Shown here: piece by piece, positions 1 to 64,000 of the stretch
Numbering within the stretch: the stretch's first letter is position 1
Layout: the number at the start of each line of letters is the position of its first letter
Origin: Pyrinomonas methylaliphatogenes
GTDB lineage: Bacteria > Acidobacteriota > Blastocatellia > Pyrinomonadales > Pyrinomonadaceae
Reading direction: 5' to 3'
Length of the DNA: 64,000 bases
Assembly (NCBI RefSeq): GCF_000820845.2
Contig: NZ_CBXV010000003.1
Span: forward strand, 186,001 to 250,000
Made by a program: the position numbers and the translations under genes
The notes under the pieces: model-generated
Seen by the model: only the letters and a program-made list of their open reading frames with translations
Databases searched by the model: none
Told to the model about the DNA's origin: nothing

Positions 1-2
1 TA

Positions 3-2198
3 TCTATCGCCCCACTCGCCGCTAACGTAACCGTGAACGCAAGTAACACGCTTTCGACAGAGATCGAGGCAGGCGCTACCATCACCAACACGCTCATGAA
101 GCGCGAGGAACTGCGCTTTCTGCCGATCTCCGCCCAAAGGGTTTTCGACGCTTTGCCGCTCACACCGGGCGTTATCAGATCCCCCAAAGGCGAGCTGAGC
201 ATCAAAGGCGCACAAGAGTCACAAAGCGCGCTCATCGTCAATGGCGTTCACGCCAACGATCCGGCAACAGGCAACTTTCGTCTTAATCTGCCCCTCGACT
301 CAGTTGAAGAGGTGCAAGTCTTTCAACATCCTTACACCGTAGAATACGGGCGCTTCATTGGCGGCATCACACAAGTTATAACGAAACGCGGCGGCGAGAG
401 TTTCCACTGGGAGCTTAATGATTTTCTCCCTGACTTTCGATTCAAAGGTGGCAAGCTGGTCGGCGTCGCCGAAGATGCTCCCCGTTTGACCCTGAACGGT
501 CCAATCATCAAAGACAAGCTCTTTTTTGCGCAATCTGCCTCCTATACTATTGCAAAGAATCCGGTGCGCGGATTAACTTTTCCCGACAACGAAACGAAGA
601 TCGAATCGCAAAGCTATTTTTCGCAATTCGACTTGATCATTAACTCGAAACATACGCAAACAATCACCATCGGTTATTTCCCGGAACATGATCAGTTTCT
701 GACGCTGAACTTTTTCCGCCCGCGTCCGGTCACTCCCAATTACAAGCAAAGGGATTTCTCCACCGCCTTGCGCGATAATTACGCATTGTTCAACGGACTA
801 CTCGAATCAACGGTTTCCTACAAGAGATTCAACGCCGAAGTCTGGGGGCAAGGTCAAGCTGATCACGATTTCTTCCCAATTGGTGAATCTGGTAATTACT
901 TCGCCCAACAGAAACGCCATGCTTTGAGCTTTGAGTTCTTCGAAGTATACCAAGCGCCACCGCTACGAAGACCTTGGAACACGCTCCACGAGTTGAAATT
1001 TGGCTTCGACTTTATCCGCGTCAGCGCCCATACCGATTACCACGCCAATCCGGTCAACATCTTCCGCGGCGATGGAACGTTGGCCGAACGCATCGTTTTT
1101 GATAACCGACATGCCAAACCGATTAGTGTCGCCAACTACGAATACAGTGGCTTTATTCAGGACCGCTTGCATTTGCGTGCCAATCTTAGCTTGGATCTTG
1201 GGCTGCGCTATGAGAATCAACGCATCAACGTGCAAACCAATCTCGCGCCGCGAGCGGGCTTCGCTTGGGCACCGTTCAAAGATGGGAAGACTGTAGTGCG
1301 CGGTGGGATTGGGGTCTTCTTCGACAAAGTGCCACTAAATATCCGCAGCTTCTCCTTCTATCCGGGGCGCTTGGTTACCCGTTATACAACCGATGGACAT
1401 ACGATCCTCGATCGTCGTTACTACAGAAACGTGCTCGTCAACACCAAACCAATCGAGCCTTTTGATTTACGCAGACGAGATCCCGACGCTGGCTTTGTCC
1501 CGGAGAATTTAACATGGAACCTCGAGCTGGCGCGCCAAGTCTCCACGCGCTTGTTGTTGCGCATAAACTACCTGCACAGCGCGACGGAGAGCATTTATAT
1601 CCTCAATCCTGAAACCGATTTCAGAGGGCAAACGGCCATCGTGCTCCGTTCAGCAGGCGAAGCTCAGTATCGGGCGTTTGAAATTATGGCCCGTTTTAAG
1701 TTGCGACGGAATGATTTGTTCTACGTCTCCTACGTCCGTTCGCGCGCCCGCGGCGATCTCAACGACTTCAACTCTTATTTTGGCGATGTCGGCGCTCCCA
1801 TCATCCGTCAGAACCAGTACTCGAATCTTCCGTTCGACGTGCCGCACCGTTTGCTTGCCTGGGGAACGCTTTCGTTGCCCCATCGCATCACAATTGCCCC
1901 GATCATTGAATGGCGTACGGGTTTCCCTTATTCAAGGCTCGATGCTGAACAGCGCTTTGTCGGTCTACGCAATAACGACACGACGCGCTTCCCACCCTTC
2001 TTCTCTCTTGATCTTGAGGCAGCTAAAACATTTCAAGTTACGCGGAGATACGGCGTGCGCCTAGCATTGCGCAGTTTCAATATAACCAATCACTTCAATC
2101 CACAAAACGTCCATGCCAACATCGCCGATCCACGCTTCGGCACCTTCTTCGCTTCATCAAGCCGCACTTTTGCTGGCAGCTTCGATATTCTCTTCTAA
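3..2198 (+). CDS. TonB-dependent receptor, 3' part (5' end outside window)
   Basis: This is an outer-membrane beta-barrel receptor for TonB-energised import. The frame is open to the left window edge, so the GTG at 33 is probably not the true start; the signal peptide and any carboxypeptidase-regulatory domain would lie upstream. The visible protein opens in the plug domain, with SIKGAQESQSALIVNG followed by the VEYGRFIGGITQVITKRGG segment typical of Oar-like plugs. Barrel strands follow (LGLRYENQRINV, LAPRAGFAWAPF) and the chain ends in an aromatic residue (SFDILF), as expected for an outer-membrane protein. It is shorter than the four other receptors in the window. The substrate is unknown. 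Confidence 0.85.
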   Translation, partial: SIAPLAANVTVNASNTLSTEIEAGATITNTLMKREELRFLPISAQRVFDALPLTPGVIRSPKGELSIKGAQESQSALIVNGVHANDPATGNFRLNLPLDSVEEVQVFQHPYTVEYGRFIGGITQVITKRGGESFHWELNDFLPDFRFKGGKLVGVAEDAPRLTLNGPIIKDKLFFAQSASYTIAKNPVRGLTFPDNETKIESQSYFSQFDLIINSKHTQTITIGYFPEHDQFLTLNFFRPRPVTPNYKQRDFSTALRDNYALFNGLLESTVSYKRFNAEVWGQGQADHDFFPIGESGNYFAQQKRHALSFEFFEVYQAPPLRRPWNTLHELKFGFDFIRVSAHTDYHANPVNIFRGDGTLAERIVFDNRHAKPISVANYEYSGFIQDRLHLRANLSLDLGLRYENQRINVQTNLAPRAGFAWAPFKDGKTVVRGGIGVFFDKVPLNIRSFSFYPGRLVTRYTTDGHTILDRRYYRNVLVNTKPIEPFDLRRRDPDAGFVPENLTWNLELARQVSTRLLLRINYLHSATESIYILNPETDFRGQTAIVLRSAGEAQYRAFEIMARFKLRRNDLFYVSYVRSRARGDLNDFNSYFGDVGAPIIRQNQYSNLPFDVPHRLLAWGTLSLPHRITIAPIIEWRTGFPYSRLDAEQRFVGLRNNDTTRFPPFFSLDLEAAKTFQVTRRYGVRLALRSFNITNHFNPQNVHANIADPRFGTFFASSSRTFAGSFDILF

Positions 2199-2510
2199 AC
2201 AATTCGTTCTTCAATAACGCCATTGAACCGTTCTCCAGTCATGTGTCCACAGATCGAAGCCGCAGGATTGCGGTTGTGACACAAGAGACCTGCAGTTGTG
2301 TTCGACTTTGAGCACACCGATTGGAGTCGACTCTGAACCAGCTAGCGTTTCCCTCCATTTGTTTCCTTTGTTCCTGGTTGTCCCGAGACCTCCACATCGG
2401 TGTTTTAGCATTGAGAAGAACGACATAAATCCGAGAAGCCGTCAATAAACGTAAATTCTCGCAAACCGATAAATCGCCGAGCAAACCATTTTTTTCGGAG
2501 GACTATAGTA
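2199..2510. other. Intergenic gap of 312 bases
   Basis: No convincing gene, RNA or repeat was seen here. The last bases before 2511 form the ribosome binding site GGAGG of the globin gene, preceded by a T-run. Confidence 0.5.
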
Positions 2511-3071
2511 ATGAGAAAGCTCGCATGTTTGATCTCGTCGCTTTTTCTTTTCGTCGTCGGTGCCTACGCGCAAACAGTACAGGCTCCCAAGAAATCCCTC
2601 TACGAGCGACTCGGGGGCGAGGCGGCCATTTCAGCCGTGGTGGACGACTTCGCTCAAAGAGTATTGGCCGACCCGCGCATCAATCAGAAGTTCGCCAAGA
2701 GCAATGCGCCGCGCCTGCTCTACTTCCTTAAGCAGCAGATCTGCGCGGCCACCGGCGGCCCTTGCAAGTACCAAGGTCGCGACATGAAGACGGCCCACAA
2801 GAACATGGGCATCACCAATGGTGAGTTCAACGCATTGGTGGAAGATCTGGTGGCCACGCTCAACAAATTCAACGTCCCCAAACCAGAACAGGACGAACTG
2901 CTGGCGATCCTGGCTCCGATGAGATCGCAGATGGTCGAGGTCCAGAGCGATGCGACGGGGACCCCGCTTCCGGCTAACTTCAAACCGGCCCCGCCGCTGC
3001 CTGAAAAGAAGATCAAGGAAGGACCGTTTCCCAAGAAGAAAGGCTCGATGAAGAGCGCGAAACGCAGGTAG
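2511..3071 (+). CDS. Exported truncated hemoglobin (group I-like)
   Basis: The protein has 186 residues. Residues 1-20 form a signal peptide ([15 protein letters not shown]). A 2-on-2 globin domain follows from [17 protein letters not shown] to about residue 140. The [20 protein letters not shown] stretch carries the expected proximal haem-ligand histidine (AHK). The last ~35 residues are a Pro/Lys-rich tail ([18 protein letters not shown]) not found in ordinary truncated globins. Known members bind O2 or NO. Export to the periplasm and a basic tail are unusual and may point to envelope attachment or a redox partner. GGAGG lies about 10 bases before the ATG. The neighbour 100 bases downstream is an exported cupredoxin, which suggests a joint redox or NO role (inference). 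Confidence 0.85.
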
Positions 3072-3176
3072 TTTCTCGGATTGGTGACCAACACGCCGGG
3101 CGAGCGCACGACGGGCTGTGTCTGTTTGCGTGTCCGTCGCGCGCTCGCTTTGAACAAACCCAGACGAGGAGTCCGC

Positions 3177-3542
3177 ATGAACTTCAAACTCTCGCTCGCA
3201 TCATTGATGCTGATGGTCAGCATGACAGCCGCCGCCATGCCAGTGCAAAAGGCCCCACGCAAGAAGCGACGGACGCTGGTGGCAAACGTCGCGATGACCA
3301 ACTTCGAGTTCAAACCCAAAGAACTGCACGTCAAAGCGGGCACCACGGTCGTTTGGACCGACGAAGAAGGGACACACCAAGTCACCTCGGACGATGGACG
3401 GAGCTTTTCGTCGCCGACGTTGAACCCCGGACAGACGTTTCGCCATCGCTTCACTAAAACGGGGCGCTACCCCTACTATTGCTCTTTTCACGGCGGCAAA
3501 GGCGGCAGCGGCATGTCCGGTGTCATCATCGTCGAAAGATGA
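3177..3542 (+). CDS. Exported plastocyanin-like cupredoxin
   Basis: A 121-residue type 1 blue-copper protein. The start is set at 3177 because GAGGA lies just upstream and the translation then begins with a clean signal peptide (MNFKLSLASLMLMVSMTAAA); the open frame back to 3081 adds only a basic, non-signal sequence. Copper ligands are visible in order: His in EEGTHQVTS, Cys in YYCSFHG, His two residues later, and a Met in GGSGMSG. The domain begins at VAMTNFEFKPKELHVKAGTTVVW, typical of plastocyanin/azurin-like electron carriers. It lies just downstream of the exported globin on the same strand. A short repeat overlapping the last codons (VIIVER) is copied twice in the DNA after the stop. 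Confidence 0.88.
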   Translation: MNFKLSLASLMLMVSMTAAAMPVQKAPRKKRRTLVANVAMTNFEFKPKELHVKAGTTVVWTDEEGTHQVTSDDGRSFSSPTLNPGQTFRHRFTKTGRYPYYCSFHGGKGGSGMSGVIIVER

Positions 3543-3683
3543 GTTTTTCCGTTGCCCGCCGCGGTCGCCGCATCCGCTACAGACCGGTCATCATCGCCGA
3601 AAGACGAGTTTTGCCCCTCCAAGATGAGAGCTTGGGCGTTTGTGCGTCCAATGTCCAGCGTCATCATCGTTGAAACTCGAATT
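3522..3683. repeat. Three imperfect direct repeats, 65 and 73 bp apart
   Basis: The core GTCATCATCG followed by a GAAA-containing tail occurs at 3522 (overlapping the end of the cupredoxin gene), 3587 and 3660. Copies 1 and 2 agree over about 26 bases; copy 3 is more diverged. The DNA between copies is unrelated. Confidence 0.7.
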
Positions 3684-4051
3684 CACTGTCCACTCTACAA
3701 AGAACAAAGAGTAAAAAAGCGTTCCGGTCGCCGAAACTCGTTAGCTTCTTTGCGTGAGGTGAAACGGCAAGGCTGGCTGCTCATTTATCATGCCGACTTC
3801 ATACAAACTCAGTCCAGCGCGCACCCCCGTGCTGGGGGGGAACCAACAACGCTGTCCCTTCTCTCATGAAACTGTCCCCCAGTTCGAGCAAAAACGATGT
3901 GTCGAAGGCGAACCTGAGCCGAAACAGTCTCGGTGTTGTTTTCGGCCCGAAGTTCGATTATGCTGAGCGTTGCTTTCTGACGAACTCTCTTTAGATTTGA
4001 GCGCCGAAAGAATTCGCACCGTGCATTCTTCAGTACAGGAGCGTTGAGAAG
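3543..4051. other. Intergenic region of about 510 bases
   Basis: It holds repeat copies 2 and 3 described above and a small C5/G5 hairpin at 3824-3838 that could end transcription from the globin/cupredoxin genes. No gene is supported. CAGGAG at 4036 is the ribosome binding site of the next reading frame. Confidence 0.5.
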
Positions 4052-4249
4052 ATGTTTTGCCCTACGAACCTTCGACCGCATCTGGCTGCACTCACACTTT
4101 TGCTTGCGCTGTTCACGCCTTGTGCCGATGTTCAAGCCCACAAGTCGGCTCCGCAAACGCAATCTTCCACCGTAGCCCCCTCGCTGCGATGGCAAGATGC
4201 GCGCGGCAGCGGGACAAAACAGGAGGCCGGGCGCAACGGGCGCGCCCCC
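4052..4249 (+). pseudogene. Signal-peptide part of frameshifted secreted helical-repeat protein
   Basis: ATG at 4052 is preceded by CAGGAG and opens a frame with a good signal peptide (LAALTLLLALFTPCADVQA), then a low-complexity linker. The frame ends at a TGA at 4256, while the large downstream frame (4197-5975) has no signal peptide of its own. Dropping one C from the run at 4245-4249 joins GRNGRAP directly to TGEASELQ of the main frame. I read this as the true N-terminus of the downstream gene, separated by a one-base indel (real, phase-variable or a sequencing error). Confidence 0.65.
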
Positions 4250-5975
4250 AACAGGTGAAGCAAGCGAACTTCAGGCTTCGCCGTTGGAAGGACGCGCGCT
4301 GCTCCTTTTGGATCAAGTTCTCGCTTCGCTCAAGGAATTGGACAAAGCTGAACCGCGCATTCGCGCGCAGGCACAAATCGCCGATCTACTTTGGAAGCAC
4401 GATGCGCCCCGCGCGCGTCGCTTGCTGGAACAGGCTTTTCGCGCCGCTGGCGAACTCAAAGATGAGCGCCCGCCGTCGCCTTCGGGCGACAGACGCTCGC
4501 CGCTGCCGCCAGCTCCGCCATCGAGAATCGTCTTGCAGGGCGAGATTTTGCGCATCGCCATCAAACACGACGCCAAGCTGGCCGAACAACTGGTGAGAAC
4601 GATTGCGGAAGATGCCGGTCGACCGGAAGAGAGGAGTGCCAAGGATGTGGCGCCGGATGGCATGGACCGCCTTTTCAACCGTTCGCTCATCCTCTTGCAA
4701 ATGGCGATGACCATCATGGAGAGCGATCACGTGCTGGCGGCGCGGCTTGCCCGGCAGAGCCTCGATACAGGCATCAACCCGCTCCTCCCGAGCGTCCTTC
4801 TCACGCTCAAGACGCACGACCGGGCGCGCGCCGACGAGATCTACCGTGCGGCGCTGCAAAAATTGCAGCAGCAACCCGTGGAAGAAGCGTTGATGTCGCT
4901 CCATGTTTACGCGATGCCCAGCGGAGTCTTCACGCTGCTGCCATCGAACTTGGGCGCCAAAGAGAGAGAGGCGTTGAGCGACGATCCAGAACTCGCGCGC
5001 GAATACCTTGAGGTCGCTTTCACCAAGCTCACGGAATGCGCCGAGTCGCTGCGCGCCGGCGCGGAGCAAGGGACGCGCAAAGAGTTCTTCTGCTTCACGA
5101 CGGCGCAAATGCTTCTGCCGGCGTACGACCGTTATCTGCCGGACAAGAGCGCGATGATGCGCGCCGTGCGCGACGAACTACAGCGACGAGTCGGCGACGG
5201 TGCCGATCTGTTCAATCCCTTTGCCGAAAAGGAATCGGCACAAGAACTCCTCTCCCGCGCCGAGAACGAAAAGGAAGAGTTCAAGCGCGACATGATCTAC
5301 CTTCGCGCCGTGCAGAAGCTGCTCGGAGAGCGAAGGTTCGACGAAGCCATCGCGGCGGCTGACAAGATCAAGAACGAGGAATTCAAGTCCCTCATCGCCG
5401 ACGCGGCGCGTATGCAAGCGGCTTTTTTGCACATGAGCGAAGGCGATTTCGACACGGCGATCCGTTACGCTCGCGCCATCTCCAAGGTCCAGATGCAGGC
5501 CAGCATCTTCGCGAGCATGGCGCAGAAAGCCCTTGATCGCAATGATCTAGCGCGCGCGACCGAACTCGTCGAGGAAGCGCGAAAGTTCATCGAACGGAGC
5601 GAAGACGGCCCCGACAAAATGCGCGCGCTCGTCATCACGGCGGGCGTCATGGCGCGGTTCGGTTCACTGCGCGCGTTCGAGTTGATGCGGCGCGGCGTGG
5701 AACTGGCGAACTGGCTGGACGAAAAGGGTCAATCTTCCAGCGATCCTTTTTCAACGGTCTTTATCGCTTTCTTGCCGGAAAATCCTTTGAGCGTCGAAAT
5801 GCCTTTACGACTTCTTGCGCGCGCCGACTTCGAACGAGCGCTCGAACTTGCGTGCGGCTTCAAGAATCCAGAACGAAGAACCATGGCGCAGATCGCCGTT
5901 ACGCGCAGCGCTCTTTCCGAAAACGACTCTTTTGACGCGATTGGAAGCTGTGTTGATCAAGGTAACCGAGTTTGA
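4197..5975 (+). CDS. Secreted alpha-helical repeat protein (TPR-like), frameshifted at 5' end and truncated at 3' end
   Basis: Function not recognised. The body is almost wholly helical, with repeated Ala/Arg/Leu-rich helix pairs such as RAQAQIADLLWKHDAPRARRLLEQA, ARLARQSLDTGI and FDTAIRYARAISKVQMQASIF, the look of TPR/SEL1-like superhelices in acidobacterial secreted proteins. The ATG at 4197 is only the first start in this frame; the likely real start is 4052, in another frame, rejoined through the C-run at 4245-4249. At the other end the family-like sequence stops near SALSENDSF. The last ~13 residues (AIGSCVDQGNRV) read antisense through a piece of a YVTN propeller gene, so the C-terminus looks like a rearrangement product. 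With both ends damaged the locus may be a pseudogene. Confidence 0.6.
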   Translation: MRAAAGQNRRPGATGAPPTGEASELQASPLEGRALLLLDQVLASLKELDKAEPRIRAQAQIADLLWKHDAPRARRLLEQAFRAAGELKDERPPSPSGDRRSPLPPAPPSRIVLQGEILRIAIKHDAKLAEQLVRTIAEDAGRPEERSAKDVAPDGMDRLFNRSLILLQMAMTIMESDHVLAARLARQSLDTGINPLLPSVLLTLKTHDRARADEIYRAALQKLQQQPVEEALMSLHVYAMPSGVFTLLPSNLGAKEREALSDDPELAREYLEVAFTKLTECAESLRAGAEQGTRKEFFCFTTAQMLLPAYDRYLPDKSAMMRAVRDELQRRVGDGADLFNPFAEKESAQELLSRAENEKEEFKRDMIYLRAVQKLLGERRFDEAIAAADKIKNEEFKSLIADAARMQAAFLHMSEGDFDTAIRYARAISKVQMQASIFASMAQKALDRNDLARATELVEEARKFIERSEDGPDKMRALVITAGVMARFGSLRAFELMRRGVELANWLDEKGQSSSDPFSTVFIAFLPENPLSVEMPLRLLARADFERALELACGFKNPERRTMAQIAVTRSALSENDSFDAIGSCVDQGNRV

Positions 5976-6059
5976 AACAATGGAGACGACTGCCAACGTT
6001 CGTCCATCGGGCGAAAAGCCGAGTCCGTGCACCAGCAAAGCATCCTTGTAGATGGGGAC
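5932..6059 (-). pseudogene. Fragment of a YVTN beta-propeller gene
   Basis: Reading the minus strand from 6059 gives KDALLVHGLGFSPDGRTLAV then VSIVSNSVTLINTASNRVKR. This is one textbook YVTN blade (HGLxFSPDGRxLxV...NSVxxIDTxxNxV). The frame is bounded by a TGA at 6060-6062 and fades near 5930, where the plus-strand helical-repeat gene runs into it tail to tail. No start codon or remaining blades are nearby, so this is a ~40-codon relic of a gene that normally has several hundred codons. Confidence 0.7.
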
Positions 6060-6114
6060 TCAATCCAGCGATGAATGGATCGCCCAAGCGAATTAAGCCA
6101 TGAGCTTTCCTCGC

Positions 6115-7056
6115 TCACTTTTCATCTTTCGGCTTGAGCGACCGCTCTTGTCTAAACTCGGCGGCCCGATGTAAGTGCGCACGCGGATGATGTGCATTGT
6201 AAACCTCACGAAGCTTCCGCGTGGTCAAGTGAGTATAGATCTGCGTCGTCTCAATATCAGCATGCCCCAGTAACAACTGAACCGAACGGCAGTCAGCCCC
6301 GCGTTCCATCATATGTGTCGCAAAACTGTGTCGCAAAACATGCGGCGTCGCCCAAAGCCCCGCCATCTCGGCATAACGACGAACCAAACGCCACACCTGC
6401 TGGCGCGTCAATGCTCGTCCGCACGCGGCGCTGGCGAATAGATACCGACGCTTTTTGCCCCCACCAGACAACTCCAGATAGCGACGAAGCCAATCGAGCG
6501 CGCTCCGCCCGCAAGGGACTTGGCGCTGCTTACGCCCCTTCCCGCTGCGCACCAAGACAAGGCCGCGATCAAAGTCGATATCCTCTGGGGCGAGAGCCAC
6601 CAGTTCCGAAACGCGCAAGCCAGTCGCGTAAAGTAGTTCTAGAATGGCCCGATCACGCACTCCCTCGATCGTCTCGACGTTCGGTCCAGCCAACAAACGC
6701 TCGACATCCTCTGTGGACAACACTACTGGGAGAGAGAACGCTCTCCTCGATATCTTCAGATCCGCCGTCGGATCATCTTTTCGGTAGCCATCTAGCTGAA
6801 GGAAATGGTAGAAGCTGTGCACCGCAGCGAGCGCCCGCCCGATCGAGCGCGGCTGAAGTCCCCGGTCTACAGCCAACCAGCGAACCCAAGCGATTATGTC
6901 CTCTCGCTTCAGATCCTCTAGGGGACGCGGTGCAGCCCAATCAGAAAGCGCTTTCAGGTCGCGCCGGTAAGCCGCTATCGTATTATTTGAAAATCCCTTT
7001 TCGACAACCAGATGCGCCAGATACTCTCCGATCAGATCTCGTTTCATTTCGCCCAT
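6115..7056 (-). CDS. xerD: Tyrosine recombinase XerC/XerD
   Basis: A 313-residue site-specific recombinase that would resolve chromosome dimers at dif. The N-terminal SAM-like core-binding domain covers residues ~5-90 (EYLAHLVVEKGFSNNTIAAY) and the catalytic domain ~110-295. Catalytic residues seen: Arg in TGLRVSEL, Lys in GKGRKQR, His-x-x-Arg in HVLRHSFATHMMERG, His in LLGHADIETTQIYTH, and the Tyr nucleophile in the last motif. The length matches XerD, so this is the housekeeping enzyme rather than a phage integrase. The start is taken at 7056 (MGEMKRD); 7047 is an alternative. The upstream extension to 7143 overlaps the next gene and is Ser-rich junk. It sits 10 bases after the membrane-protein gene at 7067-7411, probably co-transcribed. 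Confidence 0.9.
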   Translation of the reverse strand: MGEMKRDLIGEYLAHLVVEKGFSNNTIAAYRRDLKALSDWAAPRPLEDLKREDIIAWVRWLAVDRGLQPRSIGRALAAVHSFYHFLQLDGYRKDDPTADLKISRRAFSLPVVLSTEDVERLLAGPNVETIEGVRDRAILELLYATGLRVSELVALAPEDIDFDRGLVLVRSGKGRKQRQVPCGRSALDWLRRYLELSGGGKKRRYLFASAACGRALTRQQVWRLVRRYAEMAGLWATPHVLRHSFATHMMERGADCRSVQLLLGHADIETTQIYTHLTTRKLREVYNAHHPRAHLHRAAEFRQERSLKPKDEK

Positions 7057-7066
7057 AACCTTTTGG

Positions 7067-7411
7067 TTAAAGGTTCGAACGACTGAACCCGATGATGGCG
7101 AAGATGGCCCCGAGGACGACGAAGAGGTTGAAAAAAGCGCCAACGCCCAGCGTCATCTCGGCGTCGTTGCGCAACATGCCCAATCCGAGCAACAGCAGTT
7201 GAAGATGAAACAGAACCAGACAAGCGGCGCTCAAAGCGAACCAACTCACTCGCAGGCCAGCGCGTCGTGCACGTGAGAATCCAAGCACCGCAGCGATCAA
7301 CCAACCGATGGCTCCGCCAACCAATAGCGTAATCACGACTGGCGCGAAAAAGGTTGGGATCGAATAGACTTCCGCTTGTTGAATCAATGCCAGAAAGGAT
7401 ATGGCGCACAT
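7067..7411 (-). CDS. Small four-helix membrane protein of unknown function
   Basis: The product has 114 residues. The start at 7411 is chosen for the AGGAG about ten bases upstream; the open frame extends further but without a ribosome site. Four hydrophobic helices are visible: IPTFFAPVVITLLVGGAIGW, the LIAAVLGF region, WFALSAACLVLFHLQLLLLG, and GAFFNLFVVLGAIFAIIGF, joined by short basic loops (SRARRAG). No catalytic motif was found. It is followed 10 bases later by xerD and preceded by another small membrane protein on the same strand. Confidence 0.7.
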   Translation of the reverse strand: MCAISFLALIQQAEVYSIPTFFAPVVITLLVGGAIGWLIAAVLGFSRARRAGLRVSWFALSAACLVLFHLQLLLLGLGMLRNDAEMTLGVGAFFNLFVVLGAIFAIIGFSRSNL

Positions 7412-7571
7412 CTCATCAGACTCCTGTGGATTAAACTTCAACGCCCGGCCATGGATCTGACCCACCAACCGGGCGCAAGAAGAATACGAAAAACCGGATC
7501 TTTTGTCAGCGCCGAATGCGGCTCTTTCCAGGGGAAACTTTTCGGCGCCAGCTCACATGCGACCTCCTCCT

Positions 7572-7597
7572 TTCCCCATCAGGGACACCTTGGGGAA
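7572..7597 (-). terminator. Stem-loop after small membrane protein gene
   Basis: TTCCCCA (7572-7578) pairs with TGGGGAA (7591-7597) around a 12-base loop, just beyond the stop of the minus-strand gene 7616-7858. Confidence 0.4.
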
Positions 7598-7615
7598 GGG
7601 AGCAGCGTCGCTTAA

Positions 7616-7858
7616 CTACTGCGTGATGTGTATCTCCTCATCTTTGTTGACGTGCCGCAAGAAGAAGACCAGCGCACATGCGCAAGCGATCGCGATGCCG
7701 GCGATCGCCAACCAAAGATAACTGGTCCCGCCCTGCCAATCGATCTGCCCAGTCTGCGGATTCCTGTACGTCGCAAACCGGTAGAACTGCCAGATGCCGA
7801 ACGCTAACGAGATCAAGCCTACTATCCAACACAGGATATCTATGGCTTTGCTGCTCAT
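7616..7858 (-). CDS. Small two-helix membrane protein of unknown function
   Basis: An 80-residue protein. The start at 7858 has GGAGG at good distance (GGAGGTCCGT before ATG); the upstream in-frame codons to 7876 lack one. Two transmembrane helices (ILCWIVGLISLAFGIWQFY and YLWLAIAGIAIACACALVFF) flank a polar loop containing a YRNPQTGQIDWQGG motif. The C-terminus (NKDEEIHITQ) is acidic and probably cytoplasmic. I do not recognise a family. Its position before another small membrane protein and xerD suggests loose clustering, not a known complex. Confidence 0.65.
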   Translation of the reverse strand: MSSKAIDILCWIVGLISLAFGIWQFYRFATYRNPQTGQIDWQGGTSYLWLAIAGIAIACACALVFFLRHVNKDEEIHITQ

Positions 7859-8005
7859 ACGGACCTCCGGCGTCAAGTAGATTTATAGATGATTGCCCTG
7901 ACTCTCAAAAGCAGATCGCCCCGGAGCGTCCCTGTAGGAAATAATGTTAACTCCGCTCTTTCCGAGAAGCAAGATAGATTTTTTCGCCGGTTCGATCGCG
8001 CGAAT

Positions 8006-9922
8006 TCAATCGCTTTCTGCGATGAGGATTCGACGCACATCGCCTTCGCGCCGCGTAACGCCATGACGATCCAGATACTCGAGCAAGGGGATCGCGTATT
8101 TGCGCGATAGCCCGATCAGCGTTTTGAAGGCGGGCACGTCGATGTTCGCCCCGCACTTCATCGCGTACTCGCGCAATCGCTCGCGCAGCGCTTCAAGAGC
8201 CTCGCGATGTATGAGCATCTCATCATCTAGGCGAATGAGGGTGCCCGAATCGACGAGCAACTTTAGAAGCTTACGCGCGCGCTCTTTCGGCGCACTATCG
8301 ATCCGCTTCAACGCCGCTTCCATAGTCAAGGCTTCAAGCCCGCTTCGCCGGAAAATGAGTTCAAGCTCATCTTTCAAAATCCGATCGGATGGCGAAAGCT
8401 CCGGTTGATGAGTCGACAAACGCACCGTGTCGCGATCCACGACCACCCGGCCAGAGGCTTCGACGTTCGCCAAAGCGGCGCGGAAGAGTTCGACGGGGAG
8501 GCGGGCGCATGCGCGCTCGCGCAATTCTTCACGCGACATTCCCTTTACGAGCGGCTCTCGCCTGTGAAAATCGGCGAGCTCATCGAGCAAGGCTTCGACC
8601 AATCCGTCGAACTGTTCGCGCGAGATGAATACGTTCTCCGCTTCGACCACCGCTCCGCGTTCCCTCGCGCCGCGTAGCGCTTCAGCGAAAGCCTCATCGC
8701 TCAATCCCGTACGCGCCAAGATCTCAGCTCGAGTGAGACCGCGCGCGCCAGCCATCTCGATCAAAGCGACCAAGCGAGTCGTCTCATCGGCAGCGCTCAG
8801 ACTCTGCAGTCGTGCGCGCGCGATGGGCAACTCCCTACGGCGATGCTTTGGCGGATGGACATCGCAGACGCGCCCACCGGCGATCGTTCGTAGCGGCGAA
8901 CCGAATCTAACGATGAAACGGTCATCGGGCAAAGCGCCGATCGGCTTTTCACACTTGAATTGCGCGAAACCCGCCCGACCACACGCGATCTCGCCATCAT
9001 CTTCTAAGACGCGCACGCGCGCCATCACCTCTGCGGTCCCGATATGCACATGCACGCTCATCCGCGAACGCAAGGGCAAACCATCTTCGAGAACTTCGAC
9101 GAAGGCGTCGAAGGCGCGTGTCGCATGCAAACGGCCCGCCGGGGCGAGCGTCATGCCGCGCCAGAGCGCCGAGATCTCCACGCCGCTAAGATTCACGGCT
9201 GCGCGCTGCCCGGCTCGGGCGCGCTCGACAGGTCGCCCATGAACCTGCAATCCGCGCACGCGCGCACACATGCCTGCAGGCAAAATCTCGACATCTTGTC
9301 CTTCGACGATCTCGCCAGCGATGAGCGTACCGGTGACGACGGTGCCGAATCCGCGCACCGTGAAGACGCGATCGATCGGGAGCCGCATCACCTTTCCAGC
9401 GCAACGCGGCCCGATAGCCAAGGACAGCTTGCGCAAAACGCCCTTGAGCTCGCTTATGCCCTCTCCTGTGCGCGCGCTCGTTGCGATGATTGGAGCATCG
9501 GCGAGAAACGATCCGCGCGTCAACTCTTCGATCTCGGCACGCACCAAAGCGAGAAGTTCGTCGTCGACCGTATCCCGTTTGGAGATGACGACGATGCCGG
9601 ATTTGACGCCGAGCAGACGGCAGATCTCAAAATGCTCGCGCGTCTGCGGCATGACGCCTTCATCCGCCGCGACGACGAGCATGACGAGATCGATCCCATG
9701 CGCTCCGGCGAGCATATTACGAATGAAACGTTCATGTCCTGGCACATCCACGAAACCTATGTGAACGTCTCCCAAATCGAGATCGGCGAAGCCGAGATCG
9801 ATCGTGATGCCGCGCCGCTTCTCCTCGGGCAAACGATCCGTATCGACGCCCGTCAACGCGCGCACGAGCGCCGTCTTCCCGTGATCTATATGTCCGGCTG
9901 TGCCGACGATTATCGAACGCAT
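8006..9922 (-). CDS. selB: Selenocysteine-specific elongation factor SelB
   Basis: A GTPase that delivers Sec-tRNA to UGA codons marked by a SECIS element; 638 residues from the ATG at 9922. G-domain motifs: GHIDHGKT (P-loop), RGITIDLGF (switch I), DVPGHE (G3) and SKRD at the usual NKxD position, a Ser for Asn substitution. EF-Tu-like domains II and III follow ([20 protein letters not shown]). From ~residue 370 come the winged-helix repeats that bind SECIS RNA, ending with [24 protein letters not shown], the canonical SelB C-terminus. Presence implies the cell makes selenoproteins, yet no selA, selD or tRNA-Sec was recognised here. It starts 34 bases after the VWFA gene on the same strand. 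Confidence 0.93.
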
Positions 9923-9956
9923 CAGATGTGCCGGCAAACGAGTCTAATCAAGCGTC

Positions 9957-12155
9957 TCATTTTATCTCGATGACTTCGAAATCGGTCCATTGCGTCGCCG
10001 TTCGATTGCGATCCTTAGCGACCATGTCGGTGACGACGATCTGTAGGACGTATTCGCCCGGCACGATCTCCTTCCCGAAGCGCAACTGCCCGGCGGCGCT
10101 GATCCTCTTCGGATCAGCCGTCTGCGTCGGATAGAAATCCGACAATCTGCCGATGAAGATCGGCTGCTGATCGCGAAACAGGCGCACTTGCGTTTGCAGA
10201 TGCGGATGCCCGGTCGCTTTGTCCACTTTAGCGTTATAGATGATGAAGCCGTAATCGATGGTGGCACCTTGACGGAAACGGCGCACTGCAGGGCCGCTAT
10301 CCACTGCCACAGCTTGCTCCTCCTCGGTCGAACTCAGAGAGCCATTCGGCTCTTTCGCGGCCCCGAGTAGCGATCGCCCCGTAACGATCAAACCGGAAAG
10401 CGCGAGCCGATCTTTCTTCAGATCCGGCACTTGGATGAACTGGCTGGCAGAACCGATGCGGTCAGAAGCAACGTCGCGCATGGCGAGGCGGAGTTGATAG
10501 GCGCCCGGCTTTTTCACCGGCACGCTGAGCGTATAGACCAGCCCGTAGCGCTTCAATTCATCCAGTGTCTTCCCACGCGCGCGCAAAGTGTACGTGCGGC
10601 TCACTCGATCGACCGGACGACCGTCGCCGTCAAACGTGATCGCCAATACGTCGATCACCGCGCGCTGCCAATCGCCATCGGCTGGCGTCCACGTCACATC
10701 GCGCCCGTCTATGTAAAGGAGCGAACGCATGAAAGATCCGAGTTTAGCATCATTCAAGAAGAGCGAGGTCAAACGCAAATTCAGCTCACCCGAAGAGAAA
10801 GGCGAGACGAGCGCGGCCATCAAACGCTCGCCCGGCGTCTTTTTGTTCGGGTAAGCCTCTTCATCAGTCATTCCATAAAATCCACGACGCGAGCGCACTT
10901 GAAGGCCCGGACGACGAACCCGAACCGTGATGCGATGGAAGCGGCGTTGCCCGTTCTGATCGAACGTCTTCTCATCGGGGCGATAACCGATCAGGTAATA
11001 ACCGCTCTGGTCCTCGAGCGCGCGTTTGATGCTGCCAGCGATATCGTTCGTGTTGTGAAGGAAGAGACCGCCCGTCTCCTGTGCCAGATAATTCAACCCG
11101 TCTTGCGATTCGAAATAGGCAAGGCGTCGATCGCTCAATTCCCGCTCGATCTGCTCCGGCGTCATTCCTCTAACGTCGTCGGCAGCGGTTAACCCCAGAG
11201 TCTGTAGCCCGCGCGCATCGATCGTGTAGATGACGACCGAAGCTCGATTCGCCAGATCTATCAACCGCTTCAAAGCGTCAAAGACGCGCGCGCTCGGGGT
11301 GCGCCTATCTTGATCGTCGTCATAGCTATAGACTCTGAAACCGTCCGAAACCAGAACGATGGCCTTCCTTCCCGGCAACTCACGCAACCCGCGAACGACG
11401 AAGTTCAACGCGCCAAGCGTGCCGACAGCGAACAGTTCGGCACGGAATTCATCCAACCGATCTCCGGGCGCCGATTGATCATTGGGCGCCGAAGGCGATT
11501 GACCGATCAGCGAATCATTCCGCGAACCGGCGAGAGTTGAGCTTCCGCCTATCGGCTCAAACGGACTGATGCCTCCCGTCCCCAACGGATACCACCGGAT
11601 CCTCTCGATCGCCGCATAGAGCTGCGCTTTGTCGGTCGTAAATTGCTGAAGCGCTCCGACCCCGGCGCTCGTGCGAACGATCGCCACCAGATCACCCGGC
11701 TGGACCTGATCGCGCACGAACTTCTTCAAAGCGTCGCGGACGAACGCCACGCTTTCGAATGAAAGGTTGAGATCATCGACGATGATGGCGATCGTTCGGC
11801 GCACGCGCTCTGGCTTGATTCGCGCCGGAGGGATGGGGATCGCATCCTTACGCTCCCCACTCGCTGGCGTTGGCGCGGTCGTCGGCGCAGCATTGATGTA
11901 TGAGAAGTTGGTGATCCTCTGTGGTCGCCCATCCTCGAAGATTTCGAAATCATCGGCCCGTAGATCAGTCACCTGCCGTCCGTCCTTGTCCGTCACGACG
12001 ACATCGACCTGCACCAAATTGGTGCTGATGCGCACCACCTCCTCTTCCGGCTCCTGATCCGCTCGCTTCCCTTGATTACCAGTCGAAGACGATTGCTGTC
12101 CGCCGATCGGTAGAGCTAGCGAGATGCCGAGCAGTAGAATGAGCGTCGCCTTCAT
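9957..12155 (-). CDS. Exported VWFA-related Acidobacterial domain protein
   Basis: A 732-residue secreted protein with signal peptide (ATLILLLGISLALPIGGQQ) and GGAGG before the ATG. Residues ~40-90 hold the lead-in VRISTNLVQVDVVVTDKDGR followed by DFEIFEDGRPQRITNFSY, diagnostic of the VWFA-related Acidobacterial family. A von Willebrand A domain follows with a MIDAS-like TIAIIVDDLNLS, then GRKAIVLVSDGFR and the YTIDARGLQTLGL segment. The last ~250 residues are beta-rich (YTLRARGKTLDELKRYGLVY). The role in this phylum is unknown; VWA domains usually bind protein ligands through a metal ion. It is a strong taxonomic marker. Confidence 0.9.
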   Translation of the reverse strand: MKATLILLLGISLALPIGGQQSSSTGNQGKRADQEPEEEVVRISTNLVQVDVVVTDKDGRQVTDLRADDFEIFEDGRPQRITNFSYINAAPTTAPTPASGERKDAIPIPPARIKPERVRRTIAIIVDDLNLSFESVAFVRDALKKFVRDQVQPGDLVAIVRTSAGVGALQQFTTDKAQLYAAIERIRWYPLGTGGISPFEPIGGSSTLAGSRNDSLIGQSPSAPNDQSAPGDRLDEFRAELFAVGTLGALNFVVRGLRELPGRKAIVLVSDGFRVYSYDDDQDRRTPSARVFDALKRLIDLANRASVVIYTIDARGLQTLGLTAADDVRGMTPEQIERELSDRRLAYFESQDGLNYLAQETGGLFLHNTNDIAGSIKRALEDQSGYYLIGYRPDEKTFDQNGQRRFHRITVRVRRPGLQVRSRRGFYGMTDEEAYPNKKTPGERLMAALVSPFSSGELNLRLTSLFLNDAKLGSFMRSLLYIDGRDVTWTPADGDWQRAVIDVLAITFDGDGRPVDRVSRTYTLRARGKTLDELKRYGLVYTLSVPVKKPGAYQLRLAMRDVASDRIGSASQFIQVPDLKKDRLALSGLIVTGRSLLGAAKEPNGSLSSTEEEQAVAVDSGPAVRRFRQGATIDYGFIIYNAKVDKATGHPHLQTQVRLFRDQQPIFIGRLSDFYPTQTADPKRISAAGQLRFGKEIVPGEYVLQIVVTDMVAKDRNRTATQWTDFEVIEIK

Positions 12156-12249
12156 CCAATCAAGACCTCCCGGAAAGCCCGCGGCGCGCTGGCTTTTTTA
12201 CGCTAAATGTGCCATGCTTCCGAAAAATCCAAAATCTTACGGAGAGATT

Positions 12250-12693
12250 ATGCCAGAACAAGCTAAAAACGGCGATACGGTTCGCGTCCACTACACCGGG
12301 CGGCTAGAGAATGGCGAGATTTTCGATTCGTCCGAAGGCGGCGAACCGCTGGAATTCAAATTGGGCGCTGGCCAAGTCATCGCCGGATTCGATGAAGGCG
12401 TACAGGGCATGTACGTCGGCGAGACGCGCACGATAGAGATCCCGGCTGAAGATGCTTACGGCGAACGGGTCGAGGCCCTGGTCCAGACGATACCGCGCGA
12501 AGGGCTCAATCTCGAGACGGAGCCGGAAGTCGGCATGAACCTCGTGCTTCAGCTCCCCGACGGCAGCCAGATCCCGGTCGCCATCACGGACGTGACCGAT
12601 AAGTACATCACGCTTGACGCCAACCATCCGCTCGCGGGCCAAAAACTCATTTTCGATGTCCAACTAGTCGAAGTGAGACGTTCGCCCAGATGA
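12250..12693 (+). CDS. SlyD-like FKBP-type peptidyl-prolyl isomerase
   Basis: A 147-residue cytoplasmic prolyl isomerase/chaperone. The FKBP half-domains (DTVRVHYTGRLENGEIFDSS and QVIAGFDEGVQGMYVGE) are split by an inserted-flap domain (residues ~70-120, ending NHPLAGQKLIFDV), which is the SlyD arrangement. The metal-binding His-rich tail of E. coli SlyD is absent. The start at 12250 follows GGAGAG; the longer open frame upstream overlaps the divergent VWFA promoter region. Its stop codon overlaps the ATG of glcF (ATGA), so the two are translationally coupled. The divergent promoter region for this gene and the VWFA gene lies in 12156-12249. Confidence 0.9.
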   Translation: MPEQAKNGDTVRVHYTGRLENGEIFDSSEGGEPLEFKLGAGQVIAGFDEGVQGMYVGETRTIEIPAEDAYGERVEALVQTIPREGLNLETEPEVGMNLVLQLPDGSQIPVAITDVTDKYITLDANHPLAGQKLIFDVQLVEVRRSPR

Positions 12694-14057
12694 CACACGT
12701 GGAGGTCTTGACAGAGGATCGAGCACTTCATTCAAAGGGATCGAAGCTTGCGCTTGACGCCTGTCGAGATAAGCTCCTCGCTTGCGTCCATTGCGGGTTA
12801 TGCCTTGAAGCTTGCCCGACCTACACGCATACGGGAGACGAAAATGATAGTCCGCGCGGGCGCATCTACCTGATGCGCGCCGTCAAAGAGCGCCGTCTCG
12901 CTCCCACGGCGCGCGCTTTCGCGCGTCACATAGATCGCTGTCTGGGCTGCCGCGCGTGCGAGCGCGCCTGTCCGGCAGGCGTTGAGTATGGACAGTTGCT
13001 CGAAGCGGCGCGCGCGGATCTGTTGCCGATCAAAGGCTCACGCAACATGCGCGAACGGCTGCTACGCTTCGCGCTCGATCATATCTGGCCCAACCCGAAA
13101 CGCCTGCATCTTGTGTTCGCGCTCCTTCGCCGCGCGCGCGATGCGAAAATCAGCGGTGCGCTCTCATCCCTGCTCCTGCGGCTGCGGCTCGAAGAGGCGG
13201 CTTTTCCGCTACTGCTTCTTCAGGCCTCGGCGCCGAACATGAAGCGTGAAAATCCGATCATCTCTGTAACTGCGCAGGGTCAGGCGACGGAGCGAGTCCT
13301 GCTGTTCCTCGGCTGCGTGACAGAAGGGCTGTTTGCGCGCATCAATCGAGCCACGGCGCGCGTCCTCAGCCTCAATGGCTACGAGGTGCGCATCCCACGC
13401 GCACAGGTCTGCTGCGGCGCGCTTCACGCCCACGCCGGAGACGTTTCGGGAGCCAAACGCTTGGCCCGCTGGAATATCGAAGCCTTCTCCGAAGATGAGG
13501 CGGCGCCGATCATCACGAACGCTGGCGGTTGTGGCGCGATGCTGTTAAGCTACGCGCATCTTTTCGCCGAAGATCCAGCCTGGGCCGAAAGGGCGCGCCG
13601 TTTCAGCCAGCGCGTGCGCGATATCAGCCAGCAACTCGTTCAGAGAGATCTGAGGCGCGGCGCGCCGCTCAATACCGGGCCAGTCACTTACGATGCTTCT
13701 TGCCATCTGCTCTACGGGCAGAAAGCCGAGCGCGAGCCGCTGCGGATGCTTGAAGCGATCCCTGAATTGAAACTCGTCCCCCTCGAAGGGAGCGAACGCT
13801 GCTGCGGCGGCGCAGGGATCTATAACCTCCTCGAACCCGAACTTTCGCAAAGCATACTGCGCGAGAAGCTCGCGCACATCGGTCGGACCGAAGCGAGGAT
13901 CTTGGCGACTGGCAATCCGGGCTGCCACATGCAGATCGCCGCGGGCGCGATCATGCTCGGCATGAAGCTCGAGGTGTATCACCCGGTCGAACTCCTCGAT
14001 CTCTCTTACGAGCGCGCCGGATTCTACGCGATCAAAGCTCAAGATCGTCGGCATTGA
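12690..14057 (+). CDS. glcF: Glycolate oxidase iron-sulfur subunit GlcF
   Basis: Electron-transfer subunit of glycolate or D-lactate dehydrogenase, 455 residues. Two 4Fe-4S ferredoxin motifs: CVHCGLCLEACP (Cys32, 35, 38, 42) and CLGCRACERACP (~residues 88-99). Two cysteine-rich CCG domains follow: VLLFLGCVTEG...CCGALHAHAGD and YDASCHLLYGQ...CCGGAGIYNLL. The catalytic flavoprotein partners GlcD/GlcE are not in the window, so this subunit is either unlinked from them or serves another FAD oxidase. It overlaps the FKBP stop by four bases and runs convergently into nagA, overlapping its 3' end by 26 bases. Confidence 0.92.
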   Translation: MTHVEVLTEDRALHSKGSKLALDACRDKLLACVHCGLCLEACPTYTHTGDENDSPRGRIYLMRAVKERRLAPTARAFARHIDRCLGCRACERACPAGVEYGQLLEAARADLLPIKGSRNMRERLLRFALDHIWPNPKRLHLVFALLRRARDAKISGALSSLLLRLRLEEAAFPLLLLQASAPNMKRENPIISVTAQGQATERVLLFLGCVTEGLFARINRATARVLSLNGYEVRIPRAQVCCGALHAHAGDVSGAKRLARWNIEAFSEDEAAPIITNAGGCGAMLLSYAHLFAEDPAWAERARRFSQRVRDISQQLVQRDLRRGAPLNTGPVTYDASCHLLYGQKAEREPLRMLEAIPELKLVPLEGSERCCGGAGIYNLLEPELSQSILREKLAHIGRTEARILATGNPGCHMQIAAGAIMLGMKLEVYHPVELLDLSYERAGFYAIKAQDRRH

Positions 14058-15231
14058 AAGCCACACGCCCGCCGACGATCGTCAGTCGCACTTCGCCGCT
14101 CTCATCCAAGGCGACCAGATCGGCTCGCTTCCCCTCCTCGATCGTCCCACACTCTTCGATCACCCCGAGAAGACGCGCCGGATTGGTCGCCGCCATGCGC
14201 GCGATATCGGCGATCGAAACTCCTAACTGCAACATCAAACGCACGGCGTCGCTCAGCGTGATGACCGATCCGGCGATGCTTCCACGCTCGTTGCTGGTCC
14301 GCCCGCGAAGTACGGCTATTCGCCCGCCCCACACTTGATAGACGCCATCGCCCAACCCCGTCGGCGCAACGGCATCGCTGATGAGCGAAATACGTTCGAT
14401 GCCCTTGCATTTCAAGACCAGACGGAGCATGAAGGGCTCGACGTGAATCCCATCGGCGATCACGTCACACGTCACATCATCGCGCAATAGGCCCCAACCG
14501 ATCGGCCCGGGCGCGCGATGATGGAGCGGGGCCATCGCATTCATAAAGTGCGTCATGTGGCGCGCGCCGGCCTCGAACGCCTGATCTAAAGATGCGATAT
14601 CGGCCCGCGTATGCCCGATCGAGACGATGAAACCGCGACGCCGCAATTCGCGAACCAGTTCTATCCCGCCCTCGATCTCCGGCGCGACGGTCATCATGTG
14701 ACGGGCGCGAGGGTTAGCGATCATCGTCAGTGGCTCGAGGTCCGCGGCCTTCTTGTAAACGCGAAAATATTCCGTGCGCAACGCTCCGCACTGCGCTTGA
14801 TTGACGAAAGGCCCCTCATAATGCAACCCGAGAGCGCGAGCGGTCGGCTCCCCTTCCCCGCTCGCGGTCTCCTGCCACGCCATCAGCTCTTCGATGGCGC
14901 CCGCCGCACGCTTGTAATCTTCGTCCGGCGCCGGGACGAGCGTCGGCAGCCAACTGGTCACCCCTTCTCTGACCAGAAAGCGCGCTATCTTCCGCAATCC
15001 ATCGACATCCGTCTCCGTCACATCCGCCCCGACCGCGCCGTGAATATGAAGATCGATGAATCCGGGGAGGAGAAAAGCTCCCTCGAGATCCGCAATCTCA
15101 CCGGCATCTGTTTCCGCGCCATCCTCAGTTATGCGCGCGATGCGTCCACCTTCGATCAGTACTGCAGCCCTCTTAACGCTTCCATCGGACAATACAACCT
15201 GCGCATTTCGCAATAATAGGCCTTCGCTCAT
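14032..15231 (-). CDS. nagA: N-acetylglucosamine-6-phosphate deacetylase
   Basis: A 399-residue amidohydrolase that converts GlcNAc-6-P to glucosamine-6-P in amino-sugar and cell-wall recycling. Metal and catalytic motifs: FIDLHIHGAVG (HxH), HYEGPFVNQAQCGAL (metal-binding Glu), SIGHTRAD (His), HMTHFMNAM (His), and LISDAVAPTGLGDG carrying the catalytic Asp. The C-terminus (IEEGKRADLVALD) closes the small beta-sandwich. Length and motif order are normal. No nagB or PTS genes adjoin; nagZ at 39.8 kb could feed the same recycling route. Convergent with glcF. Confidence 0.93.
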   Translation of the reverse strand: MSEGLLLRNAQVVLSDGSVKRAAVLIEGGRIARITEDGAETDAGEIADLEGAFLLPGFIDLHIHGAVGADVTETDVDGLRKIARFLVREGVTSWLPTLVPAPDEDYKRAAGAIEELMAWQETASGEGEPTARALGLHYEGPFVNQAQCGALRTEYFRVYKKAADLEPLTMIANPRARHMMTVAPEIEGGIELVRELRRRGFIVSIGHTRADIASLDQAFEAGARHMTHFMNAMAPLHHRAPGPIGWGLLRDDVTCDVIADGIHVEPFMLRLVLKCKGIERISLISDAVAPTGLGDGVYQVWGGRIAVLRGRTSNERGSIAGSVITLSDAVRLMLQLGVSIADIARMAATNPARLLGVIEECGTIEEGKRADLVALDESGEVRLTIVGGRVAFNADDLEL

Positions 15232-15579
15232 CCGCTCAACCTCGAATCAGGATTCTCACGACTTCATCTAGGGGATAGCGATCTGACCGCTCACTGATCG
15301 CCACGAGAGATCGGTCCGGATGATAACATAGAACTCACCTGTAAACATCACGACATTGTGCCCCGATAACTAACGCCCTTGCTCGATCGCTGTCGCGTTG
15401 AGACGCGCAATAGCCGATGGGTGAATAGATGTCGCTCGACAGGAGCGACCGTAACGCTTCTACTCTTCCGCTGCCTGAAAGAAGCGCCAAGCCCCAACTT
15501 AGGCGCAATCGGAGGGATCGAATCTTCTCCGACACCCGATCTTTTCGTCAGTCCGCTGCGATCTGACTGAGGACTGCTC

Positions 15580-15691
15580 GCTTCAAAAGATGGGGGCGGG
15601 AGTATCGAGTGATACAAGAATTGCCATACTGCGAATATTGCTTTTATCACGCTTCAGAAAATGGGGGGGGGGCGGGAGTATAACTTGATAC
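15580..15691. repeat. G-rich direct repeat pair, 71 bp apart
   Basis: Copy 1 is 15580-15615 and copy 2 is 15651-15691. Both read GCTTCA, an A-run, ATG, a G-tract, then CGGGAGTAT and TGATAC. They differ mainly in G-tract length (5 versus 10) and four bases in the tail. Copy 2 contributes the left arm of the terminator hairpin at 15671-15698. Confidence 0.75.
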
Positions 15692-15698
15692 TCCCGCC
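15671..15698 (-). terminator. Hairpin downstream of TonB receptor gene
   Basis: GGCGGGAGTAT (15671-15681) and ATACTCCCGCC (15688-15698) form a perfect 11-bp stem with a six-base loop, 18 bases past the stop of the minus-strand gene. The tail on that strand is a C-run rather than T. Confidence 0.6.
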
Positions 15699-15716
15699 TC
15701 AGCAAAGGATGCCGAT

Positions 15717-18700
15717 TTAGAACTGATAGCGCAGGGAGAATTGCACGACGCGCGGGCTATATTGCGTCGCCGTCGTGACGATCCGCCCGAACGTGGAGCT
15801 AGCTAGATCGGCGTTCGGGAAACCATACTGGACATGGTTGAAAGCGTTGAACAGATCGGCGCGGAAGATCAATCGCTGTCCCTCGAACGGCATCGCGAAC
15901 GTTTTGTAGATACCAAAGTCGAAATTCTGCACGCCATCGGTGAAGAAGGTGTTACGTCCGAGGATACAGCAACCATAATCGCGAACGGTCGGCGCGCGGA
16001 AAGCTTCGCGCGGCAGCAGCGTCTGCGAGGTCGCTGGATCGTTGATGCGCCGATATAGAACCGATGGATCGTTGAGCGCCGGGCGCGTCTCGGTGAACCC
16101 ATCGAAGTTCAAATCGCCGAAGCCGGAGCTATTGTTGACAGTAAAAGGCGTGCCCTTGGCCAACTTCATGACCATCGAGATGGTCCAGCCGCCGAGGGTT
16201 TGACCGAGGAATCCGCGTTGTTCGCGGAAGAAGGGGAAGCGGTAAGTGCTGAAAACGGTGAAGCGATGGCGCGTGTCGAACCTCGAAAGTCCGCGCGAAA
16301 CGCGCGTGTCAGGACCTAAGATATTTGAATCACCTGCCCCGACATTCGTCGCTTCGGAAGTCGTATCGATCGCTTTGCTCAACGTGTAAGCCATCTGAAA
16401 CGATAACCCTTGACTCAGACGCTTATTCCACTCAGCTTGAAAGCCGTGGTAATAGCTCCAAGCCCCATTGCTCACCAAAGTGTTGGTTGTAAATCGCGGG
16501 TCGGGCCGCCGCTCGTTCAATCGCGGCAAGCGCACGCTGTACTCGTATGGGCCGATGGGAACCGGATTCGGGCACAGCGCCGTCGTTGGGATGCCAGCAA
16601 GCCCGGTTCCCGCACACAGTGGGTCAGCGGCCAAATGTAAGGTTTGGCCACGCACATCGACGCGGCGCGGGTCATTGGCCGGCAGGCCGCTCAGACTATA
16701 CAAAGCCGAAGGGGCGTTGTTCGGGTGATTGACGACGACGACATCGCCCGCAACAGGTAAGTTCTCGAGCGCGTAGCGCAGCAGTCCTATTCCGCGATTG
16801 CCCGTATAGCTCAAACGGAGCGCAGATCTCCACGGAAGTTGCCGTTCGAAGGTCAAATTCCACTGTTGCGTGTAGGGCATCCCGAGATTAGGATCGACAT
16901 GCGCCTCGGCGTGGCGAATCGTTTGCGGCCCGGGCACGAAGACGAATCCGTTGGTCGGATCGGCGAGATTGTTGCTGTTGCTGAAGGTCAAGAAGATCGC
17001 ATTCGGCGGATTGAAGCGCACCGTCGCGCCCGATTGCGAGAAGACGGATTGGAAGATGCGGCCATGAAAGATGCCGTATCCACCGCGGATCGAAGAGTTA
17101 TTCGGTCCGCCGAAGAGTTTGGCCCAGAAGCCTCTTTCGAAAGCTGGACTCCAAGCGAACCCGACGCGCGGTTCGATGTTGTCCTTGTCGCTGCCGAAAC
17201 CGTAATCGATCCGCCCTCTCTTCTCGCGCGGCGCGGCGACATACTCGTATCGGACGCCGAGATTGAACGTCAGATTAGGACGCACCTTCCAATTATCTTC
17301 GGCGTAGAAGTTCGACTCGTTGATCCTGTTTTCGAGGAAGAAAGGCCCGTAACCTTTCTGGAAAGTGGCGACGCAGCCGTTCAAAAAGGCGATGTACGCC
17401 GAACCGTAATCCGTGCCGCCACAGTTGCGGCTGAACGTGTAAAAGCCGCGCGAGAAGTTGTCGGCGATGTCGTCGAGATTCTGTCGCCTGATATCGGTTC
17501 CGGCTTTGAAGAAATGGTTGCTGCCGAAGATGGTCGAGAGGTTATAGACGAACTGATGATCGGTCTGCCAGCGGTTGATCGGGAAAGCCCCCGCGTTGCC
17601 GATGATGCTTCCAGAAACGGGGCTGCCGCTGAAGCGAATGATCGGCGTGTCGTTACCGGCTTTGATGCCGACGAGCGTGGTGCGCAGCCCGAGCCCGTAA
17701 CGAAACTCGCCGACCGTTTGCGATGTGAAGACGTGCGTCCACGTCAGTCCGACGTTCTGCTGCTTGTTGTTCTGCTTGGTCGCTTCGCCGATGATGATGT
17801 CCTCGTTGTCGAAGATCTGGCGCGTGTACTGGTAGCGAATCGTGACGTTGTCCTTTTCGTTCGGCACCCAGTCCAGCCGCCCCGAATAGTCTTTGAGCGG
17901 GCGGTCGAACCCGACCTGGCCCGTGTAAGTGCGCGGGCTGCGCGGATCGTTCGGCGTGAGGTTGGCCGGAAAGCGCGCGATCACGGACTGAATGAAGGCC
18001 CGATTCGACGGCGTATCATTGGCCGGCGTGACCTTAAAGAGCAGACTGCCATCGCGCTCTTGCGCAAGCAGCAGATCGCGCGTGTAAGAACCCGCACCGC
18101 TGTTACGCACTTCGTCGAAGCTGACGAAACCGAAGAGCTTGTTCTTGATGAATGGGAAGCCGAGCGTGAAACCATACTGGTTGCGGCGATTGACCGGATT
18201 CTTGACGCCCGGCGAAAAGATGTTCAAAGCAGCGTTCAGCGCGCTGTCGTTGTGATATAGATAAACATCGCCGTTTACATCGTTCGTTCCCGATTTGGTC
18301 TGAACCAGAACCACCGCGCCGTAACCGCGCCCAAATTCGGCGCTGAAGTTGTTGGTGATCACTTGAAACTCTTTGATGGTCGAGAGCGAAACGCCCTGGC
18401 GATTTTGGTTCTCCGACGAGTCATCGTTGTTGACGCCGTTGATCTGAAAGGTCGCGCCGCGCGTGCCCGTGCCGTTGAAATTGATCGAAGACCCGGACGA
18501 AAGGGTCGGGTTGTTCTGCCCGCTGGTCGGGTTCTCTTGAAAACCGGTGAAGGTTTCAGCCAGCGTCAGAAATCCATTGTACCCCTGATTGAATGTCGGT
18601 TTGTCCAAGACCTCTTCGGCGGTAAGAGACTGTTTGATCTCGGCGTTGGTCGTATTGATCGGCGGCGGCTCTTCCGTCACCGTCACCTCGCCGGTCACGG

Positions 18701-19031
18701 TCGGATTGAGCGTGAAATCGACCACCACGGTCTGATTGAGAGTGACCTCGACGTTCTCGCGCACGACCTTCCCGAAACCTTCGCGCGCAGCGGTGACGGT
18801 GTAGCGACCCAGCGGCAAATACGGCGCGATGTAAAACCCTTCTGCGTTGGTTACCACATTGCGCTCTTGGCCTGTCTCGACGTTGCGAATAGTGATGTTC
18901 GCGCCAGCGACTACGGCGCCGTTCGCATCAGCAACTGTCCCCTGCAACGTACCGGTGACGGTCTGCGCATTGGCGGAGACAGAGAGCGCGACTAATAAGC
19001 ACAATCTCAACGTGACTTTTCTATATGACAC
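15717..19031 (-). CDS. TonB-dependent receptor, Oar-like
   Basis: A 1104-residue outer-membrane receptor. I place the start at GTG 19031 because GGAGG lies eight bases upstream and the product then opens with a normal signal peptide ending VALSVSANAQ; the frame to 19133 adds 34 unlikely residues. Domains: carboxypeptidase-regulatory/Ig-like (TLQGTVADANGAVVAGANIT) to ~residue 105; plug ~120-250 with INFNGTGTRGATFQINGVNN and FSAEFGRGYGAVVLVQTKSG; then a long barrel ending VQFSLRYQF. The C-terminal aromatic is present. It is the last of three receptors on this strand; the hairpin at 15671 ends it. The imported substrate cannot be told from sequence. Confidence 0.92.
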   Translation of the reverse strand: MSYRKVTLRLCLLVALSVSANAQTVTGTLQGTVADANGAVVAGANITIRNVETGQERNVVTNAEGFYIAPYLPLGRYTVTAAREGFGKVVRENVEVTLNQTVVVDFTLNPTVTGEVTVTEEPPPINTTNAEIKQSLTAEEVLDKPTFNQGYNGFLTLAETFTGFQENPTSGQNNPTLSSGSSINFNGTGTRGATFQINGVNNDDSSENQNRQGVSLSTIKEFQVITNNFSAEFGRGYGAVVLVQTKSGTNDVNGDVYLYHNDSALNAALNIFSPGVKNPVNRRNQYGFTLGFPFIKNKLFGFVSFDEVRNSGAGSYTRDLLLAQERDGSLLFKVTPANDTPSNRAFIQSVIARFPANLTPNDPRSPRTYTGQVGFDRPLKDYSGRLDWVPNEKDNVTIRYQYTRQIFDNEDIIIGEATKQNNKQQNVGLTWTHVFTSQTVGEFRYGLGLRTTLVGIKAGNDTPIIRFSGSPVSGSIIGNAGAFPINRWQTDHQFVYNLSTIFGSNHFFKAGTDIRRQNLDDIADNFSRGFYTFSRNCGGTDYGSAYIAFLNGCVATFQKGYGPFFLENRINESNFYAEDNWKVRPNLTFNLGVRYEYVAAPREKRGRIDYGFGSDKDNIEPRVGFAWSPAFERGFWAKLFGGPNNSSIRGGYGIFHGRIFQSVFSQSGATVRFNPPNAIFLTFSNSNNLADPTNGFVFVPGPQTIRHAEAHVDPNLGMPYTQQWNLTFERQLPWRSALRLSYTGNRGIGLLRYALENLPVAGDVVVVNHPNNAPSALYSLSGLPANDPRRVDVRGQTLHLAADPLCAGTGLAGIPTTALCPNPVPIGPYEYSVRLPRLNERRPDPRFTTNTLVSNGAWSYYHGFQAEWNKRLSQGLSFQMAYTLSKAIDTTSEATNVGAGDSNILGPDTRVSRGLSRFDTRHRFTVFSTYRFPFFREQRGFLGQTLGGWTISMVMKLAKGTPFTVNNSSGFGDLNFDGFTETRPALNDPSVLYRRINDPATSQTLLPREAFRAPTVRDYGCCILGRNTFFTDGVQNFDFGIYKTFAMPFEGQRLIFRADLFNAFNHVQYGFPNADLASSTFGRIVTTATQYSPRVVQFSLRYQF

Positions 19032-19117
19032 AGGTGGGCCCTCCAATTCAGAAACTAGAATTCCAAGGGAGCGAAATCCACGGCTAAGAAGATCGCTCAG
19101 ATAAAGCCTAAACCTTA

Positions 19118-19150
19118 GGCAGTCAGACGCCATTAAGACGCCTGACTGCC
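19118..19150 (-). terminator. Stem-loop between two receptor genes
   Basis: GGCAGTCAG (19118-19126) pairs perfectly with CTGACTGCC (19142-19150). It lies 17 bases beyond the stop of the minus-strand receptor at 19167 and upstream of the next receptor's ribosome site, so the two are probably separate transcripts. Confidence 0.55.
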
Positions 19151-19166
19151 CGTCGCTGAATGAACT

Positions 19167-22100
19167 CTAGAAGTAGAACTTCGCTCCCAATTGAATGACG
19201 CGCGGATCCCGCGTAGCAGTTACTGAGCCGAAAATGCTCGACGTGAGACCCGTGCTGATAGAGCTGAAGTTCGTATGATTGAAGATATTGAACGCCTCGC
19301 CGCGAAGCTGTAGGCGTCGCGACTCGCCGAAGTAGATATTCTTCGTCAAAGTCAGGTCGAAGCGATAAGTGGGCGGTCCGTTGATCACGCCACGGCCAGC
19401 ATTGCCGACACGATTCTGTCCGGCGGGGACGTTAGCGAAACATTGCGTATTGAACCATTTGTCGACGGTATGTGGCGCCCCATTATTCGGGTCGCAGATC
19501 ATATCAGGACGCGGACCGGAAGCGGATGGTCCGAGGAAACCTAAGCCAGCAGGGTCGGCATTGGCCGTCGTCACCGTAAACGGCAATCCCGAATAGGCCG
19601 TCACGATGCCTGAAAGCTGCCAGCCGCCGAGGACGTGACCGACGAAATCTTTCCTTCCTTTCAACCAAGGCAATTCGTAGATGTAATTAATCGAAAGGAT
19701 GTGGCGGCGATCGAGCTGCGCACGCCCATACTCAGCGCGTATGTCGTATGGGTTCTGCGGCGCAGTCGAGCGATCGGTCTGATTGTCAGTCAGATTCTTC
19801 GACCACGTGTAAGCGACGTTGATCTGTGAAGCGCCGGTGAAACGGTGTTGCAAGTAGACCTGCATGCTGTTGTAGTTCGAGTTGAACCGCATCTGGATCA
19901 TGTTGATGGCGCGATAACCGCGGTATGGTCGGATCTGATCGAGGATCAACTCTTGAATCGAACTGGTGAAGATCTGCCCCGGTTGTTGGCATGGCACCAG
20001 ATTACCGGATGCGTTGCGACATTGTTGTGTGAGCGCATATCCGGGCGGTAGAAGGTTGATATCGACGATGCCAGGCAGGTGCGTCCCCTTCGAACCGAAG
20101 TAACCGATGTCAATCAGCGTCTTCGAGAAGAGCTGATGCTGCAGATCGAGCGACCAGTGCTGATAGTAGGGCGTTTTTCCATCAGGCTGAACGGCCCTCA
20201 AAGTCGTCGCCGCAGGAGAGACGAAAGGAGTACCGGCAGTCGGATTATCCAGGCGAGTTCCCGTGATCGTCACCGATTCGTTGAAGGGAGGGTTGATGCC
20301 TATGTTCTGCTCCCAGATGCCGACCAGCACCTGATCGTGATAGATGCCGTAGCCGGTACGGATCGAGGTGCGCCCTTTGCCGAATGGATCCCAAGCCAAT
20401 CCGACCCGCGGGGCGAAGTTCAACTTCGGCGTTTCGGCTAAGTATTTGCCGTAAGGCGAGGGCGTGCCGCCCAAACCCGTATTGTTCGCGTTGACGATGA
20501 TGCCGTTTAACGGATCGCCCGTTCCCGGAACGCGATTGCCGCTACCGTCAACCTGCGGAGCGCGTGCCGGATTGAACGCCCGCGGATCGAAGTTCGAAAG
20601 CCTATTGAACGCATCATACGGCTGACCGAAGTAGGAGTAGCGGACGCCATAGTAGAGCGTCAGGTTGGGCCTTACGCGCCATTCATCCTGACCGTAAAGT
20701 TCAACGTTCCTGAGCCGCAGATCAGCCGTGATGTCGTATTTGTACTGCGTGAACGTGGCGTTCTGCCCGAGAAGAAACCAAGCCCACTGCTGCATGATCT
20801 GGCGTTGGCCAGTCGTGAAGGGAAGGCCGGTCGCCGGATTGATGCCTGATGTCGGGAATCCGGTATTCGGGAAACTGAAACTTCCCTGATTGGCGCCGCC
20901 GAGCGCATTTTCGTGCTTGCGGTATCGCGTAATGAGCGCGCCGAATTTGGTCGTATGCGTTTCGATGATCTTCGACAGGTTGAAGTAGACCGCATGATTG
21001 GTCGAGAAGTTGTCGTACGGCCCGAATCCCGTGATCCCGGTGAATCCGACGGTTAGATCGGGCACACGACCGACCGTATTCGTAAACGGCAGCGGCACCC
21101 GAACAGAAGGGCTATTCGCTTGATTTATCTTGCCGACCACCTGACTCAAGATCGCACCATAAGAGTAGGTATAGCCGCCATCGATCACGAGCGTCGGATT
21201 GGCAGCGTAAGTGAAGCGAAAGACATGCGTCCTCCCCGGCGAATCGGTCTTCGTCGTGGATATCCCAGGTATCGGCGCACCGCTAGAGAAAAGACCTATC
21301 GCATCGAGCGTCGGGATCGTGTCGTTCTCGAAGCGATAGTAGGCCGTCAGTTTATCACTGAACTTGTGATCTATCCGCAACATCTCCTGACGGAAATTAG
21401 CGACGTTGCGCGCCGCAGAGACGAGGCTGAAATTGCTCAGATTCGGTTCGGGAAGGTTCGCGTAGAATTCGTTGATGTAGGCTTGAGCCACAGGATTGAT
21501 GTTCGTGATCGTCCGCGACCGCTGAATGCAATTGCCAGCATTATCCAACTGCACGCATACATCTACGGGGAAGATGCCTTGACGCATCGCTTTCGTCGGA
21601 ACGGTAGCCACGAAGGTCGGGTACCGTATATCGCGGCGCCATTCCTGCGAGAAGAAGAAGAACGTTCTGTTCTTCCCGTTGTAGGAATAGACCGGTCCAC
21701 CTTCGCCGAAGCGAGGCAGATAAACTGGTCCACCCAGCGTCCAACCGAAGTTATTGTAGCGAAACGGCGCACGCCGCGCCTTGCCGTTAGCATCTATCCC
21801 AACCGGGGCGTTTCTATTGCTAAAGAAATCGTTGGCGTTCAACCGCTCATTGCGCACGAACTCATAGAGAGTTCCGTGAAACTCATTCGTCCCGGATCGA
21901 GTGACGACGTTCACCTGTCCGCCGCCGCTGCGCCCCGTCTCCGCCGGATATAGACTGCGAAGGACTTTGAATTCAGCGATCGCATCGACGCTCGGATAAG
22001 TTTGTATCGTCAAATTTGAGCCGCGATCGGTCGTGTCCGCGCCATCTATCATCCAAGTGTTCGAACTGCTGCGCGCGCCATTGACGGAGATGGAGACAAC

Positions 22101-22655
22101 GTTCGCCTGCCCAGCCGGATTGGTCGTGCCGACATAAACCTGATCGGCCAAGTTAGATGAGACTCCGGGCATGAGCACCGTAAGTTGGAGGAAGTTACGG
22201 TTGTTGAGCGACAGTTCGCGCACCTGCGTGCCGGAGATCAAATTAGCCGCGGATGGCGTCTGTAGATCGACCTGCAACGGCGTCGCTTCCACCGTCACGA
22301 CCTCGGCGATGTTGCCCGGCTCCAACGTCACATCCACCGTGCGGCGCTGATTGACATCGAGTTTGATGCCGCCTTCGACGTGCTTCTTGAAGTTAGGCGC
22401 TTCGACCGTTATCTGATAATTCCCCGCCGGCAAGAATGGGGCTGAGTAAGACCCAGTCTCATCCGTCGTCAACGTGCGCACGATCGTCTGTTTGTCCGTG
22501 TCCGTGATGGTAACCGTCGCACCGGCGACGACGGCCCCATTGGTATCTTTGACCGTGCCGACGATGGAACCGGTCGTTTCTTGGGCAAACGACGTATGCC
22601 CAGCCACGAAGACGAGGGAAAACAAAAGACCAATCGTTATGAAGTTACTTCTCAT
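19167..22655 (-). CDS. TonB-dependent receptor, Oar-like
   Basis: A 1162-residue receptor. GGGGAGGAG precedes the ATG. Signal peptide MRSNFITIGLLFSLVFVAG with cleavage near TSFAQ; carboxypeptidase-regulatory domain (GSIVGTVKDTNGAVVAGATV) to ~residue 110; plug with LSLNNRNFLQLTVLMPGVSS and SVNGARSSSNTWMIDGADTT; then YPAETGRSGGGQVNVVTRSG. The barrel carries MRFNSNYNSMQVYLQHRF and DRRHILSINYIYELPW, typical of the family, and ends in IQLGAKFYF. It is flanked by another receptor downstream and an amidohydrolase upstream. The pairing with a D-aminoacylase-like gene hints at a peptide or N-acyl amino acid ligand (inference). Confidence 0.92.
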   Translation of the reverse strand: MRSNFITIGLLFSLVFVAGHTSFAQETTGSIVGTVKDTNGAVVAGATVTITDTDKQTIVRTLTTDETGSYSAPFLPAGNYQITVEAPNFKKHVEGGIKLDVNQRRTVDVTLEPGNIAEVVTVEATPLQVDLQTPSAANLISGTQVRELSLNNRNFLQLTVLMPGVSSNLADQVYVGTTNPAGQANVVSISVNGARSSSNTWMIDGADTTDRGSNLTIQTYPSVDAIAEFKVLRSLYPAETGRSGGGQVNVVTRSGTNEFHGTLYEFVRNERLNANDFFSNRNAPVGIDANGKARRAPFRYNNFGWTLGGPVYLPRFGEGGPVYSYNGKNRTFFFFSQEWRRDIRYPTFVATVPTKAMRQGIFPVDVCVQLDNAGNCIQRSRTITNINPVAQAYINEFYANLPEPNLSNFSLVSAARNVANFRQEMLRIDHKFSDKLTAYYRFENDTIPTLDAIGLFSSGAPIPGISTTKTDSPGRTHVFRFTYAANPTLVIDGGYTYSYGAILSQVVGKINQANSPSVRVPLPFTNTVGRVPDLTVGFTGITGFGPYDNFSTNHAVYFNLSKIIETHTTKFGALITRYRKHENALGGANQGSFSFPNTGFPTSGINPATGLPFTTGQRQIMQQWAWFLLGQNATFTQYKYDITADLRLRNVELYGQDEWRVRPNLTLYYGVRYSYFGQPYDAFNRLSNFDPRAFNPARAPQVDGSGNRVPGTGDPLNGIIVNANNTGLGGTPSPYGKYLAETPKLNFAPRVGLAWDPFGKGRTSIRTGYGIYHDQVLVGIWEQNIGINPPFNESVTITGTRLDNPTAGTPFVSPAATTLRAVQPDGKTPYYQHWSLDLQHQLFSKTLIDIGYFGSKGTHLPGIVDINLLPPGYALTQQCRNASGNLVPCQQPGQIFTSSIQELILDQIRPYRGYRAINMIQMRFNSNYNSMQVYLQHRFTGASQINVAYTWSKNLTDNQTDRSTAPQNPYDIRAEYGRAQLDRRHILSINYIYELPWLKGRKDFVGHVLGGWQLSGIVTAYSGLPFTVTTANADPAGLGFLGPSASGPRPDMICDPNNGAPHTVDKWFNTQCFANVPAGQNRVGNAGRGVINGPPTYRFDLTLTKNIYFGESRRLQLRGEAFNIFNHTNFSSISTGLTSSIFGSVTATRDPRVIQLGAKFYF

Positions 22656-22734
22656 GACTATTACTCCTCCCCGCTTTCTACACGAAGTTTCGCCCTTTCG
22701 CCGCGCGAGTTAATCTCGAACGGCGACCTGATGC

Positions 22735-24396
22735 TCACCCATCCTCACCGTCGCGCTTTGCGGAAAGAGGATGGTCTGCGACGGTCCAAGCCCCACGCAA
22801 AGCTACGCCTGATCGCACGCCCGTCATCTTGCCGTCAGCGAAGACGACTTGGCCGTTGACGATGACGTAGCTGATACCGACCGGATATTGATGTGGGTTA
22901 TCAAACGTCGCGCGATCCGCGATCGTCGCATCATCAAAGATGACGATGTCAGCCGCATAGCCTTCGCGCAACAACCCGCGATCGCGCAGATGAAAAGTCT
23001 GCGCCGGGAGCGATGTCATCTTGCGTATGGCATCCTCCAACGTGAGAAGATGAAACTCACGCACGTAACGCCCGAGGACGCGCGCGTTGTTGCCATACCC
23101 GCGCGGATGCGGCACCCCGCGACCGGGGCGTTGCACGCCAGCGTCCGCTGCGATCATGGTCCAAGGCTGACGCATGATACGTTGCACATCATCCTCGCTC
23201 ATCTTGTGATAGATCATGCCGGCGCCGCCCGCCGCGAACATCTCGATGATCTGATCGATCTGCGCATCGAGGTCGCTTTTGCCGCGCGCCCTTTTCGCTA
23301 TCTCCGGAATCGAAAGACCGTTGAATGATGGGTTCGGCTCGTAACTTGCCACTACGGCGTAAGAGTAGTCTTTGAAACCGCTCCGCTTGAGGCTCTCCTT
23401 CATCTCGCGCCGCACGCGCCCGCGCGTCGCTGCGTCGGCCAATCGCGCTTTCGCCGCATCGCGTCCGCCGGCGCGCACCCAGTCTGGCAATAGAACGTCG
23501 AGCGAGGTCGAAGAAGCCGTGTAAGCGTACTGGTCCACCGTCACTTGCAAGCCGCGTGCGCGTGCTTGCTCAACGAGACTGATCGTCTCCGCGCTCTTTC
23601 CCCACAGCTTCTTGCTCGAGATCTTGAAATGCGAAATCTCCACCGGGATGCCAGCCTGCTCGCCAATCTGAATGCTTTCGCGGATGGCATCCATCACGCC
23701 GTTACCCTCATCGCGCATGTGCGTCGCATAGACGCCGCCGTAGCGGGCTGCGACGCGCGCCAGCGCGACGATCTCGTCCGTCTTCGCGTAAGCGCCGGGC
23801 ACGTAGATGAGGCCCGTTGAAAGCCCGACGGCCCCTTCTTTCATCGCCTGTTCGACGAGCGCTTCCATCTGCCGCAGCTCTTCCGGCGTCGGCGCCCTAT
23901 TCTCCAAGCCCATGACTTTGGCGCGCACGCTCCCGTGCGCGATCAACGTAGCGAGATTGACGGCGAGCGGTTGTTCTTTGATCCGATCGAGGAATTTTCC
24001 AACTTCGGTAGTTGATGAACCGCAGTTGCCCGTGACGAGCGAAGTGACGCCCATGCGGATGAAATTTTCGGCGTCCGGCTGACTGTAAATGTTTTCGACG
24101 TGCGAGTGCACGTCGATGAAGCCGGGCGCGACGATCTGGTTATGCGCATCGATGACGGCGCGGGCTTCGCGCGGATCGACGCGCCCGATCTTCGCGATGC
24201 GCCCATCTTTGACAGCGACATCGGCGCGATACCAAGGGTTGCCCGTGCCATCGACGATGCGCCCGTTCGTGATGACAAGATCGTAGATTTGCGCGATCGA
24301 TTGTTGCGCGCGATAGAGCCTTGCCCCGACGGCCAAAGTCAAAGCGAGAGCAATGCCAAGGGTCGCCCGCAACCAATTCACCTTCAACCTCCTCAA
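22735..24396 (-). CDS. D-aminoacylase / N-acyl-D-amino-acid deacylase family amidohydrolase, exported or anchored
   Basis: The product has 553 residues. An N-terminal hydrophobic stretch (ATLGIALALTLAVGARLY) suggests export or membrane anchoring. Motifs of the subtype III amidohydrolase family: DLVITNGRIVDGTGNPWYRA at the start, FIDVHSHVENIY (HxH), TGNCGSS with the metal-ligand Cys of D-aminoacylases, ATHMRDEGNGV, VEISHFKISSKKLWGK, and the closing GLLREGYAADIVIFD. Known relatives hydrolyse N-acyl-D-amino acids or dipeptides to free amino acids. Its place between two TonB receptors suggests it processes what one of them imports. Exact substrate uncertain. Confidence 0.88.
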   Translation of the reverse strand: MRRLKVNWLRATLGIALALTLAVGARLYRAQQSIAQIYDLVITNGRIVDGTGNPWYRADVAVKDGRIAKIGRVDPREARAVIDAHNQIVAPGFIDVHSHVENIYSQPDAENFIRMGVTSLVTGNCGSSTTEVGKFLDRIKEQPLAVNLATLIAHGSVRAKVMGLENRAPTPEELRQMEALVEQAMKEGAVGLSTGLIYVPGAYAKTDEIVALARVAARYGGVYATHMRDEGNGVMDAIRESIQIGEQAGIPVEISHFKISSKKLWGKSAETISLVEQARARGLQVTVDQYAYTASSTSLDVLLPDWVRAGGRDAAKARLADAATRGRVRREMKESLKRSGFKDYSYAVVASYEPNPSFNGLSIPEIAKRARGKSDLDAQIDQIIEMFAAGGAGMIYHKMSEDDVQRIMRQPWTMIAADAGVQRPGRGVPHPRGYGNNARVLGRYVREFHLLTLEDAIRKMTSLPAQTFHLRDRGLLREGYAADIVIFDDATIADRATFDNPHQYPVGISYVIVNGQVVFADGKMTGVRSGVALRGAWTVADHPLSAKRDGEDG

Positions 24397-24427
24397 TCGA
24401 ACGGACTTAACGGAAGCTTTTTAATTA

Positions 24428-24457
24428 AGCGGAGGAGAAACGCTCTTCTCCTCCGCT
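24428..24457 (-). terminator. Rho-independent-like terminator of TonB receptor gene
   Basis: AGCGGAGGAGAA (24428-24439) and TTCTCCTCCGCT (24446-24457) make a perfect 12-bp stem with a six-base loop. On the minus strand it is followed by TTAATTAAAAAGC. It starts ten bases past the receptor stop at 24467. Confidence 0.75.
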
Positions 24458-24466
24458 GCCTCGTGG

Positions 24467-27400
24467 CTAGAAGTGGAACTTCGCGGCCAACTGCACTCTC
24501 CGCGAAGTACTCACCACACTGCCGCCAACAAAACCAAAGCTCGGGCTAGAAATAACCGCATTGGGAAGATCGAACGAAGGCGTATTCGTCACGTTCTGCG
24601 CCTCAACGCGCAACTCAAGATTTCGCACTTCGTCGAAACGAATGCGCTTGCCGAGCACCATGTCAAGTTGGAAGAGCGGTGGTCCGGTAAAGAAGTTTCG
24701 ACCTGTGTTACCAAGCTCACCTGCGGGCGGCGCATAAAACTTAGCGCGCTGGTCGGCGCTGAGGAAATAGTTTTGTCCGCCCTCTACGATGATGCGCCCC
24801 ATGTCGGGACTACACCCATTGCAACTTGCCGGCGATTGCACCACCTGTGAAACGGTATTGACCCCTGAGTAAACAGTAAACGGACGCCCTGAAAACCATT
24901 GCAAAACCCCTGCCAATTCGAATCCGCCGACGATCCGATCGAGCATCGGACTTAAATCATTTAAGTAGCGCCGCCCCCGACCGAACGGCAGTTCGGCGGT
25001 GAAATATCCTTGAAGCGCATGACGGCGATCGAAGTCCGAGCGCGCCCAATTCAACTGCCGATTGCGTATGTCATATGGCGTGTTCGAAGCCGATTGAACG
25101 TTGCCACGATTGGCGACGGCGAACGCTGGATCGAAAGAGCGTGTATCCATAGATTTCGCCAGCGTATAGCTCACTTGGAAACCGAGGCCGCGATTGAAGC
25201 GCCTGCTCAATTGAATTTCGAGCGCGTTATAGCGCGAGCGATCGTTGTTATCGATCACGTTGACTGCGCCAGAGAACTGCGGGAACGGTTGGAAGAAGAA
25301 CGGACTGAATCCATTGGCGACATACACGGGCGTTGAAGTCCCCGTCTTGATCCCCTGGGCAATGATAAAGGCCGCTTGAGCTACGCTTCCAGCATCGACT
25401 ATGTTCGTTGCAACTTGTCCATTGGCCAAAGGCACATTACCACCGGCAGACTGACGCAGAAGGAATTGCGCGCCCGTCTCACCCGATTGCAAACGCGAAT
25501 CTCCCGCAAGTAGACGGTTGATGAGAAAGTTCGGATCGGTCGCGACGCTCGCCCGCGTCGCTGGATTTTGTAGTTGCTTGAAAGCTTCGAGGAAACCGTT
25601 GCTGAAGATCTCAACTTGGTTGGCATCATAACCGCCGTATAGCTTTCGTCCGCGGTTGCCGATATAGTTGACGCTCAAAACGGTGCCCCAGCCTATCTCA
25701 CGTTGGAAACTGATGCCGAACTGGTGCGTGCGCGGATAGCCCAGACTGGGATCGACAACCGTGATCGAATTGAGTGAGAACGGTGGCGGCGTGCGGAACG
25801 CGAGCGGCGTCACCGGCGCTCCGCCTGAAGTCGCCGGGAAATCGCCGGTCAACTGCGGCAAACCGTCACGCAACAGGCGACTGGTGGGAGTCCAACGCGG
25901 ATCGCTCGCTGTCAGGGTCACAGCTCGAGTCAAACCGGGTGCGCTTTGGAAGATGAAAGACGAGAAGACGAAAGTGTTCGTCCGGTCATAAGCTAATCGG
26001 TAATTGGCGCGCACAGCCGTTTTGCCAGTGCCGAAGGGATCCCACGCCACGCCAACCGTCGGCGCTAGATTCTTCCATGCATCATCGTAAAGCTTGCCTT
26101 CGACGAAACGGATCTCATTAGTCGGCGAGGCGCCGACTCGCACTGGACGATCCGGACGCAAGATGATGTTATGTGGCGCACGCGGACTAAGGCGCACTTC
26201 CCAACGCAAGCCATAATCTATCGTCAGGTTGGGACGCACCTTCCATGTATCTTGACCATAGAAGTCGTGTTCGGGATATTCAGCCGTATAGAGGAAGCGC
26301 GTTCCCGGCGGACCGAAAGCATTATCGCTGACAGCCACGAAACCTTGCGTGATCCGTCCGACACGCCCAAAGATGTCATTGATGTAACTTTCAAGACGCG
26401 AACGGTCCGTCAAGTTGATCCCGTTTGATCCGGTCGGAATAGAGCGTGTGCCAAACGAGGCGGGCACAGGATTGTCACCGGTGCCGAGCGTGACCGATTC
26501 GCGAATGTTCACCCCAGCGACAGAACTTCGATCGTCGAAATGTTTCTGGAATCGAAGATTGACGCCGAACTTGATCGTATGAGAACCGCGCAAATACGAG
26601 AAGTTATCGACCACCTGATAAGTGGTCAACGTGCGCGCGTTATTGACCGTCGGCGTCGCATTCAACGGATCGGTCACTAAGTTGAGGATTACAGGCGAAT
26701 TGCGATCCGCATTCGGATCCGGATTATTGAAACTGAAGGTGAAGCGATTGAATCCAACGACCAGCTCATTGACCATGAGCGGCGTAAGCGTCGCACGATA
26801 ATTGACCGCTAGATTACGCGGCGTGCGGAAAGTGTCAACAAAGTTTGGTAATCCTGGGAAACGTTGCAAACCGCCATTAGCGTTATCACCGAAAGTGTTC
26901 TGGGCCCCTTGCGCCCAACGAACGAACATCGTGTGCCGGTCGTTGAATGTATGATCGATCTTCGCCGTGAAATCATATTGCCGCTCAATCTGCGGTGCGA
27001 CGAAGGCAAACCCAGCAGTGTTCAGTCCGTCTCCAACGATGAAATTGTTCGGCAACGGTGTCAGCCCAATCAATCGCTGAGTAGTCGGATCCGGCGTGAG
27101 CGGGATATTCGGATTGTTGAAGATATTGAAAGTGCCTATTTGCAAACCGGGCAGCGGATTGCCATTGAAATCAACGCTCGGACGCGCGGCTGCAGCGTTG
27201 GCGTTCTGACCGCCGATGACGTAACGATAGATGCCGCGGCGCGCTGGTTCCGTATAAACCGTGCGGTTGACGAAGATACTCTGGCTCGTGCGCAAAAGCT
27301 GTAAATTGACGAAGAAGAAAGTGCGATCCTTGCCGTTGTAGACCGCTGGCCCGCCTTCGCCAAAACGCGGGAAATAGACCGGCCCGCCGAGCGAGCCGCC

Positions 27401-28288
27401 GAAGATATGCTGCACAAACTTCTGCTTCGGCGTCGGACCGAATGAGCCATCCGGCTTACGCGTCAACGTCACCGTATTCTGATAATCGTTAGCGTGAAAG
27501 CGCGGTGTTTGATAAAACTCGAAAAGATTGCCGTGAAACTCGTTCGTCCCCGAACGCGTGACAAGCAACACTTGCGCGCCACTAGAACGGCCAAGCTCTG
27601 CGGTGAAATTGCTCGTGATGACCTGAAACTGCGTGATCGAATCAGGATTGGGGCGAAGCGGCGTGAAATTCGAACCGCCAGCGCTCGTCTCGTTGATATC
27701 TATACCGTCGAGCGTGAAATTGAAGGCGCGATCACGGGAACCGTGTACGTGAACGCCACCGCCAGTATTCGCCCCAACGACAACGCCCGGTTGGAAGTTG
27801 ACGAAGTTCAGCGGATTACGCCCACGCACGCCGACGATCGGCAACGACTCCAAAGGACGCTCTTCGACCGTGTTACCGAAATTGCCTGACGTGCTCGTCT
27901 GCACCAGTTCGGCAGCGGACTCGACCGTCACGGTCTCATTGACGCCGCCAACCTCGAGCCTCACATCGACCGTCGTCGGTTGATTGACGTTGACCTTATT
28001 GCCCGGTGAGACGAACTTTTTGAAACCAGGCTTCTCCACGGTGACCGTGTAGGTTCCAACTTGCACCGAATCGAAGACGTAAGTGCCCGTGTCGGTAGTC
28101 TGCGTCGTAAAAGAGACGTTCGTCGCCTCATTGATCAAGGTCACAGTCGCATTCGGCACTGCGGCGCCTGATGGGTCGAGCACTGTGCCCGTCACGCGCG
28201 ATGTCGTCCCCTGCCCCCAACCGACGGCGCTCGACAAAACAGAACAGAACGCGATCAAAACGCACCGCCAGAGAATCTTCTTGCTCAT
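24467..28288 (-). CDS. TonB-dependent receptor, Oar-like
   Basis: At 1273 residues this is the largest receptor here. The start at 28288 follows AGGAGGAGCT; the frame extends to 28327 without such a site. Signal peptide SKKILWRCVLIAFCSVLSSA; carboxypeptidase-regulatory domain (TGTVLDPSGAAVPNATVTLI); plug with VGVRGRNPLNFVNFQPGVVV, the AFNFTLDGIDINETSAGGSN segment and FTAELGRSSGAQVLLVTRSG. The barrel has SFQREIGWGTVLSVNYIGNR and FDRRHALQGYFTAELPFGRG and ends VQLAAKFHF. A clear terminator follows. The 1.4 kb upstream has no gene and holds the CRISPR-like array. Confidence 0.92.
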   Translation of the reverse strand: MSKKILWRCVLIAFCSVLSSAVGWGQGTTSRVTGTVLDPSGAAVPNATVTLINEATNVSFTTQTTDTGTYVFDSVQVGTYTVTVEKPGFKKFVSPGNKVNVNQPTTVDVRLEVGGVNETVTVESAAELVQTSTSGNFGNTVEERPLESLPIVGVRGRNPLNFVNFQPGVVVGANTGGGVHVHGSRDRAFNFTLDGIDINETSAGGSNFTPLRPNPDSITQFQVITSNFTAELGRSSGAQVLLVTRSGTNEFHGNLFEFYQTPRFHANDYQNTVTLTRKPDGSFGPTPKQKFVQHIFGGSLGGPVYFPRFGEGGPAVYNGKDRTFFFVNLQLLRTSQSIFVNRTVYTEPARRGIYRYVIGGQNANAAAARPSVDFNGNPLPGLQIGTFNIFNNPNIPLTPDPTTQRLIGLTPLPNNFIVGDGLNTAGFAFVAPQIERQYDFTAKIDHTFNDRHTMFVRWAQGAQNTFGDNANGGLQRFPGLPNFVDTFRTPRNLAVNYRATLTPLMVNELVVGFNRFTFSFNNPDPNADRNSPVILNLVTDPLNATPTVNNARTLTTYQVVDNFSYLRGSHTIKFGVNLRFQKHFDDRSSVAGVNIRESVTLGTGDNPVPASFGTRSIPTGSNGINLTDRSRLESYINDIFGRVGRITQGFVAVSDNAFGPPGTRFLYTAEYPEHDFYGQDTWKVRPNLTIDYGLRWEVRLSPRAPHNIILRPDRPVRVGASPTNEIRFVEGKLYDDAWKNLAPTVGVAWDPFGTGKTAVRANYRLAYDRTNTFVFSSFIFQSAPGLTRAVTLTASDPRWTPTSRLLRDGLPQLTGDFPATSGGAPVTPLAFRTPPPFSLNSITVVDPSLGYPRTHQFGISFQREIGWGTVLSVNYIGNRGRKLYGGYDANQVEIFSNGFLEAFKQLQNPATRASVATDPNFLINRLLAGDSRLQSGETGAQFLLRQSAGGNVPLANGQVATNIVDAGSVAQAAFIIAQGIKTGTSTPVYVANGFSPFFFQPFPQFSGAVNVIDNNDRSRYNALEIQLSRRFNRGLGFQVSYTLAKSMDTRSFDPAFAVANRGNVQSASNTPYDIRNRQLNWARSDFDRRHALQGYFTAELPFGRGRRYLNDLSPMLDRIVGGFELAGVLQWFSGRPFTVYSGVNTVSQVVQSPASCNGCSPDMGRIIVEGGQNYFLSADQRAKFYAPPAGELGNTGRNFFTGPPLFQLDMVLGKRIRFDEVRNLELRVEAQNVTNTPSFDLPNAVISSPSFGFVGGSVVSTSRRVQLAAKFHF

Positions 28289-28478
28289 AGCTCCTCCTGC
28301 CGAACAAAATGAGACTATCCTGTTCATCGCTCGAAGCGATTCCGATGGCTGAATTCAATTCCCTGAGCTTTGCTGGATGGCCGTTCCGCGCTGGAGAGCA
28401 TACATTCTATGCCCTTACAGCATATAATGGAAACTAAAAGATCTTATCGCTGACATAATATTTCTTGATCGAAGAGCG

Positions 28479-28564
28479 GCGCGCCCTCAACCGGCAAATC
28501 ACAACGAGCTGAGATAGCGACCGACAACAAAGGGCTCGTTTATCGCGCGCCCTCAACCGGCAAA
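28479..28564. repeat. Direct repeat pair, 66 bp apart
   Basis: GCGCGCCCTCAACCGGCAAA occurs at 28479-28498 and 28545-28564 without mismatch. In both copies CACAACGAG follows, after one base in copy 1 and seven in copy 2. Confidence 0.8.
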
Positions 28565-28986
28565 CCATCATCACAACGAGACCATCGCCCCTCTCGACCA
28601 GGCGCATAAAGCCTCATCTCGCGAACAACTGTCAGTCCACAAGCGACCTCTTTTTGAAGGGCGCACGCCGAATCGCCGTTTCAATCAAAGGTGGAGCCGA
28701 AGCTTTGCGAATGGGATCCTATGCGCGGGTATGCGATGGCTCGATTTGCTCTTAGACACAACTAAAGATAGGCTCATGCTCGAGGTATGCTGCCCCGAAC
28801 ATGAGCCGGTCAAGTTCTTCTTGTGTCACGAGTCGAGCTGCCGCTCGATCTCCAAAGCCACGAGGCTCGTCCGACTTCCAGCTTGGAACGTCCGCTCTTT
28901 TCTAAGGCAAGCCCCGTTCCATGCCGCGAGATCAGCTTTTTCCGGCTATTTTCGCAGGGTCGTGCTCCCCAAGGCGGCTCATTTTT

Positions 28987-29020
28987 CCGAAAAAATGTAA
29001 AAGCTCATCCATTTTTTCGG
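28987..29020. repeat. Perfect 11-bp inverted repeat
   Basis: CCGAAAAAATG (28987-28997) and CATTTTTTCGG (29010-29020) are exact reverse complements around 12 bases. No gene adjoins it, so it may be a terminator relic or a protein-binding site. Confidence 0.6.
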
Positions 29021-29059
29021 ATTTCCACCCAAATCGCTTTAGCCTCAGATTAAAGCGAT

Positions 29060-29443
29060 TTATGCGAAACCACGCGCGCGGAGCGTTTGTCAAACCAATT
29101 CCCTTCAACCTCTCTGCTAACGCGATCTCCCTACGCGCGCGGAGCGTTTTTCAAGACGCTCTTCGCTACATCGGGCGGCAGCGCGATCTCCCTACGCGCG
29201 CGGAGCGTTTGCGCAAACCGCTCAACTCACCGCACCGCTCCATATGCGTGCGGAATGCTCGCCCGGACAAGCGCCGCCACGGGCGCAAACTCCCACCGCT
29301 CCATATGCGTGCGGAATGCTCTCATCGCGGTGGATGAAGGCGACTTCTATTCGCCACCGCTCCATATGCGTGCGGAATGTTCGCTTGTTACGAAACAACG
29401 AAGCGCGCCGTTGACCACCGCTCCATATGCGTGCGGAATGTTC
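29060..29443. CRISPR. Degenerate CRISPR-like array, 61-bp period, no cas genes
   Basis: Seven repeat units are seen. Units 1-3 (29060-29088, 29121-29149, 29182-29210) are 29 bp with 32-bp unrelated spacers and share ACGCGCGCGGAGCGTTT; units 2 and 3 match over all 29 bases and unit 1 only in its right half. Units 4-7 (29233-29260, 29294-29321, 29355-29382, 29416-29443) are 28 bp with 33-bp unrelated spacers; their core is CTCCATATGCGTGCGGAATG, and only a C/T change near the end separates units 4-5 from 6-7. The two groups align over their right ~23 bases (CTCC.TA.GCG.GCGGA). The gap between units 3 and 4 is about 11 bases short. A 61-base period is not a multiple of three, which rules out a protein repeat. 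No cas gene lies in the window, and the within-array divergence suggests a decayed or non-CRISPR element. Confidence 0.55.
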
Positions 29444-29538
29444 ACTCTTCGAGCACAAGACATCAGACTGGCGATGTGCCGGTCTAAGGGTGCGGCAGCA
29501 CTTTGACCGTCTCCGCGCTTCAGATTTAGATAAGGCGG

Positions 29539-29626
29539 GTCGCGCACGGAGCGCGGTAAAAGATCCTCGCTCGCGCGAAGCGCCCGCTGGTATGTCCCGC
29601 CGAAAGTCGCGCGCGGAGCGCGGTAA
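29539..29626. repeat. Direct repeat pair, 67 bp apart
   Basis: GTCGCGCACGGAGCGCGGTAA at 29539 recurs at 29606 with one change (A to G). The shared CGCGCGCGGAGCG core resembles units 1-3 of the nearby array, so it may be an outlying relic of the same family. Confidence 0.65.
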
Positions 29627-29751
29627 TCGCGCCCCATTTTTGTTTCTCTCATCAACAAACGACCGATTTCCCCTTCCACTCTCGAGCGGTCGGAATTAAG
29701 ATCGGGCCGTTCGTCGTACAAACTTCTCGTGAGGAGCAAAGAGACTCGAAG

Positions 29752-30681
29752 ATGAGTATGACACGAAAGCTAGGTTTCCATCTCCTGCTGATGCTTAGTT
29801 TATCCTTCCCACTCTCATCAACTCGCGCACAAACGGCTGCGCTTCCAGAAACGCTGGCCCGAGCGGTCGAGATAAGTCGCCGTTACATGGTTGAAGCCAA
29901 CATCACCTATATCACGGCCAATAATTACGAGGCCAAACTTGACGTTTACAGACCGCGCGATCTGACGCAACCCAATCCGGTCGTCATCTTCATCCACGGC
30001 GGCGGATGGGTGGCGGGCACTAAAGAAGGGAGCGCGCTCGAACTTCTTCCCTATCTGATGATGGGTTTCTCTGTCGTCAATGTCGAATATCGCCTGGCGC
30101 GCGTCTCATTAGCCCCGGCTGCCGTCGAAGATTGCCGTTGCGCTCTGCAATGGGTGATCCGCAACGCCGAGCGCTACAAGTTCGACACGAACAAGATCGT
30201 CGTCACAGGCATGTCGGCTGGCGGTCATCTGGCTTTGATGACAGGAATGCTGCCTGCCGCAGCAGGACTGGATCGACAGTGTTCAGGGACGACCGACATG
30301 AAAGTGGCCGCGATCATCAACTGGTACGGCATCACAGATGTCAACGATCTGCTTGACGGTCCGAACATGAAAGGCTACGCCGTAGTGTGGCTCGGCAGTC
30401 AAATCAACCGCGACGAGATCGCACGCCGCGTCTCGCCGTTGACTTATGTGCGCGCTGGCCTGCCTCCGATTCTGACGATCCACGGCGACGCCGATCCGAC
30501 CGTACCCTATGACCATGCCGTGCGCCTGCATCAAGCGCTCGATAGAGCTGGTGTGCCCAATCAACTGCTCACCATCCCCGGCGGGAAACATGGCGGCTTC
30601 AATGCAGCCGAAACACAACGCATTTATGCGACGATCCGGGACTTCCTGGCGCGTTACAATTTGTTGCCGCCCGGTCAATGA
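29752..30681 (+). CDS. Secreted alpha/beta-hydrolase (BD-FAE/HSL-like esterase)
   Basis: A 309-residue esterase/lipase-type hydrolase with signal peptide (LLLMLSLSFPLSSTRAQ). Oxyanion-hole motif HGGGW, nucleophile elbow GMSAGG with the catalytic Ser, acid Asp in HGDADPTVP, and catalytic His in GGKHGGF form a complete triad in the hormone-sensitive-lipase order. The lead-in KLDVYRPRD is typical of carbohydrate-ester/feruloyl-esterase-like members. GAGGAG lies 15 bases before the ATG at 29752; a second ATG at 29758 is equally possible. It likely acts on acylated oligosaccharides or small esters in the periplasm; the substrate is not determined. A strong stem-loop follows the stop. Confidence 0.85.
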   Translation: MSMTRKLGFHLLLMLSLSFPLSSTRAQTAALPETLARAVEISRRYMVEANITYITANNYEAKLDVYRPRDLTQPNPVVIFIHGGGWVAGTKEGSALELLPYLMMGFSVVNVEYRLARVSLAPAAVEDCRCALQWVIRNAERYKFDTNKIVVTGMSAGGHLALMTGMLPAAAGLDRQCSGTTDMKVAAIINWYGITDVNDLLDGPNMKGYAVVWLGSQINRDEIARRVSPLTYVRAGLPPILTIHGDADPTVPYDHAVRLHQALDRAGVPNQLLTIPGGKHGGFNAAETQRIYATIRDFLARYNLLPPGQ

Positions 30682-30685
30682 CGCG

Positions 30686-30729
30686 ATCGCGCACTGCCGG
30701 AAGGGATGCCGCTTTCGGCGGTGCGCGAT
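30686..30729 (+). terminator. Stem-loop after esterase gene
   Basis: ATCGCGCACTGCC (30686-30698) pairs with GGCGGTGCGCGAT (30717-30729) with one mismatch in 13, starting five bases after the stop codon. There is no clear T-run. Confidence 0.55.
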
Positions 30730-30867
30730 GCTCACATCACCTCCAAAGCGATCGGCGTTTCTTGAAACGCCTAATCAAACGACCTGGTCCGCCTTGTGCG
30801 CGCTGAATCGCATTTCTCCGTCATGGGGCGCGTTGCGCTTTTCGAGCTAAGAGGGTCTGAAAAATCA

Positions 30868-31527
30868 TCAACGGTGAAGGGTGAAATGCGTGCAGATAAA
30901 ATCCTGCTTCGCTCCTGCGGGCGTCCGATGTTCCTCGCGCAAGCTTTCGATGAGCTTGAACTCCGCACCGATGACGCGCGCAAGCTCATCCGCGCTATAC
31001 CTCATCGTCGGCAGACCGCTACACATCGTCGGACCGGTTTCAGCAAATGTGGCGAGGATCAGATGACCGCTCGGTTTAAGCGCGCGGCGCAAGTTTTCGA
31101 GATATCGGCGACGGCTCTCCTGAGAGACGAGGAAGTGAAAGGCGGCGCGATCGTGCCATAGATCGAAAGCGCGCTGAGGCAAAGACACGGAAACGATATC
31201 GCCCACGATCCATTCGACTTTGGCGGCCTTCTCGCCCAACCGGCGTTTAGCCTGTTCGAGCGCCGTCGCCGAAATATCGAGTACAGTGACACGCTCGTAG
31301 CCTCGCGCTAACAGGTCATCGACGAGGGTCGAGTTTCCGCCTCCGACATCTATGATCGAAGCCGTCAACGGCAATCCGATCCCTTCGATCAAGCGTAAAG
31401 AACACGCGAGATGTGGCTGCCACCAACTCAACTCCGATGCCTCGCGTGTCGCGTAGACGCGATCCCAGTGTCCCGCCTCCTCATCTTTAACATGCTTCGC
31501 TCCTGTTTCTCTCTGAGGCGACATCAT
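30868..31527 (-). CDS. Class I SAM-dependent methyltransferase
   Basis: A 219-residue cytoplasmic methyltransferase. It opens with GHWDRVYATREASELSWWQ, common in small-molecule methyltransferases. Motif I (SIIDVGGGNSTLVDDLL) binds SAM, motif II acid is in VTVLDISATAL, and VEWIVGDI and FDLWHDRAAFHFL follow. AAGGAG precedes the ATG pair at 31522-31527. It is the last gene of the sulfide operon, 14 bases after the persulfide dioxygenase gene. That context raises the possibility of a thiol or sulfide S-methyltransferase, but no residue proves it. Confidence 0.85.
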   Translation of the reverse strand: MMSPQRETGAKHVKDEEAGHWDRVYATREASELSWWQPHLACSLRLIEGIGLPLTASIIDVGGGNSTLVDDLLARGYERVTVLDISATALEQAKRRLGEKAAKVEWIVGDIVSVSLPQRAFDLWHDRAAFHFLVSQESRRRYLENLRRALKPSGHLILATFAETGPTMCSGLPTMRYSADELARVIGAEFKLIESLREEHRTPAGAKQDFICTHFTLHR

Positions 31528-31541
31528 CAGATTGCAACTCC

Positions 31542-32948
31542 TTAATTCTCACCAAATCTTCTCCGCCATGCGGCGAACCCTCCCTCCAAGTCGATCAGAT
31601 CGCTCACGCCGCGCGCGCTGAGCAGACCGACGGCCAACGCCGAACGCGCTCCCGTTTGACAATGGACGAGCAAAGGTTCATCCGTAGGCAGTTCCACTTC
31701 GCCTTTGATCAACTCGCTGAACGGGACGTGCAAGCTGCCGGCGATACGCCCGTGAGCGCGCTCATCCGGTCGCCGCACATCGAGCACATGCACTGCTCCT
31801 CGCTCGACCATTCGCTGCGCCTGGTCGGCATCTACACGTTCGATCCGGCGCAAATTCCCCTTTCGCGCCTCCCACTCGCCGATCGTCGTTGGCGACCAAA
31901 ACCCAGCGACCCGGTCCAGTCCGATCAAACGCAATGCGAGTACGGCTCGATGGATCTGATCATCTTCGACGATCAAACCGAGCTTCTTATCGTAAGGCAA
32001 GAGCCAACCAGCCCATGCGACGAAGGATCTATCGAACGGCAGATTGATCGTTCCCGGGATATGTCCGCGCGCATACTCTTCCGCCCGCCGCGTATCGATG
32101 ACGATCCAATCACCTAAAACGTCGGACAAACGTTCGAGGTCGAACTTTTCGACGCGCGGCAACTCTGCGGTGAACGCTGGTCCGCTCCGGTTCATGCGCT
32201 TCATCTCAGCGAAATAGGGCGGCGAATCGGGTTGGCCGTCGAGCGCGGCGCGCACGAACTCCTCTTCATCCTCGATTCTGAAGGCCCAATTGAACCGCCG
32301 CTCATATCCGACCGTGCTCTGCGGCATGGCTCCGAGCGCGCGTCCGCACGCGCTGCCCGCGCCGTGACCGGGCCAGACCTGCAAGTGATCGGGCAAAGAG
32401 CGGAACCTGACGAGCGAGCGGAAGAGCTGGCGCGCTCCCTCCGCAGCCGCTCCGGTGATGCCAACCGCTCGCTCTAAAAGATCCGGACGACCGACGTCGC
32501 CGACGAAGACGAAATCTCCCGTGAAGATGCCGACCGGCTCACGCGCGCGCGCTTCGTCCGTCAAGATGAAAGAGAGATGCTCTGGCGTGTGGCCCGGCGT
32601 GTGCAGAGCTTCGAAGCGAAGATTCCCGACCGTGAACGATGATCCGTCTGTCAGCAAGACCGCTCCCTCTCTCTCCGCGTATTCGTACTGCCACTCAGCC
32701 GAACCAGCGCCCGACAGGAAGAGCCTAGCTCCTGCGCGTCGAGCCAACTCGCGCGCCCCCGAGACGAAGTCGGCATGGATATGCGTCTCCGTCACCGCCG
32801 TGAGCCGAAAGCCGTAACGCTCGGCCAATCCCAAGTACCGTTCGATATCGCGATTCGGATCGATGACCACGGCTTCGCCCGTCGCTTGACAGGCGATGAG
32901 ATAACTGGCTTGCGCGAGGCGCTCGTCGTATAACTGTCTGAAGAACAT
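31542..32948 (-). CDS. Persulfide dioxygenase-rhodanese fusion (ETHE1/BaeB/CstB-like)
   Basis: A 468-residue fusion that would oxidise glutathione or other persulfides to sulfite and handle sulfane sulfur. The N-terminal metallo-beta-lactamase domain (~1-240) has THIHADFVSGARELARRAG, HTPGHTPEHLSF and the metal-ligand Asp in FTGDFVFVGDVGRPDL, the persulfide-dioxygenase pattern. Rhodanese domain 1 (~265-355) lacks its Cys: the loop reads VEDDQIHR. Domain 2 (~370-460) keeps the active Cys in VHCQTGARS. GGGAGGG precedes the ATG. It lies between the TauE/SafE exporter and the methyltransferase, the standard context for H2S detoxification. Confidence 0.92.
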   Translation of the reverse strand: MFFRQLYDERLAQASYLIACQATGEAVVIDPNRDIERYLGLAERYGFRLTAVTETHIHADFVSGARELARRAGARLFLSGAGSAEWQYEYAEREGAVLLTDGSSFTVGNLRFEALHTPGHTPEHLSFILTDEARAREPVGIFTGDFVFVGDVGRPDLLERAVGITGAAAEGARQLFRSLVRFRSLPDHLQVWPGHGAGSACGRALGAMPQSTVGYERRFNWAFRIEDEEEFVRAALDGQPDSPPYFAEMKRMNRSGPAFTAELPRVEKFDLERLSDVLGDWIVIDTRRAEEYARGHIPGTINLPFDRSFVAWAGWLLPYDKKLGLIVEDDQIHRAVLALRLIGLDRVAGFWSPTTIGEWEARKGNLRRIERVDADQAQRMVERGAVHVLDVRRPDERAHGRIAGSLHVPFSELIKGEVELPTDEPLLVHCQTGARSALAVGLLSARGVSDLIDLEGGFAAWRRRFGEN

Positions 32949-32987
32949 TTTGCCCTCCCTTCACCTTTAAACCCAAACTCGACGCTC

Positions 32988-33761
32988 TCAATCGATCAGA
33001 GCAGCGTAGTTCTCTGCCACGAGGAAGAGCGCCACGATGATGACGAAAACCGCGAATGACTTTCGCAAGTTGCGCGATGAAGTGCGATTCGATAGAGCCG
33101 TGCCGATCAGCGCGCCGCTAACCGCACACAGCGTGATGAGCGAGGTTAGACGCCAATCGAAGCGCCCGCGTTCTAGGTGACCGATCAAACCGGCGAAACT
33201 ATTGATCGCGATCACAAGAAGCGACGTGCCGATGGCCTCATGGACCGTCAATTCGCCGAAGAAGATCAGCGCCGGCACGATCAGAAAGCCACCACCGACT
33301 CCCAAAAATCCGGTTAACGCGCCGACCGTCATCCCAGCGGCGGCAGCTTTAACGGGGTTGAATCGGCGTGGACCATCGATCGCTTCCGCCGTCTGCTCTC
33401 GCGCTAACATCAAAACGGCGACGATCAGCATCAAGGCTGCGAAGGCGACCTGTAAGACAGGCGGTGAAAGCAAATAGGTCAAACGCGCGCCGATCAACGC
33501 CCCCGCCGCCCCCGATACTCCGAAAGTCGCTCCCGCCTTCAAATTCACCTGCCCGTGGCGCTGGTGCAACGCAGCTCCGATGAGACTGGTCGCACCGACG
33601 ACGGCCAGCGACATGCCGATAGCTCGATACGTATCCACGCCCAGAACGTAAACGAGCACGGGCACGGTGATGATCGACCCGCCACCACCCAACAGTCCAA
33701 GCGATGTGCCGATCGCCACGCTCAGAACAAGTCCCAAAGCCAGCCTCATCATCTCACTCAT
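32988..33761 (-). CDS. TauE/SafE-family sulfite/sulfonate exporter
   Basis: A 257-residue inner-membrane permease with about eight helices. The two family half-motifs are visible: GTSLGLLGGGGSIITVPVL near the start and GALTGFLGVGGGFLIVPAL after the midpoint. The start at 33761 has GGAGCGGAG just upstream and overlaps the end of the YgaP-like gene by eight bases, indicating translational coupling; the upstream in-frame extension to 33887 is only the antisense of that gene. It would export sulfite formed by the persulfide dioxygenase encoded next. Confidence 0.92.
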   Translation of the reverse strand: MSEMMRLALGLVLSVAIGTSLGLLGGGGSIITVPVLVYVLGVDTYRAIGMSLAVVGATSLIGAALHQRHGQVNLKAGATFGVSGAAGALIGARLTYLLSPPVLQVAFAALMLIVAVLMLAREQTAEAIDGPRRFNPVKAAAAGMTVGALTGFLGVGGGFLIVPALIFFGELTVHEAIGTSLLVIAINSFAGLIGHLERGRFDWRLTSLITLCAVSGALIGTALSNRTSSRNLRKSFAVFVIIVALFLVAENYAALID

Positions 33762-34314
33762 CGCCGCTCCGCTCCAATCCCCGACAAGAGGGATTCTCAC
33801 GCGCTCGATTCCAGGGCATACGCGCGAGCAATAACGCCATCCCGCACGTGTCGGTGACGGCGGCGAAAACCAAACCGGCGCCGACAAAGATCGCCAGCCA
33901 GATGAAAGGCCGCGCGATCAGCAGGCTCGCCAGCGCGCCAACGAGGACGAGCGCTCCAGCCGCGAAGCGGACCTGTCGTTCGAGCGACCACGGCGCGCGC
34001 GCCTCGCTTTCGATGGCAAAGCCCCGTTCTTGCCAAGCGAGCATCCCGCCCTCGACCAGACGGACATCGCCGAACCCGCAGGCGCGCAAGATCTCCCGCG
34101 CCTGGCGCGCGCGACGGCCCGTCCGGCAGATGACGTAGAGCGGGCGATTTCGATCCAGCTCCACGACTCGCCCCCTCAGCTCGCGCAAAGGAATGAGGCG
34201 CGCGCCGCGGATGTGCGCGGTCGCGAACTCCGCGTATTCGCGCACATCGAGCAACTGGCAATCGCCCTTTTCGAGCGCCTCTTTCAACTCCGCCACCTGA
34301 ACGCTTTCGCTCAT
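33754..34314 (-). CDS. YgaP-like rhodanese with membrane anchor (DUF2892)
   Basis: A 186-residue membrane sulfurtransferase. The rhodanese domain (~5-100) has LLDVREYAEFATAHIRGAR and active-site Cys in VICRTGRRA. A DUF2892-type segment follows (PWSLERQVRFAAGALVLVGA) with two transmembrane helices, LVLVGALASLLIARPFIWLA and GAGLVFAAVTDTCGMALLLA. The order matches E. coli YgaP, whose gene is controlled by the sulfide-sensing ArsR protein YgaV. GGAGG lies nine bases before the ATG at 34314. It is the first gene of the operon behind the promoter/operator at 34343-34371. Confidence 0.92.
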   Translation of the reverse strand: MSESVQVAELKEALEKGDCQLLDVREYAEFATAHIRGARLIPLRELRGRVVELDRNRPLYVICRTGRRARQAREILRACGFGDVRLVEGGMLAWQERGFAIESEARAPWSLERQVRFAAGALVLVGALASLLIARPFIWLAIFVGAGLVFAAVTDTCGMALLLARMPWNRARENPSCRGLERSGDE

Positions 34315-34342
34315 TTTCGTTCCTCCTACATACAGCATTATG

Positions 34343-34371
34343 ACTATATAGTTATATTTGGTAATTGTCAA
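34343..34371 (-). promoter_or_regulatory. Promoter of sulfide operon with palindromic operator
   Basis: On the minus strand TTGACA (34366-34371), a 17-base spacer and TATAGT (34343-34348) form a near-consensus sigma-70 promoter about 30 bases before the YgaP-like start. The palindrome ACTATATAGT (34343-34352) covers the -10 box, extending imperfectly to 16 bases. An ArsR gene diverges from this site, so it is the likely operator. Confidence 0.75.
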
Positions 34372-34472
34372 ATCAGTCGAGAACCGCATTGCCACCTCCG
34401 TCCGTTGCCGGTATCATTGAAGCGCGCATTCGCGGCGGGGATTCAGCCGATCTCCTGGTCGTCCGCGGGGTG

Positions 34473-34838
34473 ATGAAGATGGCGAAGAAACGAACTCTCT
34501 CCGATGAGGCCCTCGAGATGGTGGCGGCGCGCTTCCGCTGTCTCGGCGAGCCGATGCGTTTGAAGATCTTGCGCGCGCTGCAAGATGGCGGCGAGAAATC
34601 GGTCACTCAACTGGTCGCCGAGCTCGGCGCGACGCAAGCCAACGTCAGCAAACACCTAAAGACGCTGGTCGAAGCCGGCATCCTCGCGCGACGACCTCAG
34701 GGGACTACGGTCTATTACAGGATCGCCGCCCCGGAGATCTTCGAGCTTTGTGAAGTCGTCTGCGATACGCTCGCCGCGCAACTCTCCACGCAAGCCGAAA
34801 GGCTCGGCTTGCGCGTGCTGCAGCGACGTCGCACCTGA
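34473..34838 (+). CDS. ArsR-family transcriptional regulator (likely sulfide/persulfide-responsive)
   Basis: A 121-residue winged-helix repressor. Recognition region: RFRCLGEPMRLKILRALQDG, TQLVAELGATQANVSKHLKT and wing RRPQGTTVYYRI. Cysteines sit in RFRCLGEP and in the last helix (ELCEVVCD). Thiol-based relatives (BigR, SqrR, YgaV) use a Cys pair to sense persulfide; whether these residues correspond needs alignment. The metal-binding ELCVCD site of classical ArsR is absent. The start is taken at ATG 34473; 34479 is possible, and the open frame back to 34365 has no ribosome site. Divergent from the sulfide operon it probably represses. Confidence 0.85.
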   Translation: MKMAKKRTLSDEALEMVAARFRCLGEPMRLKILRALQDGGEKSVTQLVAELGATQANVSKHLKTLVEAGILARRPQGTTVYYRIAAPEIFELCEVVCDTLAAQLSTQAERLGLRVLQRRRT

Positions 34839-34883
34839 TGGGCCTCCGCCCACCGTTCAGCCCGGTCTTGCGCTATCCCCCAT

Positions 34884-36704
34884 TCAGCGCCGCTTCTCGT
34901 CCCTCTCCGCACCCGGCAGCGAAGTTTGCGACCGCGCGATCGCATGGCGCAAGTCCGCGAGGAGCGTGTCGAGATCGATCCCTTCGCGCTGGCACGCCTG
35001 TTCGATCGTGACGACTCGGGCCATCGTTCGCCGCAGCGCCGGGTTCCGCAGCGGCGCGAGTCCGCGCGCGAGGAAGATGCCGAGAGTTTGCGGATAGCGT
35101 TCGAGCACTTCGGCAACTTTTGTCTGCGGCGTCAAACGGAATGGGCCGTCGATCTTCAAGATGACCGGTTCGCGCTCCAAGCGCTTGCCTGCGCGTATAT
35201 TCCGCCCGAGTTCGATCCCCCACAATGTGAGCCCCAGCAGCTCTATGAATCCCGAAATGCCCATCACGCCGTAGGCCGCCGGCGTGTAATCGGTCGCGAT
35301 CTGCGTCGAAACGCGCATGAGGCTTCCCAGATTGACGAGGATAAACGTGGGCCACAATTGATCCGCTTTTTTCAAATCGACGCCAGATAGGGTCGGCACG
35401 ACTTTGCTCGACACGCCGACGATCATCAGCGTGATGAACCCGACGGTGAGCGCATGACGGTATGCGCCCAAGTACGCATGTGAGAAGGGCAGTTCGGCGC
35501 CAGTGAGCGGTCGGTAGATGAACAGGTCGTAGAACGGCATAAGGACGAACATCGTCATCGCGAAGATGAACCAGACGTGCGCCGCACGGATGAACTTCAG
35601 GCCGCGATCGCGCTCCGTCGCGCGCACCGGGCCGAAAAGGCGGTATCGCTTCGGCAGGCCGAGCGCGATCGCGAGGAACGCGATTCCCAGAATCTCTTGA
35701 AGTGCGGCCAATCTGAGATCGCCGCGCAACATCCCGAAGACGAACGATGTCACGCTAACGATGATCGCCGCATTAGTTATCCAGAAGGCCGCTTTTATCC
35801 ATCTGAGCGATGGGGAGCGAAGACCATAGGCGTGTGGGAGGAAGCGGATCGAAACTCCGAGGATCATCATGGCGATTGCGCCGAACAGCTCCATCTCGCG
35901 ATACGGCAGATCGAAAGTCGAGATGCGCAAGATGAATTGATCGCGCGTGCGTGCCGTTTCGAACATCCAGAAGATGAACGGATTCGCGATCGCCACGGCG
36001 AGCCACCAGAAGAGCGAAGCGCGGATAAAACGATCGAAAGGTTCGCGATGAGGCGCGCTCTTTAAAGTCATCGCGACGACGACGGCGAAGATCGCGACGG
36101 CGATTAACTGTAGCGATCCAGCCATCAGACCGAGCGCGATAAAGATCGGACGATCGGCGAAGAGGTGAGCGGCCGCTTGAGCGATGACGCCCAAGAGCAT
36201 CAGCGGCAGCGAAACGAAGGCCAGTCGGGGGCGCCACAATCGCGTATGTTTCAATCGCGGGAACGCTTGATAAGCGAAGCCCATGATGAAGAGGCCGACG
36301 AATCCGAAGATCATCGCGTGACCGTGCGCCAGCGTCCATGAAAAATCTATTCCGCCGAAGCTCTTGCGCCATCCGATCAGAAACAGGTTAATGGCGCCGA
36401 ACGTCACGCCGATCGAAAGCGCCACCGCGATCCCGGCGATGAAGAACGGGCGGTAGATCGTATCGGCCAATGACGGTTCAAATGCGATGCTCTCTGGCTG
36501 CGCCGCCTGTGCGGCAGCGTTCAACTCATCCAGCAAGCGCTCGACCGGCACTCCGTGAAGGCGAGCGAACCAACCGACGGTCTCGTGCGGTCCGGTCGGC
36601 CCACCGCAACCGTGCAATCCGTACCGATCGAAGACCGCGCGCGTCGCCGGGTATTTCGACACTATCTCGGGCAACAACGTATCTGCCGTAAAATTCGCCA
36701 TCAT
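34884..36704 (-). CDS. NnrS-like haem/copper membrane protein with DUF1858-type ends
   Basis: A 606-residue protein with about 12 transmembrane helices. The N-terminus (~1-60) is a small DUF1858/ScdA-like domain with VFDRYGLHGCGG. The core matches NnrS and resembles oxidase subunit I, with repeated membrane histidines (WTLAHGHAMIFGFVGLF; FLPHAYGL; AYLGAYRHALTVGFITLM). A second DUF1858-like domain forms the C-terminus (TKVAEVLERYPQTLGIFLAR). NnrS proteins are linked to nitric-oxide stress. The start at 36704 has GGAGG; the frame upstream to 36884 lacks one. It converges on the ArsR gene, leaving 45 bases between, so sulfide and NO responses are neighbours here. Confidence 0.82.
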   Translation of the reverse strand: MMANFTADTLLPEIVSKYPATRAVFDRYGLHGCGGPTGPHETVGWFARLHGVPVERLLDELNAAAQAAQPESIAFEPSLADTIYRPFFIAGIAVALSIGVTFGAINLFLIGWRKSFGGIDFSWTLAHGHAMIFGFVGLFIMGFAYQAFPRLKHTRLWRPRLAFVSLPLMLLGVIAQAAAHLFADRPIFIALGLMAGSLQLIAVAIFAVVVAMTLKSAPHREPFDRFIRASLFWWLAVAIANPFIFWMFETARTRDQFILRISTFDLPYREMELFGAIAMMILGVSIRFLPHAYGLRSPSLRWIKAAFWITNAAIIVSVTSFVFGMLRGDLRLAALQEILGIAFLAIALGLPKRYRLFGPVRATERDRGLKFIRAAHVWFIFAMTMFVLMPFYDLFIYRPLTGAELPFSHAYLGAYRHALTVGFITLMIVGVSSKVVPTLSGVDLKKADQLWPTFILVNLGSLMRVSTQIATDYTPAAYGVMGISGFIELLGLTLWGIELGRNIRAGKRLEREPVILKIDGPFRLTPQTKVAEVLERYPQTLGIFLARGLAPLRNPALRRTMARVVTIEQACQREGIDLDTLLADLRHAIARSQTSLPGAERDEKRR

Positions 36705-36986
36705 CGCGCCTCCGCTGAACCGTGGATTCAACTTCAGGTTACTCGCGAACAGAATCCGAGGCTGTGACTTACATCTCACGGAATGAGACATTGCGCGGAG
36801 AGGCCATAGAGTAAGGTCGTAGCGGAGATCGTGGGGCGCCCTTGATCGCATGAGCCCTTTCGGCCCAGCGAGAGTCGTTCGCAACAGGGCGAGCCTTCTG
36901 GGGAGGCCGAGGCTCTCGCCTTGCCCATCCTTCGCTGAATGTGTAGGCTTAACGATTCACCGACACTTCGATTGGTGTGGCTCATC

Positions 36987-39692
36987 ATGGCGACTCTCAC
37001 TCCGATGCTGCAACAGTATCACGAGCTCAAGCGCCGGTATCCGGGCACGCTCCTCTTCTTCCGCCTGGGCGATTTTTACGAACTCTTCTACGATGACGCC
37101 ATCACCGGAGCGCGCGAGCTTGAGATCACGTTGACGGCGCGCCATAAAGAGCGCGGCGCGCCCATCCCGATGTGCGGCGTGCCGCATCACGCCGCCGCAA
37201 GCTACATTGCGCGCCTCGTGCGCAAAGGTTATCGCGTCGCCATCTGCGAGCAACTCGAGGACGCGAGCAAAGCGAAGAAGCTGATCCGGCGCGATGTGGT
37301 CCGCGTCATCACGCCAGGGACAGCGATCGATCCGCAGCTTCTCGACGCGCGCGAGCCCGTCTACTTGGCCGCCGTTTGCGGCGCGGGAGAGCGTTTCGGC
37401 GCAGCCTTTCTCGATCTTTCGACCGGCGAATTCCGCGCGACCGAAACCTCTGGACCAGAAGCTTGGACGCAAATCCGTGCCGAGATCGAGCAGTTCGCGC
37501 CGCGCGAGCTGCTCTTCCCGGCCTCGCTCGCGCCGCTCATCCGCGAGACCTATGGTTTGGGAGCGGACGTGCTGCCGCTCGACGCGACAAACACGGTGGC
37601 GCGCATCTCGCCCGTCCCTGAACTCGAACTGTCGCTCATGCCGCTCGACGATTGGCTATGGCAGGCCGACATCTGCGCCGAGACGCTGCGCGCGCAATTC
37701 GGCGCGCACGATCTCGCCGGCTATGGCCTTGACGCCCATCCCGAAGCGGTGCGCGCCGCTGGAGCCTGCTTGCGTTACGCGCGCGAGACGCAGCGCGACG
37801 CGGTCGCGCACGTCTCCGAAATCGAATACTTCGAGACGCACGACTATCTCGTGCTCGATGCCGTCACGACGCGCAATCTCGAGCTTTTCGAATCGACCAG
37901 CAAAGCCGGGCGCGAAGCGACGCTGCTCGGCGTCATAGACGAAACGGTGACGAGCATGGGCGCGCGCGCCTTGCGCGCTTGGCTTCAACGTCCGCTCGTC
38001 GCGCGCGGCGAGATCGAAACGCGCCTCGATGCGGTGGCGGCCCTTCACGCTTCGCAGATCGTACGCGATCGGCTGCGCGCCGCCTTGCGCGAAGTGGCCG
38101 ATCTCGAACGCTTGACGGCGCGGCTCAACATGGCGACCGCTGGACCACGCGACTTGCTCGCGCTGCGCCGTTCGCTCGAGCAAGTGCCCGCCATCCGGCG
38201 CGCGCTCGAAGGCGTGGAAGCGTCGCTCATCAGAGTCCTCGTCGAAGCGGCGGACGATCTGCAGGAGATCCGTCAACTGATCGCGCGCGCCATCAGCGAC
38301 GATCCGCCCGCCAATCTCGCCGACGGCGGAGCCATACGCGATGGCTTCAACGAAGAGCTGGACCGGCTGCGCGCTATCTCGCGCGACGCTAAGCAGACGA
38401 TCGCCGAGATGGAGGCGCGCGAGCGCGCACGGACGGGCATCGCCTCTTTGCGTATCCGCTACAACGGCGTCTTCGGCTATTGCATAGAGGTTTCAAAGGC
38501 GAACGCCGCGCGCGTGCCTCGAGATTACGAGCGCCGCCAGACGCTCTCGAACGTCGAACGCTTCACGACGCCCGAACTCAAGGAATGGGAAGCGCAGGCG
38601 CGCGACGCCGAAACGCGCATGCTCGAACTTGAGCTGAGCATCTTCGCCGAGGTGCGCGCTCAGGTCGCCGCCGAAACCAGACGGTTGCAAACGACGGCGC
38701 GCGCGCTCGCGTCGCTCGACGCGCTCGCGGCGCTGGCTGAAACGGCGGCGCGGCGGCGTTACGTGCGCCCCATCTTGCACGATTCGGACGAACTGGAGAT
38801 CATTCAAGGCCGCCACCCTGTCATCGAGGCCAATAGCGCCGCGCCGTTCATCCCGAACGATCTGTACATGAACAACTCGACCGATCGGCTGCTGATCATC
38901 ACCGGACCGAACATGGCTGGCAAAAGCACGCTGATGCGCCAGACGGCGCTCATCGCCATCTTGGCGCAGATCGGATCGTTCGTTCCGGCTGAACGCGCGC
39001 GGCTTCCCATCTTCGACCGCATCTGGACGCGCGTCGGAGCCTCAGACGACCTCGCTCACGGACGTTCGACCTTCATGGTCGAGATGACCGAGACAGCCGC
39101 CATTCTGCGCGGCGCGACTCCGCGTTCGCTCGTGCTCCTCGATGAGATCGGGCGCGGCACGGCGACTTTCGATGGGCTGTCGCTCGCCTGGGCCGTCGCC
39201 GAATACCTGCACGATTCGCCGGAGCATGCGGCCAAGACGCTCTTCGCCACGCACTACCATGAGCTGACGGAACTGGCAGAAAGATTGCCCGGTGCGCAGA
39301 ACTATCACGTCACCGTCGCCGAATCCGACGGACGCATCATCTTCCTCTACAAACTGGCGCGCGGGCGCGCTTCCAAATCTTACGGCATCGAAGTGGCACG
39401 GCTGGCTGGACTTCCGATGAGCGTCATCGAACGCGCGCGCGAAGTGCTGCAACGACTGGAACGCTACGAACTAGATGTCTTCGCCGAAGATGAAAGCCCG
39501 CGCGAGGAGAACGAAGATGCGCTCCGCCGGGCGGCGCGGCGGTTACGACGCCGCGCCATCGCCGCCCAAGCGACCCTTTTCGACGCCGTCAACCAGAGCT
39601 TGCTTGACGAACTGCGCGCCGTTGATGTAGAAAGCCTCTCACCCGAAGAGGCGCGGGCGCTGATCCGCGATCTGCAACGCCGCATGGTCTGA
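36987..39692 (+). CDS. mutS: DNA mismatch repair protein MutS
   Basis: A 901-residue mismatch-recognition ATPase. Domain I has the mismatch wedge in FFRLGDFYELFYDDA. The Walker A motif GPNMAGKST lies near residue 640, Walker B near LVLLDEIGRGTATFDG, and the signature FATHYHELTEL follows. The C-terminal segment ends in a helical region typical of bacterial MutS1. The start is taken at 36987 (MATLTPMLQQYHELK), matching family N-termini; the frame begins 16 codons earlier without support. mutL is not in the window. Length and motifs are normal, so it should be functional. Confidence 0.95.
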   Translation: MATLTPMLQQYHELKRRYPGTLLFFRLGDFYELFYDDAITGARELEITLTARHKERGAPIPMCGVPHHAAASYIARLVRKGYRVAICEQLEDASKAKKLIRRDVVRVITPGTAIDPQLLDAREPVYLAAVCGAGERFGAAFLDLSTGEFRATETSGPEAWTQIRAEIEQFAPRELLFPASLAPLIRETYGLGADVLPLDATNTVARISPVPELELSLMPLDDWLWQADICAETLRAQFGAHDLAGYGLDAHPEAVRAAGACLRYARETQRDAVAHVSEIEYFETHDYLVLDAVTTRNLELFESTSKAGREATLLGVIDETVTSMGARALRAWLQRPLVARGEIETRLDAVAALHASQIVRDRLRAALREVADLERLTARLNMATAGPRDLLALRRSLEQVPAIRRALEGVEASLIRVLVEAADDLQEIRQLIARAISDDPPANLADGGAIRDGFNEELDRLRAISRDAKQTIAEMEARERARTGIASLRIRYNGVFGYCIEVSKANAARVPRDYERRQTLSNVERFTTPELKEWEAQARDAETRMLELELSIFAEVRAQVAAETRRLQTTARALASLDALAALAETAARRRYVRPILHDSDELEIIQGRHPVIEANSAAPFIPNDLYMNNSTDRLLIITGPNMAGKSTLMRQTALIAILAQIGSFVPAERARLPIFDRIWTRVGASDDLAHGRSTFMVEMTETAAILRGATPRSLVLLDEIGRGTATFDGLSLAWAVAEYLHDSPEHAAKTLFATHYHELTELAERLPGAQNYHVTVAESDGRIIFLYKLARGRASKSYGIEVARLAGLPMSVIERAREVLQRLERYELDVFAEDESPREENEDALRRAARRLRRRAIAAQATLFDAVNQSLLDELRAVDVESLSPEEARALIRDLQRRMV

Positions 39693-39803
39693 GCCTCGCA
39701 GCGCGGATCAAGCGATCGGTTGCTCAAACTCGCAACAAGCAGCGCTTCTTTCGTGCGCGAGCATCTAACGCGGAGCGAAGCAAAGCTTCCAAACGAATCG
39801 AAG

Positions 39804-40943
39804 ATGGACCACGATTTCGCATCCCTCTCTCTCGAACAGAAGATCGGGCAACTGCTCTACATCGGGCTTCCGGGGCCGGAACTCGATCGCGACGCGCGCG
39901 CGCTCATCGAGTACGTGCAACCGGGCGGCATCATCATCTTCGGGCGCAACGTCGTCTCGCCCGAACAGCTCCGTTCCCTTCTCGATCAGATACGCGAGAT
40001 GCTGCCCGTTGAACCGCTGTTCGGCATCGATCAGGAAGGCGGGCTTGTTGACCGCTTGCGCAAGATCGCGACGCCCATGCCACCTGCGAGAGTCATTCGA
40101 CAGAAGGGCGATCTAGCGGGCGCGCGCACGCTCGGGCGCGTCACCGGCGAGATGCTGCGCCTCCTCGGCTTCAACATGAACTTCGCTCCCGTGCTTTCGA
40201 TCATGACCGAAGAGCGCGACGTGCTGGCCAACGGCCTCTACTCGCGTTCTTTCGGGCGCTCGCCCGGCGAAGTCTTAGGTTACGCGATGACCTACCTGCG
40301 CGGGCTGCAAGGGACGGGCTGCCTGGGCTGCGTCAAACATTTCCCCGGTCTCGGCGCCGGCGAAGTCGATTCGCACGAAGAGATGCCCGTCATCCCGCTC
40401 TCGCACGATGATCTGATCGCGCACGACCTTGCTCCTTACATCGAACTCTTCACGCGCGAAGACCGCATGGTCCACGCCGTCATGGTCGGACACGGTTGCT
40501 ACCCGAACATCAGCGTCCGTCAAGGAGTAGTGAGCGGCCCGCTGATTCCGGCATCGATCAATCCCGAGATCGTCGATGGATTGCTGCGCACCGAACTCGG
40601 CTTCAACGAACTGGTCGTCACGGACGACCTCGAAATGGGCGCGGTGGCGAAGTACTACGAGATCGAAGATGCCGCCGTACGCGCCATCAACGCGGGCGAA
40701 GATATGCTCTTGATCTGCGCGCGGCCCGATCTGATCAAGCGCGGGCGCGATGCTCTGCTGCAAGCTGTGCATGAGGGGCGCATCAGCGAAGAACGGCTGG
40801 CCGAATCGCTCCGTCGCATCGCCGAATTCAAGGCGCGCGTGCAGCCGCCGCTTCCATTCGACCTCGAGCGATTCCGGCAGCTCTCTGAAGAGATCGCCGC
40901 GCTCAACCGTCGGCTGGATTACACCTACGGCGGGAAGATCTGA
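39804..40943 (+). CDS. nagZ: Glycoside hydrolase family 3 beta-N-acetylhexosaminidase (NagZ-like)
   Basis: A 379-residue GH3 enzyme that would remove N-acetylglucosamine from peptidoglycan turnover fragments. Substrate-pocket motif KHFPGLGAGEVDSHEEMP carries the DxH loop of NagZ with its acid/base His, and the nucleophile Asp lies in VTDDLEMGAV. The N-terminal FGIDQEGGLVDRLR is also typical. No signal peptide is present, so it is cytoplasmic. The start at 39804 (MDHDFASLSLEQKIGQLL) fits the family; the frame upstream to 39720 is not family-like. It lies 110 bases after mutS. nagA at 14 kb acts later in the same recycling path. Confidence 0.9.
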   Translation: MDHDFASLSLEQKIGQLLYIGLPGPELDRDARALIEYVQPGGIIIFGRNVVSPEQLRSLLDQIREMLPVEPLFGIDQEGGLVDRLRKIATPMPPARVIRQKGDLAGARTLGRVTGEMLRLLGFNMNFAPVLSIMTEERDVLANGLYSRSFGRSPGEVLGYAMTYLRGLQGTGCLGCVKHFPGLGAGEVDSHEEMPVIPLSHDDLIAHDLAPYIELFTREDRMVHAVMVGHGCYPNISVRQGVVSGPLIPASINPEIVDGLLRTELGFNELVVTDDLEMGAVAKYYEIEDAAVRAINAGEDMLLICARPDLIKRGRDALLQAVHEGRISEERLAESLRRIAEFKARVQPPLPFDLERFRQLSEEIAALNRRLDYTYGGKI

Positions 40944-41004
40944 TGCTTCCGTGCTGGTCCACCGATGGGCTAAAAGTTCTCCGCTAGATTATTTGGGGGA
41001 TGGG

Positions 41005-42570
41005 ATGCGAAACTCCACTTCGGGTCGTTTGCGCTTCTTCGTTTGCGCCGCTGTCTGCTTGATCATTCTCGCCTCGCAAGGATGCCGTCGCGCGGAAGAC
41101 CGTTTCGTCCTCGCGCTTGAAGCGCGGCCTGAAACACTCGATCCATTGCGCAGCACGGACGCTTCGAGCGAGCGGTTGCGCCAATTGATCTTCAACACGC
41201 TCGTTCGCAAGAACGAACGCTTCGAATATGTCGGCGAACTGGCCGAAACGATCGAACCCGCCGCCGATGGCCTCGCTTACACTTTCAAACTGCGCGACGG
41301 CGTGCGTTTTCACGATGGTCGCCAACTTACGGCCGTCGATGCCAAATACACGCTCGAGGCGCTTCTCGGTTCGGACTCGCGCAAAGCGGCCCCCTTCTTC
41401 GAAGGCGCTGGCCCAAACAGACAGCCGCGCATCGCGGCGATCGAGGCGCCGGACGCGCGCACGCTCGTCATCCGTTTGCGCAAGCCGTGGCCCGAACTTC
41501 TCGCCAATCTCGTTCCCATCGGCATCATCCCGCAAGGCAGTGCTGAACAGCAGAAAACGCATCCGCTCGGAAGCGGTCCGTTCCGCTTCGAACGCTACGA
41601 CGAATCGCAACAGGTGGTGGATCTCGCGGCGCACGAGAATTACTGGGAGGGCGCGCCCAAGATCAAGAGTTTGCGCGTGCGCGTCATCTTGGACGCGAAC
41701 ACGCTGCAAGCCGAACTGCGCGCCGGGCGCATCTCGATGGCGATCAACACGAGCCTTTCGCCCGATGCTTACCGCGCGCTAGCGCAAGATCCGAACCTGC
41801 AAGTGGTCCAGTCGCCGGGCGCGAACATCCAATACTTGGGCTTCAACGTACAGGCCGATCTGGTCAAAGATGCGCGCGTGCGTCAAGCGATCGCTTACGC
41901 CATAGACCGTGAATCCATCGTGCGCGATCTACTGCTTGGCCAAGCGCGCGTCGCCCATTCGATCCTCCCTGAATCCTCTTGGGCTTATTCGCCGGGCACG
42001 AAATACGTCTTCGACCCGGAACGCGCGAAACGTTTGCTCGACGAAGCCGGCCTGCGCGATCCCGATGGCGATGGTCCCCGATTGCGCAACGAAGATCGTC
42101 CAATCACGCTGAAGATCTCCTCGAGCAACGTGGTAGCGCGCGCCGTCGCAGGCGTCATCCAAAACGAACTCAAACAGGTCGGATTGAGATTGGAGATCGA
42201 GACGTTGGAAGACAACGTGCTACGCGACGCGCAACGCAACGGGCAATATCAAATGACCATCGGGCGCTGGGTCGGCGGCAACCAAGACCCGATCTTCTTG
42301 CGCGACCTCTTCATGACCAACGGCGCATTTAACCGCAGCCGCTACAGCAACACGGAACTTGACCGCATCCTGCAAGAGGCGACTTCGACGACCGACCGCG
42401 AACGCGCTCGCACGCTTTACGCGCAAGCTCAAGAGATCATCAGCCGCGAAGTGCCCATGCTCCCGCTCTGGTATCCGGACAACATGATCGTCGCGCGTCG
42501 CAACATCAGCAACATCAAGATAGATCCGAGCGGTGATTGGAGCTTCGTGCGCAACGTGACGGTCCAGTGA
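41005..42570 (+). CDS. Peptide/nickel-type ABC transporter substrate-binding lipoprotein (SBP_bac_5)
   Basis: A 521-residue periplasmic binding protein. The start at 41005 gives a lipoprotein signal (FFVCAAVCLIILASQGC) with lipobox Cys, so it is membrane-tethered. Family motifs: LALEARPETLDPLRSTDASS at the mature start, YTFKLRDGVRFHDGRQLTA, and DPERAKRLLDEAGL in the second lobe. It would bind oligopeptides or similar ligands. No permease or ATPase genes adjoin; upstream is nagZ, so a muropeptide ligand is one possibility (inference). Confidence 0.9.
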   Translation: MRNSTSGRLRFFVCAAVCLIILASQGCRRAEDRFVLALEARPETLDPLRSTDASSERLRQLIFNTLVRKNERFEYVGELAETIEPAADGLAYTFKLRDGVRFHDGRQLTAVDAKYTLEALLGSDSRKAAPFFEGAGPNRQPRIAAIEAPDARTLVIRLRKPWPELLANLVPIGIIPQGSAEQQKTHPLGSGPFRFERYDESQQVVDLAAHENYWEGAPKIKSLRVRVILDANTLQAELRAGRISMAINTSLSPDAYRALAQDPNLQVVQSPGANIQYLGFNVQADLVKDARVRQAIAYAIDRESIVRDLLLGQARVAHSILPESSWAYSPGTKYVFDPERAKRLLDEAGLRDPDGDGPRLRNEDRPITLKISSSNVVARAVAGVIQNELKQVGLRLEIETLEDNVLRDAQRNGQYQMTIGRWVGGNQDPIFLRDLFMTNGAFNRSRYSNTELDRILQEATSTTDRERARTLYAQAQEIISREVPMLPLWYPDNMIVARRNISNIKIDPSGDWSFVRNVTVQ

Positions 42571-42590
42571 CCTTGTCCTTGATCGTCCGA

Positions 42591-43610
42591 TCAATCGAAG
42601 AGCACGCCCTGATTGCGCGAACGGCAAAACGTGTTCCGCCGCTCGCGCATTGTGCGCTCGCCATTGAGCCCAAGCTTTCGACAATAAACCTCAAATAGCC
42701 TTTCGGCTACCCGCCACTGCTCGCTCGTCCCTTTCATGCGCGCGCCGAACTCGCTCGTGTAAAGCTTCCCCCCGCGCTCTTCCCTGATGTGGTTCAAGAT
42801 GCGCTCGGCTCGCGTCGGCAATCGTTCACGTAAACGCGCTTCAAAATATGGCGCAACGCTTCCGGGCAAACGCAACATCGTCATCCAGGCCGTGCGCGCC
42901 CCCGCTTCGCTCGCGCGTCGTAACAACTCCGGAATGTCTGAATCGTTCAGCCCCGGGATGACTGGCGCGATCCCTATGCCGACCGGAATGCCGGCCTCGG
43001 CCAACTCACTCATGGCGCGAAAACGCGACTCGGGCGGCGCAGCAAAAGGCTCGAGAGCGCGCGAAATTTCGCGATCCCGAAAAGGGATGGAGAAATGGAC
43101 CGAACAATCGGCCACTTCGGCCAGCTCGCGCAACAGATCTTTGTCGCGCCGGACCAGCGCCGATTTCGTCACGATGCTCACCGGCTGACGATATTCGAGA
43201 CAAACTTCGAGACAACGGCGCGTCAATCGGTAGTGGACTTCAAGAGGCAGATACGGATCGGAAGTGAATGAGAAGACAAGCAGATCGCCGCGCCACGAAG
43301 GGCGCTCCAGTTCGGCGCGCAGAAGCTCCGGCGCACGCACTTTCGCCACGATCTTCGTCTCGAAATCGGTTCCCGCGCCGAAACCCAAGTATTCATGCGT
43401 CGGGCGCGAGAAGCAGTAGCTGCAAGCGTGCGTGCAACCGCGATAGCAGTTCACCGAGTAGTCGAAGCCTATGTCTGGACTCGTGTTGCGCGTGATGATG
43501 CGCCGCGTTTCCGTCTCTTCGTAAACCTCGAGGCGCGCTTCGGGCGGTTCGCCGAGCCACTCGACGCTCTCGCTCGACCAAGGATTGGGCGGATTGCTGA
43601 CGTAACGCAT
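42591..43610 (-). CDS. Radical SAM protein, spore-photoproduct-lyase-like (PA0069/Rv2578c type)
   Basis: A 339-residue radical SAM enzyme. It opens with [20 protein letters not shown] and has the cluster motif CTHACSYC (CxxxCxxC) at ~60, followed by [11 protein letters not shown]. The [16 protein letters not shown] and TKSALVRRD segments are typical of this DNA-repair-like group, whose true substrate is unknown. The C-terminus ends in [14 protein letters not shown]. It converges with the lipoprotein gene (20 bases between stops). Confidence 0.88.
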
Positions 43611-43923
43611 GGGGCCAAAAAGAACGTAGATCGAATGCCGATCGAACCGACCGATTTGCGACTTTCAAGCGAACTCCGTTGCCGCTTTGTCCTCGCCCCA
43701 ATCGAAGAGGAAGCGATCAACTCCTGATTTCCAATCGACCAGCCTCAGCGTGCAAACTCCAACTGCACGGGCCGGATGCCCACTCCCTGTTGAGCACGCT
43801 GAGGTTCCGCATGAAAACTCCAACTGCACGGGCCGGACTCTCGTCCGAGAGACGCCCGCTCGGTGACCGTTGATGGCGAACCATTCCGCACAAGCGCGCG
43901 CTAGAGAAGCCGCCCTCTCCTCA
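43611..43923. other. Intergenic region of 313 bases
   Basis: No gene is supported. It holds a 61-bp-spaced direct-repeat pair (43745-43837), described separately. Confidence 0.5.
43745..43837. repeat. Direct repeat pair, 61 bp apart
   Basis: AAACTCCAACTGCACGGGCC followed by GGA occurs at 43754-43776 and 43815-43837 without mismatch; similarity extends ~9 bases to the left (TC.GC.TG). Spacing equals the 61-bp period of the array at 29.1 kb, and CTCCA..TGC..G is a shared pattern. Confidence 0.75.
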
Positions 43924-44277
43924 TCAAGCTGCGCGTTTCAACTGCCGTTGCGGATCGTACTCGCGCGCCAAGTAACAGCGGGCGATGAACTTCAACGTCG
44001 CCGCGACGTGCTTGCACTCGAAGCCCGGTTCGGCGTTGCCGCGGAAGACGAAATCGGCGCACGTGCAAACCAGATGGCGCGTGTGCGGATCGCAAAATAG
44101 ATGATAAGCGCGACTCGGATCGGACTCCGAAAGCGCGATCCAACCATACGGCTCCGCCTCGTAAACGACGATGCGTGCGGCGCGCGCCGCACGCTTTTCA
44201 GCCGGCGTCAATCGCTCGCCTTCTACATTCTTGCCCCTCTTGCACGCCCTCTTCGAGCTCGCCAGATCACAGCTCAT
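43924..44277 (-). CDS. Small SWIM zinc-finger-like protein
   Basis: A 117-residue protein. Zinc ligands follow the SWIM pattern CxCx(n)CxH: HLVCTCADFVFRGN then GFECKHVAA. The N-terminal third is basic (KRACKRGKNVEGERLTPAEK). SWIM domains bind DNA or proteins, often beside helicases, but none is adjacent here. The ATG at 44277 has no strong ribosome site; an internal start is possible. Neighbours are a radical SAM gene and an HtrA gene on the same strand. Function unknown. Confidence 0.65.
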   Translation of the reverse strand: MSCDLASSKRACKRGKNVEGERLTPAEKRAARAARIVVYEAEPYGWIALSESDPSRAYHLFCDPHTRHLVCTCADFVFRGNAEPGFECKHVAATLKFIARCYLAREYDPQRQLKRAA

Positions 44278-44470
44278 ACCCTGGTATGATACGACATTTC
44301 ATCCGCAAGACAAAGGCTATCTTTGGTTCGAGATCGCTCCCGAATCGCTCTTCAGCGCCTCGCCCCCAAAGAGGCTATGGACGGCGTCGCCATCCGCCAA
44401 ATCTGACAAGGGAACCTTGCCGCCATCAGAAACTCTCTCCAAGAGAGAGGGCTGTGGATCGAGTCGCGCT

Positions 44471-45487
44471 TCAAGACTCCGCAGGAACGATGTCGAAGGT
44501 CAAACGCTCTCCGCGCCGTAAAACTGTCACCGGAACCCTCCGACCGACACGCTCGTCGGTCAAAAGCTTGTGTAGATCGTCTATCCCAGAGACGACCTGC
44601 CCATCGAAACCGATGATGCAATCGCCTTCAACCAATCCGGCGCGCTGTGCCGGGCTATCTTTTTCGAACGACACGATGAGCACGCCACTTTCCGTCGAAA
44701 GGTTGTAGTGTCTGACAAGCCTGCGCGGCAAAGTGACGTTCTGTCCGGCGATCCCGATGTAGCTACGCCGCACACGCCCATCGCGAATCAATCGGCTGGC
44801 GACGAACTTCGCCGTATCGATCGCCGTCGCAAAACAGATGCCTTGCGCTGGCAAGATCATCGCCGTGTTGACGCCGATCACTTCGCCTCGCGAATTGACC
44901 AGCGGCCCGCCGGAATTGCCCGGATTGAGCGCCGCGTCCGTCTGAATGATGTCATCCATCAATCGTCCAGATCGAGAACGCAGGCTGCGACCGAGCGCGC
45001 TGACTACGCCAGCCGTCACCGTGTACTGAAAACCATACGGATTGCCGATGGCGATCGCCAATTGCCCGACGCGCACCTTGCGCGATTCGCCGAGCGCCGC
45101 TGGCACAAGATTCGGCGCAGCGATCCGAATCACCGCCAAGTCCGTCTCCGGATCGTCGCCGATCAAGTCGGCCTGCGCGCGCCTCCCATCAGCCAACGTC
45201 ACTTCGATGCGCGAAGCTCCGTGAATGACGTGGCTGTTGGTCATGATCAGGCCATCCGGAGTGAAGATGAAGCCGCTTCCACTGCCGCGCGCTTCACGTC
45301 CGGCGCGCGCCTCTCTGTGCGCGAACCTAGACTCGATATTCACGACCGATGGACTGACCTTCTCCACCGCAGCGATTACCGCTTGCGAATAAGCATCGAG
45401 CAGTTCATCATCCTCCGACGCTCCGCTCGATCCCGCCGGATTAGAGGACCTCCCATCGCCTGACAATTCCACCAAGAACTTCTCCAT
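44471..45487 (-). CDS. S1C-family serine protease with PDZ domain (HtrA/Deg-like)
   Basis: A 338-residue trypsin-like protease. Catalytic triad: His in TNSHVIHG, Asp in ETDLAVIR, Ser in NPGNSGGPL. A PDZ domain follows at ~240-335 (SGVLIVSFEKDSPAQRAGLV). No signal peptide or transmembrane helix is visible after the ATG at 45487, so the protein looks cytosolic, unusual for HtrA, or its real start is elsewhere. It has a Ser/Gly/Asp-rich linker near residue 20. It lies 110 bases after the Rrf2 gene on the same strand; no operon is evident. Confidence 0.88.
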   Translation of the reverse strand: MEKFLVELSGDGRSSNPAGSSGASEDDELLDAYSQAVIAAVEKVSPSVVNIESRFAHREARAGREARGSGSGFIFTPDGLIMTNSHVIHGASRIEVTLADGRRAQADLIGDDPETDLAVIRIAAPNLVPAALGESRKVRVGQLAIAIGNPYGFQYTVTAGVVSALGRSLRSRSGRLMDDIIQTDAALNPGNSGGPLVNSRGEVIGVNTAMILPAQGICFATAIDTAKFVASRLIRDGRVRRSYIGIAGQNVTLPRRLVRHYNLSTESGVLIVSFEKDSPAQRAGLVEGDCIIGFDGQVVSGIDDLHKLLTDERVGRRVPVTVLRRGERLTFDIVPAES

Positions 45488-45595
45488 AACGCCTTTCAAA
45501 TTCGCCGTGATCTAGGGACTCTCCAAGCCCCGCTCGGCTCTCTCACATGCCCAATCGCATCCGCGCGATGCGCCTCACACCGTGTATCGTTTCGA

Positions 45596-46036
45596 TCAAC
45601 GGTCCCGCTTCGCGCCTTGAGCGCCGCAAGCCTGCAGCTCATCGAGCACATCTTGCAAACTGATCTTCGCGAGAGCGCGTTCGATCGCTCCTTCGACTTC
45701 ACCCTGCACGCGCTCAAGCACGGCGCAGATGTTCCGTCCAACCGCGCAACGCCGCAACGGCGCAGGATGAAGCGAGAAGGGCGAACCGCATTCTACCGCG
45801 CGATAGACCTCCGAGAGCTTGATCCTCGCAGGCGTGCGGGCAAGCTGCGCGCCACCGCTCGCCCCCCGCTGCGCGACGACCAGACGCGCGCGCGATAGAG
45901 CGCAAAGGATGCGCCTTATCACCACCGGATTGGTGTTGACGCTCCGCGCGATCTCGCCCGACTTCACGGGAACGTCGCCAGCCCGCGCAAGCAGCGCGAG
46001 CACATGAACGGCGACGGCGAAACGACTCGAAGCCAT
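45596..46036 (-). CDS. Rrf2-family transcriptional regulator
   Basis: A 146-residue winged-helix regulator. The helix-turn-helix lies at SGEIARSVNTNPVVIRRILC and the wing at RLVVAQRGASGG. The AVECGSPFSLH segment and RRCAVGRNICAVLE carry three cysteines near the positions used in IscR/NsrR-type proteins, so a thiol or Fe-S sensor is possible. The sequence is closer to YwnA-like members (CGSPFSLHP) than to IscR; no isc genes adjoin. It is likely autorepressed through the operator overlapping its promoter at 46053-46086. Confidence 0.85.
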   Translation of the reverse strand: MASSRFAVAVHVLALLARAGDVPVKSGEIARSVNTNPVVIRRILCALSRARLVVAQRGASGGAQLARTPARIKLSEVYRAVECGSPFSLHPAPLRRCAVGRNICAVLERVQGEVEGAIERALAKISLQDVLDELQACGAQGAKRDR

Positions 46037-46052
46037 GATCCGAGATCCCCAA

Positions 46053-46086
46053 ATGTAACTATATTGGTTACATTCTGATTTGTCAA
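46053..46086 (-). promoter_or_regulatory. Promoter and operator of Rrf2 gene
   Basis: On the minus strand TTGACA (46081-46086), a 17-base spacer and TATAGT (46058-46063) make a near-consensus sigma-70 promoter. The perfect inverted repeat ATGTAAC-N7-GTTACAT (46053-46073) covers the -10 box, as expected for an autoregulated Rrf2 operator. Confidence 0.8.
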
Positions 46087-46152
46087 CTCCGATGAGCTTG
46101 CCCGCGGAAGCCGCAGTCCGGGCGAGGACTGCGCTTGAGGCGGACTCCGGCC

Positions 46153-47856
46153 TCAGTCCCCGGCAGATCGAGCTGGCGGTTCGAAAGCGCTCGCATCGAG
46201 CAATCTGAGCCCGCGCGCGTCGTTGTAGTATGGGGCGATCTTTCCCTCCAAAGGCCTCAATCCGCGCTTATCGCGCTTCCCAGAGAGATCGAGGTACAGG
46301 CGCTTGCGCAGCAGGCGTTCCGGCACGCCAGCGAAGCGGAGCAGCGGATATTTGACCTGTGGGCCGAACAGTTTCCGCCCGATGAAGTGGTAATAGAAGG
46401 GCACGCCTAGAGCGAACTTGTAGCGCGCGAAGCTCTCCGCGCGCCAGAATTCGAGATTGTACTTCCAACAGGTGAAGAAGAACTCCCATTGCAGGTCGGT
46501 CATCTCGATCAATTTAGCTCCCGGCTTTCGCCCCAAGCGCGTGTTCTCTAACGGCACGAACCACGTCGGGACGAACGTCCCCTTCGCATCGCGAAGATCG
46601 CGGAGCAGATCGAGCGATTGTTTCGTATCCTCTTCCGTCTCCCCCGGCAATCCGATGATGAAGGTGCAGAATGGATACCAGTTGTGTCGATTGAGTATCT
46701 CCATCCCTTTGAGGACGACGTCGCGCCACTGCGTTGAACGGTAAGGATAAGCCTTCCCTTTCATGTACATATCGAACAGGCGAGGGCTTCCGGTTCCCAA
46801 CCCGATAATCGGATCGACGACGCGTTTGTCCGGGTCGGTCGATTCCGGGTGGCGCACGTGCGAGCGCGGGACGACGATCGGCGAAAGCTTCTCGATCACT
46901 GTCGGATCGCGCACGACGGGCGCGATTGTAATGTGCGATAACTGAATGGTTTCAAGCCCGGGCACGGCGGCGATGCTGCGGAAGAGGCGTTCGAGCGCCG
47001 GCACGTTCGTCACAAAGTTAGGCAACTGCTCGTAAAGGAAGATGTCTTCGGAGACGATCATCACTTCGGTCGCCCCTTCGCGCACATTGACGCGCACGCT
47101 CTCGAGGATGTGTTCGAGCGGGAAGGAGCGCCCCATTTTCGTCGCGGGCGAGCAGAACTGGCAACCGCGACCGCACCCGCGCGTGATCTCGACGACGCCG
47201 AAAGTCGAGCGATGGCGCACGACGGGGATCTCGTCGATGGTCGGTTGTTGGGTTTTCGGGATTTTGATGACGCGCGGCAAGGTCGGATCCCCGGCGATGA
47301 TGCGGCGAAACAGGTCGTTGAGCACTCGCTCGACCTCACCATCGATCAGGTAATCTATCTTGAATTCGTCGAGTCGATCGGCGCGCTCCAGTTGCCAAGC
47401 CCCCGGTCCGCCGACGACGATCTTCGGCTTGTACTTTCTCACCACAGGATGCGTCACGATGCGCATGAACTCCTGTGCGTTGAGCGGTATCAAGTCTGGT
47501 CCGGCTAGCTTCGAATAGACATCGGTCGCATAAGATATGCCAAGCGGATTATGCGCGTGGATAGCCAGGATCTGCGTCTCCGGTCCGACGAACCGATGGA
47601 GATTCTCAGGGTAGCAGGTGACGACATCCCTCTCATCGTATTCACGCAAGAGCAAGGTTTCGACCATGCGTAACCCGTTCGGAACGTACTTAGCTCTTCC
47701 ATCGGGCCATGATTCACAGATCAAAGCGTCCGGGTTGATGAAATGCCGGCTGTACTTGGCGGGAATCGTTGCGGATAGCATCTGCTGCCATATGCTGTGC
47801 TTATATTCGCTTGCTTCTGTCGCCGACGCGGTCAGAACGATTCTAGGCGAGCCCAT
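46153..47856 (-). CDS. Radical SAM protein with N-terminal Rossmann-like (B12-binding-type) domain
   Basis: A 567-residue radical SAM enzyme. The N-terminal ~180 residues form a cobalamin-binding-like Rossmann region ending KPKIVVGGPGAWQLE, but the DxHxxG B12 motif is not seen. The cluster motif is CGRGCQFC (~225), with the usual FGVVEITRGCGRG lead-in. IIGLGTGSPRLFDMYMKG and FIIGLPGETEEDTKQSLDLL follow, as in Elp3-like radical SAM proteins. The start at 47856 (MGSPRIVL) has GGAGGGG six bases upstream; the open frame to 47919 is not needed. Divergent, with a 480-base gap, from a second radical SAM gene. Substrate unknown. Confidence 0.85.
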   Translation of the reverse strand: MGSPRIVLTASATEASEYKHSIWQQMLSATIPAKYSRHFINPDALICESWPDGRAKYVPNGLRMVETLLLREYDERDVVTCYPENLHRFVGPETQILAIHAHNPLGISYATDVYSKLAGPDLIPLNAQEFMRIVTHPVVRKYKPKIVVGGPGAWQLERADRLDEFKIDYLIDGEVERVLNDLFRRIIAGDPTLPRVIKIPKTQQPTIDEIPVVRHRSTFGVVEITRGCGRGCQFCSPATKMGRSFPLEHILESVRVNVREGATEVMIVSEDIFLYEQLPNFVTNVPALERLFRSIAAVPGLETIQLSHITIAPVVRDPTVIEKLSPIVVPRSHVRHPESTDPDKRVVDPIIGLGTGSPRLFDMYMKGKAYPYRSTQWRDVVLKGMEILNRHNWYPFCTFIIGLPGETEEDTKQSLDLLRDLRDAKGTFVPTWFVPLENTRLGRKPGAKLIEMTDLQWEFFFTCWKYNLEFWRAESFARYKFALGVPFYYHFIGRKLFGPQVKYPLLRFAGVPERLLRKRLYLDLSGKRDKRGLRPLEGKIAPYYNDARGLRLLDASAFEPPARSAGD

Positions 47857-48336
47857 CAACATCCCCTCCATCGCTAAGATCTTTAAGGCGAGCTCGGGAT
47901 AGGGGGCCCGCAAGTCCACCTTCGACAGTCAATTGTACGGGAGCCCCCTTGGCGGAGAGTTTATTCGAATCGCTTCGCGATGTCGATCCATCTCTGTCGA
48001 GCTTCTCCTTCGAGGATCCGCGCCGACACTCAGCTTATCCATCCGCATCTCGCGTCGCTGAAGCCAACTCGCTCAAAGCGTCACGAGCGCGCCTAGGTAT
48101 TGACATCGACTGATCCTGTAGTAAGATTGGGGCCGACGAACGCCAACGAACGAGGACGAACTCGGAAATGGGCGATGGGTCAACCCGCTCACGCATCACG
48201 CGCGTAGACACTGAAGGAGCGGTTGGCTAGTTCTTTGAGCGATCACGAGGCCGCGCTTTCGCCAAGTCTTCTGTTAAAGCCGCCGGCAGAGTGAGAACTG
48301 CACAAAAGCTCTCACCTGAATCGAAGGGAGGAAGTC
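47857..48336. other. Intergenic region between divergent radical SAM genes
   Basis: No gene is supported. A strong plus-strand promoter at 48100-48127 leaves a leader of about 205 bases before the ATG at 48337. The leader is fairly structured-looking but matched no riboswitch I know. Confidence 0.5.
48100..48127 (+). promoter_or_regulatory. Sigma-70-like promoter of radical SAM gene
   Basis: TTGACA (48100-48105), a 16-base spacer and TAAGAT (48122-48127). The resulting transcript would start about 48134 and carry a ~200-base 5' leader. Confidence 0.6.
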
Positions 48337-49659
48337 ATGGAAGAGCTCAACGCGCAGTTAGAATCAGGGAAGCCGCAAGAAGCAGCGCTATCTAATCCAC
48401 CATTCCGAATGGATGTCCGCCTGCATCAGATACTCACAAGGCCGAGAAGTAAACCCACTTTGCCACAGGCCGAACCTCAAACTTTACCGGAGCCGATCTT
48501 CCCCCAACATCCTGAGCTTCTCGGAGATGATCCTTCGGAAGAAGAGGCCCACAAGGCCGCCGTTGCCGGCCAGCGACACTGGTCGGCCCCGCTGGTGCTG
48601 CGCGCTATGCGCGGCTGGTTGTTCCCTTACATAAAATCGCTCGTGCTGCCAGGCGATTTTCATCCGATCATCGCCTATCTTTTCACGGAATGGAGATGCA
48701 ATTTGGATTGTCACTACTGTTGGGCTTTCGATAACCGGGTCAAAGGCATGACCGAAGATATAGCCAAACGCTCGATCGACTGGTTACACGATGGCACCGT
48801 GTGTCGCGTGCTCGCGCTGATGGGCGGAGAGCCGCTTTTGCGCCCTCAGTTCATCCACAAGGTCATCTATTACGCGGCCAAAAAGGGATTCTGGGTCTAT
48901 CTGCCGACGAACGGGCGCCTGATGAAGCCAGATGTGATAGACCGAATCGCAGATGCAGGTGTCGCGGTCGTAAACCTAGCCGTAGATTCCGTGGACAAAA
49001 AGCCCAGCCTGCCCAAGGCGCTCAACCCCATACGGCCATACTTCGATTACTTGATCAGAAAACAATACAAGTATGGCTACTCGGTCTTCCTTAACATCAA
49101 CATCTGCCGGAATAATCTGGAAGACGTAAAGCAACTGACCGAGATCGCGCACGAGAACGGTATCGCCACAGACTACCACATAAATGAGTCGCCGATGCTC
49201 CGCGAAGACCACTTCAAGCACTACGAAGAGAACGAAACTTTCATCCGCCCGGAGGATTGGCCCAAAGTCGACGAAGTCATAGACTGGCTCTGCGAGAAGA
49301 ATCGCCAAGGGTATAAGATGACGAACTCCGTGCAGCGTCTCCAAGAGATGAAGGCGTTCATGCGCGGCAAACTTCAGGATTGGAATTGTCGGGCCGGTCA
49401 GAATTCCATCATAATCCGCGTGGACGGCACGCTAGCGCCTTGCTTCCCGATGTACTCGGCCACCTATGACTGGGGCACAATCGAAAACCCCAAGTTTGAA
49501 GTTGAGCAGCTAAACCAGATGAAGAGAGAGTGTCAACCACATTGCTTCTCCACCCTTAACCATACCCTAGCCTATTGTTACAAAGCATCGCGGGTCATTA
49601 AATGGCTCTTCAAACAAGCGGCGCGCGGATTCCAAGGCACGACCGGCAGCTTCGACTGA
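48337..49659 (+). CDS. Radical SAM protein with SPASM-like C-terminus
   Basis: A 440-residue radical SAM enzyme. GGGAGGAAG precedes the ATG. An acidic, Pro-rich N-terminal region (~1-85) leads to the cluster motif CNLDCHYC (~131) within FTEWRCNLDCHYCWAFDNRV. LALMGGEPLLRPQF is the GGE motif that binds SAM. The C-terminus has clustered cysteines (DWNCRAGQ, LAPCFPMYSATYDWGTIENP, CQPHCFST, YCYK), a SPASM/twitch-like auxiliary cluster region. Such proteins often modify peptides or small metabolites. It pairs divergently with another radical SAM gene and precedes an SRPBCC gene on the other strand. Confidence 0.88.
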   Translation: MEELNAQLESGKPQEAALSNPPFRMDVRLHQILTRPRSKPTLPQAEPQTLPEPIFPQHPELLGDDPSEEEAHKAAVAGQRHWSAPLVLRAMRGWLFPYIKSLVLPGDFHPIIAYLFTEWRCNLDCHYCWAFDNRVKGMTEDIAKRSIDWLHDGTVCRVLALMGGEPLLRPQFIHKVIYYAAKKGFWVYLPTNGRLMKPDVIDRIADAGVAVVNLAVDSVDKKPSLPKALNPIRPYFDYLIRKQYKYGYSVFLNINICRNNLEDVKQLTEIAHENGIATDYHINESPMLREDHFKHYEENETFIRPEDWPKVDEVIDWLCEKNRQGYKMTNSVQRLQEMKAFMRGKLQDWNCRAGQNSIIIRVDGTLAPCFPMYSATYDWGTIENPKFEVEQLNQMKRECQPHCFSTLNHTLAYCYKASRVIKWLFKQAARGFQGTTGSFD

Positions 49660-49670
49660 AACCATCTGGC

Positions 49671-49716
49671 GGCGGTGAAGAGCTTCGTATTTTGACTAAC
49701 AGCGCTCTTCATCGCC
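49671..49716. terminator. Bidirectional stem-loop between convergent genes
   Basis: GGCGGTGAAGAGC (49671-49683) pairs with GCTCTTCATCGCC (49704-49716), one mismatch in 13. It lies between the stop of the radical SAM gene (49659) and the stop of the convergent SRPBCC gene (49729). Confidence 0.65.
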
Positions 49717-49728
49717 GCACCTCAAGCC

Positions 49729-50205
49729 TCACGAATTCGCCGCCGACTTTGAGTTGAAGATGTCCGCAAGCGCCCGTCGTCTAAACGAGAAGATCTCATG
49801 TAACTTCCTTTCGACCGTCAGCTCACGGACCAATCTCCCTAGAGGGCCTAAGGGAAGCGCGTAGTGAACGATATCCCGTACCTCAACGCCATCCTCCTTC
49901 TCCTTGAAGATGTGCTGATGATGCCAGAAACTATACGGCCCGAAACGCTGCTCGTCGACGAAATAGCGCGGTTCGATAAGATGCGTTATCTCCGTCACCC
50001 AGGTCATCGGTATCCCGAGTAAAGGTTTAATTCGATAGGTGATGATCAGCCCGGGGTAGATTCGCTCCGGGACCTCGCTAGTGATGCTAAAGCTCAACCA
50101 AGCTGGAGTGATCTTAGGGAGATTGCGTGGATCGGAGAAGAATCGCCATGCCTCCTCTAAACTGACCGATAGATGTTGCTTGTAATCGAGACGAGCTATT
50201 CTCAT
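49729..50205 (-). CDS. SRPBCC-family ligand-binding protein
   Basis: A 158-residue START/Bet v1-like protein. The opening (RLDYKQHLSVSLEEAWRFFS) and DPRNLPKITPAWL match the SRPBCC 'cell division inhibitor / CoxG-like' group. GLIITYRIKPLLGIPMTWVT and SFWHHQHIFKEKEDGVEVRD follow the fold to the C-terminal helix. The start is set at 50205 (MRIARLDY) by family length; the frame reaches 50250. Neither start has a strong ribosome site. It may bind a hydrophobic ligand; its neighbour is a radical SAM gene. Confidence 0.8.
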   Translation of the reverse strand: MRIARLDYKQHLSVSLEEAWRFFSDPRNLPKITPAWLSFSITSEVPERIYPGLIITYRIKPLLGIPMTWVTEITHLIEPRYFVDEQRFGPYSFWHHQHIFKEKEDGVEVRDIVHYALPLGPLGRLVRELTVERKLHEIFSFRRRALADIFNSKSAANS

Positions 50206-50250
50206 CGTTTTAGCTACATCCAAGTGAAATTGATAAGAATCAAACCGCAA

Positions 50251-50747
50251 GAAGGATTTTCTACGGCAAGGTCGAGTTCAATTTCAACTTTCGATTCAAC
50301 TGAGAAGTGAGGTTGCCCGACATCCTTCTCCATGACTTCGCCTTGGGAGTGCGGTGTCGGCGGCGAGGATTTCGACGAGTTACCCAGCACCCTTCTCTAT
50401 GATTTCGACTTCGGCGAGAGTTCCCGAAAATTAAAACTTCTTAAGACAACTCGGTATGTGCCTAGAGAAGTCGGTTCGGCAAAACGCATGAGATTACGAA
50501 TTTTTGGATATCAATCCAAATTTCTGGATTTCGGATGATTCTCACCGCCAGTCAGGGAGGAAGCGAAATCTCTGTTAATCAATGACTTATGCCGATAGAC
50601 CGTCAGCTTCCGAATGCTCGGCACACGCTTTGCCTCGATTGATAGTTGAGGAGTTGCCCGCAAAATCGAAGCTTCTTGCCTGCCCTTTTAAGAGGGTGAG
50701 GATCATCTCGCCCCCTAACCGCACAGAATCAAGGGAGGAAGATCCAG
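50251..50747. other. Intergenic region of about 500 bases
   Basis: No gene is supported. It holds a repeat pair at 50312/50379, a short inverted repeat TTTGGAT-ATCA-ATCCAAA at 50503-50520, and the ribosome site GGGAGGAAG of the receptor at 50748. Confidence 0.5.
50312..50414. repeat. Imperfect direct repeat pair, 67 bp apart
   Basis: Copies at 50312-50347 and 50379-50414 agree at 28 of 36 bases; the clearest shared string is CCTTCTC.ATGA.TTCG.CTT. The DNA between is unrelated. Confidence 0.65.
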
Positions 50748-53700
50748 ATGTTTAATTCAGGCAAAAGCAGTCTTTTGAGCTATGCTTTGGCGATCGCTTT
50801 AGTCGCCTTCTGGTCCTCAATCGTAGTTTTACCGCAAGCTGAGACCGGGCAGATCTCCGGAAGAGTTCTTGACCCGAATGGAGCGGTCGTAGCCGGCGCG
50901 ACGGTCACGGTCAAATCCGTGGGCACCGGTGCGGAGCGAACGGTTACGACGAACGATGAAGGTTTTTACGTCGTGACCAACCTGCAACCGGGCTTGTACG
51001 ACGTCTCCGTAGAAGCGCGAGGCTTCAACCGGGCGACGCAGCGCACGCAGGTCACCGTCGGTTCGCGCAACACGGTTGACTTTTCTCTTGCCGTCGCTGC
51101 CGTCACAGGCGGGACGGTTGAGGTCGTCGCTGGCGGCGGGCTAGAGGTCAACACGCAAACGCAGGAGCTTTCGACGATCGTCTCCGAAAGCCAAATACGT
51201 CAATTGCCGACGCTCACGCGCAACCCGTATGATCTGGTGTCCTTATCGGGCAACGTTTCGACGGTAGACCCCTCGGGGCGCGGCGCAGGCGTCGCGATCA
51301 ACGGGCAACGCGCCGCGAGCACTAACGTCCTGCTCGATGGCGTAGAGAACGTTGACACTTTCACGGCGACTGTTGGACAGAGCATCCCGCTCGATGCTGT
51401 GCAGGAGTTCCGCGTCGTCAGTAGCACGTTCACGCCGGAGTATGGGCGAGCTTCAGGTGGCGTCGTCAATGTTGCGACCAAATCGGGCACGAACGAGTTT
51501 CACGGCTCGCTCTATGAGTTCAATCGAGTGTCGCGACTGGCATCGAACAGTTTCGACAACAACGCCAACGGATTGAAGAAAGGCGTCTTCGCGCGCAATC
51601 AATTCGGCTACTCAGTTGGCGGGCCAGTCATCCTGCCGGGCTTCAACGGCAAAGACAAACTCTTTTTCTTCAACAGCACAGAGTGGATCCGCGTCCGCAG
51701 CACAGCGCCGGTGATCAACGTCGTGCCGACGCCACAGCTTATCGCGGCTTCCGCCCCAGCGACGCAAGCCTTCTTCAGCGCTTACGGGCAGTTGGCGACC
51801 CCGATCAATGGGACGATCTATACCGTGAATGACGTAAGAAACAAGCTTGGCTTGCCATCTACCGGAGCTTCGCCTCGCTGCCGGGCAACCTGCCGGCCTT
51901 CGGACAGGTGCGCTACCAAGTGCCTCGCGATCAAGGTGGCGGCGATCCGCAGAACACCTACTTGACGGTGACGCGTATCGATTGGAACTTGAGCAGCAAA
52001 ACCCAAATCTACGGTCGCTACGGCATACAGAAAGTAGATCTTTTTGCTGGCACCATCAGCTACAGCCCCTATCAGGGCTACAACACCGGGGAGCATGACT
52101 TCAATCAAAACGCCATGCTATCGGTGACCCACACCTTCTCATCGCGTTTCGTCTCGCAGACGAAACTTTCGTACAACCGTTTGAATGATCTGCAACCTCT
52201 TACCGAGAAAGGCGATGTGCCCACGCTCTACCTTTTCCCCAACACGCCGGGCTCGATAGATGGTTTCAATTTCGCTTTCCCCGGATTCCTACCCTTCAGT
52301 CCGGGAAGCGGCATCCCCTTCGGCGGACCGCAGAATGTAGGCGAAATCACCGAAGATCTGAACTACACATTGGGGAAACATCAATTGCGATTCGGCGGAC
52401 TTTACGTCTACATTCAGGATAACCGCACATTCGGCGCTTATGAGGAGGCGAGCGAGTCGCTTGGACGTCAGGGCAACTACGCAGCCGCGCTCAACAACTT
52501 CGTCCAAGGCTTGCTCTTCCAATTCCAAGGAGCGGTGAATCCGCAAGGCAAATTCCCGGGCGACACGATTCAACTCCCGGTCGGTCCGCCGCAGTTTAGC
52601 CGCAGCAACCGCTACCACGAGTTCGCCTTCTACTTCAACGACACGTGGCGCGTCGTTCCCAGACTGGCGCTCAATCTCGGTTTGCGCTACGAGTACTACG
52701 GCGTACAACACAATAAGAACCCACAACTCGACTCGAACTTCTACTTCGGCTCGGGCTCGAACATCTTCGAGCGCATCCGCAACGGCAAAGTCTATATCGC
52801 TCCCGCCAGTCCGATAGGCGAGCTGTGGAAACCGCAGAAGAACAATTTCGCCCCGCGCCTTGGTTTTGCGTGGGATCTGTTCGGCGATGGGAAGACCAGT
52901 CTGCGCGGTGGATACGGGATCGCCTATGAGCGGAACTTCGGCAATGTGACGTTCAATGTCATTCAAAATCCGCCCAACTACGCGGTCGTCTCGATCATCG
53001 CCGGCACAGACGTGCCGACGATCCCGATCAGCGTCAGCAACGCTGGTCCGTTAGCCGGGACGGGATCGAAAGTTCTGCCGGTAACGAGCCTGCGACATGT
53101 GAGAGAAGACATCAAGACGGCTTACGCGCATCTTTACAGTCTCTCCTTCGAACATGAACTAGCCCCACGGACGATCGTCTCAGTCGAGTTCACCGGTTCG
53201 GCTGGAAGACGTTTGTACGACATCGCCAACATCAACCGCACGGGAACGGGGCTGCGTTATCTGAACAGCACGACTCCGCTGGTCACCGGCGGCACCACGA
53301 CGCGCCTTAACGGCCAGTACTCGAACATCAACACTCGCGGGAGCAACGGGCGTTCGAACTACAACGCGCTCGTCGCCTCGATCGAAAGCAGCAACTGGCG
53401 CAACCTCGGACTGAACTTCGGCGCGCGCTACTCGTACGCTGTGACCAAAGACGACCTCAGTTCGACCTTCAGCGAGTCATCGAACAACTTCAACCTCGGG
53501 TATCTTGATCCGTTCAATCCCGACCTCGATTACGGCTATTCGGATTTCGACATCCGCCATCGCTTCATCGGCAACTTCACATGGGACATCCCCGTAGCGC
53601 GTAACGCCCATGGCTTCGCGCGTCAAGCGTTTGGCGGATGGACGCTCGCAGGCATCATCGAAGCGCGGACCGGTGCGCCGTTTACCGTTTACGACTGCAC

Positions 53701-54124
53701 CAACGCGATCACGACCTGCATTCGACTTATTCCGACAGGCGCGCTGAGCTTCTCAGGATCGGGCAATCCGCCGCCCATTTCCGGCACGCCCAATCGCTTC
53801 AACTACATCGATCTGAGTAATCAGACGCCAAGCAGTTTCACCGACGTCTCAGGCGGGACGGAAGTTGGACCGTTCCCATCGAACATGACGCGGCGTAACG
53901 CCTTCCGTCGTCCCGGATACTGGAACATAGACGGAGCGGTCTACAAAGAGTTCTTCTTCGGCGAGAAATATCGCCTGCAACTGCGCGGCGAATTCTTCAA
54001 CCTCTTCAACCACCCGAACCTGTTCATCCGAGCGGGCGAGACGGACATAAGCTCTTTCAACTATGTACCGGCATATCGCGACGGACGTCGCAACGTCCAA
54101 CTGGCGTTGAAGTTCATCTTCTAA
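50748..54124 (+). pseudogene. TonB-dependent receptor, Oar-like, frameshifted near 51855
   Basis: Two overlapping frames make one receptor. The first (50748-51965) has signal peptide LSYALAIALVAFWSSIVVLP, the carboxypeptidase-regulatory domain (GQISGRVLDPNGAVVAGATV), plug INGQRAASTNVLLDGVENVD and FTPEYGRASGGVVNVATKSG, then loses sense after NKLGLPSTG. The second is in the -1 register and is meaningful from IYRSFASLPGNLPAFGQVRY (~51858) to the barrel end NVQLALKFIF at 54124. Restoring one base gives about 1125 residues, the size of the other receptors. There is no homopolymer at the junction. It is either a recent pseudogene or a sequence error. Confidence 0.8.
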
Positions 54125-54131
54125 CGCGCTG

Positions 54132-54164
54132 AGCGGGGAGGAGCGTTTCAAGATCCTCCCCGCT
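54132..54164 (+). terminator. Terminator hairpin of TonB receptor gene
   Basis: AGCGGGGAGGA (54132-54142) and TCCTCCCCGCT (54154-54164) form a perfect 11-bp stem eight bases after the stop. Confidence 0.7.
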
Positions 54165-54199
54165 GCATTCCCTCTCCCGGTTCTAATGGCTCCTATTCG

Positions 54200-55612
54200 A
54201 TGAAGCGAATCAGATCAGGCATCTTGGTCTTAGCGCTCCTCCTTTTGCGCCCCCTCGCTTCTTCACCGCAATCTTTCCGCCGAGAGTTCACGCCCTTCCA
54301 AGATGCACGCCCCGTGATTGAGAATCTACGCGAAATCCTTCCCGCCGAATTGAAAGCGGCAAGCGCAGAATCAGCCTCCATTTGGCCGGCGTGGATCAAA
54401 AAGCGCGATGCCGAAATCCGCGCGCGGCTTGAACGCGGCGAGGAAGATACGCTGGTTAATCTTCTACTCTTCGGCATCTCATACACGAAGCGATCGCGCT
54501 TGACTTTCGCTGAAATCGAAAAGCTCGCCCAACAGCAGGCGAACGCGACTCCTCCGCTTCTCCTCGCCCTCCAAGCTCGCGCCGATGATCTGGTGCGCGC
54601 GGCAGCTTCCCCTGGAAACAACGAGAGATTGATCTTCGCGAACCAGGTGCTGACAAAACGCAAGGGTTTCGATCTGACATCACCTGAAGGCAGGTTGCTT
54701 GCGCGTCAGTATCTCCTAGCAAGCGTGGCCCGCGTTCTCAACGAACAATCCGGTTACGCCCGAATCTTGGCGGCGGCGCGTCAACAAGGGGACGCGACCG
54801 AAGAGTTCGCCGTTCGATCCCGCCTCTACAGCACGCGCGGCCTCTCCTTCGACACATCTCTTCCGCCGAACTACGCCATCGAGCGGGCTCTCGTCGCCCT
54901 ACAACGGAGAGGAGCTTTCGCCCCCGGGAGCGTGCGGCGCGTCGCCATAATCGGGCCCGGACTAGATTTCACCGACAAACAAGAGGGTTACGATATCTAT
55001 CCGATCCAGACGATCCAACCGTTTGCTTTGATCGATGCGCTTCTACGCCTCGGGCTCTCATCCCCGAAAGATTTGAAGGTCTTCACCTTCGACATCAGTC
55101 AAAGAGTCAATTATCACTTGAAGGCGATCGTAGAACAGGCGAAGCGCAACCGAACCTATGCGCTATGGCTGCCCTTGGACACACAGGTGCCATGGCAACA
55201 AGATCTCGTTGAGTATTGGGAAAGAGTCGGCCAATCCATAAGCAGATCATCATCGATCGAGCGAGTCCCCGAACTCAAGTTGAGGCTGCGAACTCTGCGG
55301 GTCGCGCCACAATTCATACGGATGATCGAACCGATTGAACTCAACATCGTAACCGAACGACTCGCTCTTCCAGATGACGAAAAGTTCGACCTCGTGATAG
55401 CGACGAACGTATTCGTTTATTACGACATCTTCGATCAAAGCCTGGCAGCATTGAACATAGAGCGGATGATGAAAAAGGGCGGTTTTCTGCTCTCGAACAA
55501 CGCTCTGCTCGAACTTCCGACGCTGCACCTCCGTTCGTTGGGATATTCGACAACGGTCTACTCAGAACGTCCCAGCGACGGCGATCATATCGTCTGGTAT
55601 CTCCACGATTGA
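54200..55612 (+). CDS. Exported protein with methyltransferase-like C-terminal half
   Basis: A 470-residue protein of unrecognised function. Signal peptide SGILVLALLLLRPLASSPQ. Residues ~25-230 are helical (DARPVIENLREILPAELKAA). From ~245 it resembles a class I SAM methyltransferase: VRRVAIIGPGLDFTDK at the motif I position, then FDISQRVNYHL, then FDLVIATNVFVYYDIFDQSL and KGGFLLSNNALLEL, close to CheR/class I motifs IV-V. A SAM-dependent enzyme in the periplasm would lack its cofactor, so the fold may have another role or the signal may be an anchor. It is 75 bases after the broken receptor and on the same strand. Confidence 0.75.
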   Translation: MKRIRSGILVLALLLLRPLASSPQSFRREFTPFQDARPVIENLREILPAELKAASAESASIWPAWIKKRDAEIRARLERGEEDTLVNLLLFGISYTKRSRLTFAEIEKLAQQQANATPPLLLALQARADDLVRAAASPGNNERLIFANQVLTKRKGFDLTSPEGRLLARQYLLASVARVLNEQSGYARILAAARQQGDATEEFAVRSRLYSTRGLSFDTSLPPNYAIERALVALQRRGAFAPGSVRRVAIIGPGLDFTDKQEGYDIYPIQTIQPFALIDALLRLGLSSPKDLKVFTFDISQRVNYHLKAIVEQAKRNRTYALWLPLDTQVPWQQDLVEYWERVGQSISRSSSIERVPELKLRLRTLRVAPQFIRMIEPIELNIVTERLALPDDEKFDLVIATNVFVYYDIFDQSLAALNIERMMKKGGFLLSNNALLELPTLHLRSLGYSTTVYSERPSDGDHIVWYLHD

Positions 55613-55792
55613 GAGGGGAAGCCGCGGCAGATCGCTCGACACTTGGCGACATCTTCCATCTCGAACGTTTTTGATTCTAACTTCTCGATTGGGCGCGCCG
55701 CGCGAGATCAGGTAGAATTGGCGGCGAAGGATTTGCGCGTTCCCCGGACGATTCCGCCATCATAACTTTCAGATACGGAGGAACGCCAAACC

Positions 55793-56842
55793 ATGTCATC
55801 GGTTATCAATGTCGCGCGCCATCTCGCGCTCTGCGTGGCAGTCGCAATCCTTCTCGGCGGCCTCGATGGACAAGCACAGTCATCGTTCGGCGGAGTAGAT
55901 CCCGATCCGAGCGATCCGGGGACCGGCGGAAGGAACATGATCAACGGGCACATCTACCTGCCAAATGGCCAACTGCTCAATCGAAAAGCGAAAGTCCAAC
56001 TGACCAGCCTCCGCAGCGGAACGCTCTTCACCGTAAGCGACGATAACGGGGCTTTCACCTTTCGCCGATTGAGCGGCGGGAGTTATCAACTCACCATCGA
56101 TGCGGGCAAAGATTACGAGATCGCCACGGAAACGGTCGATATCATCGAATCGGGAACGAGGCGGCGCGAATCTACCGGTCAGACCATCTCCGTGCAGATC
56201 TATCTTCGCCCGCGCTCCGTTTCGACGGAAAAACTGGGCACTGTAGATGCGACTCTGGTCGGCATCCCTCAATCAGCCGCTGAGCTATACAAACAAGCTC
56301 TTAACCTCTCTCACGATGGGAAGAACAAAGAAGCGATCGAGAAGCTGAAGGAAGCCCTAACGGTCTATCCGAAGTTCGTCTCCGCTTACAACGAACTGGG
56401 CGTGCAGTACATGCGCTTGGGACAACTAGCGGAGGCGGCGGAGGCGCTGCGTGCGGCGCTGCGCTTGTCGCCTTACGCCTTCACTCCGCGCCTCAACTAT
56501 GGAATCGTGCTCGTCAAGCAGAAGGAGTTCGCAGCGGCTGAAGTCGAATTGCGGCGCGCTCTGGAGAGAGACGATCGCTCCGTTCCCGCCCGTCTTTACC
56601 TAGGCCGTGCGCTGATCGGGCTCGGCAAGTACGCGGATGCGGAGGCGCTCCTTCGTCAAACGCTAGCGCTCGGTGGACCGGAAGCGAACCTCGCGCACAG
56701 ATATCTTGGAGCGCTCTACATCGAACGAGGCGATAAGGCACAGGCCATAGATGAGCTGGAGACCTATCTGCGGCTCGAACCGAAGGATAAGGATGCCAAT
56801 CAGATTCGCGAGATCATTCGCAATTTGAAGGCGAAGAATTGA
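55793..56842 (+). CDS. Exported carboxypeptidase-regulatory/TPR protein
   Basis: A 349-residue secreted protein. GGAGG before ATG 55793; signal peptide VARHLALCVAVAILLGGLDG. Residues ~48-135 form a carboxypeptidase-regulatory-like Ig domain (INGHIYLPNGQLLNRKAKVQ and GAFTFRRLSGGSYQLTID). From ~160 there are about five TPR repeats (AAELYKQALNLSHDGKNKEA; AYNELGVQYMRLGQLAEAAE; ARLYLGRALIGLGKYADAEA). It is likely an envelope scaffold. It follows the methyltransferase-like gene on the same strand; no operon is proven. Confidence 0.85.
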   Translation: MSSVINVARHLALCVAVAILLGGLDGQAQSSFGGVDPDPSDPGTGGRNMINGHIYLPNGQLLNRKAKVQLTSLRSGTLFTVSDDNGAFTFRRLSGGSYQLTIDAGKDYEIATETVDIIESGTRRRESTGQTISVQIYLRPRSVSTEKLGTVDATLVGIPQSAAELYKQALNLSHDGKNKEAIEKLKEALTVYPKFVSAYNELGVQYMRLGQLAEAAEALRAALRLSPYAFTPRLNYGIVLVKQKEFAAAEVELRRALERDDRSVPARLYLGRALIGLGKYADAEALLRQTLALGGPEANLAHRYLGALYIERGDKAQAIDELETYLRLEPKDKDANQIREIIRNLKAKN

Positions 56843-56857
56843 TCCAACCTTCACGTT

Positions 56858-56965
56858 CGAAGCTAAAGGAGCGTTGCCGAAGCATCTCCTACCATTCCAG
56901 CGTCTCGGTGAAAGCGCCGATCTGGTTGACGAAGCTAAAGGGAGCATTGCCGAAGCATCTCCTAC
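56858..56965. repeat. Direct repeat pair, 72 bp apart
   Basis: CGAAGCTAAAGG, a GC-rich link and TTGCCGAAGCATCTCCTAC occur at 56858-56892 and 56930-56965, agreeing but for one substitution and one extra G. Each copy can fold AGGAG against CTCCT. Lies between convergent genes. Confidence 0.8.
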
Positions 56966-57080
56966 GGCAACTTGATCGAGATGTGACGCCATTAGTGACG
57001 ATACCGGGGGCGGCAAGCTGCAAGGCTCTACAGCGCGCTTTGGAGGCGCGCAGAACGTTAGTGAGCGCACGCTCGCCGCG

Positions 57081-57722
57081 CTAACTCCCGGCCACCAAGC
57101 TTTCCAGTTCGCGGCGTGAGATCGCTCCCTCTCTGATTATGCGAGCCTCGCCGGAGCTGACGTCGAGGACGGTCGAAGGCCGGTCGAGCCGCGCCGGTCC
57201 ACCATCGACGATCAGATCGAGGCCCGTCGGGAAGTAGTCGAAAACCATCTCTGCGGTCAAGGCCGGCTCCGCTCCGGAAGGGTTGGCGCTTGTCGCCGTG
57301 AGCGCTCCGCCACAGATATGGACCAATTCACGCACAGCCTCAACAGCCGGGATCCTTACGCCCACCGTCCCGGTCCCAGCAGTCAACTCTTCGGGCACAT
57401 CCTTTGCCGCGCGCACGACCAAGGTCAGAGGGCCAGGCCAAAACTGCCTACTGAAGAGATCAAATAACGGCGTCCTTTCGGCGATCAAACGCGAAGCGGC
57501 CTCCATGTCGCTGGCGATGACCAAGATCGGTTTGCCCTCATCCCGCCCCTTGAGACGGAAGATAGATTGAATGGCGGCGCGATTGAAAGGGTCGGCACCC
57601 AAACCGTAGAAGGTATCGGTCAAAAACGCTATAAGGCCGCCGCCCTCGATAATCCTTTTTGCCTCGCGGCGCGCCTCCTCTCCATCCGCGATGATCCTCG
57701 TTCGCTTATCACGCTCACCCAT
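57081..57722 (-). CDS. tsaC: L-threonylcarbamoyladenylate synthase (TsaC/Sua5/YrdC)
   Basis: A 213-residue enzyme that makes threonylcarbamoyl-AMP for tRNA t6A37 synthesis. The family start GGLIAFLTDTFYGLGADPFN is followed by FRLKGRDEGKPILVIASD (KxR and KP motifs), FWPGPLTLVVRA and LTATSANPSGAEP. Only the YrdC domain is present; the Sua5 C-terminal domain is lacking. AGGAG precedes the ATG at 57722; the frame to 57773 is not needed. It follows the O-methyltransferase gene by 61 bases on the same strand, probably co-transcribed with it. Confidence 0.93.
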   Translation of the reverse strand: MGERDKRTRIIADGEEARREAKRIIEGGGLIAFLTDTFYGLGADPFNRAAIQSIFRLKGRDEGKPILVIASDMEAASRLIAERTPLFDLFSRQFWPGPLTLVVRAAKDVPEELTAGTGTVGVRIPAVEAVRELVHICGGALTATSANPSGAEPALTAEMVFDYFPTGLDLIVDGGPARLDRPSTVLDVSSGEARIIREGAISRRELESLVAGS

Positions 57723-57783
57723 AAGCCTACTCCTACCGATCCTCTCCGCGGCTCCGCCCGCAGCTGTGGGCAAGGCCGACTCC

Positions 57784-58431
57784 TTAAGCTATTTTGATCC
57801 CATAACCCAAACCATCGCCCAGCGGGATGACGATGGCACGCAAGCGTTCGTCGGAGACGAAACGGCGATTGAAGTCTCTGAGAGCCTGAGTCTCCTCATC
57901 CTGAAAATCTTTGGCGACCTGCCCTTTCCACAGAAGGTTATCGACGATGACCACCCCGCCCGGGCGCAAGAGCCTCAATGACTGGTCCAGATAGTCGCCG
58001 TACTCCCGCTTCGCCGCATCGATGAAGACCAAATCGAAAGATCCCGCTTCGAGTTGAGGGAGCACATCCAAAGCTCGACCTCGCTCGATCAACACTCGAT
58101 CCCTGACCCCAGCGCGTTCGAGATAATCCGTGGCGCGGGCGATCATCTCATCTTTAGTCTCGATCGTGATGACCGTGCCCCCTTCGCCCGTCGCCCTGGC
58201 TAGAAAGATGGTCGAATACCCGATCGCCATGCCGATCTCTAATGCGCGCCGAGCTCCAATCGCCCGCGCCGTGATATCAAGGAAGAGCGCCACTTCGCGA
58301 TCGGCGATCGGCACGCGGTTGACTGCCGCATATTCTTCCATCTCGCGCAACAAAGCTTCGCTTGCCGGCAGTAGCGTTTCTAAATACTCCGCTTGCTCGC
58401 GCTGCAGAATGGAATCTATTTTCGCTTTCAT
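57784..58431 (-). CDS. SAM-dependent O-methyltransferase (catechol-OMT-like)
   Basis: A 215-residue family 3 O-methyltransferase. SAM-binding ARRALEIGMAIGYSTIFLAR is motif I, VITIETKDEMIARATDYLER follows, and FDLVFIDAAKREYGDYLDQS with the metal-binding Asp precedes GGVVIVDNLLWKGQVA. A broad range of small phenolics is methylated by this group. It lies 42 bases after the sigma-54 regulator gene on the same strand and before tsaC. Confidence 0.9.
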   Translation of the reverse strand: MKAKIDSILQREQAEYLETLLPASEALLREMEEYAAVNRVPIADREVALFLDITARAIGARRALEIGMAIGYSTIFLARATGEGGTVITIETKDEMIARATDYLERAGVRDRVLIERGRALDVLPQLEAGSFDLVFIDAAKREYGDYLDQSLRLLRPGGVVIVDNLLWKGQVAKDFQDEETQALRDFNRRFVSDERLRAIVIPLGDGLGYGIKIA

Positions 58432-58473
58432 CCTCCGCTCCTCGCCTCGTTACTCGCATCGAGATGCGCCGAT

Positions 58474-59925
58474 CTACTTCTCGTCGCCCTCGATCAGCGC
58501 CACGTAACGCCGCGCGAGACCCAGTTCGCGCAGCTTGTGTTGAAGCGATTGGCGGTGCATCCCCAAGATGGCGGCAGCGCGCGTGACGTTGCCGCCCGTC
58601 AACTCCAAACATCGCGTGATGTAGGTGCGCTCGAATTCGCGCCGATCGGCGCGAAAATTCATCGTAAAGGGCACGCGCAAAGCCTCTCGTCTCTCTTCAT
58701 CTTCTGCGCGCGATGTTTCATGAGATTCGAGCGCAAGGTCGCGGACAGCGATCTCTTTCCCCTCGGCCATGATCACCGCCCGTTCAATGACGTTACGCAA
58801 CTCGCGCACATTGCCGGGCCAAGCGTACTCGAGCAAACGACGCAACGCCGAAGCGGAGATGGTTCGCGCCGGCAGTCCATACTTGTCCGCCGCAGCTTGC
58901 GCGAAAGCTGTGGCGAGAAGCGGGATATCCTCACGCCGCTCGCGCAAAGGCGGAACCTCGATTGTCACCACACGCAGGCGGAAGAAGAGATCGGCGCGAA
59001 AGTTGCCAGCCTCTATCTCGCGTTCCAATTGCCGATGTGTCGCGCTCACGATACGCACATCGACCGGGATCGGTTCCGCCCCGCCCAGACGTTCGATGGC
59101 GCGCTCCTCGATCGCGCGAAGCAACTTGGCTTGAACGTTCGCGCTCATATCTCCGATCTCATCGAGGAAGAGCGTGCCGCCATCGGCCAACTCGAACTTC
59201 CCTTGCCGGCGCATCGATGCGCCGGTGAACGCTCCCTTCTCATGCCCGAACAGTTCGGATTCGATCAACTCCGAAGGCAAAGCGGCGCAATTGATGGCGA
59301 CGAAACGCCCACGACGACGGCTTCGTTCATGAATGGCGCGCGCGACCAACTCCTTACCGGTTCCCGATTCTCCTCGAATCAAAACCGTGGCATCAGTTTC
59401 GGCCACCTTCTCGATCACCGCGCGCACCCGCTCGATGGCCGGAGATTGGCCCAACAGTTTCGCCGCCGCGCTCTCCAATTCTAACGATCGCCGCAAAGCT
59501 TCGTTCTCGCGTTTCAACCGCACCGTCTCGAGCGCGTTGCGCACGACGAGTCGAAGCTCATCGATCTCGAACGGTTTGGCGAGATAATCGTGCGCTCCGG
59601 ACTTGATCGCCTCGACGGCCATGCGCTCGGAACCATACGCGGTGATCATGATGAAGAGCGGCGCATCACCCCTTTCGCCGAACTCCCGCAGAAGATCCAA
59701 GCCGCTCGCGCCCGGCAAATTGATGTCGAGCAGGACCACATCAGGGCGTTTGCGCTCGATCTCGCTGCGCGCGCGTTCAGCATCCTCCGCCTCCGCGATC
59801 TCACAATCGAGCGAAGCGAGGGCGCGCCGCATGCCGTATCGCGCTGCCTCTTCGTCATCTACGATCAACAATCGCAATCTGTCCGATTTCGCTTCGACCA
59901 CACGTTCCTCCAAAGGAGCGTTCAC
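58474..59925 (-). CDS. Sigma-54-dependent response regulator (NtrC family)
   Basis: A 483-residue regulator. The receiver domain (~17-130) has [16 protein letters not shown] with the phospho-acceptor Asp, and MITAYGS and YLAKPF. The AAA+ domain has Walker A GESGTGKE, the sigma-54 contact loop [11 protein letters not shown] and Walker [12 protein letters not shown]. The C-terminus (~440-475) is a Fis-type helix-turn-helix ([20 protein letters not shown]). It belongs with the histidine kinase gene just upstream (60142-62181). Target promoters would be of the -24/-12 type. Confidence 0.93.
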
Positions 59926-59995
59926 GTTTGTTGAGCGATTATGCTCAATTGGCGCGCGAAATGTGAAGTCTGCGAATGCGATTCGCAGACGCGCT

Positions 59996-60091
59996 CGAGG
60001 TTCACGCTATTAACACGCGAGACCGAGCAGCGGCATGGTACATGGAAAAAGCTGCTGCCCACCCGAGGTTCACGCTATTAACACGCGAGAC
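59996..60091. repeat. 28-bp direct repeat pair, 68 bp apart
   Basis: CGAGGTTCACGCTATTAACA followed by CGCGAGAC occurs at 59996-60023 and 60064-60091 with no mismatch over 28 bases. It lies between the kinase and regulator genes of a two-component pair, in their shared leader. Confidence 0.85.
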
Positions 60092-60141
60092 TCTCTCCAG
60101 CGGTCCGATTTTTCGGAATCCGCCTCTGCCCTTTAAACTTC

Positions 60142-62181
60142 TCATAACGATCGCGCAGACGTTCGATCTCGTAACGGGAGGCGCAATTCGAAACAAGCGC
60201 CGCGCTCCCTTTCGGCGAGATAACGCGCCGCACCGCCGATCTCTTCCATACGTTTGCGGACGATGGCGAGCCCCAATCCGGTGCCTCGCTGTCGCGTCGT
60301 GAAGAAAGGTTCCCAGATCCGTTCGCGCAAATGAGCGGGCACGCCATGCCCTTCATCGCTCACGCGACAACAGAGCGTTTCGTCTTCGATGAAAAGCTCT
60401 ACGCGCACGCTCATCCCTGCCGGCGTCGCTTGCAGCGCATTCGAGATGAGGTTCGATAATGAATCGCGCAGCGCGATCGTCCGCTGCGCATCGAGCTCAC
60501 ACGCCGCGTCGGCGCGCAATTCCAGATTTACGCCACGCCGTTGCGCTTCCGCACGAAACAGAGCGATAAGATTCTGGACCAGCGCATCTGACCTAGAGCG
60601 TTCTTCGGCGGATGGCTTGCGCGCAAAACCGAGAAGCTGTGCGAGGCTACGGCTCAAGCGATCGGTTTCGCCGATGATCATATCGAGATCGCGTTTGTAA
60701 TCCACCTGCAACCTTTCATCTTCGCGCATCACTTGCACGATCGATTTGATGGCGGAAAGAGGATTCTTGATCTCATGTGCGATCGTCGCGGCCATCTGTC
60801 CGAGCGCGGCCAAGCGCTCGCCTTCGGCCAATTCCCTCTCCAGCTTGAGGTTCTCTTCGACCAAGCGACAATCGCGCACGACGATCGCGATCTGCCGGGC
60901 GACGACTTCAAGCGCCGCGTACACGTCCGAAGTGAACTCTGACGCTTTGACGAGCATGACGCCGAGCAACTCGCTCTCCCAACGCAGCGCACGGGCCAAA
61001 GTCCACCCATGTTCAGCAAGCAGGCTGTCGTTCTCGATCATCTCTTGGGCTTCGATTCGTTGCAAGAGCCGCTCTTCCCAGTCGCGCTCAAGTTCGTGAT
61101 CCGAAACGCGCGGGATGATGAACTGAACCCTTTCCAATCTGAGCGCCTCCTCCATCTTGCGCGCAGCGAGATCCAAAAACTGCGGCAACCGCTCCCATGA
61201 CCACCTTTGAGTTCCAGCTTCGCCAAGCAGATTTCGATAGATTTCTGTTTCGCGAACGAAGAGCTCATGCACCCAACGCCGCAATCTATAGTGCAGTGGC
61301 ACGGCGGTCAGGACTAAAGCGATGATCAAAAGCGGTTCGATCACGCCCTCGCGCAAGCCGTAGCGCGAAGTCAACCAATCGCCGAACAGACGCACGCCGT
61401 AGAGATAGCCGATAAGGACGATGATGGCGAAAACAGCGACGAATAGGCTCCGTTCGATGATCAGCTCCAAATAGCGGTACCGGTAGATGTGATAGGCTAA
61501 GAGCGAGGTCGGCAACAACGAACCTAGATTGGCTGCAATGCGGAGATATCCGGCCCAGATCGTTCCGCCGCCTAGATTGAAGGCGTAAGCCGCAAGCATC
61601 AGGATGGCGACGAAGATGAAGGAGATGGCCAGCGTGCGCATCAAGCTTTTCTCATTCGCTTCGGCGACATTGCGCGCGATAAGAAGATCCGTCACGGCGA
61701 CGAGCGCAAGCACATAAGCCGCCCAGAGCGCGAACGGCAGGACCAGGTGTGACAGCCTTTCGAGCATCGGCGCGTAGGGTTCGGTCCAGATCGGCGGGAT
61801 GGCGATCGTCAGAAAAAGAAGCGGGATGTACGAAAGATAGACTCTCACGCGCTCGAAACGAGTTAAAGGGCGCTGGCGCGCATTCGCCCAAAGATGCAAG
61901 TGTATGTGAAGCAGTAACGAGTAAGCGAGCGTGATCGTGACGACGGCGATCGTCTCCGCCATGCGCAAAGATGCGTACCAGCGCGCCAACCCGAGCGATC
62001 CGTAAAGCGTGAGAAAGAGATTGCTCGCATGCCACAGTCCGATGGCGACCGTCAAGCACAGAAGGATACGTTCCACCGTGCGCCGCCGTTTCGTCAGCAA
62101 GAGTTTGCCTATCCATAGATGAAGCGCCGCTCCAGCGCTGTACCCGACCAGTTGGATGATTTCGAGCAACGACATGGCCAT
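60142..62181 (-). CDS. Membrane sensor histidine kinase
   Basis: A 679-residue kinase. The N-terminal ~300 residues have about eight transmembrane helices (VERILLCLTVAIGLWHASNL; VYLSYIPLLFLTIAIPPIW; FVAVFAIIVLIGYLYGVRLF), like the PrsK/DctB-type sensors. A GAF-like region precedes the HisKA box AATIAHEIKNPLSAIKSIV with the phospho-His. The ATPase domain has SNLISNALQATPAG (N box) and FFTTRQRGTGLGLAIVRKR (G2 box). The start at 62181 overlaps the region just after xthA. Partner: the NtrC-type regulator next downstream; a 216-base leader with a 28-bp repeat pair separates them. Confidence 0.92.
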   Translation of the reverse strand: MAMSLLEIIQLVGYSAGAALHLWIGKLLLTKRRRTVERILLCLTVAIGLWHASNLFLTLYGSLGLARWYASLRMAETIAVVTITLAYSLLLHIHLHLWANARQRPLTRFERVRVYLSYIPLLFLTIAIPPIWTEPYAPMLERLSHLVLPFALWAAYVLALVAVTDLLIARNVAEANEKSLMRTLAISFIFVAILMLAAYAFNLGGGTIWAGYLRIAANLGSLLPTSLLAYHIYRYRYLELIIERSLFVAVFAIIVLIGYLYGVRLFGDWLTSRYGLREGVIEPLLIIALVLTAVPLHYRLRRWVHELFVRETEIYRNLLGEAGTQRWSWERLPQFLDLAARKMEEALRLERVQFIIPRVSDHELERDWEERLLQRIEAQEMIENDSLLAEHGWTLARALRWESELLGVMLVKASEFTSDVYAALEVVARQIAIVVRDCRLVEENLKLERELAEGERLAALGQMAATIAHEIKNPLSAIKSIVQVMREDERLQVDYKRDLDMIIGETDRLSRSLAQLLGFARKPSAEERSRSDALVQNLIALFRAEAQRRGVNLELRADAACELDAQRTIALRDSLSNLISNALQATPAGMSVRVELFIEDETLCCRVSDEGHGVPAHLRERIWEPFFTTRQRGTGLGLAIVRKRMEEIGGAARYLAERERGACFELRLPLRDRTSARSL

Positions 62182-62185
62182 CTGC

Positions 62186-62956
62186 TCAATCTCTGAACTC
62201 GGCGATCACCGGCACATGATCCGAGGGCCGTTCCCAACTGCGCGGCGCGCGATCTATCCAAGCCGCTGTACACCTTTCGGCGAGCGGGCGCGAAATCCAG
62301 ATATGGTCGATACGCAACCCGGCGTTGCGACGGAATGCACCGGCGCGATAATCCCACCAAGTGAAATGGCCTCCATCTTGAACATGTAGACGGAAAGCGT
62401 CGACCAACCCCCATTCGCGCAATTTCGCCAAAGCCTCGCGCTCCGGCTCGCTGAAGAGGATGCGCCCGCGCCACAGATTCGGATCATGCACATCGCGATC
62501 CTCCGGCGCGACATTGAAGTCGCCGCACAATAACAGATTCTCATCTGGCCGATGATGTTCATCTAGAAACCTTCGGAGCCGTTGCATCCAATCGAGTTTA
62601 AAACGATACTTCTCGGAACCGACCGCCTGCCCATTCGGCACGTAGACGTTAATGATGCGAATGCCGCCAAGCGTCCCGGCGATCAAGCGAGCATGGCCGC
62701 TCGACTCATCTTCCGGGAAACCGCGCTGCACATCGTCGCATGGGGAACGCGAGATGATCGCGACGCCGTTATAGGCGCGCTCGCCGAAAGTCTCAACGTA
62801 ATAGCCGAGTTCGATCAGACGCTCGCGCGGGAAACGTTCATCCACACACTTCGTCTCCTGCAGGCAGAGCACGTCCGGGCGAGCTTCGTCCAACCAACGC
62901 AGCACGTGCGACAACCGCGCGATGATGGAATTAACGTTCCACGTCGCAATCCTCAT
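62186..62956 (-). CDS. xthA: Exodeoxyribonuclease III
   Basis: A 256-residue AP endonuclease/exonuclease of base-excision repair. Family motifs: MRIATWNVNSIIARL at the start, LCLQETKC with the metal-ligand Glu, YNGVAIIS, NVYVPNGQAVGSEKYRFKLD, GDFNVAPEDRDVHDP, WWDYRAGAFRRNAGLRIDHI, and SDHVPV with the catalytic His. Length matches E. coli XthA. It lies four bases upstream of the kinase gene, so the repair gene and the sensor kinase may share a transcript. Confidence 0.94.
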   Translation of the reverse strand: MRIATWNVNSIIARLSHVLRWLDEARPDVLCLQETKCVDERFPRERLIELGYYVETFGERAYNGVAIISRSPCDDVQRGFPEDESSGHARLIAGTLGGIRIINVYVPNGQAVGSEKYRFKLDWMQRLRRFLDEHHRPDENLLLCGDFNVAPEDRDVHDPNLWRGRILFSEPEREALAKLREWGLVDAFRLHVQDGGHFTWWDYRAGAFRRNAGLRIDHIWISRPLAERCTAAWIDRAPRSWERPSDHVPVIAEFRD

Positions 62957-63090
62957 CTCGCGATCATCTTAATCAGCTTCTGCGCCCATCACAACGATCG
63001 CCACGATCATGGCTCATCTTCGACCGATCGATATTGATCTACCGCCCGAAGATTTCGGATAATCCCGATATGCGAGGGGAATACGCAACG

Positions 63091-63474
63091 ATGACCGAGC
63101 GGATCCTCATCGTCGAAGACGACGAAGGGCGTTGTAACTGGTTCCGCGCGCAACTTCTCAACTACGAATTGGACATCACATGCGATGTGACGGAAGCCAT
63201 CTGCTGGTTGAAAGAGCGAGATTATCGGGTGATCTTTCTCGATCATGACCTCGTCACGGAACAATATGAGGCGACGGACTTCGATGACGAACGCACCGGT
63301 TATGCAGTCGCACAGTGGCTCGCCGCGCATCCAGAGTATCAACGCGAGGCTGAGATCGTCATCCATTCGCTCAATTACCCCGGCGCTGAGAGGATGCTTC
63401 GAGTGTTGCAAGAATCAGGCCGCCAAGCTAGACACATCCCCTTTACGACGTTGATGATGGATCCTCCGCTGTGA
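63091..63474 (+). CDS. Cyclic-phosphate processing receiver-domain protein
   Basis: A 127-residue receiver-like protein. RILIVEDDEGRCNWFRAQL gives the acidic pocket, YRVIFLDHDL holds the candidate Asp, and the end carries the IVIHSLNYPGAERMLRVL segment typical of cyclic-phosphate processing receiver proteins rather than ordinary response regulators. The start at 63091 has GAGGGGA upstream; the frame to 63034 is not needed. It is a free-standing domain with no kinase partner beside it. Confidence 0.8.
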   Translation: MTERILIVEDDEGRCNWFRAQLLNYELDITCDVTEAICWLKERDYRVIFLDHDLVTEQYEATDFDDERTGYAVAQWLAAHPEYQREAEIVIHSLNYPGAERMLRVLQESGRQARHIPFTTLMMDPPL

Positions 63475-63542
63475 GCGACGCGAGACTCCTTCATCGTCTA
63501 TACTCGAACCTCGATAACTCATTGAAGCTGCAGATAACGAAC

Positions 63543-64000
63543 ATGCACCGGAATCTTCGCTCGTACCTTGAATGCCTACGTCGCGAGAACGAACTTATCC
63601 ATATCGAAGCGGAAGTCGATCCGTATCTCGAGCTAGCCGAAATACATCGGCGCGTCATCGCACGAGGCGGGCCGGCCCTGCTGTTCGAGCGCATCAAAGG
63701 CAGTCGCTATCCGGTCGTGACCAATCTCTTCGGGACAGAGCGGCGGATCGAGCTCGCTTTCGGCCCGAAGCCGGAAAGACTCGTGCGCCGAGCCGTCCAT
63801 CTGATCGAATCGCTCCTCCCGCCGCGCCCGGCTGAACTTTGGGCGGAACGCGCGCTCGTGCTCGAAGCGTTGAAGCTCGGGACGAAGCGAGCGCGAAAAG
63901 CGCCAGTCCTAGAGGTCGCTGATCGCCCGGCGCGTTTGACCGAACTTCCCGTCTTGACGACGTGGCAAGAGGATGGCGGACCCTTTTTCACCTTGCCGCT
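63543..64000 (+). CDS. ubiD: UbiD-family decarboxylase, N-terminal part (runs off window)
   Basis: ATG 63543 opens a frame that is still open at the window edge, 152 codons. The product MHRNLRSYLECLRRENELIH, VDPYLELAEIHRRVIARGGP, ALLFERIKGSRYPVVTNLFG and RRIELAFGPKPERLV matches the N-terminus of UbiD/menaquinone-type aromatic decarboxylases that need prenylated FMN. The catalytic residues lie outside the window. No strong ribosome site precedes the ATG. In this phylum it may serve menaquinone synthesis (inference). Confidence 0.88.
   Translation, partial: MHRNLRSYLECLRRENELIHIEAEVDPYLELAEIHRRVIARGGPALLFERIKGSRYPVVTNLFGTERRIELAFGPKPERLVRRAVHLIESLLPPRPAELWAERALVLEALKLGTKRARKAPVLEVADRPARLTELPVLTTWQEDGGPFFTLP

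What the first reader, a model, noticed from the sequence alone, without database searches (positions are those of the whole stretch)
29060..29443. Degenerate CRISPR-like array with exact 61-bp period and two repeat subfamilies
Seven units sit at 61-bp steps (one step is 11 bases short). Units 1-3 are 29+32 bp and units 4-7 are 28+33 bp, close to type I-E and I-F geometry. Spacers are mutually unrelated. The right half of the 29-mer (TCCC.....GCGCGG.G) recalls type I-E repeats on one strand. The repeats have diverged into two homologous groups, which is unusual in a live array. No cas genes are present and 61 is not a multiple of three, so this is not a coding repeat. It could be a dying orphan array, a fusion of two arrays, or a new CRISPR-mimicking element.
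Basis: partly seen in the sequence, partly recalled or inferred. Interest (0 to 1): 0.72.

Follow-up and report, generated by a model that had tools for sequence, protein, structure and literature searches.

The report
Orphan CRISPR array targeting its host
A short leftover bacterial immune memory (a CRISPR array) whose own Cas machinery is gone carries, as its most recent entry, a perfect copy of a piece of the bacterium's own pyruvate dehydrogenase gene, the mark of a defence system that turned on, or recorded, its own host.

Summary
Window 29060-29443 has seven repeat units: six spacers, five of exactly 32 nt and one of 21 nt, and two related 29-nt repeat groups. The genome matches Pyrinomonas methylaliphatogenes K22. 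Read on the minus strand the array has type I-E geometry (29+32). The spacer between units 6 and 7 (29383-29414) is a 32/32 match to the genome's own pyruvate dehydrogenase E1-alpha gene on another contig. Its protospacer is preceded by AAG, the commonest type I-E PAM, on the expected side. That spacer is the newest if the leader lies at 29444 onwards. Type I-E cas1 and cas7 are absent from this genome. A congener has them with a 29+32 array; K22's own systems are type I-B and I-G. Both repeat groups lack the perfect I-E stem and have 5'-handle bases that in E. coli abolish interference. The repeats occur as arrays nowhere else searched. Best reading: a cas-less type I-E relic, probably two sister arrays joined by a deletion (the 21-nt spacer sits at the group boundary), frozen with a self-targeting spacer. 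Orphan arrays and self-targeting spacers are both known; this is a clean, unusually divergent example, not a new kind of element.

The parts
29415..29443 (-). Repeat unit 7 (group 2), leader-proximal: GAACATTCCGCACGCATATGGAGCGGTGG
29383..29414 (-). Spacer S1 (newest if polarity is right): TCAACGGCGCGCTTCGTTGTTTCGTAACAAGC, 32/32 to own pdhA-like gene with AAG PAM
29354..29382 (-). Repeat unit 6 (group 2)
29322..29353 (-). Spacer S2, 32 nt, no protospacer found
29293..29321 (-). Repeat unit 5 (group 2)
29261..29292 (-). Spacer S3, 32 nt, no protospacer found
29232..29260 (-). Repeat unit 4 (group 2), differs from unit 5 only at the last base
29211..29231 (-). Spacer S4, truncated to 21 nt, at the junction of the two repeat groups
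29182..29210 (-). Repeat unit 3 (group 1): AAACGCTCCGCGCGCGTAGGGAGATCGCG
29150..29181 (-). Spacer S5, 32 nt, no protospacer found
29121..29149 (-). Repeat unit 2 (group 1)
29089..29120 (-). Spacer S6 (oldest), 32 nt, no protospacer found
29060..29088 (-). Repeat unit 1, terminal, half-degenerate (18/29 to unit 2), as expected at the leader-distal end
29444..29751 (-). Presumed leader side; 57% GC next to the array (27% in the congener's type I-E leader), so the leader is lost or unrecognisable

Best explanation
This is a remnant type I-E-type CRISPR array transcribed, if at all, from the minus strand. Type I-E Cas1-Cas2 once added 32-nt spacers next to copies of the leader-proximal repeat. The last recorded event took a fragment of the host's own pyruvate dehydrogenase E1-alpha gene next to an AAG PAM. 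The cognate cas operon is now gone, so the array is inert and the self-spacer is tolerated. Two sister arrays with related repeats were probably joined by a deletion, which cut the junction spacer to 21 nt. Shown: geometry, repeat relatedness, the self-match with PAM, absence of type I-E Cas1 and Cas7 from this genome, presence of a type I-E system in the congener. Inferred: polarity, fusion, order of events (autoimmunity selecting for cas loss, or acquisition going on after interference had failed), and present inertness.
For: 29+32 geometry in five of six intervals, as in 200 of 214 spacers of type I-E arrays in related genomes G008, G014, G036 and G034 and both spacers read in the congener. 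Group 1 repeat is 17/29 identical to the G008 type I-E repeat, p about 0.0008, on the matching strand; summed over seven type I-E repeats p = 0.0006 (group 1) and 0.007 (group 2). S1 matches own contig C8:678077-678111 over 35 nt, E 7e-11, about 4e-12 such matches expected by chance; the match is repeat G + 32-nt spacer + 2 nt, preceded by AA, giving AAG. [quoted passage not shown] Units 4 and 5 differ only at that base, the base at which variant repeats of G014 mostly differ too. No type I-E Cas1 above cut-off and no Cas7e/CasC in the 99.5% complete genome; congener G001 has Cas1e, Cas6e, Cas5e, Cas7e and GTATTCCCCACACACGTGGGGATGAACCG repeats. The group 2 handle ends UGG and group 1 ends GCG; E. 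coli interference needs C at -2 and -3 (PMC3764190).
Against: The repeats lack the perfect 7-bp I-E stem and the GAACCG end shared by most related I-E repeats; group 2 similarity to I-E repeats is weak, and the reverse orientation scores as well or better for one reference, G027. No AT-rich leader is recognisable. No protospacer was found for the other five spacers. One self-match with one PAM is a single event; AA by chance is about 4%. Four near-identical group 2 repeats mean the divergent repeat was still being copied, so the system may have been a living variant. Cas3, CasA, Cas5e and Cas6e were not searched genome-wide.
Confidence: 0.82

Rival explanations
1. Array of a type IV-A-like or other effector that borrows type I-E style adaptation; it targets the host gene for silencing, not cleavage.
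For: Type IV-A arrays resemble type I-E ones and IV-A effectors do not destroy DNA (own knowledge), so a self-spacer would be tolerable. S1 matches perfectly and keeps its PAM.
Against: No cas effector operon in the window (PADLOC scan of 45 reading frames). The two cas1 loci of this genome are type I-G and I-B with unrelated 36- and 30-nt repeats. csf genes were not searched genome-wide.
Confidence: 0.06
2. The orphan array is transcribed and its S1 RNA, complementary to pdhA mRNA, acts as an antisense or crRNA-like regulator of pyruvate dehydrogenase.
For: S1 read on the minus strand is the reverse complement of the pdhA coding strand over 32 nt, and both are intact. Effects of type I-E spacers on host genes have been claimed elsewhere (PMC2923632, PMC12188710; titles and abstracts only).
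Against: No type I-E effector, no promoter-like site in the leader region, no stable hairpin for processing, no conservation in any relative.
Confidence: 0.05
3. Not CRISPR: a tandem 61-bp repeat or repetitive intergenic element that happens to hold a pdhA fragment.
For: Repeats are atypical. A 13-nt piece of the group 1 repeat recurs twice at 29541 and 29608 outside the register.
Against: Interspersed segments are unrelated and of fixed 32-nt length. The pdhA match coincides with the spacer limits and has an AAG PAM. Units do not occur elsewhere in the genome and appear only as single chance-level matches in 84,980 species genomes.
Confidence: 0.04

Closest known systems
Type I-E CRISPR arrays (E. 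coli; congener G001; same-family genomes G008 and G014)
   Same: 29-nt repeat, 32-nt spacer, 61-nt period, AAG PAM with G as last repeat base, degenerate last repeat
   Different: No cas operon; two repeat groups; imperfect stem; handle not GAACCG; no AT-rich leader; one 21-nt spacer
Self-targeting CRISPR spacers with inactive systems (Stern et al. 2010, as reviewed in PMC6990116)
   Same: Perfect self-match in a chromosomal gene; cas genes absent and repeats altered, two of the listed ways of tolerating it
   Different: Here the PAM is intact and the whole cognate system appears absent while two other subtypes (I-B, I-G) are kept
Lactobacillus acidophilus NCFM cas-less array with six self-targeting spacers (PMC6990116)
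   Same: cas cassette gone, array kept
   Different: One self-spacer here; divergent repeats; different genus and array
Pelobacter carbinolicus hisS-targeting type I-E spacer (PMC2923632, PMC6990116)
   Same: Type I-E spacer against a housekeeping gene of its host
   Different: There the system is present and the spacer is old; here the spacer lies at the presumed new end and the system is gone

Membership tests
CRISPR array | Near-identical repeats separated by unrelated spacers of constant length | tested here: met
   one spacer of 21 nt is the exception
CRISPR array | At least one spacer traceable to a protospacer with a PAM | tested here: met
   S1 to own pdhA, 32/32, AAG
Type I-E array | 29-nt repeat + 32-nt spacer | tested here: met
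Type I-E array | Repeat related to type I-E repeats | tested here: inconclusive
   Group 1 significant, group 2 weak
Type I-E array | Perfect ~7-bp repeat hairpin for Cas6e | tested here: not met
   both groups fold differently and more weakly, so this is at most a relic or variant, not a working type I-E array
Type I-E array | AAG/AWG PAM on the 5' side of the protospacer | tested here: met
   one protospacer only
[quoted passage not shown]
   TIGR03638 only 37 bits against cut-off 215.6, TIGR01869 no match; CasA, Cas3, Cas5e, Cas6e not searched genome-wide
Type I-E array | Transcribed and processed to ~61-nt crRNA | not testable with these tools
   No RNA data
Type IV-A array | csf genes/DinG in the genome | not tested

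The most novel reading that the evidence does not exclude
The array was a living variant type I-E system with non-canonical repeats whose adaptation went on after (or without) interference, recording the host's own genes; or its pdhA spacer RNA is kept as an antisense regulator of pyruvate dehydrogenase.
Probability: 0.1. Interest if true: 0.55.

Novelty: new member of a known kind. Interest (0 to 1): 0.33.

Why it matters
It is a clear natural record in Acidobacteriota of a perfect, PAM-flanked self-targeting spacer left behind in a genome that has lost the matching CRISPR subtype while keeping two others, with a congener that still has the subtype. That makes autoimmunity as a cause of CRISPR loss testable by comparing strains of one genus. 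The divergent but internally uniform repeats also bear on how far type I-E repeats can drift while still being copied.

Tried and rejected
Phage and plasmid sources for the spacers: only chance-level hits (E about 5) in phage and plasmid collections and no exact seed matches in viral contigs. Other self-matches: best partial hits (19/21, 24/32) lack AAG and look like chance. Other copies of the repeats: none in the genome, none convincing in 162 genomes of the class, only ten single 18-mer hits in GTDB genomes (about 7 expected by my estimate), none in viral contigs. Canonical I-E repeats elsewhere in K22: none with up to 3 mismatches. Rfam: nothing relevant. cas gene remnants beside the array: none (tblastn of I-E locus frames against the window; Pfam of nearby frames). 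Allelic comparison with the congener: the region does not align at DNA level.

Full report
Identity. That paper reports 15 CRISPR repeats; whether this array is one of them was not checked.

Observation. Seven units start at 29060, 29121, 29182, 29232, 29293, 29354 and 29415. The region has 64 pairs of identical 14-mers at lag 61 and no Markov resample had any. Units 2 and 3 are identical over 29 nt, unit 1 keeps the right half, units 4-7 are 27-29/29 alike. The two groups are homologous: 18/29, shuffle p about 0.00025. On the minus strand the first 23 nt are AAACGCTCCGCGCGCGTAGGGAG and GARCATTCCGCACGCATATGGAG, differing at six places, five of them transitions (taking the R as A).

Source of a spacer. 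A BLAST of the array against its own genome and relatives returned one outside hit: 35 nt, 100%, own contig C8, and the same gene in the congener. The gene is a pyruvate dehydrogenase E1-alpha homologue (TIGR03181, 273 bits, below that model's equivalog cut-off of 411), followed by an E1-beta gene. The congener's gene is about 90% identical overall with several identical runs longer than 35 nt, so its match reflects gene conservation. In minus-strand reading the protospacer context is GCG-AAG-TCAACGGCGCGCTTCGTTGTTTCGTAACAAGC-GATG: an AAG PAM whose G equals the last repeat base. AAG is the most common type I-E PAM and its G is built into the repeat during acquisition (PMC8482600; PMC3764190).

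Polarity. Unit 1 (29060) is the half-degenerate repeat, the usual state of the leader-distal end (established knowledge). The G-to-A change at the third repeat base is shared by units 6 and 7 only, as expected if new repeats copy the leader-proximal one. Both put the leader at 29444 onwards and make the pdhA spacer the newest. This is inference; no AT-rich leader is seen (57% GC in the adjacent 100 bp against 27% in the congener).

Machinery. Two cas1 loci exist in this genome: contig C5 (Cas4g/Cas1g, type I-G, 36-nt repeats) and C9 (type I-B, 30-nt repeats). Type I-E Cas1 is absent (best match 37 bits against a 215.6 cut-off) and Cas7e is absent. The congener G001 has Cas1e, Cas6e, Cas5e and Cas7e and a 29+32 array. 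Canonical type I-E repeats are absent from K22. The window's 45 long reading frames show no cas effector or adaptation genes by PADLOC, only regulator-like matches to Csa3/CasR/CARF models.

Function of the repeats. Related type I-E repeats form a 7-bp stem of -10.7 to -12.8 kcal/mol (E. coli -15.2); the two K22 repeats do not (-5.1, and -8.1 in another register). In E. coli, interference needs C at handle positions -2 and -3 (PMC3764190); K22 has UGG (group 2) and GCG (group 1) as the last three bases. By that standard the crRNAs would fail even with Cascade present, though a co-evolved Cascade could differ. Because four group 2 repeats are nearly identical, divergence came before copying, so acquisition may have outlasted interference. 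This is a second way to explain the tolerated self-spacer besides autoimmunity followed by cas loss; the data do not separate the two.

Two groups. The only short spacer (21 nt) lies exactly between the groups. An 11-bp deletion joining two sister arrays explains both facts; gradual drift would not put the truncation at that boundary. This is inference.

Uniqueness. The combined 23-nt repeat core occurs in no other of 162 class genomes except scattered single 2-mismatch hits, comparable in number to the reversed-pattern control, and in no other GTDB species genome; an 18-nt core gives ten single hits. The flanks do not align with the congener at DNA level, so there is no allelic site to compare.

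Verdict. A cas-less, probably fused, type I-E relic with a PAM-proper self-targeting spacer. Each element is known (PMC6990116); the combination is a good example, not a new kind.

Noticed in passing
29539-29559 and 29606-29626: Two copies of GTCGCGCRCGGAGCGCGGTAA 67 bp apart on the leader side share up to 13 nt (CGCGCGCGGAGCG) with the group 1 repeats but are out of register; perhaps older broken repeats or a local palindromic element.
   Followed up: partly
28771-28807: Strong terminator-like stem-loop (15 pairs) on the minus strand, about 250 bp beyond the leader-distal end of the array.
   Followed up: no
28986-29021: Perfect 12-bp inverted repeat TCCGAAAAAATG/CATTTTTTCGGA just beyond the leader-distal end of the array.
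   Followed up: no
58477-60006: Sigma-54-type regulator-like protein matching the PADLOC RtcR/PspF CARF-AAA-HTH profiles, E 2e-117 over the C-terminal AAA/HTH part.
   Followed up: no
48295-49656: Protein with a weak match to viperin (pVip) profiles, probably an ordinary radical SAM enzyme.
   Followed up: no
L057 (contig C5 104-123 kb) and L058 (contig C9 45-56 kb): K22 carries a type I-G locus with at least 49 repeats and a type I-B locus that runs to the contig end.
   Followed up: partly
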